Source of the DNA: Pseudomonas fluorescens
Lineage (GTDB): Bacteria > Pseudomonadota > Gammaproteobacteria > Pseudomonadales > Pseudomonadaceae
DNA length: 64,000 bases
NCBI RefSeq assembly: GCF_001623525.1
Contig: NZ_CP015225.1
Coordinates: 4,352,501 to 4,416,500, forward strand
Reading direction: 5' to 3'
The notes below the pieces were generated by a model. The model saw only the letters and a list, made by a program, of their open reading frames with translations. It made no database searches and was not told where the DNA came from. Shown here in pieces: positions 1 through 64,000 of this stretch. Made by a program: the position numbers and the translations under genes. The stretch's first letter is position 1. Each line of letters begins with the position of its first letter.

Positions 1-2
1 AA

Positions 3-1211
3 CTGAAGGACATCTACATCGAAAAAGGCACGCCGATGTTCATGCGCACGGTGCTGGCACTGTTCAGCGGCGGCTTTGCAACGTTCGCCCTGTTGTATTG
101 CGTGCAACCGATGATGCCGCTGTTGTCCACGGAGTTCTCCATCAATGCGGCGCAGAGCAGCCTGATCCTGTCGGTCGCGACCGGCTTGCTCGCCATCGGT
201 CTGTTGATCACCGGCCCGATTTCCGACCGCATTGGTCGCAAGCCAGTGATGGTCGCGGCGCTGTTCGCCGCATCGGTGTGCACGATCGCCAGTGCCATGA
301 TGCCGACCTGGCACGGCGTGCTGCTGCTACGCGCCCTGGTGGGGCTGTCTTTGAGCGGCTTGGCTGCAGTCGCGATGACCTACCTGAGCGAAGAAATCCA
401 TCCCAAGCACATCGGCCTGGCGATGGGGCTGTACATCGCCGGCAACGCCATCGGCGGGATGTGCGGGCGCCTGATCACCGGGGTCTTGATCGACTTTGTC
501 AGCTGGCACACCGCGATGCTGGTGATCGGTGGCCTGGCCTTGATCGCGGCGGCGGTGTTCTGGAGGATTCTCCCCGAGTCGCGCAACTTCCGTCCTCGCT
601 CGCTGCACCCGCGTAGCCTGCTGGACGGTTTCATCATGCACTTTCGCGACGCCGGCTTGCCGCTGCTGTTTCTTGAGGCCTTCGTCTTGATGGGCGCGTT
701 CGTCACCCTGTTCAACTACATCGGTTACCGCCTGCTGGCCGAGCCTTATCACTTGGATCAGGCCTTTGTCGGGTTGCTGTCGGTGGTGTACCTGTCGGGC
801 ATCTACAGCTCGGCAAAAATCGGCGCACTGGCGGACAAACTCGGCCGACGCAAAATGCTCTGGGCGACCATCGCGCTGATGCTGGCCGGCCTCGCGCTGA
901 CCATGGCCACGCCGTTGTGGTTGGTCGTGCTGGGCATGCTGGTGTTCACCTTCGGCTTCTTCGGCGCCCACTCGGTCGCCAGCAGTTGGATCGGCCGCCG
1001 CGCCCTCAAAGCCAAGGGCCAGGCGTCGTCGCTTTACCTGTTCAGCTATTACGCCGGATCGAGTGTCGCAGGTACGGCGGGCGGCGTGGCCTGGCATTTG
1101 GGCGGGTGGAACGGTGTCGGTCTGTTCATCGGCACCTTGCTGGTGGTGGCGTTGCTGGTGGCGGTGAAACTGGCGAAGTTACCGTTGTTGCCGGGGAATG
1201 TTCAGGTTTAG
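3..1211 (+). CDS. MFS transporter (YnfM-like exporter), probably 5'-truncated by window edge
   Basis: Major facilitator superfamily permease of the inner membrane, probably a proton-coupled exporter; the substrate cannot be told from sequence. The frame is open to the window edge and residues upstream of the first ATG (position 36) read IYIEKGTP, so the true start may lie outside. About twelve hydrophobic helices are visible. Two loop motifs of the family are present: GPISDRIGRKPVMV after helix 2 and the related GALADKLGRRKMLW in the second half. YnfM-family proteins normally have a short hydrophilic N-terminal extension, which supports truncation. It converges on the type II secretion operon, with a REP palindrome between them. 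Confidence 0.85.
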   Translation: MKDIYIEKGTPMFMRTVLALFSGGFATFALLYCVQPMMPLLSTEFSINAAQSSLILSVATGLLAIGLLITGPISDRIGRKPVMVAALFAASVCTIASAMMPTWHGVLLLRALVGLSLSGLAAVAMTYLSEEIHPKHIGLAMGLYIAGNAIGGMCGRLITGVLIDFVSWHTAMLVIGGLALIAAAVFWRILPESRNFRPRSLHPRSLLDGFIMHFRDAGLPLLFLEAFVLMGAFVTLFNYIGYRLLAEPYHLDQAFVGLLSVVYLSGIYSSAKIGALADKLGRRKMLWATIALMLAGLALTMATPLWLVVLGMLVFTFGFFGAHSVASSWIGRRALKAKGQASSLYLFSYYAGSSVAGTAGGVAWHLGGWNGVGLFIGTLLVVALLVAVKLAKLPLLPGNVQV

Positions 1212-1253
1212 CCGTCACGAATTCACGACCCAAACCAGGGACAGAGCAAATAC

Positions 1254-1389
1254 TTTGTGGCGAGGGAGCTTGCTCCCGCTGGGTGGCGCAGCCACCCCAG
1301 AACCAGACGCCGCGGAGCGACAGGTGAACCCTGCAAACCGCTTTACGACTGCTACGCAGTCGAGCGGGAGCAAGCTCCCTCGCCACAAA
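1254..1389. repeat. REP doublet (REPIN-like), GC-rich palindromic family A
   Basis: The left arm tgtggcgagggagcttgctc and its inverted copy at the right end flank a spacer of about 90 bp. Closely related doublets recur at 31736, 39631, 41815 and 62329, with a single arm near 23496, always between genes. Here it lies between two convergent genes. Confidence 0.85.
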
Positions 1390-1430
1390 AACCCCCATGC
1401 TTCAGGCCAAATGGCTGTGTACTCGATCGC

Positions 1431-1880
1431 TCATTGACGCAACACCACCCGCGCCTCCAACACACTATTGCGTGCTTCCAGAGTCAACGACTGCAGCGTC
1501 GCGCCCTCCCGCTCTTGTTGATCCAGCCACTGGAGCAATTGATTGGCATCGCCACTGACGGCCAGTCGCAACGAATCGCCATCGACCTCCATTTCAGCTA
1601 TTTCCAACCCCGTCGCGGCCGCACTGTCATTGACGCGCACCGACAAGGGCCGTGTGGCGGTGGTTAGATCCCGGGCGGGCTCGGCGCGCTGGATTCGTGC
1701 GTGCAGCTCGGCCTGTTGGCGGTACTGTCGCTCGGCGACATCCAGCCGTTGCCGGACAGGTTGCCAGATCGTTGTGTAGACCACGACCACCAGCAGCAGC
1801 CCGACAAGGCCCAGCAACAATTGTTGCTCACGGCGTGACAGCCTCCCCCAGGCCTGTATCAAGCTATTGAAGTTCATCAA
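1431..1880 (-). CDS. gspM: Type II secretion protein GspM
   Basis: Inner-membrane component of the type II secretion platform that pairs with GspL. The 149-residue product has a short cytoplasmic N-terminus ending in SRREQQLLLG, one membrane segment (LVGLLLVVVVYTTIW, about residues 25-40), a coiled-coil-prone stretch and a small periplasmic ferredoxin-like domain. This is the usual GspM layout. It is the last gene of the gsp operon and overlaps gspL by 4 bp. No gspN or prepilin peptidase gene follows, so prepilin processing probably depends on a PilD encoded elsewhere. Confidence 0.88.
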   Translation of the reverse strand: MMNFNSLIQAWGRLSRREQQLLLGLVGLLLVVVVYTTIWQPVRQRLDVAERQYRQQAELHARIQRAEPARDLTTATRPLSVRVNDSAAATGLEIAEMEVDGDSLRLAVSGDANQLLQWLDQQEREGATLQSLTLEARNSVLEARVVLRQ

Positions 1881-2980
1881 CTGTTCTCCAGGGTGAGGAT
1901 GGCCTGCACGCGGTTGTTCTGCTTGCTGGCGCTGCCGAGGGTGACGGGCAGTCCGGTTTGCTGCCCCCGCTCGCGCAGTTGCTCAAGCTCGACGAAACTG
2001 GTGGCGGTGAGCTGGATTTTCCAACCTTCGTCTTCACGAAAATCGATGCGCTGCACTTCGACGCTGCTCGCACCAATGACCTGCTCCGTCAGACGGACCA
2101 GACGAGCGACCTGTGTGTCCTGGCTTCGCCCGCGATGACTTTGCAACGCCTGGAACTGCGCCGCCAGGTCGACAATCCGCGTTTCCTCGGGATACAGCGA
2201 CCTGAATCGCTGCTCGCCCTGGGCATACAGATGACGGCTTTCGCTTTCAAGAAATCGTATGCGGCCCTCGCTGAATGCCCAGGTGAGCAATAGCAATCCC
2301 AACGCAGTAACCGCCACGCCACGCCACGGCAGCGGCTGGCGACGTCGACGGAACTCACCCTGCATCAGGTCGATGGGATGTCCGCCAGCGCAGAGCAGCC
2401 AATCATCGATGCCTTCACGATCGCGTCCCTCGTCCAGCCAGTGAATCTCTTCGGGCAAGTCCGGCTTGAGCGTTGCCAGGGCTCGGGCCGACAGCGACAC
2501 TCGCGCCGGTAATGCCCCGCCCAACAGCCAGCGACCGAACCAACGCACCGCAAAAGCCTTGTCATGGGGAAGCAGGTCCGCGTCGACATGCATTGCCCGT
2601 ACATCGACGCCTTGCGCAGCCAGCAGCGCCAGCAGTGCCTGGAACCGGCCTCGCTCGGTCACCATCAGCGGGTAGCGCTGCTGTCGGTCCCGCGCGCCAA
2701 CGCTGATGTGCAACGCCTCCAGATTTTCACTCAGCTGTTCTTCGATGGCGAATGCGAGGGCCTGGGGTCGCGGCTGGCGTCCAGAGGGCCACGGATCGCT
2801 GCGCAGCCAACTGCACATTTCCATCGGCAACAGCACATCGACGACTCGCCCATTCAACTCGCGGGCGGCTTCATGCAAGGGCAGGCTGCGTCGTTCGCCC
2901 GTGGGCGACCACACGCAACACGGCCAGTTGACGCAAGGCGCATCCATGCCGTCGGCTGTCAGGTAAAGCCAGGTTTTCAT
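1877..2980 (-). CDS. gspL: Type II secretion protein GspL
   Basis: Inner-membrane platform protein whose cytoplasmic part recruits the GspE ATPase. The 367 residues show an actin-like cytoplasmic domain (about 1-220), one transmembrane helix (GVAVTALGLLLLTWAF, about 225-240), and a periplasmic ferredoxin-like domain that binds GspM. Length and layout are typical. Both ends overlap neighbours by 4 bp (gspK upstream, gspM downstream), indicating translational coupling. Confidence 0.88.
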   Translation of the reverse strand: MKTWLYLTADGMDAPCVNWPCCVWSPTGERRSLPLHEAARELNGRVVDVLLPMEMCSWLRSDPWPSGRQPRPQALAFAIEEQLSENLEALHISVGARDRQQRYPLMVTERGRFQALLALLAAQGVDVRAMHVDADLLPHDKAFAVRWFGRWLLGGALPARVSLSARALATLKPDLPEEIHWLDEGRDREGIDDWLLCAGGHPIDLMQGEFRRRRQPLPWRGVAVTALGLLLLTWAFSEGRIRFLESESRHLYAQGEQRFRSLYPEETRIVDLAAQFQALQSHRGRSQDTQVARLVRLTEQVIGASSVEVQRIDFREDEGWKIQLTATSFVELEQLRERGQQTGLPVTLGSASKQNNRVQAILTLENS

Positions 2981-3825
2981 CTCAGGGACTCGCTGGGGCT
3001 GATGGGTAAAAAACGACGCTGAGCCACCGTCCAGCGTCCGCTAACGGGGTCGCGCTCGATGTCCGAGGCCAGGCGCAGACGGCTATCGGCACGGGTCACG
3101 CTCACGGTGATTCGGAACCAGCGGCTGCTCACGCCCAGGCCATGGCTGCCGATGCCCACCCCGGATAAAAGCGGGTCATTGGTGAAGGCCTGCACACTGG
3201 CGTATGGCCGATGGCGACGCTGGTTGATCAACACCTTGGCCACCTCATCCTCCATGCCGTCCAGGCTCATCAACACTGGCAGCGGCGCGGTATTGATATT
3301 CACCAGGGCGTCCCTGGGCAACACCACCACCCAAGGCTCCAGGCGCCGCAGCGTCTGACCGTCGATGCCCGGCAACAGGCGCAGTTGACTCAACTCCTGC
3401 ACCGAGCCGACCTGGGGCAATGACAGCGCGGGTAGCTCCAGCAACGCCAACAATCGCGTCCAGCGACCGAGGGTAACTTGATCGGTCTGGCCCTGAGCCA
3501 GCAGCGCATTAAGGTTCAGGCGCCCGGACAAATCCTCGATATCGATGTGAACCTCGGCGTCCTCCATCTCGAATGCAGGTTTGAGCCGAGCCCAATCCTG
3601 GCTCAGGTCTACCGGCCCGGACGAAGTTATCGCGCTGCCTTCTAACACCGCCTGCGCCCAGGCTTCAGCGGCCAGCCCCAATTGACGCAGTTGGACGTGC
3701 TGCAACTGCTGAGCGCTGCTCTGCAACAACAGGCGATGACTGCGCAGCATGCCAGCGGTGAAAAGCAGCGCCAGGCTCAGGACCAACAACACACTGATCA
3801 GCGCCACGCCTCGTTGCCGGCTCAC
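2977..3825 (-). CDS. gspK: Type II secretion minor pseudopilin GspK
   Basis: Large minor pseudopilin that with GspI and GspJ forms the tip of the secretion pseudopilus. The N-terminus MSRQRGVALISVLLVLSLALL shows the prepilin pattern of a Gly before the cleavage site followed by a hydrophobic helix. As usual for GspK, the residue at position +5 is not Glu. The 282-residue length and the alpha-helical insertion region (LSGRLNLNALL, LPGIDGQTLRRLEPW, NINTAPLPVLMSL) match the family, which has helix-hairpin-helix-like segments. It overlaps gspJ and gspL by 4 bp each. Confidence 0.9.
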   Translation of the reverse strand: MSRQRGVALISVLLVLSLALLFTAGMLRSHRLLLQSSAQQLQHVQLRQLGLAAEAWAQAVLEGSAITSSGPVDLSQDWARLKPAFEMEDAEVHIDIEDLSGRLNLNALLAQGQTDQVTLGRWTRLLALLELPALSLPQVGSVQELSQLRLLPGIDGQTLRRLEPWVVVLPRDALVNINTAPLPVLMSLDGMEDEVAKVLINQRRHRPYASVQAFTNDPLLSGVGIGSHGLGVSSRWFRITVSVTRADSRLRLASDIERDPVSGRWTVAQRRFLPISPSESLR

Positions 3826-4355
3826 GGCAACGCCCCAGGCAACAACAGCACGCGGCGGATCTGCTGGAAACGCCCCGTGGAAATCACCAGCTCCAACGCC
3901 AGTGGCGCGTTGCCGCGCACGGTTTCGTCATGCCAGCCTCGTTGCGCATCGAATACACGCCAGCCCAGGCTGCGTACGTCCTCAAGCAATTTCTGCTGTT
4001 GCACGATGACCGGCCCTTCACCGCGACTGTCGCGCCACAACACCGCTGCCTCGAGTCGATAGTTCACCGTTTGCCGCTCGCTGCGTGGCTGGTCCAGCGG
4101 ATTGGGCCAATGGCTACGCTGCAATTGCAGGCGCCCTGACGCGAGCACGGTGGAACCGGCAACGGCCTGCCACACATCCCGTTCGATCACCCCCACCGCA
4201 CGCTGCAAGGCCCTGACTTCGCGCTCATGCTGCCCGGCGCCCTGCTGGGTACGCACCACGCCGTCGAACAGGCGCCAACTGGCCAGGCCGAGCAAGGCAA
4301 AAATGGCGATGGCAATCACCAGCTCCAACAAGGTGAAGCCCGATTGTCTATTCAT
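3822..4355 (-). CDS. gspJ: Type II secretion minor pseudopilin GspJ
   Basis: Minor pseudopilin, 177 residues when started at the ATG at 4355, which gives MNRQSGFTLLELVIAIAIF. That is a perfect type III signal (Gly-1, Phe+1, Glu+5). The frame stays open further upstream to 4595, but those residues have no pseudopilin character and are antisense-like, so the internal start is preferred. The start lies 8 bp inside the end of gspI. It forms the pseudopilus tip with GspI and GspK. Confidence 0.9.
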   Translation of the reverse strand: MNRQSGFTLLELVIAIAIFALLGLASWRLFDGVVRTQQGAGQHEREVRALQRAVGVIERDVWQAVAGSTVLASGRLQLQRSHWPNPLDQPRSERQTVNYRLEAAVLWRDSRGEGPVIVQQQKLLEDVRSLGWRVFDAQRGWHDETVRGNAPLALELVISTGRFQQIRRVLLLPGALP

Positions 4356-4734
4356 GACGGTCGCGGACCCATCCCGTGGTGCGGTGCACGACTGCTGGGC
4401 TGCCGGCCCGGCTGACCTGGATCTCGACCCGGAGCAGACGCGGGTCGCGGGCCGCGGCGACACGCTGTTGCAAAATCCAATCGCGCTGATCCAGGCGCCG
4501 GGCCAAGCGCTGTTGGCCCAGTGGCGTAGCGGCTTGCAGACGGAGCTCGCTGAGCTGGTTGTCCGCCAGCCAGGCGCCGAACAGACGGTCCTCAAGCCCG
4601 GAGCTTTGCTTGAGCACGAACTGACTGGCCGACAGCACCGCAGCCGCCAACGTGGCGAAAATCGCCAGCGCGACCATGACTTCCAACAAGGTGAACCCCT
4701 GGCAATCGGCGGCCAGCCTGCGAGCGTCAGCCAT
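4348..4734 (-). CDS. gspI: Type II secretion minor pseudopilin GspI
   Basis: Minor pseudopilin of 128 residues. Its N-terminus MADARRLAADCQGFTLLEVM has the prepilin cleavage motif (G before FTLLE), followed by the hydrophobic helix VALAIFATLAAAVL. The length fits GspI, the core of the tip complex. It overlaps gspH by 8 bp and gspJ by 8 bp. Confidence 0.9.
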   Translation of the reverse strand: MADARRLAADCQGFTLLEVMVALAIFATLAAAVLSASQFVLKQSSGLEDRLFGAWLADNQLSELRLQAATPLGQQRLARRLDQRDWILQQRVAAARDPRLLRVEIQVSRAGSPAVVHRTTGWVRDRHE

Positions 4735-5200
4735 CGATCAGCGGCTGCGCCAAGCCGTCACTCACGACCTGGGAAATCGTCTGGCCAGCAACTTTGATGA
4801 GCAACCTGAACGGACTGATCTCGTCACTGCTGAGCATCAGCAATTGTGGTGGACCTCGGGCATCATCGAGCGCCACGACATGGCCGTCCTGCTCCAACCC
4901 AAGCGTCAGGCTTTCAGGCAGCCGTTGCGACGCCGACACCGCTGTCCAACCCTGAGACTCGAGTCGCAACGCCTGATAGCCGCGAGGCTGTACACGTACC
5001 CCATATTCCAGCCCATCCAATACCGCGCGTTCGCGCAACTGCTGCACCACGCGGATGAAGTCCTGGGCTTGCTGCCGGGCCTCACGCGTCGGGCTCGGGC
5101 CGATAGCCAGGCTGACCATGCCCATCACGCTCCCGATCAACACAATGACGACCATCAGTTCCAGCAAGGTGAAACCCCGAGAATCACGGCTCATGTTCAC
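4727..5200 (-). CDS. gspH: Type II secretion minor pseudopilin GspH
   Basis: Minor pseudopilin (157 residues) that links the tip to the major GspG fibre. The N-terminus MNMSRDSRGFTLLELMVVIV carries the prepilin site, followed by the hydrophobic segment LIGSVMGMVSLAIG. The rest fits a GspH beta-rich globular domain. It overlaps gspG by 4 bp and gspI by 8 bp. Confidence 0.9.
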   Translation of the reverse strand: MNMSRDSRGFTLLELMVVIVLIGSVMGMVSLAIGPSPTREARQQAQDFIRVVQQLRERAVLDGLEYGVRVQPRGYQALRLESQGWTAVSASQRLPESLTLGLEQDGHVVALDDARGPPQLLMLSSDEISPFRLLIKVAGQTISQVVSDGLAQPLIDG

Positions 5201-5652
5201 TCAGCCCAATTGCCGATGTCGGCAGCAAAGCCCTCGCCGCCCAGCAGGCCGTCAGCACCCAGCGAGTACAGGTCGTAACCGCCATCGAGCGCCTTGAGGC
5301 CAGGATTGAGGTACTGATAGGGCGTGCCCCAAGGGTCGACCGGCAGGCTCTTCAAATACCCCTGGGGGTTCCAGTTTTTCGCGGCTGGCGTACCGGAAGG
5401 ACGCTTGCTCAACGCCTCCAGGCCCTGCTGGGTCGAAGGATATTGAGCATTGTCGAGACGGTACATTTCCAGGGCCGTGGCAATCGCCTGGATATCAGTG
5501 CGCGCGGCCGTGACCTTGGCTTGGTCAGGCCGGCTCATAAACTGCGGCACGACGATGGCGCCGAGGATGCCGATAATGACCACCACCACCATGATTTCGA
5601 TCAGGGTGAAACCACGCTGGGGGCGTGCCGGTCGGTTGTTTTGAAGTGTCAT
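5197..5652 (-). CDS. gspG: Type II secretion major pseudopilin GspG
   Basis: Major pseudopilin, the repeating unit of the pseudopilus. The 151-residue protein has the strongest family signature in the operon: RGFTLIEIMVVVVIIGILGA, then VVPQFMSRPDQAKVTAARTDI and the conserved C-terminal region PVDPWGTPYQYLNPG...YDLYSLGADG with acidic calcium-site residues. It lies 3 bp after gspF and overlaps gspH by 4 bp. Confidence 0.96.
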   Translation of the reverse strand: MTLQNNRPARPQRGFTLIEIMVVVVIIGILGAIVVPQFMSRPDQAKVTAARTDIQAIATALEMYRLDNAQYPSTQQGLEALSKRPSGTPAAKNWNPQGYLKSLPVDPWGTPYQYLNPGLKALDGGYDLYSLGADGLLGGEGFAADIGNWAE

Positions 5653-5655
5653 GGG

Positions 5656-6864
5656 TCAATTCACCAATTGGTTGAGGCTCAAGATAGGAAGCAGAATGGC
5701 CATGACGATCAGCAGCACGACGCCGCCCATCAGCACCAACATGGCCGGTTCGAAAAGGCTCACCACCAGCGCGATGCGTGCCGCGAGGCTGGCCTCTTGT
5801 TGTTCGGCGGCGCGGGCCAACATGCTGTCGAGTTCGCCGGCTCGTTCACCGCTGGCGATCATGTGCAGCATCAGCGGCGGGATATCCCCGCCCAGTTCCA
5901 GGCCACGGGTCAGGGTGCCGCCCTCACGGACCGAACGGGCCACGTCGGCCATGCGTGCGCGAATGGTCAGGTTGCCGATCACCTGGGCGGCAATGTGCAA
6001 GGCCTCCACCAGCGGCACCGCGCTTTTGCTCAGGATCGCCAAGGTGCTGGCGAAACGGGCCGCTTCCATTGCCCGCAGCACCTCGCCCAACAACGGCAGC
6101 CTGAGCAACAAGCGGTGCCAACGCAGGCGCCACGCCGGTTGGCGCAGGCTCCAGCGCCACAGCCCGAGCAGCCCGGCCAGGGCCCCGAGCAACAGCAGAC
6201 CGTAGCGACGCAAGCCGTCGCTCATCGCAATCAGCGCCTGAGTCAGCCAAGGCAACGGCTGGCCACTGTCGACGAAAATCTTCACCACATCCGGCACCAC
6301 GTAGCCCAGCAGGAACGCGACAATCGCGACGCAGGCCAGCATCAGAATCAGCGGGTACACCAACGCCAGTTGAATGCGCTGGCGCGACGCCTGGCGCGCC
6401 TGGGTGTAGGTCGCCAATTGCTCCAGCACCCGGCCCAAGTGGCCGGATTGCTCGCCGGCGGCCACGGTGGCGCAGAACAACTCGGGAAACGCCTGGGGAA
6501 AGGCCCTCAGGGCCGTCGCCAATGCGTGGCCTTCCATCACCCGGCTGCGCACCGCCGCCAGCAGGTGGGCGACACGGCGCTTCTGGCTCTGTTGCGCCAC
6601 CGCTCCCAGGGATTCTTCGAGGGGCAGGCCGGCCTGGATCAAGGTGGACAACTGCAACGTCAGCAATGCCAGATCTGCCGGGCTCAACCACGTTCCGGCG
6701 TGCCACCCGCCCAGGGTTCGCGGTTCCTTCGCTGCAAGCAGTTCGCAGGGCAGCAGGCCGCGCTCGCGCAGCAACTGGCGAGCATGGCGCGGGCTGTCGG
6801 CTTCCACACGGCCCTTGCAGCGGCGGCCCTGGGCGTCTTCGGCCCGATAGTCGAAGGTCGGCAT
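5656..6864 (-). CDS. gspF: Type II secretion inner-membrane protein GspF
   Basis: Polytopic platform protein of 402 residues with the tandem T2SSF domain arrangement. Two cytoplasmic helical bundles (about 65-190 and 270-390) each precede membrane segments such as LILMLACVAIVAFLLGYVVP and ALAGLLGLWRW; a final hydrophobic helix LMGGVVLLIVMAILLPIL ends the protein. The N-terminus MPTFDYRAEDAQGRRCKGRVEA is characteristic. A strong AGGAGG ribosome site precedes the ATG. It lies between gspE and gspG. Confidence 0.95.
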   Translation of the reverse strand: MPTFDYRAEDAQGRRCKGRVEADSPRHARQLLRERGLLPCELLAAKEPRTLGGWHAGTWLSPADLALLTLQLSTLIQAGLPLEESLGAVAQQSQKRRVAHLLAAVRSRVMEGHALATALRAFPQAFPELFCATVAAGEQSGHLGRVLEQLATYTQARQASRQRIQLALVYPLILMLACVAIVAFLLGYVVPDVVKIFVDSGQPLPWLTQALIAMSDGLRRYGLLLLGALAGLLGLWRWSLRQPAWRLRWHRLLLRLPLLGEVLRAMEAARFASTLAILSKSAVPLVEALHIAAQVIGNLTIRARMADVARSVREGGTLTRGLELGGDIPPLMLHMIASGERAGELDSMLARAAEQQEASLAARIALVVSLFEPAMLVLMGGVVLLIVMAILLPILSLNQLVN

Positions 6865-6868
6865 GGTG

Positions 6869-8341
6869 CTAATCCTCCTGGGTAATGCGCAGCAGTTCGT
6901 CGACGCTGGTCAGGCCTTCCAGCACCCGCTGGCGACCGTCCTGAAACAGGCTGCGGGAGGTCTTGCGCGCCTCGGCGGCCAGCGCCTGCTCGGTGGCGCC
7001 CTGATGAATCAGTTGCGACAGGGCGGCGCCGACATTCACCAACTCATAGATACCAAAGCGTCCGCGATAACCCTTCTGGCATTGCTCGCAGCCCTGGGCC
7101 TTGAACAACCGGGGCGCGGCACCGGCATCGAGGCCCAGGCGCCGACACGTAGCGGCGTCGGCCACATAAGGCGTCTTGCAGGACGGGCACAAGGCCCGCA
7201 ACAAGCGCTGGGCGACGATGCCGGCCAGGGACGACGCCAGCAGATACGCATCCACGCCCATGTCCACCAGCCGCGTGACCGCGCCGACGGCGGTATTGGT
7301 GTGCAGGGTCGAGAGCACCAGGTGGCCCGTCAGCGACGCCTGCACGGCGATTTCGGCGGTCTCGCGGTCGCGTATCTCGCCGACCATCACCACGTCCGGG
7401 TCCTGGCGCAAAATAGCCCGCAAGCCTCGGGCGAAGGTCATGTCGACCTTCGGGTTGACCGGCATCTGGCCGATGCCCGGCAGGTGATATTCGATGGGGT
7501 CTTCGACGGTGAGGATGTTGCGACTCTGGTCGTTGATGCTGCTCAAGGCCGCGTACAGGCTGGTGGTCTTGCCCGAACCCGTGGGACCGGTCACCAACAC
7601 GATGCCGTGGGGTTTGCCGAGCAATAGCCGCAGGTCGGCGAGGGTGTCGTCGGGCAGGCCCAGGCGATGCAGGTCCAAACGCCCGGCCTGCTTGTCGAGC
7701 AAGCGCAACACCACGCGCTCGCCATGGGCCGAAGGCAACGTGGAGACCCGTACATCGACTTCATGGCCGGCCAGGCGCAAGGCCATTCTCCCATCCTGGG
7801 GTACGCGCTTTTCGGCGATGTCCAAACGGGCCATGACCTTGATCCGCGACACCAGCAAGTTCGCCAGTTCCCGGCGCGGGCGCAGCATTTCCTGCAACTG
7901 CCCGTCGATGCGCATGCGCACCGACAGGTATTGCTCGAACGTTTCCAGGTGCACGTCCGAGGCCTGTTCGCGGACTGCCTCGCTGAGCAGCGCGTTGATC
8001 AGCCGGATAATCGGCGCATCACCTTGTTGCTCCAGCAAGTCGGTAGTCTGCGGCATTTGGTCGGCCAGGCTGAGCAGGTCCAGCTCTTCGTCCAGGCCCT
8101 GGGCCACCTGCTCGGCGGCACTCTGGCCCTGGCGATAGACGCTGGCCAGGCGCGCGGCGAACAGCGTCGGTTCCAGCACCTGGATGGGCAAATCCCGCCC
8201 GCACAGGCGCCGCACTTCGGCCACGGCGGTCAGGGGCGTGTCGCCGCGCATCACCAGGCTCAAGGTCGGCCCCTCGCCTTCGAGCAGCACACCGAAACGT
8301 CTGGCGAAACCAAAGGGCAACGGGGCCTGCGGTTCAGTCAC
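6869..8341 (-). CDS. gspE: Type II secretion ATPase GspE
   Basis: Cytoplasmic hexameric ATPase that powers pseudopilus assembly. The 490 residues show the N1E/N2E region, a Walker A GPTGSGKT at about 252-259, an Asp box, the Walker B region (RAILRQDPDVVMVGEIRD), a His box (TGHLVLSTLHTNTA), and a tetracysteine zinc motif near the C-terminus (CPSC...CEQC). The GTG start overlaps the gspD stop in a GTGA arrangement, so it is translationally coupled. Confidence 0.95.
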   Translation of the reverse strand: MTEPQAPLPFGFARRFGVLLEGEGPTLSLVMRGDTPLTAVAEVRRLCGRDLPIQVLEPTLFAARLASVYRQGQSAAEQVAQGLDEELDLLSLADQMPQTTDLLEQQGDAPIIRLINALLSEAVREQASDVHLETFEQYLSVRMRIDGQLQEMLRPRRELANLLVSRIKVMARLDIAEKRVPQDGRMALRLAGHEVDVRVSTLPSAHGERVVLRLLDKQAGRLDLHRLGLPDDTLADLRLLLGKPHGIVLVTGPTGSGKTTSLYAALSSINDQSRNILTVEDPIEYHLPGIGQMPVNPKVDMTFARGLRAILRQDPDVVMVGEIRDRETAEIAVQASLTGHLVLSTLHTNTAVGAVTRLVDMGVDAYLLASSLAGIVAQRLLRALCPSCKTPYVADAATCRRLGLDAGAAPRLFKAQGCEQCQKGYRGRFGIYELVNVGAALSQLIHQGATEQALAAEARKTSRSLFQDGRQRVLEGLTSVDELLRITQED

Positions 8342-10272
8342 AAGGCCCCCGCACGCTGTTGCGAATCGGCCGCTGATGCATCCTTGGATGAGTCGAACAA
8401 CTGGCGGGCATCCCGGGGCAAGAGCAGCGAGTTGTTTTTCCGCGAGCCGGGCTTGCTCAGTTCCCGGAGCGCGTCGTAGCGCTGGCGACTCACATCGGCC
8501 AGGTCTTCGCTGCTACGCACGATGGTCGGGCGCAGGAACACCATCAAGTTGCTTTTGGTCTGGGTGTCGCGGTTCCAGCGAAACAACGCGCCCAAGTAGG
8601 GAATACTGCGCAGCAGCGGCACACCGCTTTGCTGGCTGCGGACACTGTCGCGGATCAGGCCGCCGATCACGATGATCTCGCCATCGTCCGCCAGGATCGT
8701 GCTCTTCAAGGCGCGCTTGTTGGTGATCAGATCGGAGGAATCGACTCCGGAAACAGACGGTGCGATGTCCGAAACTTCCTGCTCGACTTCAAGGCGCAAG
8801 GTCGAGCCTTCGTTGATGTAGGGCTTGACCTTGAGGCTGATGCCGACGTCCTTGCGCTCCACGGTGGTGAACGGATTGTCCGCACCGTTGCCGCTGGTGG
8901 CATAGGAACCCGTTTTGAACGGGACGTTCTGGCCCACGATGATTTCCGCTTCCTGGTTATCCAGGGTGAGCAGGCTGGGGGTGGAAAGCAGGTTGCTGTG
9001 AGTATCGCTCGCCAGCGCCGAAACCAGTGCACTGAAGCGGTCACCGCCCAGCCGCAGGAATGCGCCTTCAGTCTTTTTATCCAGCTTATTGAAGTCCAGG
9101 CCGACGATCGGAATGTCAGTTCCCGGGAAATTGATGCCACCTGTCGCGCTGCCGCTCTTGACTCCCCACTGCACCCCCAGCGCTTCGGAAATATCTCCGC
9201 TCACCTCGACGATGGCCGCATGAATGAGCACCTGGGCCCGGGGTTGATCCAGCTCCCGGACGATGTTCTCGATGATGCGGACCTGGGCCGGCTCGGCGAT
9301 CATGACCAAGGCATTCTGGCTTTCATCGGCCTTGATCCTGAAGGGGCTGGACCCCGCGGTTTCCCGTTGGCCAGCAAGGACCGGGGTGGTTTTCCTATCC
9401 TGCCCGACACCTTCCAGGACCTCGGCCAACTGTTTGGCATCGCTGTGACGCAGACGGATGACCCGCGCGTTGTCCTGGGAAGCGGCTGCCGGCACGTCCA
9501 GGGTCCGGGCCAGGTCGACCAGGCGTTGACGCACCGCTGGCGCGCCGATGATCACCAGCCGGTTGCTGCGGGCATCGGCGATCACCACGCCCGCCGTTTC
9601 CCCCTCGCGCTTGCCGCCGGAGGCTTCCACGAGTGGGGCGATGTCCCCGGCCTGGGCGTGCTTCAAGCGCACCACCACGTGATTGCGGTTGCGTCCTGAA
9701 TCCAACCGTTGCACCACGCCGGCGATGCGCTGGACGTTGGCCGCCGTGTCGGTGACCACCAAGGCGTTGGACGAGACCGAAGGGCCGACGTAACCATTGG
9801 CCGATACCAAGGGGCGGATCAGCCCGGCGACGTCGGCAGCGACACTCGATTGCAGGTCGAGGACCCGGGTGATGAACTGCGACGGTGTGGCGCTTTGTTC
9901 GTCGGCGATACCGGCACGCGTCTTGGCATCGCTGACCGGGGTGATCAGGATCCGCTCGCCTTCGTCGATCACGGTGAAGTTGTGTGCATCGAGTACCGAA
10001 TAGAACAACCGACGTACCCCCTCGCGGTCCAGCGCTTGACGGGACATGACCGTAATGCGCCCTGACACCCGGGGATCGAGCACCACGGTCTTGCCCAGGA
10101 TCGCCGAGAATTCCTCGACCACGTCGCGCAGTTCCGCGTTGTTCATCGCCAGTTGCCACTGGGCCTCCTCGGCTCGCAGCGAAACGGGAAACGTCAGTGG
10201 ACACACCACTGCAAGGCCGAACAGGACGCGTGCTACACGGCCCCGGATAAAGCTGTTCATGAATTCGATCAC
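8338..10272 (-). CDS. gspD: Type II secretion outer-membrane secretin GspD
   Basis: Outer-membrane channel of the secretion system, 644 residues. After a signal peptide ending near SLRAEEAQ come the N0 domain (LRDVVEEFSAILGKTVVLDPRVSGRITV), N1-N3 repeats (e.g. VVRLKHAQAGDIAPLVEA) and the secretin core, ending with GVPLLRSIPYLGALFRW and LMVFLRPTIVR. The start is either GTG at 10272, overlapping the gspC stop, or ATG at 10260; the latter also gives a good signal peptide. There is no lipobox, so an outside pilotin is likely (inference). Confidence 0.94.
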   Translation of the reverse strand: MIEFMNSFIRGRVARVLFGLAVVCPLTFPVSLRAEEAQWQLAMNNAELRDVVEEFSAILGKTVVLDPRVSGRITVMSRQALDREGVRRLFYSVLDAHNFTVIDEGERILITPVSDAKTRAGIADEQSATPSQFITRVLDLQSSVAADVAGLIRPLVSANGYVGPSVSSNALVVTDTAANVQRIAGVVQRLDSGRNRNHVVVRLKHAQAGDIAPLVEASGGKREGETAGVVIADARSNRLVIIGAPAVRQRLVDLARTLDVPAAASQDNARVIRLRHSDAKQLAEVLEGVGQDRKTTPVLAGQRETAGSSPFRIKADESQNALVMIAEPAQVRIIENIVRELDQPRAQVLIHAAIVEVSGDISEALGVQWGVKSGSATGGINFPGTDIPIVGLDFNKLDKKTEGAFLRLGGDRFSALVSALASDTHSNLLSTPSLLTLDNQEAEIIVGQNVPFKTGSYATSGNGADNPFTTVERKDVGISLKVKPYINEGSTLRLEVEQEVSDIAPSVSGVDSSDLITNKRALKSTILADDGEIIVIGGLIRDSVRSQQSGVPLLRSIPYLGALFRWNRDTQTKSNLMVFLRPTIVRSSEDLADVSRQRYDALRELSKPGSRKNNSLLLPRDARQLFDSSKDASAADSQQRAGAL

Positions 10273-10793
10273 TCTGATTGCCCGGCCACCGGGCGTAGGT
10301 ATTGCGTGGAAACAAGCGTGGCATGGTGCCCGTCTTCGGGGGTCAATCGGCGCAGCAAGGGCTTGGCGTCTTGTTGCAGGGAAAGGCGCTCTTCACGTCC
10401 GTTGCGCCACAACGTCACATGGCCGGCTTCGACCCGACGCAGCACGCTGCCACCGGGCAAGCGCTCACCCACCTGGTAAATGCGCGGGCCGGCGGCGTCC
10501 GCCAACAATGCCCGCGACAAACCTTGGCCGGCGACAAAACTGGCCTGCAACGTAATCGGTTCGGCGCTTGGCGCCTGGGCACCTTCAGGCGCCAGGCCAA
10601 GCACGGTCGCCACGGCTTGCACGTTGAGCAGGTCACGAACCGGAACCATCGGCGGGTCCGCCGGCACCGGCACATCACGACCCAAACCCTGGTGAAAGCG
10701 CCACTCTTGTCCGGCCAGCAATATCCCGTAAAGCAGCGGCACGAGCACCAGCAGCAGTCTCGGCAGGCGGCGGCCAAGGAAAGACAGGCTCAC
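10269..10793 (-). CDS. gspC: Type II secretion protein GspC
   Basis: Bitopic inner-membrane protein that bridges platform and secretin. The 174 residues comprise a short cytoplasmic tail, one helix (RLLLVLVPLLYGILLAG) and a periplasmic homology-region domain (VRDLLNVQAVATVLGLAPEG through GGSVLRRVEAGHVTLWRNGREE). At this length there is little room for the C-terminal PDZ domain found in many GspC proteins, so this is a short variant. The GTG start overlaps the stop of the cytochrome b561 gene, tying the b561 gene to the operon. Confidence 0.82.
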   Translation of the reverse strand: MSLSFLGRRLPRLLLVLVPLLYGILLAGQEWRFHQGLGRDVPVPADPPMVPVRDLLNVQAVATVLGLAPEGAQAPSAEPITLQASFVAGQGLSRALLADAAGPRIYQVGERLPGGSVLRRVEAGHVTLWRNGREERLSLQQDAKPLLRRLTPEDGHHATLVSTQYLRPVAGQSE

Positions 10794-11338
10794 CTTTGCG
10801 CTCTCCGGCTCATCGCGCCAGCTGGCTTGGCGAAAGACATTCGTCGTACCACCCTGCGCCCGGAAAACTCATGCCAGAGCACCGCGCACAGGTGCAGCGC
10901 AATCAGCATCGAAAGCACCACGCAAGACAGGCTATGGAGGGTGTTGGCCAGTTCGATCAGCGCCGGATCAGCCAATGGTTGAGGAAAGCGAACAAGGCCG
11001 AAGACACTGATGGTGCTTTTCATCATCAGTACGCCGGTCACCAGCACGACGCCGATGGTCAGGTAGATCAGCGCATGCACCACCAAGGCCAGCTTCTTGT
11101 TCAATGAAAGCGCTGCCCCACGGGGCTCCAGCTCACAAAAAAACAGCCAGGCCCGCCACACGAAAAACGGAATGAACAGCGTGGTCAACGACACATTGAG
11201 TGAGCCGATCCAGTGTTCGGTCGAAGCTGACACCGGGTTGAAAGCCACATAAAAACCGGACACCAACGTCCATAAAATAATCACCGCCGACAGCCAGTGC
11301 AGCAGCACCCGTCGCTTGGAATAATTGGAATGCATCAT
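10790..11338 (-). CDS. Cytochrome b561 family protein
   Basis: Four-helix di-heme b-type cytochrome of the inner membrane, 182 residues. Membrane helices are visible at about 12-30 (VLLHWLSAVIILWTLVSGFY), 45-65, 85-108 and 140-165. Candidate heme-ligand histidines sit in HWLSA, VHALIYL, LHSLSC and LHLCAVLWHEF. Family members move electrons from the quinone pool to periplasmic acceptors. It is the only non-secretion gene inside the unit: its stop overlaps the gspC start, and it follows the LPMO gene by 64 bp. A role in supplying reductant to the LPMO is inference. Confidence 0.85.
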   Translation of the reverse strand: MMHSNYSKRRVLLHWLSAVIILWTLVSGFYVAFNPVSASTEHWIGSLNVSLTTLFIPFFVWRAWLFFCELEPRGAALSLNKKLALVVHALIYLTIGVVLVTGVLMMKSTISVFGLVRFPQPLADPALIELANTLHSLSCVVLSMLIALHLCAVLWHEFSGRRVVRRMSFAKPAGAMSRRAQR

Positions 11339-11354
11339 CGCGCCCTCGCTTGAA

Positions 11355-11388
11355 GGCTTCAGGCAACCCCTGCGGGCCGCCTGAAGCC
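11355..11388 (-). promoter_or_regulatory. Intercistronic hairpin between LPMO and cytochrome b561 genes
   Basis: A perfect 10-bp inverted repeat (ggcttcaggc / gcctgaagcc) with a 14-nt loop lies between the LPMO stop and the b561 start. There is no U-run on the transcribed strand, so it looks less like a full terminator than an RNA-stabilising or attenuating hairpin. Confidence 0.55.
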
Positions 11389-11402
11389 GTGCCTGTCAGG
11401 AC

Positions 11403-12866
11403 TTACAGCTTGTCCCAGGCGCTTTGCCAGGAGGCACCGACACCCGGTTCAAAACCGTTCGAGGTCGGGCTGTACTGCTTGCAGTAGCCGGACGCGGGGA
11501 ACGGCTTGCACGCGAAGACTTCGTCAGTCTTGGGCTGCAGCACTTTCGTACCAACGGTGTATTCGCTGATGCCTTCAGGGAACACGAAGTCGTACTCGAT
11601 GCCCGCGCCTTCACCGGTCAGGGTGACGGTCTGGGTCTCCTGGCGCGTGGTACGCCCATCTTCGGTGGTGCCCACCAGCGTCAGGGTGTGGGCGCCCGGG
11701 GCGCTGCGCACGTCCAGGCTCAGGCCGGTACTGCCTTCACCCACGGCCTGGCTGACGGTACCGACCTGCTTGTTCTTCTCATCGAACAGTGCGGCTTCGA
11801 GGTTCATTCGACGGTTTGTCTGCGCGGTGAACGCCATGCTGACCCGACCTTTATCGAGCACGTACTCTGGCTGCAGGGAAGAAATTTCCATGCTGGCGCT
11901 GGCGTCTTCCTGCATGTCCAACTGCACTTGATAGCCAGTCACACCGCTTTCTTTCTGGGCGTACAGCCTGTTGGTACCTTTGACCGGCGCGATATTGCCG
12001 TCTTCACCACGAATACCGGCACGAATCAGGGCATGGGTGTTAATGGCTTCGGCCAGTTTGAACGACCAATTCTCAGGCTTGCCTTCTTCAGCGTTGTCGA
12101 TACTGATTTCTACGCTGTACTCAGCATTTTCGCCGGTGGCGGAGAATGCACGGGCCTTGACCTTGTCACCCGCCAGCAACGGAGTCGATGGCGTAATGCT
12201 GCCCACCGGCAACCAGCCGCCCGGCAATGCGGCTTCGGCGAGAATGTTCACATCCACCGGGTTGTAGAACGCGTTATCCGTGTCGCCCACTGTCCAGACG
12301 GCCAGGATGACGTGATGACCCGATTTACTGTCAGGAATGACGCAGTTGTGCGGGGCACCGCTTACCGGAATTTGATGACCGCCATCCACCGTACAGAACG
12401 GCGTGCTGTCGAACGAGGAGCGCTTGAGCGCTTGGTTCGGCTTCCAACCATCGCGGGTAATGAAGTATTCGTGTTTGCTCGTCCGGTGCGCCGCGACGTA
12501 TTGCCATTGAAAGGCAATGTTGCGGTCCCTGATTTCGGTCAGGTGCCAGCGCGAAGCCGATTGCGCATCAAGAGCGGAGAAGTTGGCGTTGCCGCCGCTG
12601 GCGATCTTGCCGTCGATAGGGCCTTGCAGTGGCCCACCACCGGCTCCATTCGGGAAGCCCTTGAAGGTCTCGCCGGTACTATGCGGCTCGTATTGCGCGC
12701 CACCGCAGTTTAGGTTGACACCTTTCTGGCACAACAGCGCACGAGAAGGCGGCACTTCGACGAAACCATGTGCATGCACACCTTGGGACGCCACCATGGC
12801 CGACAACAGCACTAACGACGAAGCACACCCCGTTAATACATTGCCCTTATTGAAGTTATTTTTCAT
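11403..12866 (-). CDS. gbpA: GbpA-like lytic polysaccharide monooxygenase (AA10) with chitin-binding domains
   Basis: Secreted copper enzyme that oxidatively cleaves crystalline chitin or related polysaccharide. The 487-residue precursor has a signal peptide cut at HA|HGF, leaving His33 as the N-terminal copper ligand. His127 (YVAAH) is the likely second brace residue and Phe200 (DNAFYNPVDV) the axial position. The AA10 domain spans about 33-210. It is followed by GbpA-like middle domains (about 220-320 and 325-430) and a C-terminal aromatic/cysteine chitin-binding module (FACKPFPASGYCKQYSP, SWQSAWDKL). It sits just upstream of b561-gspC-M on the same strand and is the obvious cargo of that machine (inference). 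Confidence 0.93.
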   Translation of the reverse strand: MKNNFNKGNVLTGCASSLVLLSAMVASQGVHAHGFVEVPPSRALLCQKGVNLNCGGAQYEPHSTGETFKGFPNGAGGGPLQGPIDGKIASGGNANFSALDAQSASRWHLTEIRDRNIAFQWQYVAAHRTSKHEYFITRDGWKPNQALKRSSFDSTPFCTVDGGHQIPVSGAPHNCVIPDSKSGHHVILAVWTVGDTDNAFYNPVDVNILAEAALPGGWLPVGSITPSTPLLAGDKVKARAFSATGENAEYSVEISIDNAEEGKPENWSFKLAEAINTHALIRAGIRGEDGNIAPVKGTNRLYAQKESGVTGYQVQLDMQEDASASMEISSLQPEYVLDKGRVSMAFTAQTNRRMNLEAALFDEKNKQVGTVSQAVGEGSTGLSLDVRSAPGAHTLTLVGTTEDGRTTRQETQTVTLTGEGAGIEYDFVFPEGISEYTVGTKVLQPKTDEVFACKPFPASGYCKQYSPTSNGFEPGVGASWQSAWDKL

Positions 12867-13151
12867 ATAAGTTCCAGACTACTCATCGAGATTGAAAAGA
12901 CGAATCACCGTCATCTTGAAAGGCGCGCCGGATCGTTCAGCGCCAGACCTAACAAGCGCCGAACCTTATAGAAAGTTGAACAGTTCCTATGTAGGAAAAA
13001 TCTCTCAAAATAGAAGGAATGATCTCTGAAGCTATTTCTCTTACATAGCTTGAGAAACTTCTTACGAACAGAAATAACTATCAAACAAAAACAAACAGAC
13101 ACATCAGACAAAACAACTGACGCTTTACATTTAACAAATAAAAAACAGGCG
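12867..13151 (-). promoter_or_regulatory. AT-rich upstream region of the LPMO/secretion operon with a dyad
   Basis: No gene is seen in this stretch, which is much richer in A and T than its surroundings. On the minus strand it is the leader of the LPMO gene. It holds a 14-bp dyad TTCCTA-CA-TAGGAA (plus-strand positions 12984-12997) about 12 bp upstream of a TATAAG that could serve as a -10 element. The dyad is a candidate operator. Confidence 0.4.
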
Positions 13152-13188
13152 AAAAAAAAAGCCTGTCCGGCACGGGTCCGGACAGGCT
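13151..13188 (-). terminator. Rho-independent terminator of hemE
   Basis: A perfect 10-bp stem (gcctgtccgg / ccggacaggc) with a 7-nt loop is followed on the minus strand by nine T residues, just after the hemE stop. Confidence 0.92.
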
Positions 13189-13207
13189 GGGTGACGCTGG
13201 AAAACGA

Positions 13208-14275
13208 TTACTGGTGGTACTGCGCCGACAACTCATGCACCGCCCGCAGGAAGGCCCCAGCGTGTTCCGGGTCGACTTCCGGGGTGATGCCATGGCCGAG
13301 GTTGAACACATGACCACTGCCGCTGCCGTAGCTGGCCAGGATGCGCCCGACTTCTGCGCGGATGGCTTCAGGCTTGGCGTAAAGCACGGTCGGGTCCATG
13401 TTGCCTTGCAGGGCAACCTTGTGACCGACACGCTCGCGAGCGTTGCCAATGTCGCAGGTCCAGTCCAGGCCCAGGGCGTCGGCGCCGGCATCGGCGATGC
13501 TTTCCAGCCACAGGCCGCCGTTCTTGGTGAACAGGATCACCGGGACTTTGCGACCCTCGTGCTCGCGGATCAGGCCACTGACGATCTTGCGCATGTAGGC
13601 CAGGGAGAATTCCTGGTACGCCGCCGCCGACAGGTTGCCGCCCCAGGTATCGAAGATCTGCACCGCTTGTGCACCGGCCAGGATCTGCCCGTTGAGGTAG
13701 GACGTGACCGACTGGGCCAGCTTGTCCAGCAGCAGGTGCATGGCTTGCGGATTGTCGTAGAGCATCGCCTTGGTCTTGCGGAAGTCCTTCGACGAACCGC
13801 CTTCGACCATGTAGGTCGCCAGCGTCCAGGGACTGCCGGAGAAACCGATCAGCGGCACGCGCCCGTTGAGTTCACGACGAATAGTGCTGACCGCGTCCAT
13901 GACGTAGCCCAGGTCTTTCTGCGGATCGGGAATCGGCAAGGCCTCGATGTCGGCCAGGGTGCTGACGACTTTCTTGAAGCGCGGGCCTTCGCCGGTCTCG
14001 AAGTACAAGCCTTGGCCCATGGCATCGGGAATGGTCAGGATGTCGGAAAACAGGATGGCCGCGTCCAGCTGCGGATAGCGATCCAGCGGCTGCATCGTCA
14101 CTTCGCAGGCGAACTGTGGGTTCATGCACAGGCTCATGAAGTCACCGGCCTTGGCGCGGCTGGCGCGGTACTCCGGCAGGTAGCGACCAGCCTGGCGCAT
14201 CATCCACACCGGGGTGACGTCAACGGGTTGCTTGAGCAGGGCGCGAAGGAAACGGTCGTTCTTCAGGGCAGTCAT
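13208..14275 (-). CDS. hemE: Uroporphyrinogen decarboxylase
   Basis: Cytoplasmic heme-pathway enzyme that removes four carboxyl groups from uroporphyrinogen III to give coproporphyrinogen III. The 355-residue length is typical. The N-terminal signature [16 protein letters not shown] contains the conserved Arg and Gln, the second signature [17 protein letters not shown] is present, and the active-site Asp lies in [12 protein letters not shown]. It stands alone between terminators: its own at 13151-13188 and that of gltBD at 14323-14350. Confidence 0.97.
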
Positions 14276-14322
14276 GTCGGCATCCGGAAAAAAAGTGCGG
14301 GCATTTTCTCAGAGCGCGACGC

Positions 14323-14350
14323 AAAAGGCACGGCAAGAGCCGTGCCTTTT
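14323..14350 (-). terminator. Terminator downstream of gltBD
   Basis: A perfect 12-bp inverted repeat (aaaaggcacggc / gccgtgcctttt) with a 4-nt loop ends in T-runs on both strands. It lies between gltD and hemE, where it would stop gltBD transcription running towards hemE. Confidence 0.85.
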
Positions 14351-14380
14351 ATCTATCGGGGCAATTTGTCGCGGTTTAAC

Positions 14381-14488
14381 TGATCGTTCCTACGCTCTGC
14401 GTGGGAATGTCTCAAGGGACGCTCCGCGTTCCAAGGGGGACGCAGAGCGTCCCGGGCTGCATTCCCACGCAGAGCGTGGGAACGATCA
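14381..14488. repeat. Palindromic intergenic repeat, family B
   Basis: An inverted repeat of about 108 bp. The left arm tgatcgttcctacgctctgc and right arm agagcgtgggaacgatca flank an inner palindrome around ggacgctccgcg / cgcagagcgtcc. A second copy lies at 47747-47855. It differs in sequence from the family A doublets. Confidence 0.8.
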
Positions 14489-14495
14489 ACAGCGG

Positions 14496-15947
<1,452 letters not shown>

Positions 15948-18900
15948 TCACTGCGGGTTGGCACGAGTGCTGGAAAGCAACGACTTCAGGTTGGCAGCCT
16001 TCGGCTTGACCAGCCAGAAACGGCGCAAGTAGTCATCGAGGTTCTCGGCGAGCTCACGACCCCACTCGCTGTCGGTTTCCGCGACATACTCGTTCAGCAC
16101 GTTTTGCAGGTGGCTGCGATAGGCTTCCATCGCCTCGCCGCTGATCCGCTGGATTTCCACCAGTTCGTGGTTGACCCGGTCAACGAAGGTGTTGTCCTGG
16201 TCGAGCACGTAGGCGAAACCGCCGGTCATGCCAGAGCCGAAGTTATAACCGGTCTTGCCCAGCACGCAGACAAAACCACCGGTCATGTACTCGCAGCAGT
16301 GATCGCCGGTGCCTTCCACCACAGTGTGGGCCCCGGAGTTACGCACAGCGAAACGCTCGCCTGCGGTGCCGGCGGCGAACAGCTTGCCGCCTGTGGCGCC
16401 GTAGAGGCAGGTGTTGCCGATGATGGCACTGTCCTGGGTCTTGTAGACGCTGCCCTTGGGCGGAACGATGACCAGCTTGCCGCCGGTCATGCCCTTGCCC
16501 ACGTAGTCGTTGGCATCGCCTTCCAGGTACATGTCCAGGCCACCGGCGTTCCAGACGCCGAAGCTCTGGCCTGCGGTGCCCTTGAAGCGGAAGGTGATCG
16601 GCGCCTTGGCCATGCCCTGGTTGCCGTGCTTGCGGGCGATTTCGCCGGAGATCCGTGCGCCGATGGAACGGTCGCAGTTGCAGATATCCAGGTCGAACTC
16701 GGCACCGCTCAGGTCGTTGATCGCCGCAGCGGCCATGTCGACCATCTTCTCGGCCAGCTCACCCTTGTCGAATGGTGGGTTGCGATCAACCTGGCAGAAC
16801 TGTGGTTTGTCTGCCGGAATGTAATCGCTGCCCAGCAATGGGGTCAGGTCCAGGTGATGCTGCTTGGCGGTCTGGCCTTCGATCACTTCCAGCAGATCGG
16901 TACGGCCGATCAGCTCTTCGAGCGAACGCACGCCCAGCTTCGCCAGCCACTCACGGGTTTCTTCGGCCACGTAGGTGAAGAAATTCACCACCATGTCCAC
17001 GGTACCGATGTAGTGGTCCTTGCGCAGCTTGTCGTTCTGGGTCGCCACGCCCGTGGCGCAGTTGTTCAGGTGGCAGATGCGCAGGTATTTGCAGCCCAGG
17101 GCGATCATCGGCGCGGTGCCGAAGCCGAAGCTCTCGGCGCCGAGGATGGCGGCCTTGATCACGTCCAGGCCGGTTTTCAGGCCGCCGTCGGTCTGCACCC
17201 GGACCTTGCCGCGCAAATCGTTGCCGCGCAGGGTCTGGTGAGTTTCGGCCAGGCCCAGTTCCCACGGTGCACCGGCGTACTTGATCGAGGTCAGCGGCGA
17301 TGCGCCGGTGCCGCCGTCGTAGCCGGAGATGGTGATCAGGTCGGCATAGGCCTTGGCCACGCCGGCCGCGATGGTGCCAACGCCCGCTTCCGCCACCAGT
17401 TTCACCGAGACCAGCGCCTTGGGGTTCACCTGCTTGAGATCGAAGATCAGTTGCGACAAGTCTTCGATCGAGTAGATGTCGTGGTGCGGCGGCGGTGAGA
17501 TCAGGGTCACGCCAGGCACCGCGTAGCGCAGCTTGGCGATCAGGCCGTTGACCTTGCCGCCAGGCAGCTGGCCGCCTTCGCCGGGCTTGGCGCCCTGGGC
17601 GACCTTGATCTGCAGCACTTCAGCGTTGACCAGGTATTCCGGCGTCACACCGAAGCGGCCGGTGGCCACCTGCTTGATTTTCGAGCTCTTGATGGTGCCG
17701 TAGCGCGCCGGGTCTTCGCCGCCTTCGCCGGAGTTGGAACGCGCACCGAGGCGGTTCATGGCTTCGGCCAGGGCTTCGTGGGCTTCCGGGGACAAGGCAC
17801 CCAGGGAAATACCGGCCGAATCGAAGCGCTTGAGCACCGACTCCAACGGTTCTATTTCACTGATGTCCAACGGCGTGTCGAGGGTCTTGACCTTGAGCAG
17901 GTCGCGAATCATCGACACCGGACGGTTGTCCACCAGCGAGGTGTATTCCTTGAACTTGCTGTAGTCGCCCTGCTGCACGGCGGCTTGCAAGGTGTTGACC
18001 ACGTCCGGGTTGTAGGCGTGGTACTCGCCACCATGGACGAACTTCAGCAGGCCGCCTTGCTGGATCGGCTTGCGCGGACTCCAGGCTTCGGCCGCCAGGG
18101 CTTTCTGTTCGGCTTCGATGTCGACGAAACGCGCCCCTTTGATGCGGCTCGGCACGCCACGGAAGCTCAGCTCGCAGACTTCTTCCGACAGGCCGATGGC
18201 CTCGAACAGTTGCGCGCCACGGTACGAGGCGATGGTCGAGATGCCCATCTTCGACAGGATCTTGAGCAGGCCCTTGGTGATGCCCTTGCGGTAATTCTTG
18301 AAGACCTCATAGAGGTCGCCCAGCACTTCACCGGTACGGATCAGATCGCCCAGCACTTCATAGGCCAGGAATGGATACACCGCCGAGGCACCGAAACCGA
18401 TCAGCACCGCAAAGTGATGCGGATCGCGGGCGGTGGCGGTCTCTACCAGGATGTTGGAGTCGCAGCGCAGGCCTTTTTCGGTCAGGCGATGGTGCACCGC
18501 GCCGGTGGCCAGCGAGGCGTGGATCGGCAGTTTGCCCGGCGCGATGTGACGGTCGCTCAGCACGATCTGGGTACGACCGGCGCGCACGGCTTCTTCCGCC
18601 TGATCGGCAACGTTGCGGATCGCCGCTTCCAGGCCGACGCTTTCGTCGTAGTTCAGGTCGATGACCTGGCGCGCGAAGCCCGGACGGTCGAGATTGGTCA
18701 GCGAGCGCCATTTGGCCGGGGAAATGACCGGCGAGCTGAGGATCACCCGCGAGGCATGCTCCGGCGACTCCTGGAAAATATTGCGCTCGGCACCGAGGCA
18801 GATTTCCAGGGACATCACGATCGCTTCGCGCAGCGGGTCGATCGGCGGGTTCGTCACCTGGGCGAACTGCTGGCGGAAATAGTCGTAAGGCGTGCGCACG

Positions 18901-20402
18901 CGCTGCGACAGCACGGCCATCGGCGTGTCGTCACCCATGGAGCCGACCGCTTCGTAGCCCTGCTCGCCGAGCGGACGCAGCACCTGGTCACGCTCTTCGA
19001 ACGTCACCTGGTACATCTTCATGTACTGCTTGAGCTGATCGACGTCGTAGAACGCCGAACCGTGGTCGTTGTCTTCCATGGTCGCCTGGATGCGCAGGGC
19101 ATTCTTGCGCAGCCATTGCTTGTATGGATGACGGGACTTGAGACGGTTGTCGATGGCGTCGGTGTCGAGGATCTGGCCGGTTTCGGTGTCCACGGCAAAG
19201 ATCTGGCCCGGGCCTACGCGGCCCTTGGCGATGACATCCTCGGGCTGGTAGTTCCAGACACCGATTTCCGAAGCCAGGGTGATGAACCCGTTGGTGGTGG
19301 TGACCCAACGCGCCGGCCGCAGGCCGTTACGGTCCAGCAGGCACACGGCGTAGCGACCGTCGGTCATGACGATACCGGCCGGGCCATCCCACGGTTCCAT
19401 GTGCATGGAGTTGTATTCGTAGAAGGCCCGCAGGTCCGGGTCCATGGTCTCGACGTTCTGCCACGCCGGCGGCACCAGCATGCGCACGCCGCGGAACAGG
19501 TCGATGCCACCGGTCACCATCAACTCGAGCATGTTGTCCATGCTTGAGGAGTCCGAACCCACGCGGTTGACCAGCGGGCCGAGTTCTTCGAGGTCGGGCA
19601 TCAGGTCGTTGGCGAACTTGGTGCGACGGGCCACGGCCCAGTTGCGGTTGCCGGTGATGGTGTTGATCTCGCCGTTGTGGGCGAGGAAGCGGAATGGCTG
19701 GGCCAGCGGCCATTTCGGCAGGGTGTTGGTGGAGAAGCGCTGGTGGAACACGCAGATCGCGGTTTTCAGGCGCTCGTCGCTCAGGTCCGGATAGAAGGCG
19801 GTGAGGTCCGCCGGCATCATCAGGCCTTTGTAGATGATGGTCTTGTGGGAAAAGCTGCAGATGTAGTGATCGGTGTCGGCGGCATTGGCCACGGACGAAC
19901 GACGACGGGAGCTGAACAGCTTGATCGACATGTCCTGGTCGCTCAGGCCTTCGCCCGCGATGAACACCTGTTCGATCTGCGGCAGGCGCTCGAGCGCCAG
20001 GCGGCCGAGGACACTGGTGTCGATCGGCACTTTGCGCCAGCCGACCAGTTGCAGGCCGGCGGCCAGGATCTCGCGATTCATGTTTTCGCGAGCCGCCTGG
20101 GCCTTCACCGGGTCCTGATTGAAGAACACCATGCCCACGGCGTACTGCTTGGGCAGGGTCACGCCAAACGTTTCCTGGGCAATGGCACGCAGGAACTCGT
20201 CGGGCTTTTGAATCAGCAAGCCACAACCGTCGCCGGTCTTGCCGTCGGCGTTGATCCCACCACGGTGGGTCATGCAGGTCAGGGCCTCAATGGCCGTTTG
20301 CAAAAGGGTGTGGCTGGGCTCGCCCTGCATATGAGCTATCAGGCCGAAACCGCAGTTATCCTTGAATTCATCTGGTTGGTACAGACCTGCTTTCATAGAC
20401 AC
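15948..20402 (-). CDS. gltB: Glutamate synthase (NADPH) large subunit
   Basis: Alpha subunit of GOGAT, which converts glutamine and 2-oxoglutarate to two glutamates. At 1484 residues it has the class II amidotransferase domain, whose nucleophile Cys17 ([10 protein letters not shown]) is exposed by removal of a short propeptide. A central domain and the FMN/synthase domain ([31 protein letters not shown]) follow, then the [3Fe-4S] cysteines ([19 protein letters not shown]) and a C-terminal beta-helix domain rich in GG repeats. ATG codons at residues 1 and 3 are both possible starts. A sigma70-like promoter is visible at 20506-20534. Confidence 0.97.
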
Positions 20403-20746
20403 TTTCTCACCAGGCTGCCTCTAATCGAGGCAAATTTCTTTTCAATTCAACCAGTTGCATGCCGCGCCGAACGTACGCCAGCTTTGCGGGGGCAAAAGGG
20501 AGGTCATTGTACACACCGACACAGAGGCTCACAAATTTGACGACGAACTGTCGCAAATCCATGTCGCATTTGTGAAAGGTTTAAAGCTATATGCTGTGCT
20601 AGTCAAAACTTTTTTGGGTTCGACCGCTACGACTCAAACACTACTGTGACGCAGACACCACAAGGCGCGCGGCCTGAAAGGTCGCCCGCCCCTGCGGAAA
20701 TTTTGAGGTTGCCGGGAGAGGCGGCCTGGGTAAGGCCGCCGAATCT
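20403..20746. other. Intergenic region upstream of gltB
   Basis: No gene is seen. It holds the gltB promoter candidate and, near 20417-20431, a small hairpin (tgcctc / gaggca) just upstream of the gltB ribosome site. A GC hairpin at about 20717-20737 (ggcggcct / aggccgcc) lies just beyond the stop of the SPOR-ATPase gene and could aid termination, although it lacks a U-run. Confidence 0.5.
20506..20534 (-). promoter_or_regulatory. Candidate sigma70 promoter of gltBD
   Basis: On the minus strand TTGTGA is followed by 17 bp and TACAAT, which matches five of six consensus -10 bases. It lies about 105 bp upstream of the gltB ATG. Confidence 0.55.
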
Positions 20747-22327
20747 TCAGCGAGTTGCTGCCAGTTCCTGTTGGACGCTGGCGACAGTGCGAGGCCAAGG
20801 TTTACCAGCCTGAACCTTCGCTGGCAAGGCCTTGATGGCGGAAACGGCTGCATCACGGTTGGCAAAGCTGCCGTAGGTGATGACATACAGCGGCTTGCCG
20901 TTGAGCACTTTCTTGAAATAACGGTACTCGCCGCCCTGCTCCTTGACGAAGTTCTGCGCCGCGGCTTCGGAGCTGGTGCCGAGGATCTGCACTACGTAGT
21001 TGCCCGGTGCCTGGCCAGCGTACCAGCTACCGCCCGCGGTCTTGGCCGGGGCAGCAGCAGGCTTGGCTGCGGGCGCTGGTGCCGCCGGCTTGGCGGCAGG
21101 CGCTGGAACCGGGGCAGGCTTGGCGGTGGCCACCTGGGTGGGTGCCGGAGTCGGCTTGGCGGCCGGGGCAGGCGTCGGGGCAGGGCCGGCCGGCACGCCC
21201 ACAGGCGGTGCGGTGGTGGTCACGGTCGGCGGCACGTCGCTGCTGTCGTCGACCGGTGGCGCTGCGCCGTCGTCGCCTTCGGTGATGCCACCGGCCGCTT
21301 CAGCCAACGGGCCGCGCATGACCGGTTGCGACTGGCCGACCAGCGGCAGTGGCATCGGCTGGGTGTTGCCGGCGAATTCCACTGCCGGCGCACCCCCGTT
21401 GGGTTGCGGCGTCCCTTGGCCGAGAGGCAGTTGCGCCTGTTCGTTGGCAGGGGCACCCGTGGTGGGCGCCTTGGTGCGCCCCGGCATCAGCCAGGCGGCG
21501 GCAACCGCGACCACGACGACGGCGGAAATTGCCAATACGTGTTTCTTCGGCATGTTGAACCCCATACTTGGACGCTTCACCGCTGAGCGGCTGGCAATCA
21601 TGACTTCAATCAGAGCATCGCGGGCGACCTGGTTGATGTTGCCAGGCCAACCGTCGGAGCTTTCGTGAATCTCAGAGATCTGATCGGCGGTGAAAAGTTC
21701 GATACCCCGGCCCGCCCCCTCAAGACGCTGGGCCAGGTATTCACGCGTTTCTTCCTCGGTGTAGGGTGCCAACTCGATGACGTGGAAGCGCTCTTCCTCA
21801 AGGTTCAATTGCTCCAGATCAGCGATCAGCGACGACTCACCGAACAGGAACACATGAGGGCGACCCTCCGGCGCTCCGGCCGCCAAGGCCAGCAGGGCCT
21901 CGAGGGCCGACTCGTCGAGTTGCTCGGCATCGTCCACCAGCAGATAGACTTCCTGCCCGGTCAGCGCCAGTTGCACGATCTGATCGAGAACTGCACCGAT
22001 TTCGGCCTGCGCGACGTTCAGCGCCTGGGCCACCTGACGCAATACACCGGCTGCATCGCCGGCGCCACGGGCCGATACCACCACGCTTTGCACGGACTGC
22101 TTGTTGGTGCTGGCCACCAGGGCCTGGCGCAGCAAGGTCTTGCCACTACCCTGGGGACCGGTGACCACCAGCAGCAACTGGCTGTAGCGCGCCAGGTGAT
22201 GCAACTGGCCCAGTACCGGCTTGCGCTGTGCAGGAAAGAACTTGAAGCCCGGGACCCGCGGTGCGAAAGGGTCATGACTCAATTGGAAATGGCCGAGGAA
22301 AGCCTCGTCGGCATGCAAACTAGTCAT
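20747..22327 (-). CDS. AAA ATPase with C-terminal SPOR domain (DamX-like)
   Basis: The 526-residue protein joins three parts. An ExeA/GspA-type AAA domain is N-terminal, with Walker A GPQGSGKT at about 57-64 and Walker B VYLLVDDAEQL. One transmembrane helix (HVLAISAVVVVAVAAAWLMPG, about 270-290) and a long Pro/Ala/Lys periplasmic linker follow, ending in a SPOR domain (NYVVQILGTSSEAAAQNFVKEQG, VITYGSFANRDAAVSAIKALP). SPOR domains bind glycan strands without stem peptides at division septa, so a cell-division or envelope role is likely. The position upstream of aroB is conserved in gamma-proteobacteria, where damX sits next to aroKB. Confidence 0.85.
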   Translation of the reverse strand: MTSLHADEAFLGHFQLSHDPFAPRVPGFKFFPAQRKPVLGQLHHLARYSQLLLVVTGPQGSGKTLLRQALVASTNKQSVQSVVVSARGAGDAAGVLRQVAQALNVAQAEIGAVLDQIVQLALTGQEVYLLVDDAEQLDESALEALLALAAGAPEGRPHVFLFGESSLIADLEQLNLEEERFHVIELAPYTEEETREYLAQRLEGAGRGIELFTADQISEIHESSDGWPGNINQVARDALIEVMIASRSAVKRPSMGFNMPKKHVLAISAVVVVAVAAAWLMPGRTKAPTTGAPANEQAQLPLGQGTPQPNGGAPAVEFAGNTQPMPLPLVGQSQPVMRGPLAEAAGGITEGDDGAAPPVDDSSDVPPTVTTTAPPVGVPAGPAPTPAPAAKPTPAPTQVATAKPAPVPAPAAKPAAPAPAAKPAAAPAKTAGGSWYAGQAPGNYVVQILGTSSEAAAQNFVKEQGGEYRYFKKVLNGKPLYVITYGSFANRDAAVSAIKALPAKVQAGKPWPRTVASVQQELAATR

Positions 22328-22336
22328 CGGATCTTA

Positions 22337-23437
22337 TTAACCTTTAAGCTGAGCCAGGGCGCGGTAGTCCGCTCCCAGCGTGGCCTGTAGAACTTCTTTC
22401 GGATAATCGTCGGTCACCACCGCTTCGCCCATGTGGCGCAGCAGCACCAGACGCAGACGACCGTCGATCACTTTTTTGTCGATTGCCATGTGTTCAAGAA
22501 AATCCGCCTCGGTCATTTCTTCAGGCGGAACCACCGGCAGCCCGGCGCGCTGGAACAGACGGATACCGCGATCGCGCTCCTGTTCGCTGATCCAGCCCAG
22601 GCGCGCAGACATCTCCAGGGCCATGACCGTACCGGCCGCAACGGCCTCGCCATGCAGCCAGACACCATAGCCCATGTGGGTTTCGATGGCATGGCCAAAG
22701 GTGTGGCCCAGGTTGAGCGTGGCACGCACTCCCGATTCACGCTCATCGGCCCCCACCACGGCGGCCTTGGCGGCGCAGGAGCGTTCGATGGCGTAGGTCA
22801 GGGCTGCTTGATCGAGCGCGCGCAGGCGGTCGACGTTCTCTTCGAGCCAGCCCAGGAACGGCTCGTCGCAGATCAGCCCGTACTTGATGACTTCCGCCAA
22901 CCCGGCAGACAGTTCGCGGGCCGGCAAGGTATTGAGGGTGGCGGTGTCGATCAGCACCACATTGGGCTGATAGAAAGCACCGACCATGTTCTTGCCCAGC
23001 GGATGGTTGATCCCGGTCTTGCCGCCCACCGACGAGTCGACTTGCGACAGCAGCGTGGTGGGGATCTGGATGAAATCGACGCCGCGCTGATAACAGGCGG
23101 CCGCAAAACCGGCCATGTCGCCGATCACACCGCCACCCAAGGCAAGCACCGTGGTGCGGCGATCGTGGCGCGCAGTCAGCAGGCCATCGAAGATAAGTTG
23201 CAGGGTTTCCCAGTTCTTGAAGGCTTCGCCGTCGGGCAATACCACGGAAATGACCGAGAAGGCCGACAGGCTGCGGGTCAGACGTTCCAGATACAGGGGC
23301 GCGACGGTTTCATTGGAAATGATCGCTACTTGCCGCCCGGCGATATGCGGCGCCAGCAGTTCGGGCTGGTCCAGCAGGCCCTCGCCAATATGAATCGGGT
23401 AGCTGCGCTCGCCCAGGTCGACCTTAAGTGTCTGCAT
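22337..23437 (-). CDS. aroB: 3-dehydroquinate synthase
   Basis: Second step of the shikimate pathway: DAHP to 3-dehydroquinate, dependent on NAD and zinc. The 366 residues include the NAD site [19 protein letters not shown], the loop [19 protein letters not shown], and the metal-binding segments ([10 protein letters not shown] and [12 protein letters not shown]). It sits between aroK and the SPOR-ATPase on the same strand. The 178-bp gap to aroK holds half a REP element. Confidence 0.97.
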
Positions 23438-23495
23438 GTGTCCCCACAGTGAAGATGGAATCAGGCGTCCTGCCTGCGATTAACGAAATGCCCAA

Positions 23496-23520
23496 CGGGG
23501 ATAAATCCCCTCGCCACAGG
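23496..23520. repeat. Single REP arm, family A
   Basis: The sequence cggggataaatcccctcgcc, followed by acagg, matches one arm of the doublet at 31736-31872. No inverted partner is present nearby, so this is a solitary or decayed copy between aroK and aroB. Confidence 0.65.
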
Positions 23521-23615
23521 TCCCAAGAGCTTGGCTTGCCGTCATTAATGGCTATCCGCCACGCCTCGGACGGGTTCCGACGGGACGTCGAGGATAGCGC
23601 ATTTCGCCAAGCGCA

Positions 23616-24134
23616 TTAACGGGGAGGCAGTTGCTGAAGGCGATCGAGAATGTCCAGCACCACCATACGCGGCGGCCGCTCGTCGGTTTCCACCACCAGG
23701 TCGGCGATCTCCCGATACAGCGGATCACGCAGCTCCAGAAGGTCCCGCAGGGTCTTGGCCGGGTCGGCGGTGCGCAACAGCGGGCGGTTGCGATCCCGAG
23801 CGGTGCGACCCACCTGCTGCTCGACAGAAGCATGCAGATAGACCACTCGTCCGCCGGCATGCAGCGCCCGACGATTGGCTTCGCGCATCACCGCGCCGCC
23901 ACCGGTGGCGAGCACCACGCCATCGAACGCGCACAGCTCGGCGATCATCGCCTGCTCACGGTCACGAAAGCCCGGCTCGCCTTCCTTGTCGAAAATCCAT
24001 GGGATATTGGCGCCCGTGCGCAATTCAATTTCCTTGTCGGAATCTTTGAACGGCAGGCGCAGCTCTTTGGCCAGCAAACGGCCGATGGTGCTTTTTCCAG
24101 CGCCCATCGGCCCAACAAGAATCAAATTTCGCAC
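23616..24134 (-). CDS. aroK: Shikimate kinase
   Basis: Cytoplasmic ATP-dependent kinase making shikimate 3-phosphate. The 172 residues show Walker [10 protein letters not shown] (8-16), the shikimate-binding DSD (FKDSDKEIE), GGGAV, and the lid arginines (RDRNRPLLR). It begins 4 bp after pilQ ends, so it probably shares the pil transcript as in many gamma-proteobacteria. Confidence 0.97.
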
Positions 24135-24138
24135 AGAA

Positions 24139-26229
24139 TCAACGACTCACAGCAATCGCCTGGTTATTCATGATACGCGGAGTGAGGAACACCAGCAGCT
24201 CGGATTTGCTATCCGAAACCACATCACGCCGGAAAAGGCGGCCAAGATACGGCACATCGCCAAGAAATGGCACCTTATCTACAACCTTGCTCTGAGTATT
24301 TGAGAAAACCCCGCCAATCACAATGGTCTCGCCATCATTGACCAGGACCTTGGCATTGACCTCGTTTTTCTTGATCGGCGGCACATCATTCACCTTGTTC
24401 AGGTAGTCCGGCTCATCCTTGGTGACCTTGACCTCCATGATGATCCGGTTGTCTGGAGTGATCTGCGGGGTCACCTCCAGCGACAGCGAAGCCTCCTTGA
24501 ACGACACCGACGTCGCACCGCTGGAACTGGCTTCCTGATAAGGAATTTCCGTGCCCTTGAGGATCTTTGCCGTCTCCTTGTCGGACGTCACCACCTTGGG
24601 CTGGGAGACGATCTCCCCGTTGCCGGTCTTCTCCATGGCCGTCAGTTCAAGGTCCAGCAATACGTTGTCGGTGATGAAGGCAATGCCAATGCCCGAGGTA
24701 TTGCCCGAGGCGCCCAGGTCGACGAACGGCTGGTTGGTGCTGGTGCTACCCGGCGTGCCGATAGTGGTTGAATCGCCCGTGGTAACCCCCGAGGAACTCC
24801 AGTTGCCCTTGTTTTGAATCGAACCGCCCCAACGCACGCCCAGGCTTTTGTCGTAGTCGACGTTAGCCTCGACAATCCGCGCCTCGATCATCACCTGGCG
24901 CACCGGAATATCCAGTTGCGCCACGATCCGGCGCAGTTCGTCGAGACGGTCCTGGGTCTGGTAGGCAATGATGTTGTTGGTTCGCTCATCGACCGTGATC
25001 GTGCCGCGCTCATCGGCTTTCGCCTCGGCGCTGGTCACCGACTGGAACAGCTTGGCGATGTCCGTCGCCTTCGCATAGTTGACCTGCAACAGCTCACGCC
25101 GCAGCGGCGCCAGGTCGGCAATCTGCTTCTGCGACTCCAGTTCCTGGCGCTCACGGGCGGCAATTTCATCGGCCGGAGCCACCAACAGCACGTTGCCGAC
25201 CTTGCGTTTGTCCAACCCCTTGGTCTTGAGCACCAGGTCGAGCGCCTGGTCCCAGGGCACATTCTGCAACCGCAGGGTGATGCCACCCTGCACCGTGTCG
25301 CTGGCCACGAGGTTCAGGTTGGTAAAATCGGCAATCAGTTGCAGGACCGAACGCACCTCGATGTCCTGGAAGTTGAGCGAGAGCTTCTCGCCACTGTAGG
25401 CCGCCCGGTCGGCGTTACGTTTTTGCAGGTCGTCGACGGTCATGGGCCGGACGCTGACGGTGAGCTTGTTGTCGGTCTGGTAGGTCGAGTAGTCGAAAGT
25501 CCCGCTGGGTTCGATGCTGATGGTCGCTCGGTCGCTGCCGGCGCTGGCATTGACGAATTGCACCGGGGTAGCGAAGTCCTTGACGTCCAGGCGCACCCGC
25601 AGCGGCTCGGGCAACTGCGTCCTGGCGAAATTGAGGATGATCTTGCCTTCGCGCTCCTGGATGTCCGGGGCGATGGACGGATCAGACAGATCGATCACCA
25701 CGTTGCCTTCGCCCTGGGTCCCGCGCTGGAAGTCCACCCCACGGATCGCCTTGCCCACCGGCCCACTGGCCCTCGCAGGCGCAGCGCTGGCAACCGCCGG
25801 GCGCGGGGGCTGAGTGGTGGAGTTCTTCGGGGCAGTGCTCTTCGGGGCGGCGCCCTTGCCAACCACCACGAACAGGTTGTTACCTTCGATCCGGGTGTCA
25901 TACGGCGCCAGTTGGGTAAGGCCGATGATCAACCGAGTACGATCCCCAGCCTCGACCACAGTGGCGCTGCGTGCATTGCCCCCGCCCAGGTCGTGGCGCT
26001 TGCTGGAAAGTTGATTGGTCACGCCCGGCAGATCCAGTGCAATCCGTGCCGGTTGTTCGGTGGTGTAGCCCCGGGGTGGTGGCGGCGGCCCGTCGAAGGT
26101 GAGCTTCAACTCGACACGGTCCCCCGGCAACGCCGCCACATCCAGCGTCTTCAGGCTGGCCCCAAGAACCATCGGCGACAACAGCGCTATCCATAGCGAA
26201 ATACCGAGGGCTGAAAAAAACCTGTTCAT
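24139..26229 (-). CDS. pilQ: Type IV pilus secretin PilQ
   Basis: Outer-membrane channel for type IV pili, 696 residues. It has a signal peptide (ending at MVLGASLKT), N-terminal AMIN domains that bind peptidoglycan (about 25-130 and 165-270), an STN/N0 domain ([20 protein letters not shown]), and a C-terminal secretin domain ending [17 protein letters not shown] and [10 protein letters not shown]. The AMIN domains separate it clearly from the GspD encoded in this window. It is last in pilMNOPQ. Confidence 0.96.
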
Positions 26230-26242
26230 TGTTCGAATTCCA

Positions 26243-26770
26243 CTATGAATGCTCTTTCAAAGGAATGGTCCGTGGTCGCTCCAGCCAGGCACCCTCGCCA
26301 TCGGGAACGATTTCGACCACATCGACCTGGGTGGCACTGATGCTGACGATCCGCCCGTCGTTGCGCCCCAGATAGTCACCGACCTTGAGCCGATGCACCC
26401 CGCCCGCGCCCCGCAGGAGCGCGAAGGAGCCACTGACATTGGAGATCGTACCGACCATTTCGAACTGCTCGATGTTGAAGCCTTCCAGGTACTGTTTGAC
26501 CCGGTTCGGGTCGGGCCGGACATTGCGCGAGCCCCGCTGCCGTTCAGCCTGGTCCACGCGGACCTGCCGGGAAAACGGGCTGCGCAGGTTGGCGGCACTG
26601 TAGGTAAAGGTTTCGTAGGGCCTGAACGTCGGCGTCGGCTCGATCTTGCCGGGTGGCCGCAGACGCACTTCGTTCATGTAGGCGTCCAGGTCGCTGAAAC
26701 CGTTGTCGTTATCGCAGCCCGCCAGCGCAACCAGGCCTGCCAGCAGGCAGATACGACACAGCGGCCTCAT
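26243..26770 (-). CDS. pilP: Type IV pilus lipoprotein PilP
   Basis: Inner-membrane lipoprotein that links PilN/PilO to the PilQ secretin. The 175 residues start with a lipoprotein signal whose lipobox LAGC puts the acylated Cys at position 19. The core beta-sandwich domain includes LEGFNIEQFEMVGTISNVSGSFALLRG and VGDYLGRNDGRIVSI. It overlaps pilO by 4 bp. Confidence 0.95.
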   Translation of the reverse strand: MRPLCRICLLAGLVALAGCDNDNGFSDLDAYMNEVRLRPPGKIEPTPTFRPYETFTYSAANLRSPFSRQVRVDQAERQRGSRNVRPDPNRVKQYLEGFNIEQFEMVGTISNVSGSFALLRGAGGVHRLKVGDYLGRNDGRIVSISATQVDVVEIVPDGEGAWLERPRTIPLKEHS

Positions 26771-27390
26771 GGTTGCGCCTCCTGCTCGTTGTACCGGTAG
26801 GTCTTGGCCTGGATGCTCATGCGCAGCTTCGCGCCGGCCTCGGGCTCCATCGGTGCGATCTCGAAATCGTGCAGCGTGACAATCCGGGGCAGCCCCGCCA
26901 CCCCACTGACGAACGTCGCCAGGTCGTGGTAGCCACCGGTCACGGTGATCTGGATCGGCAACTCGATGTAGAACGGCTGGGTGACTTCCGGCAGCAGCTT
27001 GATTTCCTCGAACTCCAGGCCACTGCCCAGGCCGGTGCGAGTAATGTCTTCCAGCAGGCCTGGCACTTCGGTATCGCTGGGCAATTGCCGCAACAGCACA
27101 CCAAAAGACATTTCCATCTGCTTCATCTGCTCGGTGTAGCGCTCCAGGTTCGCAGCCATGTGGGCCTTGCCCGCGAATTGCGCCTTGAGGGTGTTTTCTT
27201 CCTCGCGCACCTGCTGCAACTGGTTCTCCAGGTCGCTCAAGGCAAAGTTATAGCCCAGCCCCAGCACCAGGACCACCAGCAGGACACCCGACAGCCACTT
27301 GATCGGTGCGGGCCAGGAACCGATGTTGTTGGTGTCCAGGTCACTGAGATCGATCTTGCGCAGTGCGTCGAACCACTCCCCTGGCTTCAT
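26767..27390 (-). CDS. pilO: Type IV pilus alignment protein PilO
   Basis: Bitopic inner-membrane protein, 207 residues, that pairs with PilN. It has a transmembrane helix (WLSGVLLVVLVLGLGYNFAL, about 30-48), a coiled coil (LENQLQQVREEENTLKAQFAGKAHM) and a ferredoxin-like periplasmic domain (ELPIQITVTGGYHDLATFVSGVAGLPRIV). It overlaps both pilN and pilP by 4 bp. Confidence 0.95.
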   Translation of the reverse strand: MKPGEWFDALRKIDLSDLDTNNIGSWPAPIKWLSGVLLVVLVLGLGYNFALSDLENQLQQVREEENTLKAQFAGKAHMAANLERYTEQMKQMEMSFGVLLRQLPSDTEVPGLLEDITRTGLGSGLEFEEIKLLPEVTQPFYIELPIQITVTGGYHDLATFVSGVAGLPRIVTLHDFEIAPMEPEAGAKLRMSIQAKTYRYNEQEAQP

Positions 27391-27952
27391 TGGGCGTCCT
27401 CCGCATCGGCCGGGCGAGTCTGGCGAACCGTCAGCTGGAAGACGTTGGCCTGGTCGAGCTGCCCAGCGGTGGTGGCCTTGACCTCCGTCAGGCTGGGCGT
27501 GTCGAACAGGTCCGACGAGTCCAGGTTGCGCATCAGGTCCGAGACCCGGTTGTTCGATTCCGCGGCCCCCTTGATCAAGAGCGTCCGGTCTTCCATCTTC
27601 ACTTCAGTGAAATACACCCCGTCCGGTAGGGTCCGCACCAATTGGTCGAAGATGCGCCCGCTGACCGGCCTGTTACCTTGCAAGTCCTGGATGATGCGCA
27701 TGCGCTCCACCAATTGCTGGCGACGGGCCTTCAATTCGCTGATCTGCTTGATGCGTTCGTCCAGCACGGCGATCTGCTCGGAGAGATGGCTATTGCGAGC
27801 GACCTGATGGTCGATGGCGCTATCGAAGTACCGGACCGCGACCAGGACCACGCCGACCGCACCGACCAGCGCCCCCACCAAGGCCAGCAAAAAGCGTTTA
27901 CGCCGTTCTTCACGCAGCTCTTCGCGCCATGGAAGCAGGTTGATCCGCGCCA

Positions 27953-27953
<1 letters not shown>
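27387..27953 (-). CDS. pilN: Type IV pilus protein PilN
   Basis: Inner-membrane alignment protein, 188 residues. The conserved N-terminal motif MARINLLPWREELREERRKR binds PilM; the INLLP segment is diagnostic. One membrane helix (FLLALVGALVGAVGVVLVAV), a coiled coil and a ferredoxin-like domain follow. It overlaps pilM by one base and pilO by 4 bp. Confidence 0.96.
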
Positions 27954-29044
<1,091 letters not shown>

Positions 29045-29104
29045 TTACGGACTCTCTAATATGCATTGCGTTCAATCACACCGGTCCGACGGACGTCCGG
29101 ATGG

Positions 29105-29133
29105 CATTCCCGACGAAAAAAAATGCTTATAAT
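29105..29133 (+). promoter_or_regulatory. Candidate promoter of ponA
   Basis: A perfect -10 hexamer TATAAT at 29128-29133 lies in the pilM-ponA divergent gap, about 90 bp before the ponA start. The -35 region is weak (cattcc at 17-bp spacing). Confidence 0.5.
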
Positions 29134-29222
29134 GCCCAGCGTTTTTTTTCGCTTTGTTGCAAGCACGGGTCCATCCCTGCACCTGGCGCCTTTTTCATTC
29201 TTTGCCTGGATATCCAAAAGCC

Positions 29223-31670
29223 TTGATTCGTCTGCTGAAATTTTTCGGATGGTCCATCGTCGCCGTTTTCTGCGGACTGCTCTTGGGCCTGAGCGGCGCC
29301 TTTCTTTACCTTAGTCCGGGATTGCCGTCCGTGGAGGCACTGAGAAGTATTCAGTTGCAGATTCCTTTGCGGGTGTACAGCAGCGACAACAAATTGATCG
29401 CCGAATTTGGCGAAATGCGCCGCACGCCGATCCGTTTCGCCGACATTCCCCCCAATTTCATCAATGCGTTACTAAGTGCTGAAGACGATAACTTCGCCAA
29501 TCACTACGGCGTCGACCCGGGCAGCCTGATGCGCGCCGCCAGCCAGTTGATCAAGAGCGGCCACATCCAGTCCGGCGGCAGCACCATCACCATGCAGGTG
29601 GCCAAGAACTTCTTCCTGACCAGCGAGCGCAGCTTCTCGCGCAAGACCACCGAGATCCTCCTGGCCCTGCAGATCGAGCGGCAGCTGACCAAGGATGAAA
29701 TCCTCGAGCTGTACGTGAACAAGATTTACCTGGGCAACCGCGCCTACGGCATCGAGGCGGCGGCGCAGGTGTATTACGGCAAGTCGATCCGCGACGTGAG
29801 CCTGGCACAGATGGCGATGATTGCCGGCCTGCCCAAGGCACCCTCGCGCTTCAACCCGCTGGCCAACCCGGCACGCAGCAAGGAACGTCGCGACTGGATC
29901 CTGGGGCGCATGTACAAGCTCGGCAAGATCAGCGAGGCCGACTACACCGCCGCGATCAATGAACCGCTGAACGCCAGCTATCACGTACCGACCCCGGAAG
30001 TGAACGCCCCGTATATCGCCGAGATGGCCCGTGCCGAGATGGTTGGGCGCTATGGCAGCGACGCTTACACCGAAGGTTTCCGCGTGACCACCACGGTGCC
30101 GAGCAACTTGCAGGAAATGGCCAACACCGCGCTGCACGAAGGCTTGATGACCTACGACCAGCGCCACGGCTACCGTGGCCCTGAATCGCGCCTGCCGGGC
30201 AAGACCAAGGAAGCCTGGGCCCTGGAGCTGACCAAGCAGCGCACCATCAGCAGCCTGGAGCCGGCGATTGTCACGTCGGTGGACAAGGACGGCATCAAGG
30301 TGCTGACCCGTAACGGCGAACAGGAGGAACACGTGGCCTGGGACACCATGAAATGGGCCCGGCCGTTCCTCAATACCAACAGCATGGGCGCCAACCCACG
30401 ACAACCGTCCGACGTTGCCCAGGTCGGCGACCTGATCCGCGTCCAGCGCCAGGCGGACAACACGCTCAAGTTCAGCCAGATCCCGGCCGCCCAGGGCGCC
30501 CTGGTGTCCCTCGACCCGCAGGACGGAGCCATCCGTTCGTTGGTAGGTGGCTTCGCCTTCGAGCAAAGCAACTACAACCGCGCGTTGCAGGCCAAGCGCC
30601 AACCGGGCTCGAGCTTCAAGCCGTTCGTCTACAGCGCCGCCCTGGACAACGGCTACACCGCCGCCAGCCTGGTGAACGACGCACCGATCGTGTTCGTCGA
30701 TGAATACCTGGACAAGGTCTGGCGACCGAAGAACGACACCAATACGTTCCTCGGCCCGATTCGTCTGCGCGAGGCGCTGTACAAATCCCGCAACCTGGTA
30801 TCAATCCGCCTGCTGCAGGCATTGGGCGTGGACCGCACCATCGACTACATCAGCAAGTTCGGCTTCAACAAGCAGGACCTGCCGCGAAACCTGTCCCTGG
30901 CCCTGGGCACCGCGACCTTGACGCCGATGGAAATCGCCACCGGCTGGAGTACGTTCGCCAACGGCGGGTACAAGATCACTCCGTACATCATCGACAAGAT
31001 CGAAAGCCGCAACGGCGAGACGCTGTTCGTCGCCAACCCGCCACGCGTTCCCACGGGTGAGCAGGCCAGCGATGGCCTCGCCGCTCCATCCACCGAGACG
31101 TTCACGGTCAATGCGACGCCGGGCGAAGCCACCACGGCCCCAGGCCTGCCCCAGGCGCCCGCCATCGCGGAACGCATTGTCGATGGCCGCACCACCTACA
31201 TCCTCAACAGCATGCTGCAGGACGTGATCAAGCTCGGCACCGGCCGTCGCGCCCTGGCCCTGGGCCGCACCGACCTGGCGGGCAAGACCGGTACCACCAA
31301 CGAATCCAAGGACGCCTGGTTCTCCGGCTACAACGCCGATTACGTGACCACCGTCTGGACCGGTTTCGACCAACCCGAAAGCCTGGGTCGCCGCGAGTTC
31401 GGCGGTACCGTGGCGCTGCCGATCTGGATGAGCTACATGGGCGCCGCCCTCAAGGACAAGCCGCCGCACACCCAGCCGGAGCCGGAAGGCATCCTCAGCC
31501 TGCGGGTCGATCCGGTCAGCGGCCGAGCGGCCACGCCGGGCACCCCAGGGGCGTACTTCGAACTGTTCAAGAGCGAAGACACCCCGCCATCGGTCAACGA
31601 GCTGGGCAATGGCGTCGCACCGGGCAGCCCGCTGCCAGCGGACGAAGCGGCGCCGATCGATCTGTTCTGA
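29223..31670 (+). CDS. ponA: Penicillin-binding protein 1A, bifunctional transglycosylase/transpeptidase
   Basis: Class A penicillin-binding protein that polymerises and cross-links peptidoglycan. Started at TTG 29223 it has 815 residues beginning with the cytoplasmic tail IRLLKFFGWS and a single helix, as in other Pseudomonas PBP1A; the longer upstream frame has no family character. Transglycosylase motifs are SAEDDNFANHYGVD and GGSTITMQVAKN. Transpeptidase motifs are SSFK (QPGSSFKPF), SRN (YKSRNLVS) and KTGTT. It runs divergently from pilM. Confidence 0.95.
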   Translation: MIRLLKFFGWSIVAVFCGLLLGLSGAFLYLSPGLPSVEALRSIQLQIPLRVYSSDNKLIAEFGEMRRTPIRFADIPPNFINALLSAEDDNFANHYGVDPGSLMRAASQLIKSGHIQSGGSTITMQVAKNFFLTSERSFSRKTTEILLALQIERQLTKDEILELYVNKIYLGNRAYGIEAAAQVYYGKSIRDVSLAQMAMIAGLPKAPSRFNPLANPARSKERRDWILGRMYKLGKISEADYTAAINEPLNASYHVPTPEVNAPYIAEMARAEMVGRYGSDAYTEGFRVTTTVPSNLQEMANTALHEGLMTYDQRHGYRGPESRLPGKTKEAWALELTKQRTISSLEPAIVTSVDKDGIKVLTRNGEQEEHVAWDTMKWARPFLNTNSMGANPRQPSDVAQVGDLIRVQRQADNTLKFSQIPAAQGALVSLDPQDGAIRSLVGGFAFEQSNYNRALQAKRQPGSSFKPFVYSAALDNGYTAASLVNDAPIVFVDEYLDKVWRPKNDTNTFLGPIRLREALYKSRNLVSIRLLQALGVDRTIDYISKFGFNKQDLPRNLSLALGTATLTPMEIATGWSTFANGGYKITPYIIDKIESRNGETLFVANPPRVPTGEQASDGLAAPSTETFTVNATPGEATTAPGLPQAPAIAERIVDGRTTYILNSMLQDVIKLGTGRRALALGRTDLAGKTGTTNESKDAWFSGYNADYVTTVWTGFDQPESLGRREFGGTVALPIWMSYMGAALKDKPPHTQPEPEGILSLRVDPVSGRAATPGTPGAYFELFKSEDTPPSVNELGNGVAPGSPLPADEAAPIDLF

Positions 31671-31682
31671 CCGGTCTCATCC

Positions 31683-31721
31683 AAAAGCCCCGCCTTCGAA
31701 AGAAGTGCGGGGCTTTTTTTA
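31683..31721 (+). terminator. Terminator of ponA
   Basis: The 11-bp stem aaaagccccgc / gcggggctttt with a 12-nt loop ends in a seven-T run, 13 bp after the ponA stop. Confidence 0.9.
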
Positions 31722-31735
31722 TGCCGCGCAAGGCC

Positions 31736-31872
31736 CCTGTGGCGAGGGGATTTATCCCCGCTGGGCTGCACAGCAGCCCCAAATCCAGACTGCGCGGAAC
31801 AATACATGAAACCGCGTCAGCCAAATTACGACTGCTACGCAGCCGAGCGGGGATAAATCCCCTCGCCACAGG
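31736..31872. repeat. REP doublet, family A (ggggatttatcccc variant)
   Basis: Inverted arms beginning cctgtggcgaggggatttat flank a spacer of about 85 bp. This variant has ggggatttatcccc instead of gggagcttgctccc in the arm palindrome, and matches the solitary arm near 23496. It lies between convergent ponA and the malic enzyme gene. Confidence 0.85.
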
Positions 31873-31917
31873 TTGTCGGCTTGCCCAGCAACGGGTTTCC
31901 ATCCATAAAATCCAGAC

Positions 31918-31952
31918 AAAAAAAAACCCGACTCGCAAGAGCCGGGGTTTTT
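31918..31952 (-). terminator. Terminator of the malic enzyme gene
   Basis: An imperfect stem (aaaacccgactc / gagccggggttt with one mismatch, loop gcaa) is followed on the minus strand by nine T residues, just after the malic enzyme stop. Confidence 0.8.
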
Positions 31953-31972
31953 CGTTGAAGCGCTACAACGGC

Positions 31973-33241
31973 TTAGCCGTTGAACACATCATCCACGCTC
32001 TTGAGCGGGTAGTTCTTCGGATACGGCAGGGTCGCCACGCCAGTCTCGATAGCGGCCTTGGCCACGGCGTCGGAGATCAGGGTGATCAGGCGGGCGTCCA
32101 TTGGTTTCGGGATGATGTACTCACGACCGAATTCCAGCTTGATGCCGCCGTAGGCGTCGCACACTTCCTGAGGCACCGGCAGCTTGGCCAGTTCGCGCAG
32201 GGCGTTGGCGGCCGCGACTTTCATTTCTTCGTTGATGCGCTTGGCGCGAACGTCCAGGGCACCGCGGAAGATGAATGGGAAGCCCAGTACGTTGTTGACC
32301 TGGTTCGGGTAGTCCGAACGGCCGGTGGCCATGATCACGTCGTTGCGAGTGGCGTGAGCCAGTTCCGGGGCGATTTCCGGGTCCGGGTTCGAGCAGGCGA
32401 ACACGATCGGGTTCGGCGCCATGCGCAGCAGGTTTTCCGGGCTCAGCAGGTTCGGACCCGACAGGCCGACGAACACGTCGGCACCGTCCAGCGCGTCCGC
32501 CAGGGAGCGCTTGTCGGTCGCGTGGGCAAACACGGCCTTGTACTGGTTCAGGTCGTCACGGCCGGAGTGGATCACGCCGGTACGGTCGACCATGAAGATG
32601 TTTTCGATCTTGGCGCCCATGCTCACCAGCAACTTCATGCAGGAGATGGCCGCAGCGCCAGCGCCGAGGCAGACGATCTTGGCTTCCGGCAGGGTCTTGC
32701 CGGCGATTTCCAGGGCGTTGATCATGCCGGCCGCAGTAACGATCGCGGTGCCGTGCTGGTCATCGTGGAATACCGGAATGTCGCACTGTTCGATCAGGGC
32801 GCGCTCGATCTCGAAGCACTCAGGTGCCTTGATGTCTTCCAGGTTGATGCCGCCGAAGGTAATGGAGATGCGCTTGACGGTGTCGATGAAGGCTTGCGGG
32901 CTCTCGGAATCGACTTCGATGTCGAATACGTCGATACCGGCGAAGCGCTTGAACAGCACGCCCTTGCCTTCCATGACTGGCTTGGAAGCCAATGGGCCGA
33001 GATTACCCAGGCCGAGAATCGCGGTGCCATCGGAAATGACTGCAACCAGGTTGCCTTTACCGGTGTATTTGTAGGCCAGTTCAGGGTCGCGAGCGATTTC
33101 GCGGACTGGTTCGGCTACGCCGGGGCTGTAGGCCAGCGACAAGTCGCGAGCAGTAGCGGTGGCCTTGGTGAGCTCGACACTCAGCTTCCCTGGACGAGGA
33201 TTAGCGTGATATTCGAGAGCGGCAGTTTTCAGATCAGACAT
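31973..33241 (-). CDS. maeB: Malic enzyme (short form)
   Basis: Oxidative decarboxylation of malate to pyruvate with NAD(P)H production. The preferred ATG at 33241 gives 422 residues starting MSDLKTAALEYHANPRPGKL; 24 upstream in-frame residues do not look coding. Visible features are SLAYSPGVAEPVREIA, the divalent-metal region FHDDQHGTAIVTAAGMINAL, and the nucleotide-binding VCLGAGAAAISCMKLL. It lacks the C-terminal phosphotransacetylase-like domain of the long E. coli MaeB, which is normal for this Pseudomonas locus. Confidence 0.92.
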   Translation of the reverse strand: MSDLKTAALEYHANPRPGKLSVELTKATATARDLSLAYSPGVAEPVREIARDPELAYKYTGKGNLVAVISDGTAILGLGNLGPLASKPVMEGKGVLFKRFAGIDVFDIEVDSESPQAFIDTVKRISITFGGINLEDIKAPECFEIERALIEQCDIPVFHDDQHGTAIVTAAGMINALEIAGKTLPEAKIVCLGAGAAAISCMKLLVSMGAKIENIFMVDRTGVIHSGRDDLNQYKAVFAHATDKRSLADALDGADVFVGLSGPNLLSPENLLRMAPNPIVFACSNPDPEIAPELAHATRNDVIMATGRSDYPNQVNNVLGFPFIFRGALDVRAKRINEEMKVAAANALRELAKLPVPQEVCDAYGGIKLEFGREYIIPKPMDARLITLISDAVAKAAIETGVATLPYPKNYPLKSVDDVFNG

Positions 33242-33425
33242 GTGGGCATTCCGCTTTTTACTGTGTTGGACAGACGGACCGCCGAGGATACGCGCCTCGC
33301 AAAGTCCCCACAAGACTGACCAGTCACTGCTGTCAAGCGCCCTGCCCTACGACTTTGGGCCAAGAGCCACGAAACACAAGGGCCACATGCATACAATCCA
33401 CCGACTAAATGTCTACAATTTTTTC

Positions 33426-34208
33426 TCACAAGACCGCTTGCAGCATGGCAGGATCGGTCAGCGGCAACATCCATCGCGCCTGCCCGGCCTTGTGGCCGCC
33501 GCGTCGGGCGCGATCGACGACCCAGCCACGGGCCTCGATTTTTCGGCCCTTTAGCCGCTTCAGGGCCGAGGCGTCGAAGCGTCTTTGCACACCGGGCGCA
33601 ATGTGCAAGACAACTGCCCCCTGCAATTCAATCCAGATGCCTCCGCGATTGCGCTGCACGTTTTCGACACGTCCGCTCATCAGCACAAAACCGGGCGCAT
33701 TGATTTGCTCCGCTCGCACGACGGGCGATTTTTTCCAGAGGCCGAATCCGGCTTGCCGCGCATGACGTTCAGCCATTTGCTGGCATCTGACCAGGTCGAC
33801 GTTCGGCGCGACCGCCACCAGAAACCCCAGCCCCTCGGCAATCAACCGTTCCTCGAGGTTCTCGCCCTGGGCGTTGTAGACATGGGCCAGTGTGCGACCG
33901 TAATCATCGTGGTCATCCTTGCCAGGCAACACGCCCACCCGGCCATCACTGGCGGCTACCAGGGCTTCGAGTCGCTGACGTGCCGCCACGGCGAACGGTT
34001 CGTCGGCGCGGCCTCGCTTGCCCAGCTCAGGGCTGTTGAGACCGATCATCCGAATGCGCCGGCCATCCTCCAGGTACAAGGTATCGCCGTCCACCACCCG
34101 TTGCACCGCCACTTGGGGCAGGTTGCCCGGCGAAGGACAGGACGCCTGGGCACCACCGAGGCAAATCGCGGACACAAAAAAGGCGCCCGCAAGGGACGCC
34201 TTTTTCAT
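33426..34208 (-). CDS. Thermonuclease-like (SNase-fold) exported protein
   Basis: Staphylococcal-nuclease-like protein, 260 residues from the ATG at 34208. A signal peptide (KKASLAGAFFVSAICLGGAQA|SC) precedes the SNase fold: VVDGDTLYLEDGRRIRMIGLNSPELGKRGRADEPFA, with the conserved DGDT, the Arg of RxRxIGxxxPE, and DDYGRTLAHVY. About 110 C-terminal residues (GFVLMSGRVENVQRNRGGIW onward) may form a second small OB-like domain. Its first codons form a terminator-like hairpin. It lies 41 bp downstream of rpmE. The physiological substrate is unknown. Confidence 0.82.
   Translation of the reverse strand: MKKASLAGAFFVSAICLGGAQASCPSPGNLPQVAVQRVVDGDTLYLEDGRRIRMIGLNSPELGKRGRADEPFAVAARQRLEALVAASDGRVGVLPGKDDHDDYGRTLAHVYNAQGENLEERLIAEGLGFLVAVAPNVDLVRCQQMAERHARQAGFGLWKKSPVVRAEQINAPGFVLMSGRVENVQRNRGGIWIELQGAVVLHIAPGVQRRFDASALKRLKGRKIEARGWVVDRARRGGHKAGQARWMLPLTDPAMLQAVL
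34176..34205 (-). terminator. Terminator-like hairpin inside the first codons of the nuclease gene
   Basis: On the minus strand AAAAA-GGCGTCCC-TTGC-GGGCGCC-TTTTTT follows immediately after the nuclease ATG, about 45 bp after the rpmE stop. Stem, tetraloop and U-run fit an intrinsic terminator, but the same bases encode the start of the nuclease signal peptide (KKASLAGAFF). Confidence 0.6.
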
Positions 34209-34249
34209 CAATCTGGAGCGGTCGGGACGACCATCCAAAATGATCAGCC

Positions 34250-34474
34250 TCAGGCTTTTGGAGTAACTTTGCCGAAAGCACCGAAACGATCGGCGAACTT
34301 CTGAACACGACCGCCGGTATCCAGAGTCTTTTGCTTGCCGGTGTAGAACGGGTGGCATTCGTTGCAAACGTCGATCGCCAGGGCTTTGCCGTAGGTCGAA
34401 CGCGTTTCGAACTTGTTGCCGCAGCTGCAGGTTACGGCAATTACTGGGTATTCCGGATGGATATCGGTTTTCAT
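34250..34474 (-). CDS. rpmE: 50S ribosomal protein L31, zinc-binding form
   Basis: Small ribosomal protein of 74 residues that bridges the subunits. It has the zinc-binding cysteines of the C+ form (VTCSCGNKF and VCNECHPFY), unlike the zinc-free paralogue made under zinc starvation. The C-terminal [16 protein letters not shown] is typical. A good ribosome site (GAGGAAA) precedes the ATG. Confidence 0.97.
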
Positions 34475-34624
34475 GCTGTTTTCCTCAGGCTAGCGTGCCG
34501 CCACCCAACACTATTGTTGAATACCGCACGTAATTAGGCCGCGGATTCTACCAGACAACATCAATCACGCAAGCTATGACTTGTACCAACCGTCTGCTAG
34601 GCTCGCGGCCTCAAGCACAATCCC

Positions 34625-34713
34625 TGTGGGAGAGAGCTTGCTCGCGATAGCGGTGGGCCAGTTGCAGTGATGCTGGCTGTGCCACGGCCATCGCGAGCAA
34701 GCTCGCTCCCACA
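34625..34713. repeat. Palindromic repeat, tgtgggag family (family C)
   Basis: Arms tgtgggagagagcttgctcg and cgagcaagctcgctcccaca face each other across about 50 bp, between divergent rpmE and priA. A related element lies at 49338-49438. Confidence 0.75.
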
Positions 34714-34763
34714 TTGAATCGTGTTCAGCCTTGCGAACTTGTCCGCCTATCGAGATCCCCCGC

Positions 34764-36983
34764 GTGCCCGACGCCATCCTGCGCCTCGCCCTGCCTTCGC
34801 CGCTGCGCCGCCTGTTCGACTACCGCGCCCCGGCCGGAGTCCTGCGCGCCCAGTTGCAGCCGGGCATGCGCCTGCGGGTGCCGTTCGGCCGGCGGGAGAT
34901 GATCGGCATCCTGGTGGAGGTCACCGACCACAGCGAGGTCCCGGTCGACAAGCTCAAACCAGCCCTGGCCCTGCTCGATGCCACGCCACCACTGCCCGCC
35001 GCGCTGTTCAAGTTGTGCCTGTGGACGTCCCAGTATTACCAGCACAGCCTCGGCGACACCCTGAGTTGGGCGCTGCCGGTGCTGCTGCGCCAGGGCGAAC
35101 CGGCCGAGGCGCGCCAGGAGCGGTTCTGGTCGGTGGCGCCCGGCGCCTCGCTGGACGATCCACGCATCGCCCGCGCCCCGCGCCAGCGCGAGGCCTTGGC
35201 GACCCTGGCCCAACATCCCCACGGCGTGGCACACCAATTGTTGAGCAAACTGATGCTCAGCAAGGACAGCCTGGACCTGTTGCTGGCCAAGGACCTGGTC
35301 CAGGTGGAAATACGCAGGCACGCCCCCGGCGCCCGCCATGAACATTGGCTGGCCCAGCCGGAACTGCCGCTCAACACCGAACAGCGGGCCGCTTGCGAGG
35401 CCATTCGCGCAGGCTTCGACAGTTATCACGCCTTTCTCCTGGCGGGCGTCACCGGCAGCGGCAAGACCGAGGTCTACCTGCAACTGATCCGTCAGACCCT
35501 GGAGGCCGGCAAGCAGGCGCTGGTGCTGATTCCGGAAATCAACCTCGGCCCGCAAACCCTGGCGCGCTTCGAACAGCGCTTCAACGCCCGGATCGCCCTG
35601 GTGCACTCAGCGGTCAACGACCGCGAACGCCTGGAGGCCTGGCTCGCCGCCCGGGACGGCGAGGCCGACATCATCATCGGCACCCGCTCGGCCCTATTCA
35701 CGCCAATGAAGAACCCCGGCCTGATCATCATCGACGAAGAGCACGACGGTTCCTATAAACAGCAGGAAGGCCTGCGCTACCACGCCCGCGACCTGGCGCT
35801 GGTGCGCGCCCGCCAGGAAAACATTCCCATCGTGCTCGGCTCGGCAACCCCGTCGCTGGAAAGCCTGCACAACGCCTACACCGGCCGCTACGGCCTGCTG
35901 CGCCTCAATGAGCGGGCCGGCGGCGCCAAGCAACCGCGCTTCCTGCGCCTGGACGTGAAAAGCCGCCCGCTGGACAGCGGTATTTCCGGGCCGATGCAGC
36001 AAGCCATCGGCCAGACCCTGGCTGCCGGGCAACAGGTCCTGGTGTTCCTCAATCGCCGCGGTTTTGCCCCGACCCTGTTGTGCCACGACTGCGGCTGGAT
36101 GTCTGGTTGTGAGCGTTGCGATGCGCGGATGACCGTGCATCAACGCCATGGCGAGTTGCGTTGCCACCACTGCGGCCACGCCGAACGCGTGCCCAGGCAT
36201 TGCCCGCAGTGCGGCAAAGTGGACTTGCGCCCGGTCGGTGCCGGCACCGAACGTGCCGAAGAACGGCTGGGCATTCTGTTCCCCGATTACCCGGTACTGC
36301 GGGTGGATCGCGACAGCACTTCGCGCAAAGATGCGATGAACCAGTTGTTCGCGACGATCCAGAAGGGCCAGCCGTGCATCCTGGTGGGCACGCAAATGCT
36401 CGCCAAGGGGCACCACTTCCCACGGGTCACGCTGGTGTCGATCCTCGACGCCGATGGCGGACTGTTTTCCGGTGATTTCCGCGCCAGCGAGCGCATGGCG
36501 CAGTTGATCGTCCAGGTCGCAGGCCGGGCCGGGCGGGCCGAGGAGCCGGGCAAAGTGATCATCCAGACCCACCTGGCCGATCATCCGTTGCTGATCCAAC
36601 TGACCGAGCAAGGTTATTTCGCCTTCGCCGAACAGGCCTTGAGTGAACGGCGCAGCGCCGGCCTGCCGCCTTTTGCCCATCTGGCGCTGTTGCGGGCTGA
36701 GGCCCACAAGCCGGGGCAGGCCGAAGCGTTCCTTGATGAAGCCTGCAGCGAGGCCGAGCGTTTGCTGGCGGAGCAGAACCTCACCGGCATCGAACTCTTG
36801 GGCCCGGTGCCGGCGCCGATGGAACGGCGGGCGGGACGCTATCGAGCCCAGCTTTTATTACAAGCCAATGCCCGGGCGCCGTTGCATCGGCTATTGAGCG
36901 CCTGGCTACTGGTGCTGGAGCAGCTGCCCAGTGGACGCGCGGTGCGTTGGTCGCTGGATGTGGATCCGGTGGATTTGTACTGA
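34764..36983 (+). CDS. priA: Primosomal protein N' (replication restart helicase)
   Basis: ATP-dependent 3'-5' helicase that reloads the replisome at stalled forks. The GTG at 34764 gives 739 residues starting PDAILRLALPSPLRRLFDYRA, matching family N-termini; the eleven in-frame residues upstream do not. Visible motifs: Walker A GVTGSGKTEVY, DEEH box (IIIDEEHDGSYKQQEG), GSATPSLES, and eight zinc-binding cysteines between CHDCGWMSGCERC and CHHCGHAERVPRHCPQCG. Confidence 0.95.
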   Translation: MPDAILRLALPSPLRRLFDYRAPAGVLRAQLQPGMRLRVPFGRREMIGILVEVTDHSEVPVDKLKPALALLDATPPLPAALFKLCLWTSQYYQHSLGDTLSWALPVLLRQGEPAEARQERFWSVAPGASLDDPRIARAPRQREALATLAQHPHGVAHQLLSKLMLSKDSLDLLLAKDLVQVEIRRHAPGARHEHWLAQPELPLNTEQRAACEAIRAGFDSYHAFLLAGVTGSGKTEVYLQLIRQTLEAGKQALVLIPEINLGPQTLARFEQRFNARIALVHSAVNDRERLEAWLAARDGEADIIIGTRSALFTPMKNPGLIIIDEEHDGSYKQQEGLRYHARDLALVRARQENIPIVLGSATPSLESLHNAYTGRYGLLRLNERAGGAKQPRFLRLDVKSRPLDSGISGPMQQAIGQTLAAGQQVLVFLNRRGFAPTLLCHDCGWMSGCERCDARMTVHQRHGELRCHHCGHAERVPRHCPQCGKVDLRPVGAGTERAEERLGILFPDYPVLRVDRDSTSRKDAMNQLFATIQKGQPCILVGTQMLAKGHHFPRVTLVSILDADGGLFSGDFRASERMAQLIVQVAGRAGRAEEPGKVIIQTHLADHPLLIQLTEQGYFAFAEQALSERRSAGLPPFAHLALLRAEAHKPGQAEAFLDEACSEAERLLAEQNLTGIELLGPVPAPMERRAGRYRAQLLLQANARAPLHRLLSAWLLVLEQLPSGRAVRWSLDVDPVDLY

Positions 36984-37075
36984 ATAAGCAGATCGCAAGC
37001 TTTGTCCCCTGAGGGACCGAGTGCATCCAGGCCAGCAAGAATAATCACCACTGAGCCCCAACCGACCCGCTACAG

Positions 37076-37104
37076 TTGGCAAGCTCGTCCGGGCCACGGA
37101 TAAT
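37076..37104 (+). promoter_or_regulatory. Candidate sigma70 promoter of argS
   Basis: TTGGCA, 17 bp, then GATAAT, about 60 bp before the argS ATG in the priA-argS gap. Both hexamers match five of six consensus bases. Confidence 0.6.
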
Positions 37105-37164
37105 GCCCAGTTTTTCCACCAGCGCATCGAAGCGCCGCCGCGCCTGCGGTTGAAAGAGAAGACC

Positions 37165-38901
37165 ATGAAAGACACCATTCGCCAGCTCATCCAGCAAGCC
37201 ATCGCCCAACTCGTCACTGAAGGTGTGCTGCCAGAAGGCCTGTCGCCGGCGATTCAGGTCGAAAACACCCGCGACAAGACTCACGGCGACTTCGCCAGCA
37301 ACATCGCGATGATGCTCGCCAAGCCGGCCGGCATGAAACCGCGGGACTTGGCGGAGAAAATCATCGCCGCGCTGCCGGCCGACGAGAACGTCAGCAAGGC
37401 CGACATTGCCGGCCCCGGGTTCATCAATTTCTTCCAGAACACCCAGGCCCTGGCCTCGCGCCTGGACGCGGCCCTGGCTGACGAGCGCATTGGCGTGCGC
37501 AAGGCCGGTCCGTTGCAGCGCACCGTGGTCGACCTCTCGGCCCCCAACCTGGCCAAGGAAATGCACGTCGGCCACCTGCGCTCGACCATCATCGGCGACG
37601 GCGTGGCGCGGGTCCTGGAGTTTCTCGGCGACACCGTGATCCGTCAGAACCACGTTGGCGACTGGGGCACCCAGTTCGGCATGCTGATGGCCTACCTGCA
37701 GGAAAACCCCATTACCAGCGACGAACTGTCGGACCTGGAGAACTTCTACCGCGCCGCCAAGCAACGCTTCGACGAGTCGCCCGAGTTCGCCGACCGTGCC
37801 CGGGGCCTGGTGGTCAAGCTGCAAGCCGGCGACGCCGAGTGCCTGGCGCTGTGGAGCAAGTTCAAGGACATCTCCCTGTCCCACTGCCAGAAAATCTACG
37901 AGTTGCTGAACGTCAAATTGACCATGGCCGACGTGATGGGCGAAAGCGCCTACAACGACGACCTGATCAACGTGGTCAACGACCTCAAGGCCAAGGGCAT
38001 GCTGGTGGAAAGCAACGGCGCCCAGTGCGTGTTCCTCGACCAGTTCAAGACCGCCGATGGCGAGCCGTTGCCGGTGATCATCGTCAAGGCCGATGGTGGC
38101 TATCTCTACGCCACCACCGACCTGGCAGCCGTGCGCTACCGTAACAGCGTGCTCAAGGCCGATCGGGTGCTGTACTTCGTCGACCAGCGCCAGGCTCTGC
38201 ACTTCCAGCAAGTGTTCGAAGTCGCACGCCTGGCCGGTTTCGTGACCCATCCAATGGAGATGGAGCACATGGGCTTCGGCACCATGAACGGCGCCGACGG
38301 CCGCCCATTCAAGACCCGCGATGGCGGCACGGTAAAACTGATCGACCTGCTGACCGAAGCCCAGGATCGCGCCTACACCCTGGTCAAGGGCAAGAACCCG
38401 GACCTGGCCGAGGACGAACTGCGCAACATCGCCAAGGTGGTGGGCATCGACGCGGTGAAATACGCCGACCTGTCCAAGCACCGCACCAGCGACTACAGCT
38501 TCAACTTCGACCTGATGCTCAACTTCGAAGGCAACACCGCGCCGTACCTGCTGTACGCCTACACCCGCGTGGCGGGGGTGTTCCGCAAGCTCGGCAAAAG
38601 CTTCAATGAAGTGGACGGCCAGATTGTGCTCGAGGCCCCTCACGAACAGGAGCTGGCGGCGAAGCTGGCGCAGTTCGGTGAAGTGTTGAATAACGTCGCC
38701 GACAAGGGCACGCCGCACACCCTGTGCGCCTACCTGTACGATGTCGCCGGCCTGTTCTCCAGCTTCTACGAGAACTGCCCGATCCTCAACGCGCAAACCC
38801 CAGAGCAAATGCAGAGCCGCCTGCGCCTCGCCGCGCTGACCGGGCGTACGCTCAAGCAAGGCCTGGAACTGCTGGGCCTGGAAACCCTGGAGCGCATGTA
38901 A
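37165..38901 (+). CDS. argS: Arginyl-tRNA synthetase
   Basis: Class I aminoacyl-tRNA synthetase, 578 residues from the ATG at 37165 (a TTG five codons earlier is in frame but lacks a ribosome site; AGAGAAG precedes the ATG). It shows the N-terminal Add1 domain, the HIGH-like motif ([19 protein letters not shown]), a degenerate KMSK region ([15 protein letters not shown]) as usual for ArgRS, and the C-terminal DALR anticodon-binding domain ending LGLETLERM. Confidence 0.96.
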
Positions 38902-38902
38902 G

Positions 38903-39598
38903 TTGGCAGCCAAGAAAAAACCTGCACCCAAACGCGGCGCCAGTCGTTACCAGCCTCCAGCCAAAAAACCGATTCCGGGCTGGTTGTGGATGGCCATCGG
39001 CCTGACCGTCGGCGCTTTCATTGTGTTTCTGATGAAGCTGGAGCCGGGCCAGGGCGATGACGTCAAGCGCGTCCGGCAAGAGCAGCAGAAAGCCACGCGG
39101 ATCGCCGAGGCCAACAAGACTCCGCCGAGCCCAACGCAACCGGTGAAGCCGAAGTACGACTTCTACACCTTGCTGCCGGAATCGGAAGTCATCGTGCCGC
39201 CCGAAGCCGTACCGGAGAAAACCCTGCCGACGCCGCAAGTGCCCACCACGCCGGTGACCCCGGCCGAAGCGGCGAAGATCGACACCGCCCGCGCCCAGGC
39301 GGCCCTGGCCGGCATCACGCCGCCGCCCGCCCCACCGGTGCAGAAAGCCGCGCCGGTGACGAAGTTCTTCCTGCAGGCCGGTTCGTTCCGCAAGGAAGCC
39401 GACGCCGACAAGGTCCGCGCGCAGATCATTCTGCTGGGTCAGTCCGTGGCGGTGGAGTCCGGCACCGTGAAGGACGAAACCTGGTACCGGGTACTGGTCG
39501 GGCCGTTCAGCAACCGCGAAGAACTGACCAAGGCCCAGAAACAATTGGCCGGCAGCGGTTTCAGCAACCTGTTGTTACAACAACGCCAGAGCCGCTGA
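38903..39598 (+). CDS. SPOR domain protein (FtsN-like)
   Basis: Bitopic envelope protein of 231 residues. A lysine-rich cytoplasmic tail (AAKKKPAPKRGASRYQ) leads into one helix (PGWLWMAIGLTVGAFIVFLM, about 28-47), a Pro/Ala-rich periplasmic linker and a C-terminal SPOR domain (KFFLQAGSFRKEADADKVRAQ, VLVGPFSNREELTKAQKQLAG). The start is the TTG at 38903, directly after the argS stop; no better start gives the conserved tail. The layout resembles FtsN, a division activator; assignment as FtsN itself is not proven. Confidence 0.85.
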   Translation: MAAKKKPAPKRGASRYQPPAKKPIPGWLWMAIGLTVGAFIVFLMKLEPGQGDDVKRVRQEQQKATRIAEANKTPPSPTQPVKPKYDFYTLLPESEVIVPPEAVPEKTLPTPQVPTTPVTPAEAAKIDTARAQAALAGITPPPAPPVQKAAPVTKFFLQAGSFRKEADADKVRAQIILLGQSVAVESGTVKDETWYRVLVGPFSNREELTKAQKQLAGSGFSNLLLQQRQSR

Positions 39599-39630
39599 TC
39601 TCGTCAAGGACACCTGTGGCTGTGGGGCTT

Positions 39631-39726
39631 TTGTGGCGAGGGAGCTTGCTCCCGCTGGGCTGCGCAGCAGCCCCAACAGCTTGGGACCGCTACGCGCTCC
39701 AGCGGGAGCAAGCTCCCTCGCCACAG
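39631..39726. repeat. REP doublet, family A
   Basis: Arms ttgtggcgagggagcttgct and agcaagctccctcgccacag flank about 55 bp between the SPOR gene and hslV. Confidence 0.85.
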
Positions 39727-39865
39727 TGAATGCCTTTGCCACAAACCTGATCGGCAACCCGGGACACCACTCGTCCCCTCCCCCACCCCACAGTTGAAAA
39801 ACCCCGCGCCACCCCCATATGAGTTCCATCCGGGCATTTTCGCCCCGCTGCGTGGAGACTCTCCC

Positions 39866-40396
39866 TTGACCACCATCGTTTCAGTCCGCCGTCATGGCAA
39901 AGTCGTCATGGGCGGCGACGGCCAGGTTTCACTGGGCAACACCGTGATGAAAGGCAACGCGAAGAAAGTCCGCCGCCTGTATCACGGCGAAGTCATCGCC
40001 GGTTTCGCCGGGGCCACTGCCGACGCCTTCACGTTATTCGAACGTTTCGAAGGCCAACTTGAGAAACACCAGGGCCACCTGGTCCGAGCCGCCGTGGAAC
40101 TGGCCAAGGAATGGCGCACCGACCGCTCCCTGAGCCGCCTCGAAGCCATGCTCGCGGTCGCCAACAAGGACGCCTCCCTGATCATCACCGGCAACGGCGA
40201 CGTCGTTGAGCCCGAAGACGGCCTGATCGCCATGGGTTCCGGCGGTGCCTACGCCCAGGCTGCGGCCAGTGCCCTGCTGAAAAAAACCGACCTGTCGGCT
40301 CGTGAGATCGTCGAGACTGCCTTGGGCATTGCCGGCGACATCTGTGTCTTCACCAACCACACCCAGACCATTGAGGAGCAGGACCTCGCGGAATAA
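39866..40396 (+). CDS. hslV: ATP-dependent protease subunit HslV
   Basis: Proteasome-like peptidase of the HslUV complex, 176 residues. The start must be the TTG at 39866, because removal of the initiator exposes the catalytic threonine of [21 protein letters not shown]; a GGAG ribosome site lies about 10 bp upstream. The longer frame upstream to 39794 would bury this residue. The internal motifs [19 protein letters not shown] and [11 protein letters not shown] are typical. hslU follows after 56 bp. Confidence 0.96.
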
Positions 40397-40452
40397 GCCT
40401 GCCCAGGCGAACCACGCCACGGCCCATTCTTGCTTGAGGACCACCCATTATT

Positions 40453-41790
40453 ATGTCCATGACTCCCCGCGAAATCGTCCACGAACTCAACCGCCATATC
40501 ATCGGCCAGGACGATGCCAAGCGCGCCGTCGCCATCGCCCTGCGTAACCGCTGGCGCCGGATGCAATTGCCCGAAGAACTGCGCGTCGAAGTGACCCCCA
40601 AGAACATCCTGATGATCGGCCCGACCGGTGTCGGTAAAACCGAAATCGCCCGGCGCCTGGCCAAACTCGCCAACGCGCCGTTCATCAAGGTCGAAGCCAC
40701 CAAATTCACCGAAGTCGGCTATGTCGGCCGCGACGTCGAGTCGATCATCCGTGACCTGGCCGATGCCGCCATCAAGCTGCTGCGCGAACAGGAAATCACC
40801 AAGGTCCGCCACCGCGCCGAAGACGCCGCCGAAGAGCGCATCCTCGACGCCCTGCTGCCACCAGCGCGCATGGGCTTCAACGCCGACGCCGCCGCGACCC
40901 AGGACTCCAACACCCGCCAACTGTTCCGCAAGCGCCTGCGCGAAGGCCAGCTGGACGACAAGGAAATCGAGATCGAAGTGGCCGAAATGGCCGGCGTCGA
41001 TATTTCCGCGCCGCCAGGCATGGAAGAGATGACCAACCAGTTGCAGAGCCTGTTCGCCAACATGGGCAAGGGCAAGAAGAAAAACCGCAAGCTCAAGGTC
41101 AAGGAAGCGCTGAAACTGGTGCGCGACGAAGAAGCCAGCCGCCTGGTCAACGAAGAAGAGTTGAAGGCCAAGGCGCTGGAGGCGGTCGAGCAACATGGCA
41201 TCGTGTTCATCGATGAAATCGACAAGGTCGCCAAGCGCGGCAATGTCGGCGGTGCCGATGTGTCCCGCGAAGGTGTACAACGCGACCTGCTGCCGCTGAT
41301 CGAAGGCTGCACGGTCAACACCAAGCTGGGCATGGTCAAGACCGACCATATTCTGTTCATCGCCTCCGGTGCGTTCCACCTGAGCAAGCCGAGCGACCTG
41401 GTGCCAGAGCTGCAGGGTCGCCTGCCGATCCGTGTCGAGCTCAAGGCGCTGACGCCGGAAGACTTCGAACGCATCCTCAGCGAGCCCCACGCGTCCCTGA
41501 CCGAACAGTATTGCGCGCTGCTCAAGACCGAAGGCCTGAACATCGAGTTCACCCCGGAAGGCATCAAGCGCCTGGCCCAGATCGCCTGGCAGGTCAACGA
41601 GAAGACCGAGAACATCGGTGCCCGTCGCCTGCACACGTTGCTCGAACGCCTGCTCGAGGAAGTCTCGTTCAGCGCCGGCGACCTGGCGAGCGCCCACAAC
41701 GAAGCGCCGATCCTCATCGACGCCGAGTACGTCAACAGCCACCTGGGTGAATTGGCGCAAAACGAAGATCTGTCGCGGTATATCCTGTAG
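40453..41790 (+). CDS. hslU: ATP-dependent protease ATPase subunit HslU
   Basis: AAA+ unfoldase that feeds proteins into HslV, 445 residues. N-terminal [20 protein letters not shown], Walker [10 protein letters not shown], the inserted I domain (about 110-240), Walker [15 protein letters not shown], sensor and arginine-finger regions ([13 protein letters not shown]), and the C-terminal tail LSRYIL that docks into HslV are all present. Confidence 0.97.
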
Positions 41791-41814
41791 GCCACACGAT
41801 GTGTGAGCGGGCTC

Positions 41815-41949
41815 CTGTGGCGAGGGAGCTTGCTCCCGCTGGGTCGCGAAGCGGCCCCAAAAACCCGACGCCGCCGCTTATCCGGCGGATTATCGGGAGT
41901 CTTTTGGGAGGGCTTCGCCCTCCAGCGGGAGCAAGCTCCCTCGCCACGG
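41815..41949. repeat. REP doublet, family A, with inner palindrome
   Basis: Arms ctgtggcgagggagcttgct and agcaagctccctcgccacgg flank about 90 bp that contain a further dyad around gccgccgcttatccggcgg. Located between hslU and the DUF971 gene. Confidence 0.85.
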
Positions 41950-41987
41950 ATCGCTCATGCAAGGCGTCACGAAACGGACGATCTGCC

Positions 41988-42365
41988 ATGACCAAACTCC
42001 CCACCGCCATCAACCTGCACAAAGCCTCCAAGACCCTGACGCTCAAATACGCGCCGGACGAGGAGTATCACTTGCCCGCCGAGTTCCTGCGGGTGCACTC
42101 GCCTTCCGCCGAAGTCCAGGGCCACGGCAAACCCATCCTGCAATACGGCAAGCTCAACGTTGCACTGATCAAGGTCGAACCGGCCGGCCAGTACGCACTG
42201 AAACTGACCTTCGACGACGGCCACGACAGCGGGCTGTTCACCTGGGACTATCTCTACCAGTTGGCGGTGCGTCAGGAAGACTTGTGGAACGATTATCTTG
42301 GCGAACTCAAGGCCGCCGGAAAAACCCGCGACCCGGACGAGTCCGTCGTCAAGCTGATGCTCTAA
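41988..42365 (+). CDS. DUF971 / gamma-butyrobetaine hydroxylase-like N-terminal domain protein
   Basis: A 125-residue protein consisting of one DUF971 domain (LKYAPDEEYHLPAEFLRVHSPSAEVQGHG, YALKLTFDDGHDSGLFTWDYLYQLA). In larger proteins this fold is the N-terminal part of gamma-butyrobetaine hydroxylase and some iron-sulfur proteins. The ATG at 41988 is preferred, because upstream in-frame codons lie in the REP repeat. Position between hslU and phaC1 is conserved in Pseudomonas, but the function is not known. Confidence 0.85.
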   Translation: MTKLPTAINLHKASKTLTLKYAPDEEYHLPAEFLRVHSPSAEVQGHGKPILQYGKLNVALIKVEPAGQYALKLTFDDGHDSGLFTWDYLYQLAVRQEDLWNDYLGELKAAGKTRDPDESVVKLML

Positions 42366-42482
42366 CTCAGGGGCTGGCGCTTTAGGGCGATTTTTCTAGA
42401 CTCATCTGCTTGAATGCCCGCGCAGCAACGTCAATGACTGGCCTGCTTGCGAAAAAAATTAAACTCGGGTAACCAATGGAGC

Positions 42483-42500
42483 TGGCAAGTTACCTGCAAA
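42483..42500 (+). promoter_or_regulatory. Candidate RpoN (sigma54) promoter of phaC1
   Basis: TGGCAAGTTACCTGCAAA has the GG-N10-GC core of -24/-12 promoters (GG at 42484-42485, GC at 42496-42497), about 145 bp before the phaC1 ATG. A sigma54-dependent promoter has been described for P. aeruginosa phaC1, which supports the reading. Confidence 0.55.
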
Positions 42501-42643
42501 GGAACCGCCGAGTTCCTGGCATACGTTTCCTCATTGGCCCTCGATGCGGAATTAATGGTCACCCGAGCAGCGTACCTGGTATTGGCTGTGTGGCTTCATG
42601 GCACGATCCGGGTACTCGTCTGAAGGACAATGGAGCGTCGTAG

Positions 42644-44323
42644 ATGAGCAACAAGAACAACGATGACCTGAAGTATCAAGCCTCGGAAAATACCCTGGGG
42701 TTGAATCCCGTCGTCGGCTTGCGCAGGAAAGATCTGCTGGCCTCTGCCCGCATGGTGCTGACCCAGGCCATCAAACAACCGCTGCACAGCGTCAAGCACG
42801 TCGCCCATTTCGGCGTCGAACTCAAGAATGTCCTGTTCGGCAAATCCGAACTGCAGCCGGCCGGCGACGACCGTCGCTTCGCTGACCCGGCGTGGAGCCA
42901 GAACCCACTCTACAAACGCTACTTGCAAACCTACCTGGCGTGGCGCAAGGAGCTGCACGCCTGGATCGACGACAGCAACCTCTCGCCCGCGGACATCAGC
43001 CGCGGGCATTTCGTGATCAACCTGATGACCGAAGCCATGGCCCCGACCAACTCGGCGGCCAACCCGGCAGCAGTCAAGCGCTTCTTCGAAACCGGCGGCA
43101 AGAGCCTGCTCGATGGCCTGTCCCACCTGGCCAAGGACCTGGTGCACAACGGCGGGATGCCGAGCCAGGTCGACATGGGCGCGTTCGAGGTCGGCAAGAG
43201 CCTGGGCGTGACCGAAGGCGCCGTGGTGTTTCGCAACGACGTGCTGGAGCTGATCCAGTACCGCCCCATCACCGAGCAGGTCCACGAGCGACCGCTGCTG
43301 GTGGTGCCGCCACAAATCAACAAGTTCTATGTATTCGACCTGAGCCCGGACAAGAGCCTGGCGCGCTTCTGCCTGCGCAGCAACGTGCAGACCTTCATCG
43401 TCAGTTGGCGCAACCCCACCAAGGAACAGCGCGAGTGGGGCCTGTCGACCTACATCGAGGCGCTCAAGGAAGCGGTGGACGTGGTCACGGCCATCACCGG
43501 CAGCAAGGACGTGAACATGCTCGGCGCCTGCTCGGGCGGCATCACCTGCACCGCGCTGCTGGGCCATTACGCCGCCCTCGGCGAGAAAAAGGTCAATGCG
43601 CTGACCCTGCTGGTCAGCGTGCTCGACACCACCCTGGACACCGACGTGGCGTTGTTCGTCGACGAACAGACCCTGGAAGCGGCCAAGCGCCATTCCTACC
43701 AGGCCGGTGTACTCGAAGGTCGCGACATGGCCAAGGTGTTCGCCTGGATGCGCCCCAACGACTTGATCTGGAACTACTGGGTCAACAATTATCTGTTGGG
43801 CAACGAGCCGCCCGTGTTCGACATCCTGTTCTGGAACAACGACACCACGAGGCTGCCGGCGGCGTTCCACGGCGATCTCATCGAAATGTTCAAGAACAAT
43901 CCACTGATCCGTCCCAATGCACTGGAAGTGTGCGGCACGCCCATCGATCTCAAGCAGGTCACCGCCGACATCTTCTCCCTGGCCGGCACCAACGACCACA
44001 TCACGCCGTGGAAGTCCTGCTACAAGTCGGCACAGCTGTTTGGCGGCAAGGTGGAGTTCGTACTGTCGAGCAGCGGCCATATCCAGAGCATCCTCAACCC
44101 GCCAGGCAACCCCAAGTCGCGCTACATGACCAGTGATGACATGCCAGCCAAGGCCGAGGACTGGCAGGAGAATTCAACCAAGCACACCGACTCCTGGTGG
44201 CTGCACTGGCAGGCCTGGCAGGCCGAGCGCTCGGGCAAACTGAAAAAAGCCCCGACCGTGCTGGGCAACAAGGCCTACCCGGCCGGTGAAGCGGCGCCCG
44301 GCACTTATGTGCATGAAAGATAG
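42644..44323 (+). CDS. phaC1: Class II polyhydroxyalkanoate synthase 1
   Basis: Granule-bound polymerase that joins medium-chain 3-hydroxyacyl-CoA units. The 559 residues have the class II N-terminus, the lipase-box-like nucleophile GACSGG with the catalytic Cys, and the C-terminal catalytic His in TNDHITPW. It is followed by phaZ after 84 bp and has a paralogue, PhaC2, 2.7 kb downstream. Confidence 0.97.
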   Translation: MSNKNNDDLKYQASENTLGLNPVVGLRRKDLLASARMVLTQAIKQPLHSVKHVAHFGVELKNVLFGKSELQPAGDDRRFADPAWSQNPLYKRYLQTYLAWRKELHAWIDDSNLSPADISRGHFVINLMTEAMAPTNSAANPAAVKRFFETGGKSLLDGLSHLAKDLVHNGGMPSQVDMGAFEVGKSLGVTEGAVVFRNDVLELIQYRPITEQVHERPLLVVPPQINKFYVFDLSPDKSLARFCLRSNVQTFIVSWRNPTKEQREWGLSTYIEALKEAVDVVTAITGSKDVNMLGACSGGITCTALLGHYAALGEKKVNALTLLVSVLDTTLDTDVALFVDEQTLEAAKRHSYQAGVLEGRDMAKVFAWMRPNDLIWNYWVNNYLLGNEPPVFDILFWNNDTTRLPAAFHGDLIEMFKNNPLIRPNALEVCGTPIDLKQVTADIFSLAGTNDHITPWKSCYKSAQLFGGKVEFVLSSSGHIQSILNPPGNPKSRYMTSDDMPAKAEDWQENSTKHTDSWWLHWQAWQAERSGKLKKAPTVLGNKAYPAGEAAPGTYVHER

Positions 44324-44378
44324 CTGCAAGCTTCAAGCGCCTTAACTTGCAGCTTGAAACTTGAAGCTTGATGCTGCT
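44322..44378. repeat. Short AT-richer inverted repeat (agcttcaagc family D)
   Basis: Arms gctgcaagcttcaagc and gcttgaaacttgaagcttga, with an extra cttgcagctt, can fold into a hairpin between phaC1 and phaZ. A related element occupies 52915-53000 before hisI. It may reduce read-through from phaC1 into phaZ, but no U-run marks it as a terminator. Confidence 0.6.
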
Positions 44379-44407
44379 TTTCCACTTCTCCACCCCAGGG
44401 CTTGAGC

Positions 44408-45262
44408 ATGCCGCAACCGTACATCTTCCGTACCGTCGATCTGGATGGCCAGACCTTGCGCACCGCGGTACGTCCCGGCAAGCCTCACTTGACGCCGCTG
44501 CTGATTTTCAACGGCATCGGCGCCAACCTCGAGCTGGTGTTCCCGTTCATCCAGGCCCTGGACCCGGACCTGGAAGTCATCGCCTTTGACGTACCCGGTG
44601 TCGGCGGCTCATCGACGCCCAACCGGCCGTATCGTTTTCCTGGCCTGGCCAAACTCACCGCGCGAATGCTCGATTACCTGGACTACGGGCAGGTCAATGT
44701 GATCGGCGTGTCCTGGGGGGGCGCCCTGGCCCAGCAGTTCGCCCATGACTACCCCGAGCGCTGCAAGAAGCTGGTACTGGCGGCCACGGCGGCCGGGGCG
44801 GTGATGGTGCCGGGTAAACCGAAGGTGCTGTGGATGATGGCCAGCCCCCGGCGCTACGTTCAACCTTCCCATGTGATACGTATCGCCCCACTGATCTACG
44901 GCGGTTCGTTCCGTCGCGACCCGAGCCTGGCGGCCAGCCATGCGGCCAAGGTTCGTTCGGCGGGCAAGCTCGGTTATTACTGGCAACTGTTCGCCGGCCT
45001 GGGCTGGACCAGCATCCACTGGCTGCACAAGATCCACCAGCCGACCCTGGTGCTGGCTGGCGACGATGACCCGCTGATCCCGCTGATCAACATGCGCATG
45101 CTGGCCTGGCGCATTCCCAACGCCCAATTGCACATCATCGATGACGGCCATCTGTTCCTGATCACCCGGGCCGAGGCGGTGGCGCCGATCATCATGAAAT
45201 TCCTGGAGGAAGAACGTCAGCGTGCGGTGATGCATCCGCACCCCTCACCACTGGGCGGCTGA
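44408..45262 (+). CDS. phaZ: Medium-chain-length PHA depolymerase
   Basis: Intracellular alpha/beta hydrolase that mobilises stored PHA. The 284 residues (ATG at 44408; a TTG two codons earlier is also possible) show the oxyanion region LLIFNGIGANLE, the nucleophile elbow GVSWGGALAQQ, Asp in VLAGDDDPLIPL and His in DDGHLFLI. It sits between the two synthases, the standard mcl-PHA order. Confidence 0.96.
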   Translation: MPQPYIFRTVDLDGQTLRTAVRPGKPHLTPLLIFNGIGANLELVFPFIQALDPDLEVIAFDVPGVGGSSTPNRPYRFPGLAKLTARMLDYLDYGQVNVIGVSWGGALAQQFAHDYPERCKKLVLAATAAGAVMVPGKPKVLWMMASPRRYVQPSHVIRIAPLIYGGSFRRDPSLAASHAAKVRSAGKLGYYWQLFAGLGWTSIHWLHKIHQPTLVLAGDDDPLIPLINMRMLAWRIPNAQLHIIDDGHLFLITRAEAVAPIIMKFLEEERQRAVMHPHPSPLGG

Positions 45263-45374
45263 AACCGCCCATTAGCGCCTGGCAGGACGCCGGACCGCGC
45301 AGCGACCCGAAACAGCGACTATGTTGTCTGGTTCGGTGTGTTTGTTTTTAGCCTGATGACGAAGGAGTTGACTC

Positions 45375-47057
45375 ATGCGCGACAAACCGGCGAAGGGTTC
45401 CATGCCCGCCCCTGCCAGCTTCATCAACGCACAAAGTGCGGTCACCGGCCTGCGTGGCAGGGACCTGCTGTCCACCTTGCGCAGCGTTGCCGTACACGGC
45501 TTGCGCAACCCGGTGCACAGTGCCCGGCATGCGCTGAAGCTGGGCGGTCAACTGGGCCGAGTGCTGCTGGGGGAGACCCTGCACCCCACCAACCCCAACG
45601 ACCAGCGTTTCGCCGACCCCACCTGGCAGCTCAATCCGTTCTACCGCCGCAGCCTGCAGGCCTACCTGAGCTGGCAGAAACAGGTGACGAGCTGGATCGA
45701 CGAAAGCACCATGAGCCAGGATGACCGCGCCCGCGCCCACTTCGCCTTCGCCCTGCTCAACGACGCCGTTTCGCCGTCCAACACCTTGCTCAACCCGCTG
45801 GCGGTCAAGGAGCTGTTCAACTCCGGCGGCACCAGCCTGGTTCGAGGCCTCAGCCATCTGGTGGATGACCTGCTGCACAACGACGGGTTGCCGCGACAAA
45901 CCACGCCCCATGCCTTTGAAGTCGGCAAGACCCTGGCAACCACCCCTGGCGCGGTGGTATTTCGCAACGAATTGCTCGAGCTGATCCAGTACCGGTCCAT
46001 GAGCGAAAAGCAATACGCCAAGCCGTTGCTGATCGTGCCGCCGCAGATCAACAAGTTCTATATTTTCGACCTGAGCCCTTCCAACAGCTTCGTCCAGTAC
46101 GCCCTGAAAAACGGTTTGCAAGTTTTCATCATCAGTTGGCGCAACCCTGACGTACGCCACCGTGAATGGGGCCTGTCCAGCTACGTCGAGGCCGTGGAAG
46201 AGGCCATGAACGTCTGCCGGGCGATCACCGGCGCCCGCGAGGTCAACCTGATGGGCGCCTGCGCCGGAGGCATGACCATCGCCGCCCTGCAAGGCCACCT
46301 GCAAGCCAAGCGCCAGTTGCGTCGGGTCGCCAGTGCCACGTACCTGGTGAGCCTGCTGGACAGCCAGATCGACAGCCCGGCCACGCTGTTCATCGACGAG
46401 CAGACTCTCGAAGCCGCCAAGCGCCGTTCCTACCAGAAAGGCATCCTCGATGGCCGCGACCTGGCCCGGGTGTTTGCCTGGATGCGCCCCAACGATCTGA
46501 TCTGGACTTACTTCATCAACAACTATCTGCTGGGCAAGGAGCCGCCGGCCTTCGACATCCTCTACTGGAACAACGACTGCACCCGCCTGCCGGCGGCTTA
46601 CCACGGCGACCTGCTGGACTTCTTCAAGCACAACCCACTGACCCATCCCGGCGGTCTGGAAGTGTGCGGCACACCTATCGACCTGCAGAAAGTGACGGTG
46701 GACAGCTTCAGTGTGGGCGGCATAAATGACCACATCACACCGTGGGACGCGGTGTATCGCTCGACCCTGTTGCTCGGTGGCGAAAAACGCTTCGTGCTCT
46801 CCAACAGCGGCCACGTCCAGAGCATCCTCAACCCGCCGGGCAACCCCAAGGCCAACTTCATCGAAAGCGCAAAATTGAGCAGCGACCCACGGGCCTGGTA
46901 CTACGACGCCAAACACGTCGAAGGCAGCTGGTGGACCCAATGGCTGGGCTGGATCCAGGAGCGTTCCGGCGCCCAGCACGAAACCCAGATGACCTTGGGC
47001 AACGCGAACTACCCGCCTCTGGACGCAGCTCCCGGTACCTATGTTCGCGTGCGCTGA
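45375..47057 (+). CDS. phaC2: Class II polyhydroxyalkanoate synthase 2
   Basis: Second medium-chain PHA synthase, 560 residues. The nucleophile region is GACAGGMT (in PhaC1 GACSGG) and the catalytic His lies in INDHITPW. Long stretches match PhaC1, such as LLIVPPQINKFYIFDLSP and FAWMRPNDLIW, so the two arose by duplication. Upstream is a 112-bp gap without a clear promoter. Confidence 0.97.
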   Translation: MRDKPAKGSMPAPASFINAQSAVTGLRGRDLLSTLRSVAVHGLRNPVHSARHALKLGGQLGRVLLGETLHPTNPNDQRFADPTWQLNPFYRRSLQAYLSWQKQVTSWIDESTMSQDDRARAHFAFALLNDAVSPSNTLLNPLAVKELFNSGGTSLVRGLSHLVDDLLHNDGLPRQTTPHAFEVGKTLATTPGAVVFRNELLELIQYRSMSEKQYAKPLLIVPPQINKFYIFDLSPSNSFVQYALKNGLQVFIISWRNPDVRHREWGLSSYVEAVEEAMNVCRAITGAREVNLMGACAGGMTIAALQGHLQAKRQLRRVASATYLVSLLDSQIDSPATLFIDEQTLEAAKRRSYQKGILDGRDLARVFAWMRPNDLIWTYFINNYLLGKEPPAFDILYWNNDCTRLPAAYHGDLLDFFKHNPLTHPGGLEVCGTPIDLQKVTVDSFSVGGINDHITPWDAVYRSTLLLGGEKRFVLSNSGHVQSILNPPGNPKANFIESAKLSSDPRAWYYDAKHVEGSWWTQWLGWIQERSGAQHETQMTLGNANYPPLDAAPGTYVRVR

Positions 47058-47118
47058 AGCACCTTACCCCACGGCCAGGCGATTGGCCGTGGCATGACTT
47101 GATCATTAAGAAGACCGG

Positions 47119-47739
47119 ATGAAAACCCGCGACCGCATCCTTGAATGTGCCCTGCAATTGTTCAACGAAAAGGGCGAGCCGAACGTCTCCACCATGGAAG
47201 TTGCCAACGAAATGGGCATCAGCCCGGGCAACCTCTATTACCACTTTCATGGCAAGGAACCGCTGATCCTCGGGCTATTCGAGCGATTCCAGGGCGAACT
47301 GGCGCCGCTGCTGGACCCTCCGGCGGACGTGCAGTTGGCGCCAGAAGACTACTGGCTGTTCCTGCACTTGATCGTCGAACGCCTGGCCCAGTACCGCTTT
47401 CTGTTCCAGGACCTGTCGAACCTGGCCGGGCGCCTGCCGAAGCTGGCCAAGGGTATCCGCCAGTTGCTCAATGCCCTGAAGCGCACCCTCGCCTCACTGC
47501 TGGCGCAGCTCAAGGCCCAGGGTTTGCTGATCAGCGATACCCAGGCCCTAGGGCAGCTGGTGGAGCAGATCACCATGACCTTGCTGTTCTCCCTGGACTA
47601 TCAGCGGATCCTCGACCGTGAAGGCGAGGTTCGGTTGGTGGTCTACCAGATCATGATGCTGGTGGCCCCGCACCTGCCGCCCGCGACCAAGGTGGCGACT
47701 GAGCAACTGGCGTTGCGCTACCTGGAAGAACACGAGTAA
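47119..47739 (+). CDS. phaD: TetR-family regulator PhaD
   Basis: Transcriptional activator of pha genes, 206 residues. The N-terminal helix-turn-helix reads RILECALQLFNEKGEPNVSTMEVANEMGISPGNLYYHFHGKEPLI, a classic TetR motif; the C-terminal helical domain binds an acyl ligand, thought to be a CoA intermediate. In P. putida PhaD activates phaC1 and phaI. It ends the phaC1ZC2D unit and is followed by a repeat and a terminator. Confidence 0.95.
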   Translation: MKTRDRILECALQLFNEKGEPNVSTMEVANEMGISPGNLYYHFHGKEPLILGLFERFQGELAPLLDPPADVQLAPEDYWLFLHLIVERLAQYRFLFQDLSNLAGRLPKLAKGIRQLLNALKRTLASLLAQLKAQGLLISDTQALGQLVEQITMTLLFSLDYQRILDREGEVRLVVYQIMMLVAPHLPPATKVATEQLALRYLEEHE

Positions 47740-47746
47740 CGCAGTG

Positions 47747-47855
47747 TGACGCTCGCCCCATGCTCTGCGGGGGATGCAGCCCGAGACGCTCCGCGTCTCA
47801 AACAGCGGAACGCAGAGCGTCCCTGGAGGCATTCCCACGCGGGAGCGTGGGAACG
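47747..47855. repeat. Palindromic intergenic repeat, family B
   Basis: Related to the element at 14381-14488: gagacgctccgcgtctc and cgcagagcgtccctggaggc are followed by attcccacgcgggagcgtgg. It lies between convergent phaD and phaF. Confidence 0.75.
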
Positions 47856-47856
47856 A

Positions 47857-47886
47857 ACGCCCGGCCTTCACAGGCCGGGCGTTTTT
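47857..47886 (+). terminator. Terminator of phaC1ZC2D
   Basis: A perfect 11-bp stem (acgcccggcct / aggccgggcgt) with a 4-nt loop is followed by four T residues, about 120 bp after phaD. Confidence 0.8.
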
Positions 47887-47901
47887 GCATGTCCCGCAGA
47901 A

Positions 47902-48783
47902 TCAGGACTGGGTGGTAGGCGTCGTTGGAGCCGGCGCTGGAGTTGGCGTGGCGACCGGGGTCGGAGCGGCGGCGGAGTTCGCCGTGCTCGTCGGGGTCGC
48001 CGGTTTGGCGGCCGCGGTTGGCGCCTTCGGTGCAGCGGCTTTCGGCGCGGCCGGTTTTTTCACGGCCGGTTTTTTCGCCGCAGCAGGTTTGGTCGCTTTT
48101 GCCGCAGGCTTGGCCGCGGGTTTCGCTGCCGGTTTGGCCGCTGCCGTTTTAGCCGCGGGTTTGGCCGCAGGCTTGGCTGCCGCTTTGGCCGCTACCGGTT
48201 TGGCCACCGCCTTGGCAGCAGGCTTGGCCGCAGCAGTTTTAGCCGCGGGCTTGGCTGCTGCTTTCGCCGCAGGTTTGGCGGCGGTTTTTGCCGCAGCCTT
48301 GACCAATGGCTTGGCCGCCGTTTTAGCGGCCGGCTTGGCCGCTGCAGTCTTGGTCGCCACGGGTGCGACTTTGGCGCCGGTGAGTTTTTCGATCTGCTTG
48401 GTCAGGGTGTCGACCTTGCTGTGCAGTGCCTTGACTTCATTACGGCTCGGCACACCCAGGCGCGAGATCGCACTGTTCAGGCGCTTGTCGAAAGCCCCCT
48501 CCAGTTCGTCCCATTTGCCCAGTGCACGATCCTTCACGCCACCGATTCGCGACTTGGCGGACTCGGCAGAGCCCTTGGCTGCATCGACTTGTTTGCCGAC
48601 GGCCGTCTTGGTGAGTTTTTCGGCCTTTTCGCCGTCCTTAACCAGGGACTCGAAGAGCTTGCTGCCGTCAGTGTCGATCTTCGAGTACACGCCTAAACCA
48701 GCAAGCCAGATTTTGCGGGAATACTTTTCAATCTTCCCGGCCCACGAGCTGCCCTCTTTTTCTGTGATTTTTTTGCCAGCCAT
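47902..48783 (-). CDS. phaF: PHA granule-associated phasin and nucleoid-binding protein PhaF
   Basis: Phasin that coats PHA granules and tethers them to DNA. The ATG at 48783 follows an AAGGAGAA ribosome site and gives 293 residues. The N-terminal phasin domain (about 1-130: YSRKIWLAGLGVYSKID, helices and a leucine-zipper-like coiled coil VKALHSKVDTLTKQIEKL) is followed by a histone H1-like tail with about a dozen AAKPAAKTA-type repeats, ending in a Pro/Thr-rich region. The repeats give this gene a strongly biased composition. It forms an operon with phaI. Confidence 0.95.
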   Translation of the reverse strand: MAGKKITEKEGSSWAGKIEKYSRKIWLAGLGVYSKIDTDGSKLFESLVKDGEKAEKLTKTAVGKQVDAAKGSAESAKSRIGGVKDRALGKWDELEGAFDKRLNSAISRLGVPSRNEVKALHSKVDTLTKQIEKLTGAKVAPVATKTAAAKPAAKTAAKPLVKAAAKTAAKPAAKAAAKPAAKTAAAKPAAKAVAKPVAAKAAAKPAAKPAAKTAAAKPAAKPAAKPAAKATKPAAAKKPAVKKPAAPKAAAPKAPTAAAKPATPTSTANSAAAPTPVATPTPAPAPTTPTTQS

Positions 48784-48793
48784 CCCGTTCTCC

Positions 48794-49216
48794 TTAATGT
48801 TTACGCGCGACACGTTCGAGCAATGCTGTCAGCTCATCGAGCTTAGCAGAGAGTGTCTCAACGTCATGTTTAGACGGAATGCCGATACGATTCAAGGCAC
48901 TTGCAACACGGGCATCGAATACCTTCTCGACTTTATCGAGTTGTACTTCAACCCGGGCCTTGAAAGTATTGACGTCGCTCTTGGCTTCAATCAATTCGCT
49001 GTTGGCCGCTTCAAGTTTTCCGGCAATTTTCTTTTTGCCTTTGGTTTCAATAACTTCGCCAGCCTTTACCAACTCCTGAAAGTACTCGCTGCCTTCCTGG
49101 CCGACCTTCGTGTAGGCGCCCAGGCCCGCCAGCCAGATCTTGCGCGCGTACGTTTTCACGTCGCTGAGCGTGGAAGATTCAACGTCGGTTTTTTTCTTCA
49201 GAATAACTTTGGCCAT
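48794..49216 (-). CDS. phaI: Phasin PhaI
   Basis: Small granule-coating phasin, 140 residues from the ATG at 49216 (GAGGTG upstream). The sequence KTYARKIWLAGLGAYTKVGQEG mirrors the PhaF N-terminus, and VETLSAKLDELTALLERVARK is a short coiled coil. It lacks the basic repeat tail of PhaF. First gene of phaIF, 10 bp before phaF. Confidence 0.95.
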   Translation of the reverse strand: MAKVILKKKTDVESSTLSDVKTYARKIWLAGLGAYTKVGQEGSEYFQELVKAGEVIETKGKKKIAGKLEAANSELIEAKSDVNTFKARVEVQLDKVEKVFDARVASALNRIGIPSKHDVETLSAKLDELTALLERVARKH

Positions 49217-49337
49217 GGTGCACCTCACTCGAAAATGGTTTGAGGAACTGCCCGCACACGGTCGGGCTCAGGCACAAAGTAGTGACAATAATTAGAAACG
49301 GCACCCTAACAACTGACACAAACCTGAGGGCGATGAC

Positions 49338-49438
49338 TTTCCCTGTGGTAGCGAGCTTGCTCGCGATTGCATTGGGTCAGTCACATCGACGTTGACTGAT
49401 ACTGCGTAATCACGAGCAAAGTCGCTCCCACAGGGAAA
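49338..49438. repeat. Palindromic repeat, family C
   Basis: Arms ctttccctgtggtagcgagc and gtcgctcccacagggaaagg flank about 60 bp, with inner dyads around gcttgctcgcga. Related to 34625-34713. It separates phaI from the small PHA-system gene. Confidence 0.75.
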
Positions 49439-49478
49439 GGTGGTGATCTTGAGTGCTGTACTTCCCTTCTTTCGTCGA

Positions 49479-49754
49479 TCAAGCCAACGCTTTATCCAGC
49501 GCCTTTTCGATTTCCGTCTTGATCGTGCCGCTCATGGCCGACATCAACATGCCCAGTTCCACATCGACGCGGATCGAGTCCTCGCCAACATGCACTTCGC
49601 CCTTGACCCCGGAACGCTTGAGTTTCAGGGTGTCGCCCTCCCACTGCGGCTCCAGGCCATAGCTATCGGACAACTTCTGCGCCAGCTTGTCGGCTTTCTC
49701 TCGTGCCGCTTCCTTGCCCAGGCCATGGGCACGCTCAACCGTTATACGGGCCAT
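49479..49754 (-). CDS. Polyhydroxyalkanoic acid system family protein
   Basis: A 91-residue protein ([28 protein letters not shown]...) of the PHA_gran_rgn family. It has an amphipathic N-terminal helix, a small sheet ([30 protein letters not shown]) and a C-terminal helix. Family members are found beside pha genes and are thought to be granule-associated; the biochemical role is not established. It is divergent from ubiE. Confidence 0.85.
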
Positions 49755-49909
49755 CGGGTGACTCCTGTTTTATCGGGACTTGCCTGAACGTTTCAGACCC
49801 TGCCTGCGTCAAAACGTCCCGGCGGTCGCCCATCTTACCTTCAGCCTTGCCAAGACAAAGCCCTCCACCGGGATTAGAATGTCCCGCATTCTTTTTTGGT
49901 GACCGCGAT

Positions 49910-50680
49910 ATGACTGATCAGCGCAAAGGCAGCGATGCCGAACCCACCACTCACTTCGGCTTCAAGAACGTGCCGGAAAGCCAGAAAGCGGAAAAAGTCG
50001 CTGAGGTTTTCCACTCCGTAGCCGCCAAGTATGACTTGATGAACGACCTGCTCTCGGGCGGCATGCACCGCCTGTGGAAGCGTTTCGCGATCGAACTGTC
50101 AGGCGTGCGCAGTGGTAATCGCGTACTGGACATCGCCGGCGGCACGGGCGACCTGACGAAGAAGTTTTCCCACATCGTCGGGCCGACCGGCCAAGTCGTC
50201 CTGGCCGACATCAACGAATCCATGCTCAAGGTCGGTCGCGACCGCCTGCTGGACCTGGGCGTGGCCGGCAACGTCGAGTTCGTCCAGGCCGACGCTGAAA
50301 AGCTGCCGTTCCCCGACAACCATTTCGACTGCGTAACCATCGCCTTCGGCCTGCGCAACGTCACCCACAAGGAAGATGCCCTGCGCTCGATGCTGCGCGT
50401 GCTCAAGCCCGGTGGCCGCCTGCTGGTGCTGGAGTTCTCCAAACCGACCAACGCGCTGATGTCCAAGGCCTATGACGCCTACTCGTTCGCCTTCATGCCG
50501 CTGATGGGCAAGCTGATCACCAACGACTCGGAAAGCTATCGCTACCTGGCCGAATCGATCCGCATGCACCCGAACCAGGAAACCCTGAAGTCGATGATGG
50601 TCGAGGCCGGTTTCGACCGCGTGACCTACCACAACATGACCGCAGGCATTGTCGCCCTGCACCGCGGTATCAAGCCCTGA
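49910..50680 (+). CDS. ubiE: Ubiquinone/menaquinone biosynthesis C-methyltransferase UbiE
   Basis: SAM-dependent methyltransferase acting on the benzoquinol ring. The ATG at 49910 gives 256 residues starting [21 protein letters not shown]; upstream in-frame codons are not conserved-looking. Motif I is [15 protein letters not shown], and the UbiE signatures [18 protein letters not shown] and [17 protein letters not shown] are present. First gene of ubiEJB. Confidence 0.96.
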
Positions 50681-51297
50681 TGCTGCTCACCGGCCTGCTT
50701 GCCAGCGTTGAACTCGGCCTCAACCGGGTGTTGCGCCTGGACAGCACGGCGCTCGCGCGCCTGGCGCACTTGAGCGGCAAGGTGATTGCCGTGGACTGCC
50801 GCAGCCCGACGTTGCGGTTGTTCATCCTGCCCAGCGACGAGGGCCTGATGCTCGCTGCGCACTGGGAGGCCGAGGCCGACTGCACGCTGCGCGCACCGGC
50901 GTCGAGCCTGCTGAACCTGGCCCTGGGCAAGGACAAGACCGCGGTGCTGCACAGCCCCGACGTGGAGCTCGACGGCGACAGCGGCGTACTGCTGGAGCTG
51001 GCGGCGATTCTCCAGGACCTGGAACTGGACTGGGAATACGAAGTGTCTCGCTGGATCGGTCCGGTGGCGACCCAATTGCTCAGCGGCCATTTGCGCAGCC
51101 GCAGCCGCTGGTATCGGCAAGGGTTCGCCAGCCTGGGGCAGAATCTGAGTGAATACCTGGCCGAAGAATCGCGTACCCTCGTAGGCCAACGCGAAGCACA
51201 AGCCCGTTTTAATGAACTGGACCAGATCAAACTTGACCTGGAACGTCTCGAGGCGCGTTTCGAGCGCCTTTCCCGATCCCTTGAAACCAAGCGATAA
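50680..51297 (+). CDS. ubiJ: Ubiquinone biosynthesis accessory factor UbiJ
   Basis: SCP2-type lipid-binding protein of 205 residues that helps organise the soluble Ubi complex. The N-terminal SCP2 domain (about 15-115) binds hydrophobic intermediates; the C-terminus is a coiled coil (LDQIKLDLERLEARFERLSRSLE). Its start overlaps the ubiE stop by one base, and ubiB follows after 3 bp. Confidence 0.9.
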   Translation: MLLTGLLASVELGLNRVLRLDSTALARLAHLSGKVIAVDCRSPTLRLFILPSDEGLMLAAHWEAEADCTLRAPASSLLNLALGKDKTAVLHSPDVELDGDSGVLLELAAILQDLELDWEYEVSRWIGPVATQLLSGHLRSRSRWYRQGFASLGQNLSEYLAEESRTLVGQREAQARFNELDQIKLDLERLEARFERLSRSLETKR

Positions 51298-51300
51298 CGC

Positions 51301-52905
51301 ATGAAGCTGCTTGCCGTCCGCCGTTTGTTGCGCATCCAGCGCGTCGTGATCCGCTACCGCCTCGATGACCTGCTGTTCGCCCTGCCGTTGCCCTGGTTTC
51401 TCCTGGCCCTGCGCTTCGTGCTGCCGTGGCGCTGGTTTCCCCGGCGAACGCTGGACTTGAGTCGCGGTGCGCGCTTGCGCCTGGCCTTGCAGGACCTGGG
51501 GCCGATTTTCATCAAGTTCGGGCAAATCCTTTCGACCCGTCGCGACCTGTTGCCCGAAGACATCGCCGATGAACTGATGCGCCTGCAAGACCGCGTGCCG
51601 CCGTTCGATTCCAAGGTGTCGGTGGCGCTGATCGAGGAACAACTGGGCAAGAAGATCAGCGAAGTCTTCAGCCGTTTCGACGTCGAACCCCTGGCCTCGG
51701 CCTCCGTCGCCCAGGTTCACGCCGCACAACTCAAGAGCGGCGAAGAAGTGGTGGTCAAGGTCATCCGCCCAGGCCTCAAGCCGATCATTGCCCAAGACCT
51801 GGCGTGGCTGTTCATCCTCGCCCGCGCCGCCGAGCGGTTGTCAGCCGATGCCCGCCTGCTGCACCCGGTGGACGTGGTCCAGGACTACGAAAAAACCATC
51901 TACGATGAACTTGACCTGCTGCGCGAGGCCGCCAACGCCAGCCAGCTGCGTCGTAACTTCGAGGGCTCGCCGCTGCTCTATGTGCCGCAAGTCTATTGGG
52001 ACTGGTGCCGGCCGAAAGTATTGGTGATGGAGCGTATCTACGGCATCCAGGTCACCGACCTGGCGACCCTGGCCGACCAGCGCACCGACATGAAACTGCT
52101 GGCCGAACGCGGCGTGGAAATCTTCTTCACCCAGGTGTTTCGCGACAGCTTCTTCCACGCCGACATGCACCCAGGCAACATCTTCGTCAGCACCGTGCAG
52201 CCGTGGAGCCCGCAGTACATTGCCATCGACTGCGGCATCGTCGGTAGCCTGACCCCTGAAGACCAGGACTACCTGGCGCGTAACCTGTTCGCCTTCTTCA
52301 AGCGTGACTACCGTCGCGTCGCCCAGCTGCACATCGATTCGGGCTGGGTGCCGGCCGAGACCAAGCTCAACGAATTCGAAGCGGCGATCCGTACCGTGTG
52401 CGAACCGATCTTCGAAAAACCGTTAAAAGACATTTCCTTCGGCCAGGTACTGATGCGCCTGTTCCAGACCGCGCGACGCTTCAACATGGAAGTCCAGCCA
52501 CAGTTGGTGCTGTTGCAGAAAACCCTGCTGAACATCGAAGGCCTCGGCCGCCAGCTATACCCGGACCTCGACCTGTGGAACACCGCCCAGCCGTTCCTCG
52601 AACGCTGGATGCGCGAGCGCGTCAGCCCCAAAACCTTGCTGGGCAACGTGCAAAGCCAGTTCGAGCAGCTCCCGCACCTGGCCAACATGACCCGCGACCT
52701 GCTCGAACGCATGTCACAGCCCCACGCCCACGACCCGGCGCCCCCGTGGCAACGACGCAAGGACGATTGGCTGTTGCGCCTGCTGGGCGCAGCTCACCTG
52801 GGTGGCGGCGCCGTGCTGGCGACCGGCGGGCCGCTGAGCCAGCTGGGTCACTGGCCCGCCGGTATCATGATGGTGGTCGGTCTGTATCTGGTCGTTCGCC
52901 GATAG
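51301..52905 (+). CDS. ubiB: Ubiquinone biosynthesis kinase-like protein UbiB
   Basis: ABC1/ADCK-family atypical kinase required for coenzyme Q synthesis, 534 residues. Visible features are the KxGQ region ([23 protein letters not shown]), the Ala-rich nucleotide loop ([11 protein letters not shown]), VVVKVIRPG with the conserved Lys, DMHPGNIFV as catalytic loop and AIDCGIVG as metal site. Two C-terminal membrane helices ([28 protein letters not shown]) anchor it. Confidence 0.95.
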
Positions 52906-52914
52906 CAGGAATCA

Positions 52915-53000
52915 GCCGCAAGCTTTAAGCTGCAAGCCACAAGCTCCATACATACATAAATCTGCTTTTTACTTGCAGCTTGAAGCTTAAAGCTTGCCGC
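52915..53000. repeat. Inverted repeat in the hisI leader (family D)
   Basis: Left arm gccgcaagctttaagctgca and right arm tgaagcttaaagcttgccgc flank an AT-rich centre. The hairpin ends only 17 bp before the hisI ATG and could affect its translation. Related to 44322-44378. Confidence 0.65.
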
Positions 53001-53017
53001 TGCCGTCAGGACTCAAG

Positions 53018-53416
53018 ATGAAAAACTGGCAGGACGAGATCAAATGGGACGCTGACGGCCTGGTGCCGGCCATCGCCCAGGATCACAAGACCGGGCGTGT
53101 GCTGATGATGGCCTGGATGAACCGCGAAGCGCTGGCCCTGACCGCCGCCGAGAACCGCGCCATCTATTGGTCACGTTCCCGTGGCAAGCTGTGGCGCAAA
53201 GGTGAAGAGTCCGGGCACGTGCAGCACCTGCATGAGATGCGCCTGGACTGCGACGGCGACGTCATCATCCTGATGGTCGAGCAAGTCGGTGAGATTGCCT
53301 GCCACACCGGCCGTCAAAGCTGCTTCTATCGCGTCTTCGAGAACGGCGACTGGAAAATCGTCGACCCGGTGCTCAAGGACCCGCACGCCATTTATTCAGG
53401 ACATACGCATGAGTGA
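53018..53416 (+). CDS. hisI: Phosphoribosyl-AMP cyclohydrolase
   Basis: Third step of histidine synthesis, zinc and magnesium dependent. The 132 residues from the ATG at 53018 show [19 protein letters not shown] and the metal-binding [10 protein letters not shown]...[11 protein letters not shown]. The enzyme is a separate protein here rather than fused to HisE as in E. coli. hisE overlaps its end by 8 bp. Confidence 0.95.
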
Positions 53417-53741
53417 CACCCTGACCCGCCTGGCCCAGGTGCTGGAAGAGCGCAAGGGCGCCGCGGCCGACAGTTCCTATGTCGCCAGCCTGTACCACAA
53501 GGGCTTGAACAAGATTCTGGAGAAAGTCGGCGAAGAGTCGGTCGAGACCATCATCGCCGCCAAGGACGCCGCCATCAGTGGCGATTGCAGCGACGTGATC
53601 TATGAGACCGCCGACCTGTGGTTCCACAGCCTGGTCATGCTGGCCCAACTGGGGCAGCATCCGCAGGCCGTACTGGATGAACTGGACCGTCGCTTCGGTC
53701 TGTCCGGGCACGTCGAGAAAGCCTCGCGCCCGTCCGCCTGA
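53409..53741 (+). CDS. hisE: Phosphoribosyl-ATP pyrophosphatase
   Basis: Second step of histidine synthesis, releasing pyrophosphate from PR-ATP. The 110-residue all-helical MazG-like protein has [19 protein letters not shown] with the magnesium-binding Glu residues and [17 protein letters not shown]. The ATG at 53409 lies inside the end of hisI. tatA follows after 24 bp. Confidence 0.95.
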
Positions 53742-53765
53742 TCAATTTTTGAGAGGAGTAGCCAC

Positions 53766-54053
53766 ATGGGTATCTTTGACTGGAAACACTGGGTCGTCAT
53801 CCTGGTCGTCGTGGTGCTGGTGTTCGGTACCAAGAAACTGAAAAACCTCGGCACCGATGTCGGCGAGTCGATCAAGGGCTTTCGCAAGGCTATGAACGAC
53901 GACGAAAAACCGGCCGACCCGTCGGCGGCTGCTAGCCAACCGGCGCAGCCGACCCAACCGGTACACCCCCAGGCCAGCCAGCCTGTGAACGCGCCGCACA
54001 CCATCGACGTGCAGGCACAGAAAGTCGAAGAGCCCGTCCGCAAAGACTCGTGA
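53766..54053 (+). CDS. tatA: Sec-independent protein translocase subunit TatA
   Basis: Pore-forming subunit for export of folded twin-arginine proteins. The 95 residues have one N-terminal helix ([14 protein letters not shown]), the FGTKKL hinge, an amphipathic helix ([18 protein letters not shown]) and an acidic, Pro/Gln-rich tail. A GAGAGGAG ribosome site precedes the ATG. First of tatABC. Confidence 0.96.
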
Positions 54054-54063
54054 GCACTGACTA

Positions 54064-54486
54064 ATGTTTGGGATCAGCTTCACTGAACTGCTGCTCGTCG
54101 GCCTCGTCGCCCTGCTGGTACTGGGCCCCGAGCGTCTGCCGGGTGCTGCGCGCACCGCCGGCCTGTGGATCGGCCGCCTGAAGCGCAGCTTCAATGCGAT
54201 CAAACAGGAAGTTGAACGTGAAATCGGGGCCGACGACATCCGTCGGCAACTTCACAACGAACATATTCTGTCCCTGGAGCAGGAAGCGCGGAAAATCTTC
54301 ACGCCGACCCAACAGGAACCGACGCCGGTTCAGCCCGTGGCCGAACCGACGATTGCGCCACAGGCGCCGGTGGATGGTGCGCAGCCACTGGCTGAACCGG
54401 CACCAGTGACACCGACGGTAACGGATATAGCGTCCCCTGCTGTCCCTGCGCCTAACGACCCTACTTTGCCGCCGCGAGCCCCATGA
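54064..54486 (+). CDS. tatB: Sec-independent protein translocase subunit TatB
   Basis: Receptor-complex subunit that works with TatC. The N-terminus [20 protein letters not shown] followed by [23 protein letters not shown] is the TatB signature, with Glu8 in the helix. The 140-residue length fits. The tail is Pro/Ala rich. It overlaps tatC by 4 bp. Confidence 0.96.
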
Positions 54487-55280
54487 GCGATATCCCTGAA
54501 AACGACCAGCCGATGCCGCTGGTATCGCACCTCACCGAGTTGCGCACACGCCTGCTGCGTTGCGTCGCGGCGGTTTTCATCATCTTCGCCGGGCTGTTTT
54601 CCTTCACCCAGCAGATCTACACCTTCGTCTCCACGCCGCTGCGCCAGTACCTGCCGGTAGGGGCGACAATGATCGCCACCGACGTGTCGTCGCCGTTCCT
54701 GACACCGCTGAAGCTGACGATGATGGTCTCGCTGTTCCTGGCGATCCCGGTGATCCTGCACCAGATCTGGGGCTTCATCGCACCGGGCCTGTACAAGCAC
54801 GAAAAACGCATCGCCGTGCCGCTGCTGGTGTCCAGCATCCTGCTGTTTTACACCGGCATGGCCTTCGCCTATTACCTGGTGTTCCCGCTGATCTTCAAAT
54901 TCTTCGCCGCCGCCACCCCGGCGGGCGTGGAAATGATGACCGACATCAGCAGCTACCTGGATTTCGTCATGACGCTGTTCTTCGCCTTCGGCGTGGCGTT
55001 CGAAATCCCCGTGGCCGTGGTGCTGCTGGTATGGATCGGCGTGGTCGACGTGGCCTACCTGAAGAAGATCCGTCCTTACGTGATCATTGGCTGCTTCGTG
55101 GTCGGCATGATCCTGACCCCACCGGACATCTTCTCCCAGACCCTGCTGGCGGTGCCGATGTGGCTGCTGTTCGAGATCGGCATCCTGTTCGGTGGCCTGG
55201 TGCGCAAGCGCCGGGAAGAAGAACCCGAGGACCAGCCGGTCGATGACCACAACGACCAGCCGCCAGCGACCCAAGCGTGA
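54483..55280 (+). CDS. tatC: Sec-independent protein translocase subunit TatC
   Basis: Six-helix membrane receptor for twin-arginine signal peptides, 265 residues. The N-terminal motif [16 protein letters not shown] contains the conserved HLxELRx[13 protein letters not shown] and the helices [14 protein letters not shown] and [19 protein letters not shown] are typical. It overlaps tatB and rsmE by 4 bp each. Confidence 0.97.
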
Positions 55281-55984
55281 ACCTGCTGCTGCTCGAAGAG
55301 GCCGATTTCATCGGGCCTGACCGGGTAATCCTGAGCGATCGCCGGTTGACCCATATGCAGGAAGTCCATCGCAGCGCCGTCGGTGACAGCCTGCGCGTCG
55401 GGCGCATCGGCGGGCTGATGGGCACCGCCCAGGTGCTGCGCCTGGAAGCCCGCGAGGCCGAACTGCAAGTGACCCTCGACCAGCCGCCGCCGGCCAAGTT
55501 GCCGCTGACCCTGGTGCTGGCCCTGCCTCGCCCGAAAATGCTCCGTCGCGTGTTCCAGACCATCGCCACCATGGGCGTGCCGCGCGTGGTGCTGGTCAAC
55601 AGTTATCGCGTGGAAAAGAGCTTTTGGCAGACGCCGTTCCTGGAGCCCGAGGCCATCCGCGAGCAATTGATCCTGGGCCTGGAGCAGGCCCGGGACAGCG
55701 TGCTGCCGGAAATCATCATCGAAAAACGCTTCAAGCCCTTCGTCGAGGACCGCTTGCCAGCCATGGCGGATGACACCCTGGGGCTGGTCGGCCATCCTGG
55801 CAACTATCCGCCCTGCCCGCGAGCGCTAACAGAGCCGGTGACCTTGGCCATTGGCCCCGAAGGCGGTTGGATTCCCTACGAGATCGAACTGCTGGGCAAG
55901 GCCGGCCTGCAACCGGTTCAACTGGGCGAGCGAATCCTGCGGGTCGAGACTGCGGTAACTGCCTTGCTCGCGCGATTGTTCTGA
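55277..55984 (+). CDS. rsmE: 16S rRNA (uracil(1498)-N(3))-methyltransferase
   Basis: SPOUT-class methyltransferase acting on U1498 of 16S rRNA. The 235 residues include an N-terminal PUA-like domain and the knotted C-terminal domain with [17 protein letters not shown] and [19 protein letters not shown]. The GTG start overlaps the tatC stop. Last gene of the hisIE-tatABC run. Confidence 0.94.
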
Positions 55985-56073
55985 TCCTCGTAGCTTGTGC
56001 AACGTGACCACAGGCGATTCATCCTCGCTGGCTGCAACGCTTGCCCTCTCCACCGCTAGACTCCCTGACGATT

Positions 56074-56101
56074 TCTACAGATCCCTGTCATATGGTCGAT
56101 A
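56074..56101 (+). promoter_or_regulatory. Candidate FliA (sigma28) promoter of the first chemoreceptor gene
   Basis: TACAGA and GGTCGATA separated by about 12 bp resemble a flagellar-class promoter (consensus TAAAG...GCCGATAA). The same 28-bp arrangement with identical spacing precedes the second chemoreceptor (58141-58168). About 43 bp before the ATG. Confidence 0.45.
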
Positions 56102-56143
56102 CTCTCTTCATAAGGCCTATAACAGGTTTGAGGGAGTATCGGC

Positions 56144-58060
56144 ATGTTCAGTTGGTTAACCGAAAAGCTGGGAAACGTCAGCGTCAATCGCAAGCTGGGT
56201 TTCGGTTTTGGCCTGGTCCTGCTCATGACCCTCTTGAGCACTCTCGCCGGCTGGAACAGCCTGAGCAGTGTGATCAGCCGCTCAGATAAACAAGCTTCCA
56301 TCGCCAGTATCAACGAGGCGGCCAAGGATTTGCGCGTCGCCCGTCTCGACTACGAGATGCGACGCGGCGAACAAGGGCCGACAGCCGTCAACGAGCTCCT
56401 GGGCAAACTTCAAGAGAGCATCCAAGCTGCCCTCAAACGATTTGTGCGCCCGGCAGACCAGGAGTTGCTCAATCAGCAATTGGCTAATGTCGATGAATAC
56501 AAGCGCGCCTTTGTCGACCTCACTCAAGCGACGCAGAACCGCGAGTCGGCCCGGTCCAAGCTTGGCGCCAACGCCGACAACGCCGTGGCCAAGGTGACAG
56601 ACGTCGAAAATGCCTTGCGACAAGGCGACAGCGTCCCGCAATTCAACAACGTGGTCGAGCTGAGCAAACTGCTCCAGCAAGCGCGTTACCAAGTTCGCGG
56701 CTACACCTACAGCGGTAAGGCCGACGCCGAGCAGCCGGCGCTGGATGCCATCGAAAACGTCCTGAAAAACTTCGAGAGCCTGCCGGGCAAGTTACCGGAG
56801 CAGCACGCAACCAACTTGCAACAAGCCGCCGAATCAATGAAAGCCTATCGCGCAGCCGTCAACCAGTTCCGCGATTCGCAGGTCGCCAGCGCCTCAGCCC
56901 TCAAGAGAATGGTCGACCAGGACACCCATTTGCATGAGCTGAACAAACATTTGACGGCCTCACAGATTGAGAAGCGCGACCTGGAGACGATTCATGCGAA
57001 AGAGGCCCTGATTACCGTTGCCGTCCTGGCGTTAGCGTTTGGTCTGCTGGCTGCGTGGATCATAACCCGCCAGATCGTCGTGCCTCTGCAACAGACCCTG
57101 GTGGCCCTCGAACGTGTCGCCTCGGGCGATTTGAGCCATAACCTGGTGGTTACCCGCCGTGACGACATGGGCCAATTGCAAGCCAGCCTGCAGCGAATGG
57201 TGATCAGCCTGCGGCAACTGATCGGGGGTATCAGCGACGGCGTCACGCAAATCGCCAGCGCCGCCGAACAGCTCTCGGCCGTTACCGAACAGACCAGTGC
57301 CGGGGTCAACAGCCAGAAAACGGAGACCGACCAGGTCGCCACTGCCATGCACGAAATGACCGCCACCGTGCAGGAAGTGGCGCGCAATGCCGAGGAAGCC
57401 TCCGAAGCGGCAGTTGCCGCTGACCAGCAGGCTCGCGAAGGCGAAAAAGTGGTCGGCGAAGCCATCGCCCAGATCGAACGCCTGTCCAAGGAAGTGGGCA
57501 TCTCCACCGAAGCCATGGGCCACCTCAAGCGCGAGAGCGACAAGATCGGCAGCGTGCTGGACGTGATCAAGTCTGTCGCCCAGCAAACCAACCTGCTGGC
57601 CCTAAACGCCGCCATCGAAGCAGCCCGGGCCGGTGAAGCCGGGCGTGGTTTTGCGGTGGTGGCCGACGAGGTGCGCAGCCTGGCCCAGCGCACCCAGAAG
57701 TCCACCGAAGAAATCGAAGACCTGATCCTCGGCCTGCAATCGGGTACCGAACAGGTTGCGACCACCCTGGACAACAGCCGCAACCTGACCGACAGCAGCG
57801 TCGAACTGACCCGCCGGGCCGGTGGCTCACTGGAAAACATCACCCGCACGGTTTCGGCGATCCAGTCGATGAACCAACAGATCGCCGCCGCCGCCGAGCA
57901 GCAGAGCGCCGTGGCCGAAGAGATCAACCGCAGCGTCGTGAACGTTCGCGATGTCTCCGAACAAACCGCCTCCTCCAGTGAGGAAACCGCCGCCTCCAGC
58001 GCCGAACTGGCACGGTTGGGGGTTCATTTGCAGACGCTGGTAGGTCGCTTCAAGGTCTAA
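56144..58060 (+). CDS. Methyl-accepting chemotaxis protein with HBM-type sensor
   Basis: Transmembrane chemoreceptor of 638 residues. TM1 is [19 protein letters not shown] (about 19-37). A long helical periplasmic sensor follows (about 40-285, containing [16 protein letters not shown], typical of helical bimodular domains), then TM2 ([22 protein letters not shown]), HAMP ([22 protein letters not shown]) and the signalling domain with hairpin tip [29 protein letters not shown]. No C-terminal NWETF-like pentapeptide is present. From memory, the PAO1 gene at this locus, PA5072 (McpK), has an HBM sensor for 2-oxoglutarate; the ligand here is inference. Confidence 0.9.
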
Positions 58061-58140
58061 CCAGAAGGCAGGTATTAAAAACCGTGGCCGGAGATTGCTC
58101 GCGCTTGGGCGCGAAGCGGCCACTACGGTGACATCTATTC

Positions 58141-58168
58141 TCTACAGATCCCTTCCAAACGGTCGATA
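58141..58168 (+). promoter_or_regulatory. Candidate FliA (sigma28) promoter of the second chemoreceptor gene
   Basis: The same TCTACAGATCCCT...GGTCGATA arrangement as upstream of the first receptor gene, about 43 bp before the ATG. Conservation of the flanks and spacing between the two tandem genes supports function. Confidence 0.45.
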
Positions 58169-58210
58169 TAGCTCCCAGCACATAAACTCAGCGCTGCAGG
58201 GAGTAACAGC

Positions 58211-60115
58211 ATGTTCCGATGGCTAGGTAATGTAGGCGTTAATCGCAAACTCGGTTTCGGCTTCGGCCTGGTGCTGTTCCTGACCGTGATAATCGCCTTC
58301 ACGGGCTGGACCGGCCTGGGTAACGTCATCAGCCGTGGCGACAAACTGGGGTTCATCGCCAGCCTGAACGATTTGACCAAGGACTTGCGCCTGGCACGCA
58401 TGAACTACGACACCTCGCGGGGCGAGAATGGCCCCCAACAAGTCAACGACCTGATTGGCAAACTCGACGCCGGGCTGAAAACCGCCCGCCAACAGATCGA
58501 ACAACCGGCCGATGCCGCACTGATCGATAAACAATTGGCCGCCGTGGCCGAGTACAAAAAAGCCTTCGCCGAGATGACACGCGCTACCGCCAGCCGAGAA
58601 GATGCCCGCAGCAAACTCGGTGCCAGTGCAGACAATGCCGTGGCTCGCGTCGCTGAAGTAGAAAAGTCGTTGCTGCAAGGCGACAGCGTCGCCCAGTTCA
58701 ACAACGCTGTGACCCTGAGCAAGGCGATCCAGCAAGCACGCTATCAAGTTCGCGGTTATACCTACAGCGGCAAGAACGAAGCCCAGCAACCGGCCCTTGA
58801 GGCCATCGACAATGTCCTCAAGCTTCTCGCACGCTTGCCAGAGCAGTTACCCGAAGAACATGCCGTCAACCTGCAACAGGCCAACGACTCGATCAATGTC
58901 TATCGCGCAGCGGTCAGCCAGTTCCGCGACTCCCAGATCGACAACGCCGCCGCACTCAAGCGCATGGCAGAGCAAGGCGACGTATTGATCGACGCCAGCC
59001 AAAAACTGACGGTCTCCCAGACCGCTGTGCGCGACCTTGATGCCGCCAAGGCCAAGACCTTCCTGGTCTCGGCTGCCGTACTGGCCCTGTTGTTCGGTGT
59101 CATCGCCGCCCTGGTCATCACCCGGCAGATCGTCGGTCCTCTGGGCCAGACCCTCAAAATCGCCGAACGCGTGGCTGCCGGCGACCTGACCCACAACCTC
59201 ACTTCCGAGCGCCGCGACGAACTGGGCCAGCTACAGCGCGCCATGCAGAACATGACCGTGGGCCTGCGGCAATTGATCGGCGGCATCAGCGAAGGCGTCA
59301 CGCAAATCGCCAGCGCCGCCGAACAACTATCGGCCGTTACCGTACAGACCAGCGCCGGGGTCAACAGCCAGAAAGCGGAAACCGACCAGGTCGCCACCGC
59401 CATGCACGAAATGACCGCCACGGTGCAGGAAGTGGCCAGCAATGCCGAAGAGGCTTCCGAAGCGGCCGTCGCCGCCGATGCCCAGGCACGCGAAGGCGAT
59501 AAAGTCGTCGGCGAAGCGATTGCCCAGATCGAGCGCCTGGCACTCGAAGTGGGTAATTCCACCACCGCCATGGGCGAGCTGAAGCGAGAAAGCGACAAGA
59601 TCGGCAGTGTGCTGGATGTGATCAAGTCCGTCGCCCAGCAAACCAACCTGCTGGCCCTCAACGCCGCCATCGAAGCGGCCCGGGCCGGTGAAGCCGGGCG
59701 TGGGTTTGCGGTGGTCGCCGATGAAGTCCGCAGCCTGGCCCAGCGCACCCAGAAGTCCACTGAAGAGATCGAGGAACTGATCCTTGGCCTGCAGTCGGGC
59801 ACTGAGCAGGTCGCGGCGACCTTGGACAACAGCCGCAGCCTGACCGACAGCAGCGTCGAGCTGACCCGTCGTGCCGGTGCGTCGCTGGAAAACATCACAC
59901 GTACCGTCTCGGCGATCCAGGCGATGAATCAGCAGATCGCCGCTGCGGCTGAGCAGCAGAGTGCTGTGGCTGAGGAGATCAACCGTAGCGTACTGAATGT
60001 GCGTGATGTGTCAGAGCAAACGGCGTCATCCAGTGAGGAGACTGCCGCTTCGAGTGCTGAATTGGCGCGCTTGGGGGTGCATTTGCAGACGTTGGTGGGG
60101 CGGTTCCGGGTTTGA
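58211..60115 (+). CDS. Methyl-accepting chemotaxis protein with HBM-type sensor (tandem paralogue)
   Basis: Chemoreceptor of 634 residues with the same architecture as the preceding gene: TM1 near 15-35, helical sensor with [18 protein letters not shown]2 ([21 protein letters not shown]), HAMP and a signalling domain almost identical to its neighbour. The sensor domains differ much more (for example [21 protein letters not shown] against [21 protein letters not shown]), suggesting different or shifted ligands. An IS4 element begins 18 bp after its stop, but the conserved C-terminus [10 protein letters not shown] is intact. Confidence 0.9.
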
Positions 60116-61559
60116 TGCGTTTGACTTGGGTCTTGTGTGTATATCCATTTTTTGGGTAACGGCGGCTTATGGTTCCGCTCTTACAGCCAGCCCTTTCAAG
60201 GTCTTTTGGCTTTAGCTGCCTTGAGCACCCGATCCGTTGACACATGGGCATTCGCAGCTTTGCCTTCAAGCCACTCCTTTGACTGGGCACTTTCGGGCCT
60301 CGTTTGCTCTTGGCGACCGCTTTGGGCTGGATATTTCGAGCGAGTGCAAGCAGGTACTGAGTCAGTCCGGCAGCGGGGATCAGGATACATAGATATTCTG
60401 GCAAGGCTATTTGCATCCCCTCGTAACTGCTGCGTACCTGTACCGCTAGGTGAAAAATCGATGCTTCCCAATCATCGGGCAGGTTCTGGCGATGAGCCTG
60501 CTCGACGCTGCGTTTGAGCACGGACAGAACGTTGTAAGCCAACACGGCCGACGCAAATCCCAACAGGGCTGCTTTAGGGTTGCCCAAGGTTTCGATTTCA
60601 CTGTCCAACACCGCTTCCAGGCGCTGGAACATCCCTTCGATGCTCCAGCGACGGCGGTACAAATCGGCGATTTGCTCAGCACTGATGGAGTCGGGCAAGT
60701 TGCTCCAGAACAGCAGCGTGGCATCGCCGGATTCGGTGGGGGTTTGCAGGTTCAGTTCGACTCGCCGCCACTGGCGTCCACCTTTTACTTCAATGATTTG
60801 CTCGCGCACGCTGCCTGCCGCGACCGCGACAGGCCCCTGCCAGTCGCTTTCCTTAAGCAGGCGTGGATGTTTGCTCTGTTCGCGAATGATGAACGAGCCC
60901 CCGGTGTCTTCGCAGGCCTCCATGACCGGGAGCGTGCAGTAGAGTCGATCAGCCATCCACAGTTGCCCCGCACTGGCCTTTTCCAGCAACGGCAGCACGC
61001 TGACGCGTTCGCTGGCATAGGCATCTTCACAAGGCTGAAGATCAACGACCTGGTCCAGATCGGGGTCGTAAACCACAACGGAAAAACCAGGCCGGGCGGC
61101 GCCCCGTTCACGGCGCAAAGCGCCCAGACGCTTTTCGCTGGAAGGCAGGTGGTTACCGTCAACGACCCGTAGTTGCCAGCCAGGCAAAATGGCTGAGTGC
61201 CCCAGTTCTTTTATCGTTGGTACCAAGCGCTCTGCGCTGCCGGTGACCAGGGCGCGCAGTAGCGCAGGCTCTGTACGACTGACCTTGTCATACAGCGCCG
61301 CCAAGCTGACAGGAAGATCTTCCATCTGCCGCGCGGCGGCATGCAGCGAAGGTCGCAAGCCCAATGAAACAAGGGACATCAGTTCAACGATGGTTGAAAA
61401 CAAAAGCTCACGTGGGTACTGCCGCTGACGGTGCTCTTCGAACACCTGATCGATCCATTCAGCAGGAACAGCCTGTTCCAATACCACTCTGGTCATGACA
61501 CTGGCCGGTGCTTTTTTCTCAAACCGCGCTAGAACTTCTGCCCACACTGCTTTCGTCAC
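59979..61559 (-). CDS. IS4-family transposase, C-terminus frameshifted
   Basis: DDE transposase of the IS4 family. Catalytic regions are [10 protein letters not shown] (first Asp), LWMADRLYC (second Asp) and the [15 protein letters not shown] signature (Glu). The open frame gives 526 residues and overruns the end of the IS, reading antisense into the chemoreceptor gene. Around 60280-60285 an alternative frame gives [31 protein letters not shown] with a stop at 60196-60198 inside the left repeat. That ending, with its HVST motif, looks like the genuine family C-terminus, so one base has probably been lost near KRGPK. All catalytic residues precede the shift. Confidence 0.8.
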
Positions 61560-61659
61560 CCTGACTGGTTTTGGGGGATTTTATCAAAGACCTTGAAAGG
61601 GCTGGCTGTAAGAGCGGAACCGTAAGCAGCCGTTACCTAAATAACGGATATACATACAA
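60133..61659 (-). mobile_element. IS4-family insertion sequence with long terminal inverted repeats
   Basis: An element of about 1527 bp bounded by 74-bp imperfect inverted repeats, 60133-60206 and 61586-61659, that agree at 68 of 74 positions. The inner 36 bases (from ggttccgctcttacagccag inward) are perfect. The outer ends begin ttgtRtgtatatcc. It encodes one transposase on the minus strand. No clear target-site duplication is visible at the deduced ends. Inserted between the second chemoreceptor and the DUF6124-type gene. Confidence 0.88.
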
Positions 61660-61689
61660 AAATACCTGAGCCCCACAATCCGTCATCCC

Positions 61690-61707
61690 AAGGCTACGGA
61701 GCCTTGC
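61690..61707. other. Small hairpin between the IS and the DUF6124 leader
   Basis: caaggct / agccttg with a 4-nt loop. No U-run follows on either strand, so it is not a convincing terminator. Confidence 0.4.
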
Positions 61708-61741
61708 GCCATTGCCTACAACTACGCCAGAATCCGCCGGC

Positions 61742-61770
61742 TTGTGCGCCTTGCCCCCGGGCTCTAACGT
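61742..61770 (+). promoter_or_regulatory. Weak candidate promoter of the DUF6124-type gene
   Basis: TTGTGC, 17 bp, TAACGT. The -10 is poor, but the spacing is right and transcription would begin just before the structured leader. Confidence 0.3.
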
Positions 61771-61774
61771 TTGC

Positions 61775-61973
61775 AGGTCGCTGTCAGTTCAGCGATCGGG
61801 TTTAGCAGCTCGGCACAATATCAAGGCACGCAGGTCCGCTTTATGGCGGCTGTGCGTGGGGCACTTCGGTGCGCCGGGTTCCTTGATTCCTGGTCTGCTA
61901 ACCCGCGCACAGTCGCCACCCTTTTCGTTTAGCAGCGATGTCTGGCGGCTCCATCAATCAAGGAGCGTCAACC
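61775..61973 (+). promoter_or_regulatory. Structured 5' leader with SD-complementary hairpin loop (candidate cis-regulatory RNA)
   Basis: Hairpin P0 is tcgctg / cagcga (61778-61783 / 61790-61795). A 17-bp helix P1 pairs 61844-61860 with 61902-61918 (two G-U pairs). Inside P1 sit a UUCG-capped hairpin P2 (61861-61872) and hairpin P3 (ccggg 61874-61878 / cctgg 61889-61893). The P3 loop tccttgatt (61880-61888) is perfectly complementary to aatcaagga at 61956-61964, which carries the ribosome site of the gene starting at 61974. The loop can also pair over 7 nt with atcaagg at 61820-61826. The motif gtttagcagc occurs at 61800-61809 and again at 61927-61936, and both can pair with ctgcta at 61895-61900. 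This reads as an RNA switch; the ligand or signal is unknown. Confidence 0.65.
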
Positions 61974-62315
61974 ATGTTCAAGGCCACACCCAACCCACCA
62001 GAACCCGAAACCGACCCCAAGAAACTCCAGGAAGCCACCGACCGCGCGCTCGATTACTACCTGAAGCCCAAACAGCCCAACCCCGAAGAAAAACAGCCAT
62101 CGGGCCAGCTCTTCACCATCGTGGACGGCATCGACACTGAAAGCCTGTTGGCCAACCTCAGCGAAAACCTGGCCTCAGCCGACGCCATGGTCAGTGACCT
62201 TGCGTTCGACCTGGAAGGCTCGCGACGCCACATCGCCCTTGGTATTCAGCAACTGATCGAGCTGAGTGCTTTGTTGGCGAATCGGGCGCTGGACAACGTC
62301 AACATACAACCCTAA
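61974..62315 (+). CDS. DUF6124-type small protein
   Basis: A 113-residue acidic protein starting MFKATPNPPEPETDPKKLQEATDRALDYYL, a pattern I recognise from a Pseudomonas-restricted family often labelled DUF6124 or DUF3077. It has a disordered Pro/Lys/Glu-rich N-terminal third, then two predicted helices (DTESLLANLSENLASADAMVSDLAFDLEGS and HIALGIQQLIELSALLANRALD). There is no signal peptide or membrane segment. The ATG at 61974 follows AAGGAG. Function unknown; the structured leader implies regulated translation. Confidence 0.8.
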   Translation: MFKATPNPPEPETDPKKLQEATDRALDYYLKPKQPNPEEKQPSGQLFTIVDGIDTESLLANLSENLASADAMVSDLAFDLEGSRRHIALGIQQLIELSALLANRALDNVNIQP

Positions 62316-62328
62316 CCGCACCACGAAA

Positions 62329-62424
62329 TGTGGCGAGGGAGCTTGCTCCCGCTGGGTGGCGCAGCCGCCCCCGCTTTTTGGCGTCCGCTGCGCGGCCGAG
62401 CGGGAGCAAGCTCCCTCGCCACAG
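62329..62424. repeat. REP doublet, family A
   Basis: Arms tgtggcgagggagcttgctc and gagcaagctccctcgccaca flank about 55 bp between the DUF6124-type gene and opgH. Confidence 0.85.
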
Positions 62425-62475
62425 GTGTTAACCCTGTCCCCGGACCAAACAGTCGTGTTCACAACAGCGCCCAAC

Positions 62476-62511
62476 AAAAAGCCCCGCTTCCTTTCAGAAG
62501 CGGGGCTTTTT
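62476..62511. terminator. Bidirectional terminator between DUF6124-type gene and opgH
   Basis: A perfect 15-bp stem (aaaaagccccgcttc / gaagcggggcttttt) with a 6-nt loop has T-runs on both strands and serves both convergent genes. Confidence 0.92.
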
Positions 62512-62516
62512 GCGTA

Positions 62517-64000
62517 TCAGGCCACTTGAGGCTGCACGCTCACCGGCTGTAGCGGTAGCAGCGGTGCATGAGGATCGGCCTTGACCGACTCACGCCACGC
62601 CGCCAGCCACTCGGGATGCCCCTCGCTCCAGACCTGCTCATGCAGGCGGGACAAGGCCACCGGGTCGCTCAGCAGAGCCAGTCGCTCGGCGTTGCTGAGA
62701 CCGGCCGGGCCGGTCTTCAAGGCGTGACGAACGCGTTCGACCCGCAGCCATTCGATCGGCTCGGCCTTGCCGTGACGCGAGGTTGCCAACGCATACGCCA
62801 AGGCGTTCTGTTGTGGATCGACCACCGCCCGGATGAAACCGTCTTTGAGCGCATGCCAACGGTTTTCATGGGTGTACTGGTCCGTCGACAGCAGTTCCTG
62901 TGGCGGTGCGTATTCCTCAGGGATCAGGAACAGGCTTTCATCGCGGGACTTCAAGCCCAGGCCCACGCGGCTGGAAATCACCGATACCGGAATCGACAGC
63001 ATCAGCGAGCCGACAATCGGCACCAGCCACCACAGGAAGCTCGGGTTCAGCCAGATCACCAGCAAGGCCCAGAAGAAGCCCAGCAAGGTTTGCGGACCGT
63101 GGCGCTTGACCGCTTCGCTCCATGGCGTGGAGTCGTCGTCACGTTGTGGCGAGTTCCAGGTTGCAGCCCAGCCCAGGAATGCGGCAAGCACGAAACGGGT
63201 GTGGAAAATCATCCGCACTGGCGCCAGCAGCATGGAGAACAGCATCTCCAGGAGCATCGACAGCGTCACCTTGAACTTGCCACCGAACTCCTTCGCACCC
63301 TTGGCCCAGATCAGCACGATACTCAGCAACTTGGGTAGGAACAGCAGCACGATGGTGGTGGAGAACAGGGCGATGGCTTTTTCCGGGTGCCATTGTGGCC
63401 ACAACGGATAGAGCTGACGCGGCTCGAGGAAGTACTGCGGCTCCATCAGCGTGTTCACCGCCAACAACGCAGTGGACAGCACCAGGAAGAAGAACCACAG
63501 CGGCGCCGACAGGTAGGACATCACGCCAGTCAGGAACACCGCACGGTGCACCGGGTGCATGCCCTTGACCAGGAACAGCCGGAAGTTCATCAGGTTGCCG
63601 TGGCACCAGCGACGGTCACGCTTGAGTTCGTCCAGCAGGTTCGGCGGCAGTTCTTCGTAGCTGCCCGGCAGGTCATAGGCAATCCACACGCCCCAGCCGG
63701 CACGGCGCATCAGCGCCGCTTCGACGAAGTCGTGGGACAGGATGGCACCGGCGAACGCGCCTTTACCGGGCAGCGGCGCCAGCGCGCAGTGCTCGATGAA
63801 CGGCTTCATGCGAATGATCGCGTTGTGGCCCCAGTAGTGGGATTCACCCAACTGCCAGAAGTGCAGGCCGGCGGTGAACAGCGGGCCGTACACCCGGGTG
63901 GCGAACTGCTGCATGCGCGCATACAGCGTGTCCATGCCCGAGGCACGTGGCGCGGTCTGGATGATGCCAGCGTCCGGCGTGGCTTCCATCAGGCGCACCA
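62517..64000 (-). CDS. opgH: Glucans biosynthesis glucosyltransferase H, C-terminal part
   Basis: Inner-membrane GT2 glucosyltransferase that builds the beta-1,2 backbone of osmoregulated periplasmic glucans. The window holds roughly the C-terminal 494 residues; the start lies beyond the end. Visible are the GT2 segment ([41 protein letters not shown]), the RxxRW motif ([14 protein letters not shown]), and several membrane helices such as [22 protein letters not shown] and [23 protein letters not shown]. The gene normally follows opgG. Confidence 0.94.

Follow-up and report, generated by a model that had tools for sequence, protein, structure and literature searches.

The leader of a DUF6124 gene in the 64,000-nucleotide stretch of the Pseudomonas fluorescens chromosome analysed here (referred to as the window) encodes a C4 antisense RNA (RF01695) preceded by a c4-a1b1 element (RF03163), and it is very likely that a C4 antisense module of the phage P1/P7 type, standing alone in the chromosome, controls this gene. 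C4 is known from phages P1 and P7 (PMC12197685; PMC8198154), where it is described as an antisense RNA that is excised from the transcript carrying it (PMC5320573), and the RF01695 and RF03163 families were reported in a 2010 survey (PMC2864571). The kind of RNA is known; its setting and behaviour here are new. The features of the window locus are as follows.

61742..61770, plus strand: predicted sigma70-type promoter (-35 TTGTGC at 61742-61747, 17-nt spacer, -10 TAACGT at 61765-61770), its position conserved across loci
61764..61816, plus strand: c4-a1b1 element (RF03163; 46.8 bits, only marginally above the gathering score of 46.7, E 1e-9), with target copy b1 in a hairpin at 61798-61810
61820..61826, plus strand: a1 (atcaagg), the 'decoy' that repeats the target at the Shine-Dalgarno sequence, read from the window sequence; in four genomes a' pairs better with its own upstream region than with those of other loci
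61839..61923, plus strand: C4 antisense RNA (RF01695; full-length covariance model match, positions 1-87 of 87, 80.9 bits against a gathering score of 45, E 2.6e-15; compensatory changes)
61844..61918, plus strand: P1 helix (61844-61860 / 61902-61918) closing the three-way junction, read from the window sequence
61880..61888, plus strand: hairpin loop a', tccttgatt, read from the window sequence
61893..61904, plus strand: b', the junction strand entering P1, gtctgctaaccc, read from the window sequence
61925..61937, plus strand: b2, target of b' on the downstream side, from the window sequence and the comparison of own with other loci
61956..61964, plus strand: a2, target of loop a' (9-nt perfect complement), overlapping the Shine-Dalgarno AAGGAG at 61960-61965
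61974..62315, plus strand: DUF6124 gene, 113 aa, coordinates including the stop codon, ATG at 61974 (PF19619, 103.9 bits)

The initial annotation had proposed a leader with a 17-bp helix, a UUCG hairpin and a loop able to cover the ribosome site, and this anatomy is borne out. All 17 pairs of P1 are standard (two are G-U), the UUCG hairpin (P2) is present, and the loop of hairpin P3 is the exact complement of aatcaagga ahead of the ATG, with 7 nt of the same complementarity repeated in the upstream decoy. The second set of competing pairs that had been noted, gtttagcagc (61800 and 61927) against ctgcta (61895), corresponds to b1 and b2 against b'. Both loops have complements around the downstream ribosome site as well as in the upstream a1b1 copy, as in other C4 RNAs; the gene that follows is a DUF6124 gene and does not belong to a known antirepressor family, unlike ant in P1, the C4 family being defined by the RNA. 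The suggestion that the complementarities exceed chance also holds, with a leader fold z-score of -3.27 (0 of 200 shuffles as stable) and the low E value of the C4 match. Competing pairings around a ribosome site, with a decoy and a DUF6124 gene, are therefore retained from that annotation, whereas its failure to recognise a named family is corrected by the Rfam scan, which rules out an unknown RNA family. Each of the sequences AATCAAGGA and TCCTTGATT has a single occurrence on the plus strand of the 64-kb window.

Homologues support both P1 and the pairing of the loop with the Shine-Dalgarno region, the latter through the preference for own pairs in four genomes described below. Among the 25 C4 copies of the source genome the TGG at the start of P1 and the CC near the 3' end are invariant (25/25), and RNAalifold recovers the C4 fold with 26 predicted pairs, 15 of which have at least one two-sided compensatory change. 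Two further elements flank the cassette. A DDE transposase gene (PF01609; 59979-61559, minus strand) lies directly upstream, between the cassette and a chemotaxis-receptor gene, and a long palindrome at 62330-62422, 3' of the DUF6124 gene (gtggcgagggagcttgctccc...gggagcaagctccctcgccac), gives weak matches to miRNA models and looks like a Pseudomonas REP pair.

A pattern search, satisfied in some cases by a loose match, located the a1b1 hairpin in 152 of 163 C4 loci of four genomes. In 129 of these 152 a TANNNT begins 12-13 nt ahead of the hairpin, and in 111 a TTG begins 35-36 nt ahead of it; because these positions are conserved the RNA probably starts at a1b1 and continues through C4 into the DUF6124 gene. 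A generic promoter scan requiring at least 9 of 12 matches lists none in 61000-62700. A transcript starting downstream of 61918, which had been named as the case that would speak against a leader switch, finds no support given the conserved -35 and -10 boxes.

We propose that a single transcript, starting near 61777 by inference, would carry a1b1, C4, b2/a2 and the DUF6124 gene. The C4 segment would fold as a three-way junction, its 5' end probably being cut by RNase P at the start of P1 to yield an RNA of ~77 nt, and the released RNA would be able to act in trans. Loop a' would then lie on a2 over the Shine-Dalgarno sequence and b' on b2, so that DUF6124 would not be translated; by analogy with icd/ant in P1, repression of DUF6124 translation is the most likely effect of C4. 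Since a1b1 would bind the same two C4 loops, an excess of a1b1 would relieve the repression.

The module is present many times in the same chromosome. On its single contig of 6.9 Mb the source genome carries 25 C4 RNAs and 24 DUF6124 genes, and comparison of the two lists places a C4 just upstream and on the same strand of 21 of the 24. The remaining three comprise two genes that match a1b1 without matching C4 and one that matches neither model. Three further genomes behave similarly, with a C4 no more than 450 nt upstream of 102 of 122 DUF6124 domains and DUF6124 downstream of 102 of 138 C4 RNAs. Across 59 genomes of the genus, C4 is present in 54 (0-54 per genome, 1011 in total, with at least 20 copies in 26 genomes) and DUF6124 in 47 (0-43 per genome, 703 in total), and the two counts are correlated (Spearman 0.88). 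Among 274 genomes sampled from the class, searched for C4 with stricter filters than the genus, C4 is found in 18, with 1-6 copies except in the source genome, and DUF6124 in the source genome only. We also note that L231 and L240 belong to a 1.5-Mb genome of another genus (G319) with six C4 matches, of which four are clustered on a single contig in a span of 1.4 kb.

Among 50,697 phage records DUF6124 has a single match, and among 72,556 plasmid records it has none; in IMG/VR a relative is encoded in 35 loci, of which 13 of the 15 scanned have a C4. In one of these (L188) the C4-DUF6124 cassette sits between the tail-fibre side and the tail sheath gene of a contractile-tail prophage with P2-like gene order, and in another (L195) a tail-fibre assembly gene is visible and two C4 RNAs occur in tandem. 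The interval between tail-fibre and sheath genes is a usual place of accessory genes in P2.

Five DUF6124 genes (L029, L030, L403, L407 and L412) have an upstream a1b1 match without a C4 match, the a1b1 matches of L403, L407 and L030 being under the cut-off and that of L412 far under it. From their sequences these look like genes that have escaped control through loss of C4.

The loops differ between copies, and on average each fits its own target much better than those of other loci. We compared 163 C4 loci, consisting of the 25 of the source genome and all of those listed from the three further genomes (55, 42 and 41); an ORF is called in 157, with its start codon 44-57 nt past C4 in 148. 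Over these 157 loci (the six without a called ORF left out, fixed positions), the mean energy of the own a'-a2 duplex lies between -12.1 and -13.9 kcal/mol in each of the four genomes, whereas the means for a' at other loci lie between -7.0 and -7.7, a preference reached by 0 of 10000 shuffles in each. The b'-b2, a'-upstream and b'-upstream pairings likewise favour the own locus in all four. The preference is an average one: the own a2 is the best site for a' in only 14/23, 22/52, 22/42 and 23/40 loci, and the own b2 is the best site for b' in only 1/23, 6/52, 4/42 and 5/40. In the source genome 16 of 25 own a'-a2 pairs contain a perfect run of at least 7, against 9 of 600 non-own pairs, counts that include the loops of L003 and L024 as mis-cut by the pattern. 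Requiring both loops (a' run of at least 8, b' run of at least 6) sharpens the separation to 62 of 149 own pairs against 2 of 5746 non-own pairs within a genome.

Nearly every copy has its own a' window, with 22/22, 41/41, 38/39 and 47/47 distinct windows per genome (fixed positions, 14 of the 163 loci dropped: the six without an ORF and eight with an odd start distance). With the two-loop key fitting its own lock so much better on average, the tens of copies in a genome would act largely independently. Avoidance of cross-pairing within a genome is not significant (164 of 2000 label shuffles are as low), and the insulation may therefore simply follow from the diversity of the keys. Viral C4 loci are less selective than chromosomal ones (own a'-a2 -14.3 against -9.5, own best in 15/62). 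We also considered whether the chromosomal keys form an anti-phage repertoire and rejected this, as two-loop matches to viral loci (6/9238) show no clear excess over those between chromosomal non-own pairs (2/5746).

Comparison of two sister species reveals that key and lock change together while the gene stays. In 23 syntenic pairs, taken as reciprocal best gene matches that agree on one flank or both, a' is identical in 9 and different in 14. For 11 of the 14, pairing across the two species falls short of the own pairing by a margin above 2 kcal/mol (own -13.8 against cross -9.4 kcal/mol over the 14; Wilcoxon p 0.0017). Both flanks match in 5 of these 11 switched pairs; two of the 11 (L123/L161 and L126/L165) lie in tandem arrays and are of doubtful orthology, the L165 leader being 99% identical to that of L127 rather than L126, and the best ORF match of L161 being L160. 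Median identities in the 9 unswitched pairs are 94% for the promoter, 98% for the leader, 100% for the stems, 100% for the loop, 97% for the ribosome site and 92% for the ORF, and in the 11 switched pairs 92%, 63%, 83%, 53%, 57% and 91% respectively. This looks more like exchange of a block running from a1 to a2 than like base-by-base change. Possible donors of the keys are visible in the leader of L161, which is 97.6% identical to that of L171 in the same genome, and in that of L162, which is 93.5% identical to that of L138. Some switched leaders are still largely alike (84% for L128/L168 and 88% for L145/L184), so that block exchange and base-by-base change may both occur.

The window's own site offers a similar picture. 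The glycosyltransferase gene beside the cassette was located in 80 named Pseudomonas loci, and DUF6124 is downstream in five of them (L241, L242, L243, L245 and L246), all among the six best-matching records; the records of L244, L248 and L281 end too early to show a downstream DUF6124. C4 is above the cut-off in these five loci and in 0 of 9 other glycosyltransferase loci scanned. Where the site is empty the chemotaxis-receptor gene follows within 54-231 bp, as in 8 of the 30 records listed of the 67 with a match. The key CCTTGATT is shared by the window, L242 and L245 (L245 with a different b'), whereas L241 and L243 have CTAGGG and L246 has CGTTTAC, and each of these keys, read by eye, has a matching a1 and a2. 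Loop and target thus appear from these sequences to have changed together here as in the syntenic pairs. Over 676 nt of the cassette L241 and the window share 82% identity, but L241 is 2.7 kb farther from the glycosyltransferase gene, and the gene of L246 looks decayed; whole cassettes may also have been swapped at this site.

The genes that follow C4 are predominantly of the DUF6124 type (121 of 157 loci), and the others in the four genomes encode DUF3077 proteins, further small proteins and Bro-N proteins (L066, L104, L105 and L187, with Pfam run on L066 and L105), with a few apparently decayed. The L049 DUF6124 protein has a weak additional match to DUF3077. Six post-C4 genes of other genera were tested, and three match AntA, pRha or Bro-N while three have no match; of seven tested from 62 viral C4 loci, five match Bro-N, pRha, AntA, KilA-N or DUF3077 and two have no match. 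A link between C4 and antirepressors is therefore visible around the C4 family. A family of ORFs of ~52 aa (M..L.PSKIRALAHRRMALAALHANSSL...RYNHHM) also follows C4 in viral loci L351, L359, L361, L364, L368, L384 and others and in chromosomal loci L113 and L182, and has no Pfam or PHROGs match among the members tested.

The AlphaFold2 model of the window's DUF6124 protein is a helical hairpin (residues 55-79 and 82-109) after a loose start (pLDDT 77.8, pTM 0.50). Foldseek finds no PDB match to the model with E < 0.9, and a sequence profile finds none in the PDB up to E 1. PHROGs returns nothing for DUF6124, a PADLOC scan of four proteins against anti-phage models is negative up to E 0.01, and Pfam gives DUF6124 only, with no match to a known antirepressor family. 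At the start of the protein, P-N/D-P-P is found in 116 of the 121 C4-controlled DUF6124 copies and in 0 of the 3 source-genome copies without C4. A start was found for 18 additional copies that have no C4 directly upstream, and two of these (L405 and L406), both second genes behind a C4, have the motif. The third bases of the TPNPP codons vary, so the conservation is at the protein level, and a meaning in the RNA was rejected. The start MFKxTPNPP (61974-62000 in the window) is conserved in C4-controlled DUF6124 copies, is absent from most of those without C4, and recurs in certain proteins outside DUF6124 that are under C4 (L067, L073 and L110).

In each of the four genomes a repressor gene of similar type is transcribed divergently from one C4-less DUF6124 copy (L049, L410, L414 and L415); the repressor beside L049 has S24 and HTH_3 domains by Pfam, and in all four genomes the iron sRNA PrrF (at least 158 bits) flanks the DUF6124 copy on its other side. 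These repressor-adjacent copies, together with the antirepressor company of C4, lead us to infer, weakly, that DUF6124 is a small antirepressor. We further put forward, as a tentative idea that may well prove wrong, that in Pseudomonas the phage C4 immunity lock has become a chromosome-wide set of tens of parallel two-key locks on small antirepressor-like proteins (DUF6124, DUF3077 and their kin), and that the a1-to-a2 block could be exchanged between loci and species such that a gene would switch 'immunity group' in one step, a difference like that of P1 from P7 but arising within bacterial chromosomes.

Other explanations of the locus deserve consideration. C4 might never be released, with the nascent RNA choosing a1b1 (ON) or b2/a2 (OFF), perhaps tuned by a signal, in line with the translational switch of the initial annotation. 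All of the pairing partners do lie in one predicted transcript and pair with their own leader, and the absence of a terminator between a1b1 and C4 means that the window has no ready-made short RNA. We nonetheless consider such a cis-acting switch unlikely, as a signal-sensing device has no need of keys that differ between copies and the C4 family is described as a processed antisense RNA (PMC5320573). It is more doubtful still that DUF6124 is harmful and each C4 its private antidote, in the manner of a type I toxin-antitoxin system. In type I systems the antisense RNA comes from the opposite strand and the toxin is a small membrane peptide, whereas C4 is on the gene's own strand and transcript and the 113-aa protein is predicted to be a soluble-looking helical hairpin without a PADLOC match. 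Many parallel copies with their own keys, the existence of decayed copies, and the description of icd, the first gene under C4 in P1, as stopping cell division (PMC8198154) would agree with an antidote, but two copies in the source genome and several elsewhere keep a1b1 without a C4 match.

The minimum-energy fold of the window contains a local hairpin around a2 (GCTCC/GGAGC), and this could in principle keep the Shine-Dalgarno sequence closed with C4 incidental. That is very improbable, since a stem of at least 5 pairs is only weakly enriched (118 of 149 loci against 62% of shuffles), the Shine-Dalgarno core is in the 3' arm in 72 loci, and the preference for own pairs is left unexplained. 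Least credible of all is a phage relic without present function: although C4 is a phage RNA family and some loci are decayed, the high copy number in 26 of 59 genomes is at odds with it, as are leaders and C4 stems that stay more alike between the two species than the ORFs do in the unswitched pairs. A C4 antisense module controlling the DUF6124 gene is thus the reading that we prefer.

The Pseudomonas module resembles C4 of P1 and P7 in its fold, its two pairing loops, the upstream and downstream copies of the target and the covered ribosome site, but differs in that icd/ant is controlled there and a lone DUF6124 gene here, and in having tens of copies per chromosome with keys that vary between copies and sister species. 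In the account given in PMC5320573, b' covers the ribosome site and a' pairs upstream, whereas here it is the hairpin loop that covers the Shine-Dalgarno sequence, a difference of naming or of geometry. The Group 1 C4-like sRNAs of Acinetobacter baumannii described there are also numerous in the chromosome (21 similar sequences) and have a variable loop a'; their targets are only suggested and their processing is shown by RNA-seq, whereas in Pseudomonas a pairing gene adjoins nearly every C4 and the RNA is predicted from sequence. In isrK-orf45-anrP of the Salmonella prophage Gifsy-1 (RF01394) a short RNA from the front of the transcript likewise opens up the ribosome site of a phage gene further downstream, IsrK being reported to act in trans with a 139-fold effect on anrP translation (PMC4825925). 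The isrK model touches the window at 61777-61844 with only 28.6 bits, below its gathering score of 50, and unlike isrK the window has no terminator-like site between 61777 and 61839 in our scan; a T run of at least 6 lies between a1b1 and C4 in 16 of 18 C4 loci of other genera among those listed.

Our literature search found no paper naming DUF6124 and none linking C4 to DUF6124, DUF3077 or a Pseudomonas gene family, although the supplement of the 2010 survey may list such genes; the single DUF3077 paper that it returned deals with furfural tolerance. What is unusual is that one Pseudomonas chromosome has ~25 C4 locks with different keys, and that in sister species the same gene is found with another key and a matching lock. 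Because nearly every C4 is accompanied by its pairing gene, a single genome provides tens of natural key-lock pairs for the study of antisense specificity, and the association with C4 is a lead on the function of DUF6124.
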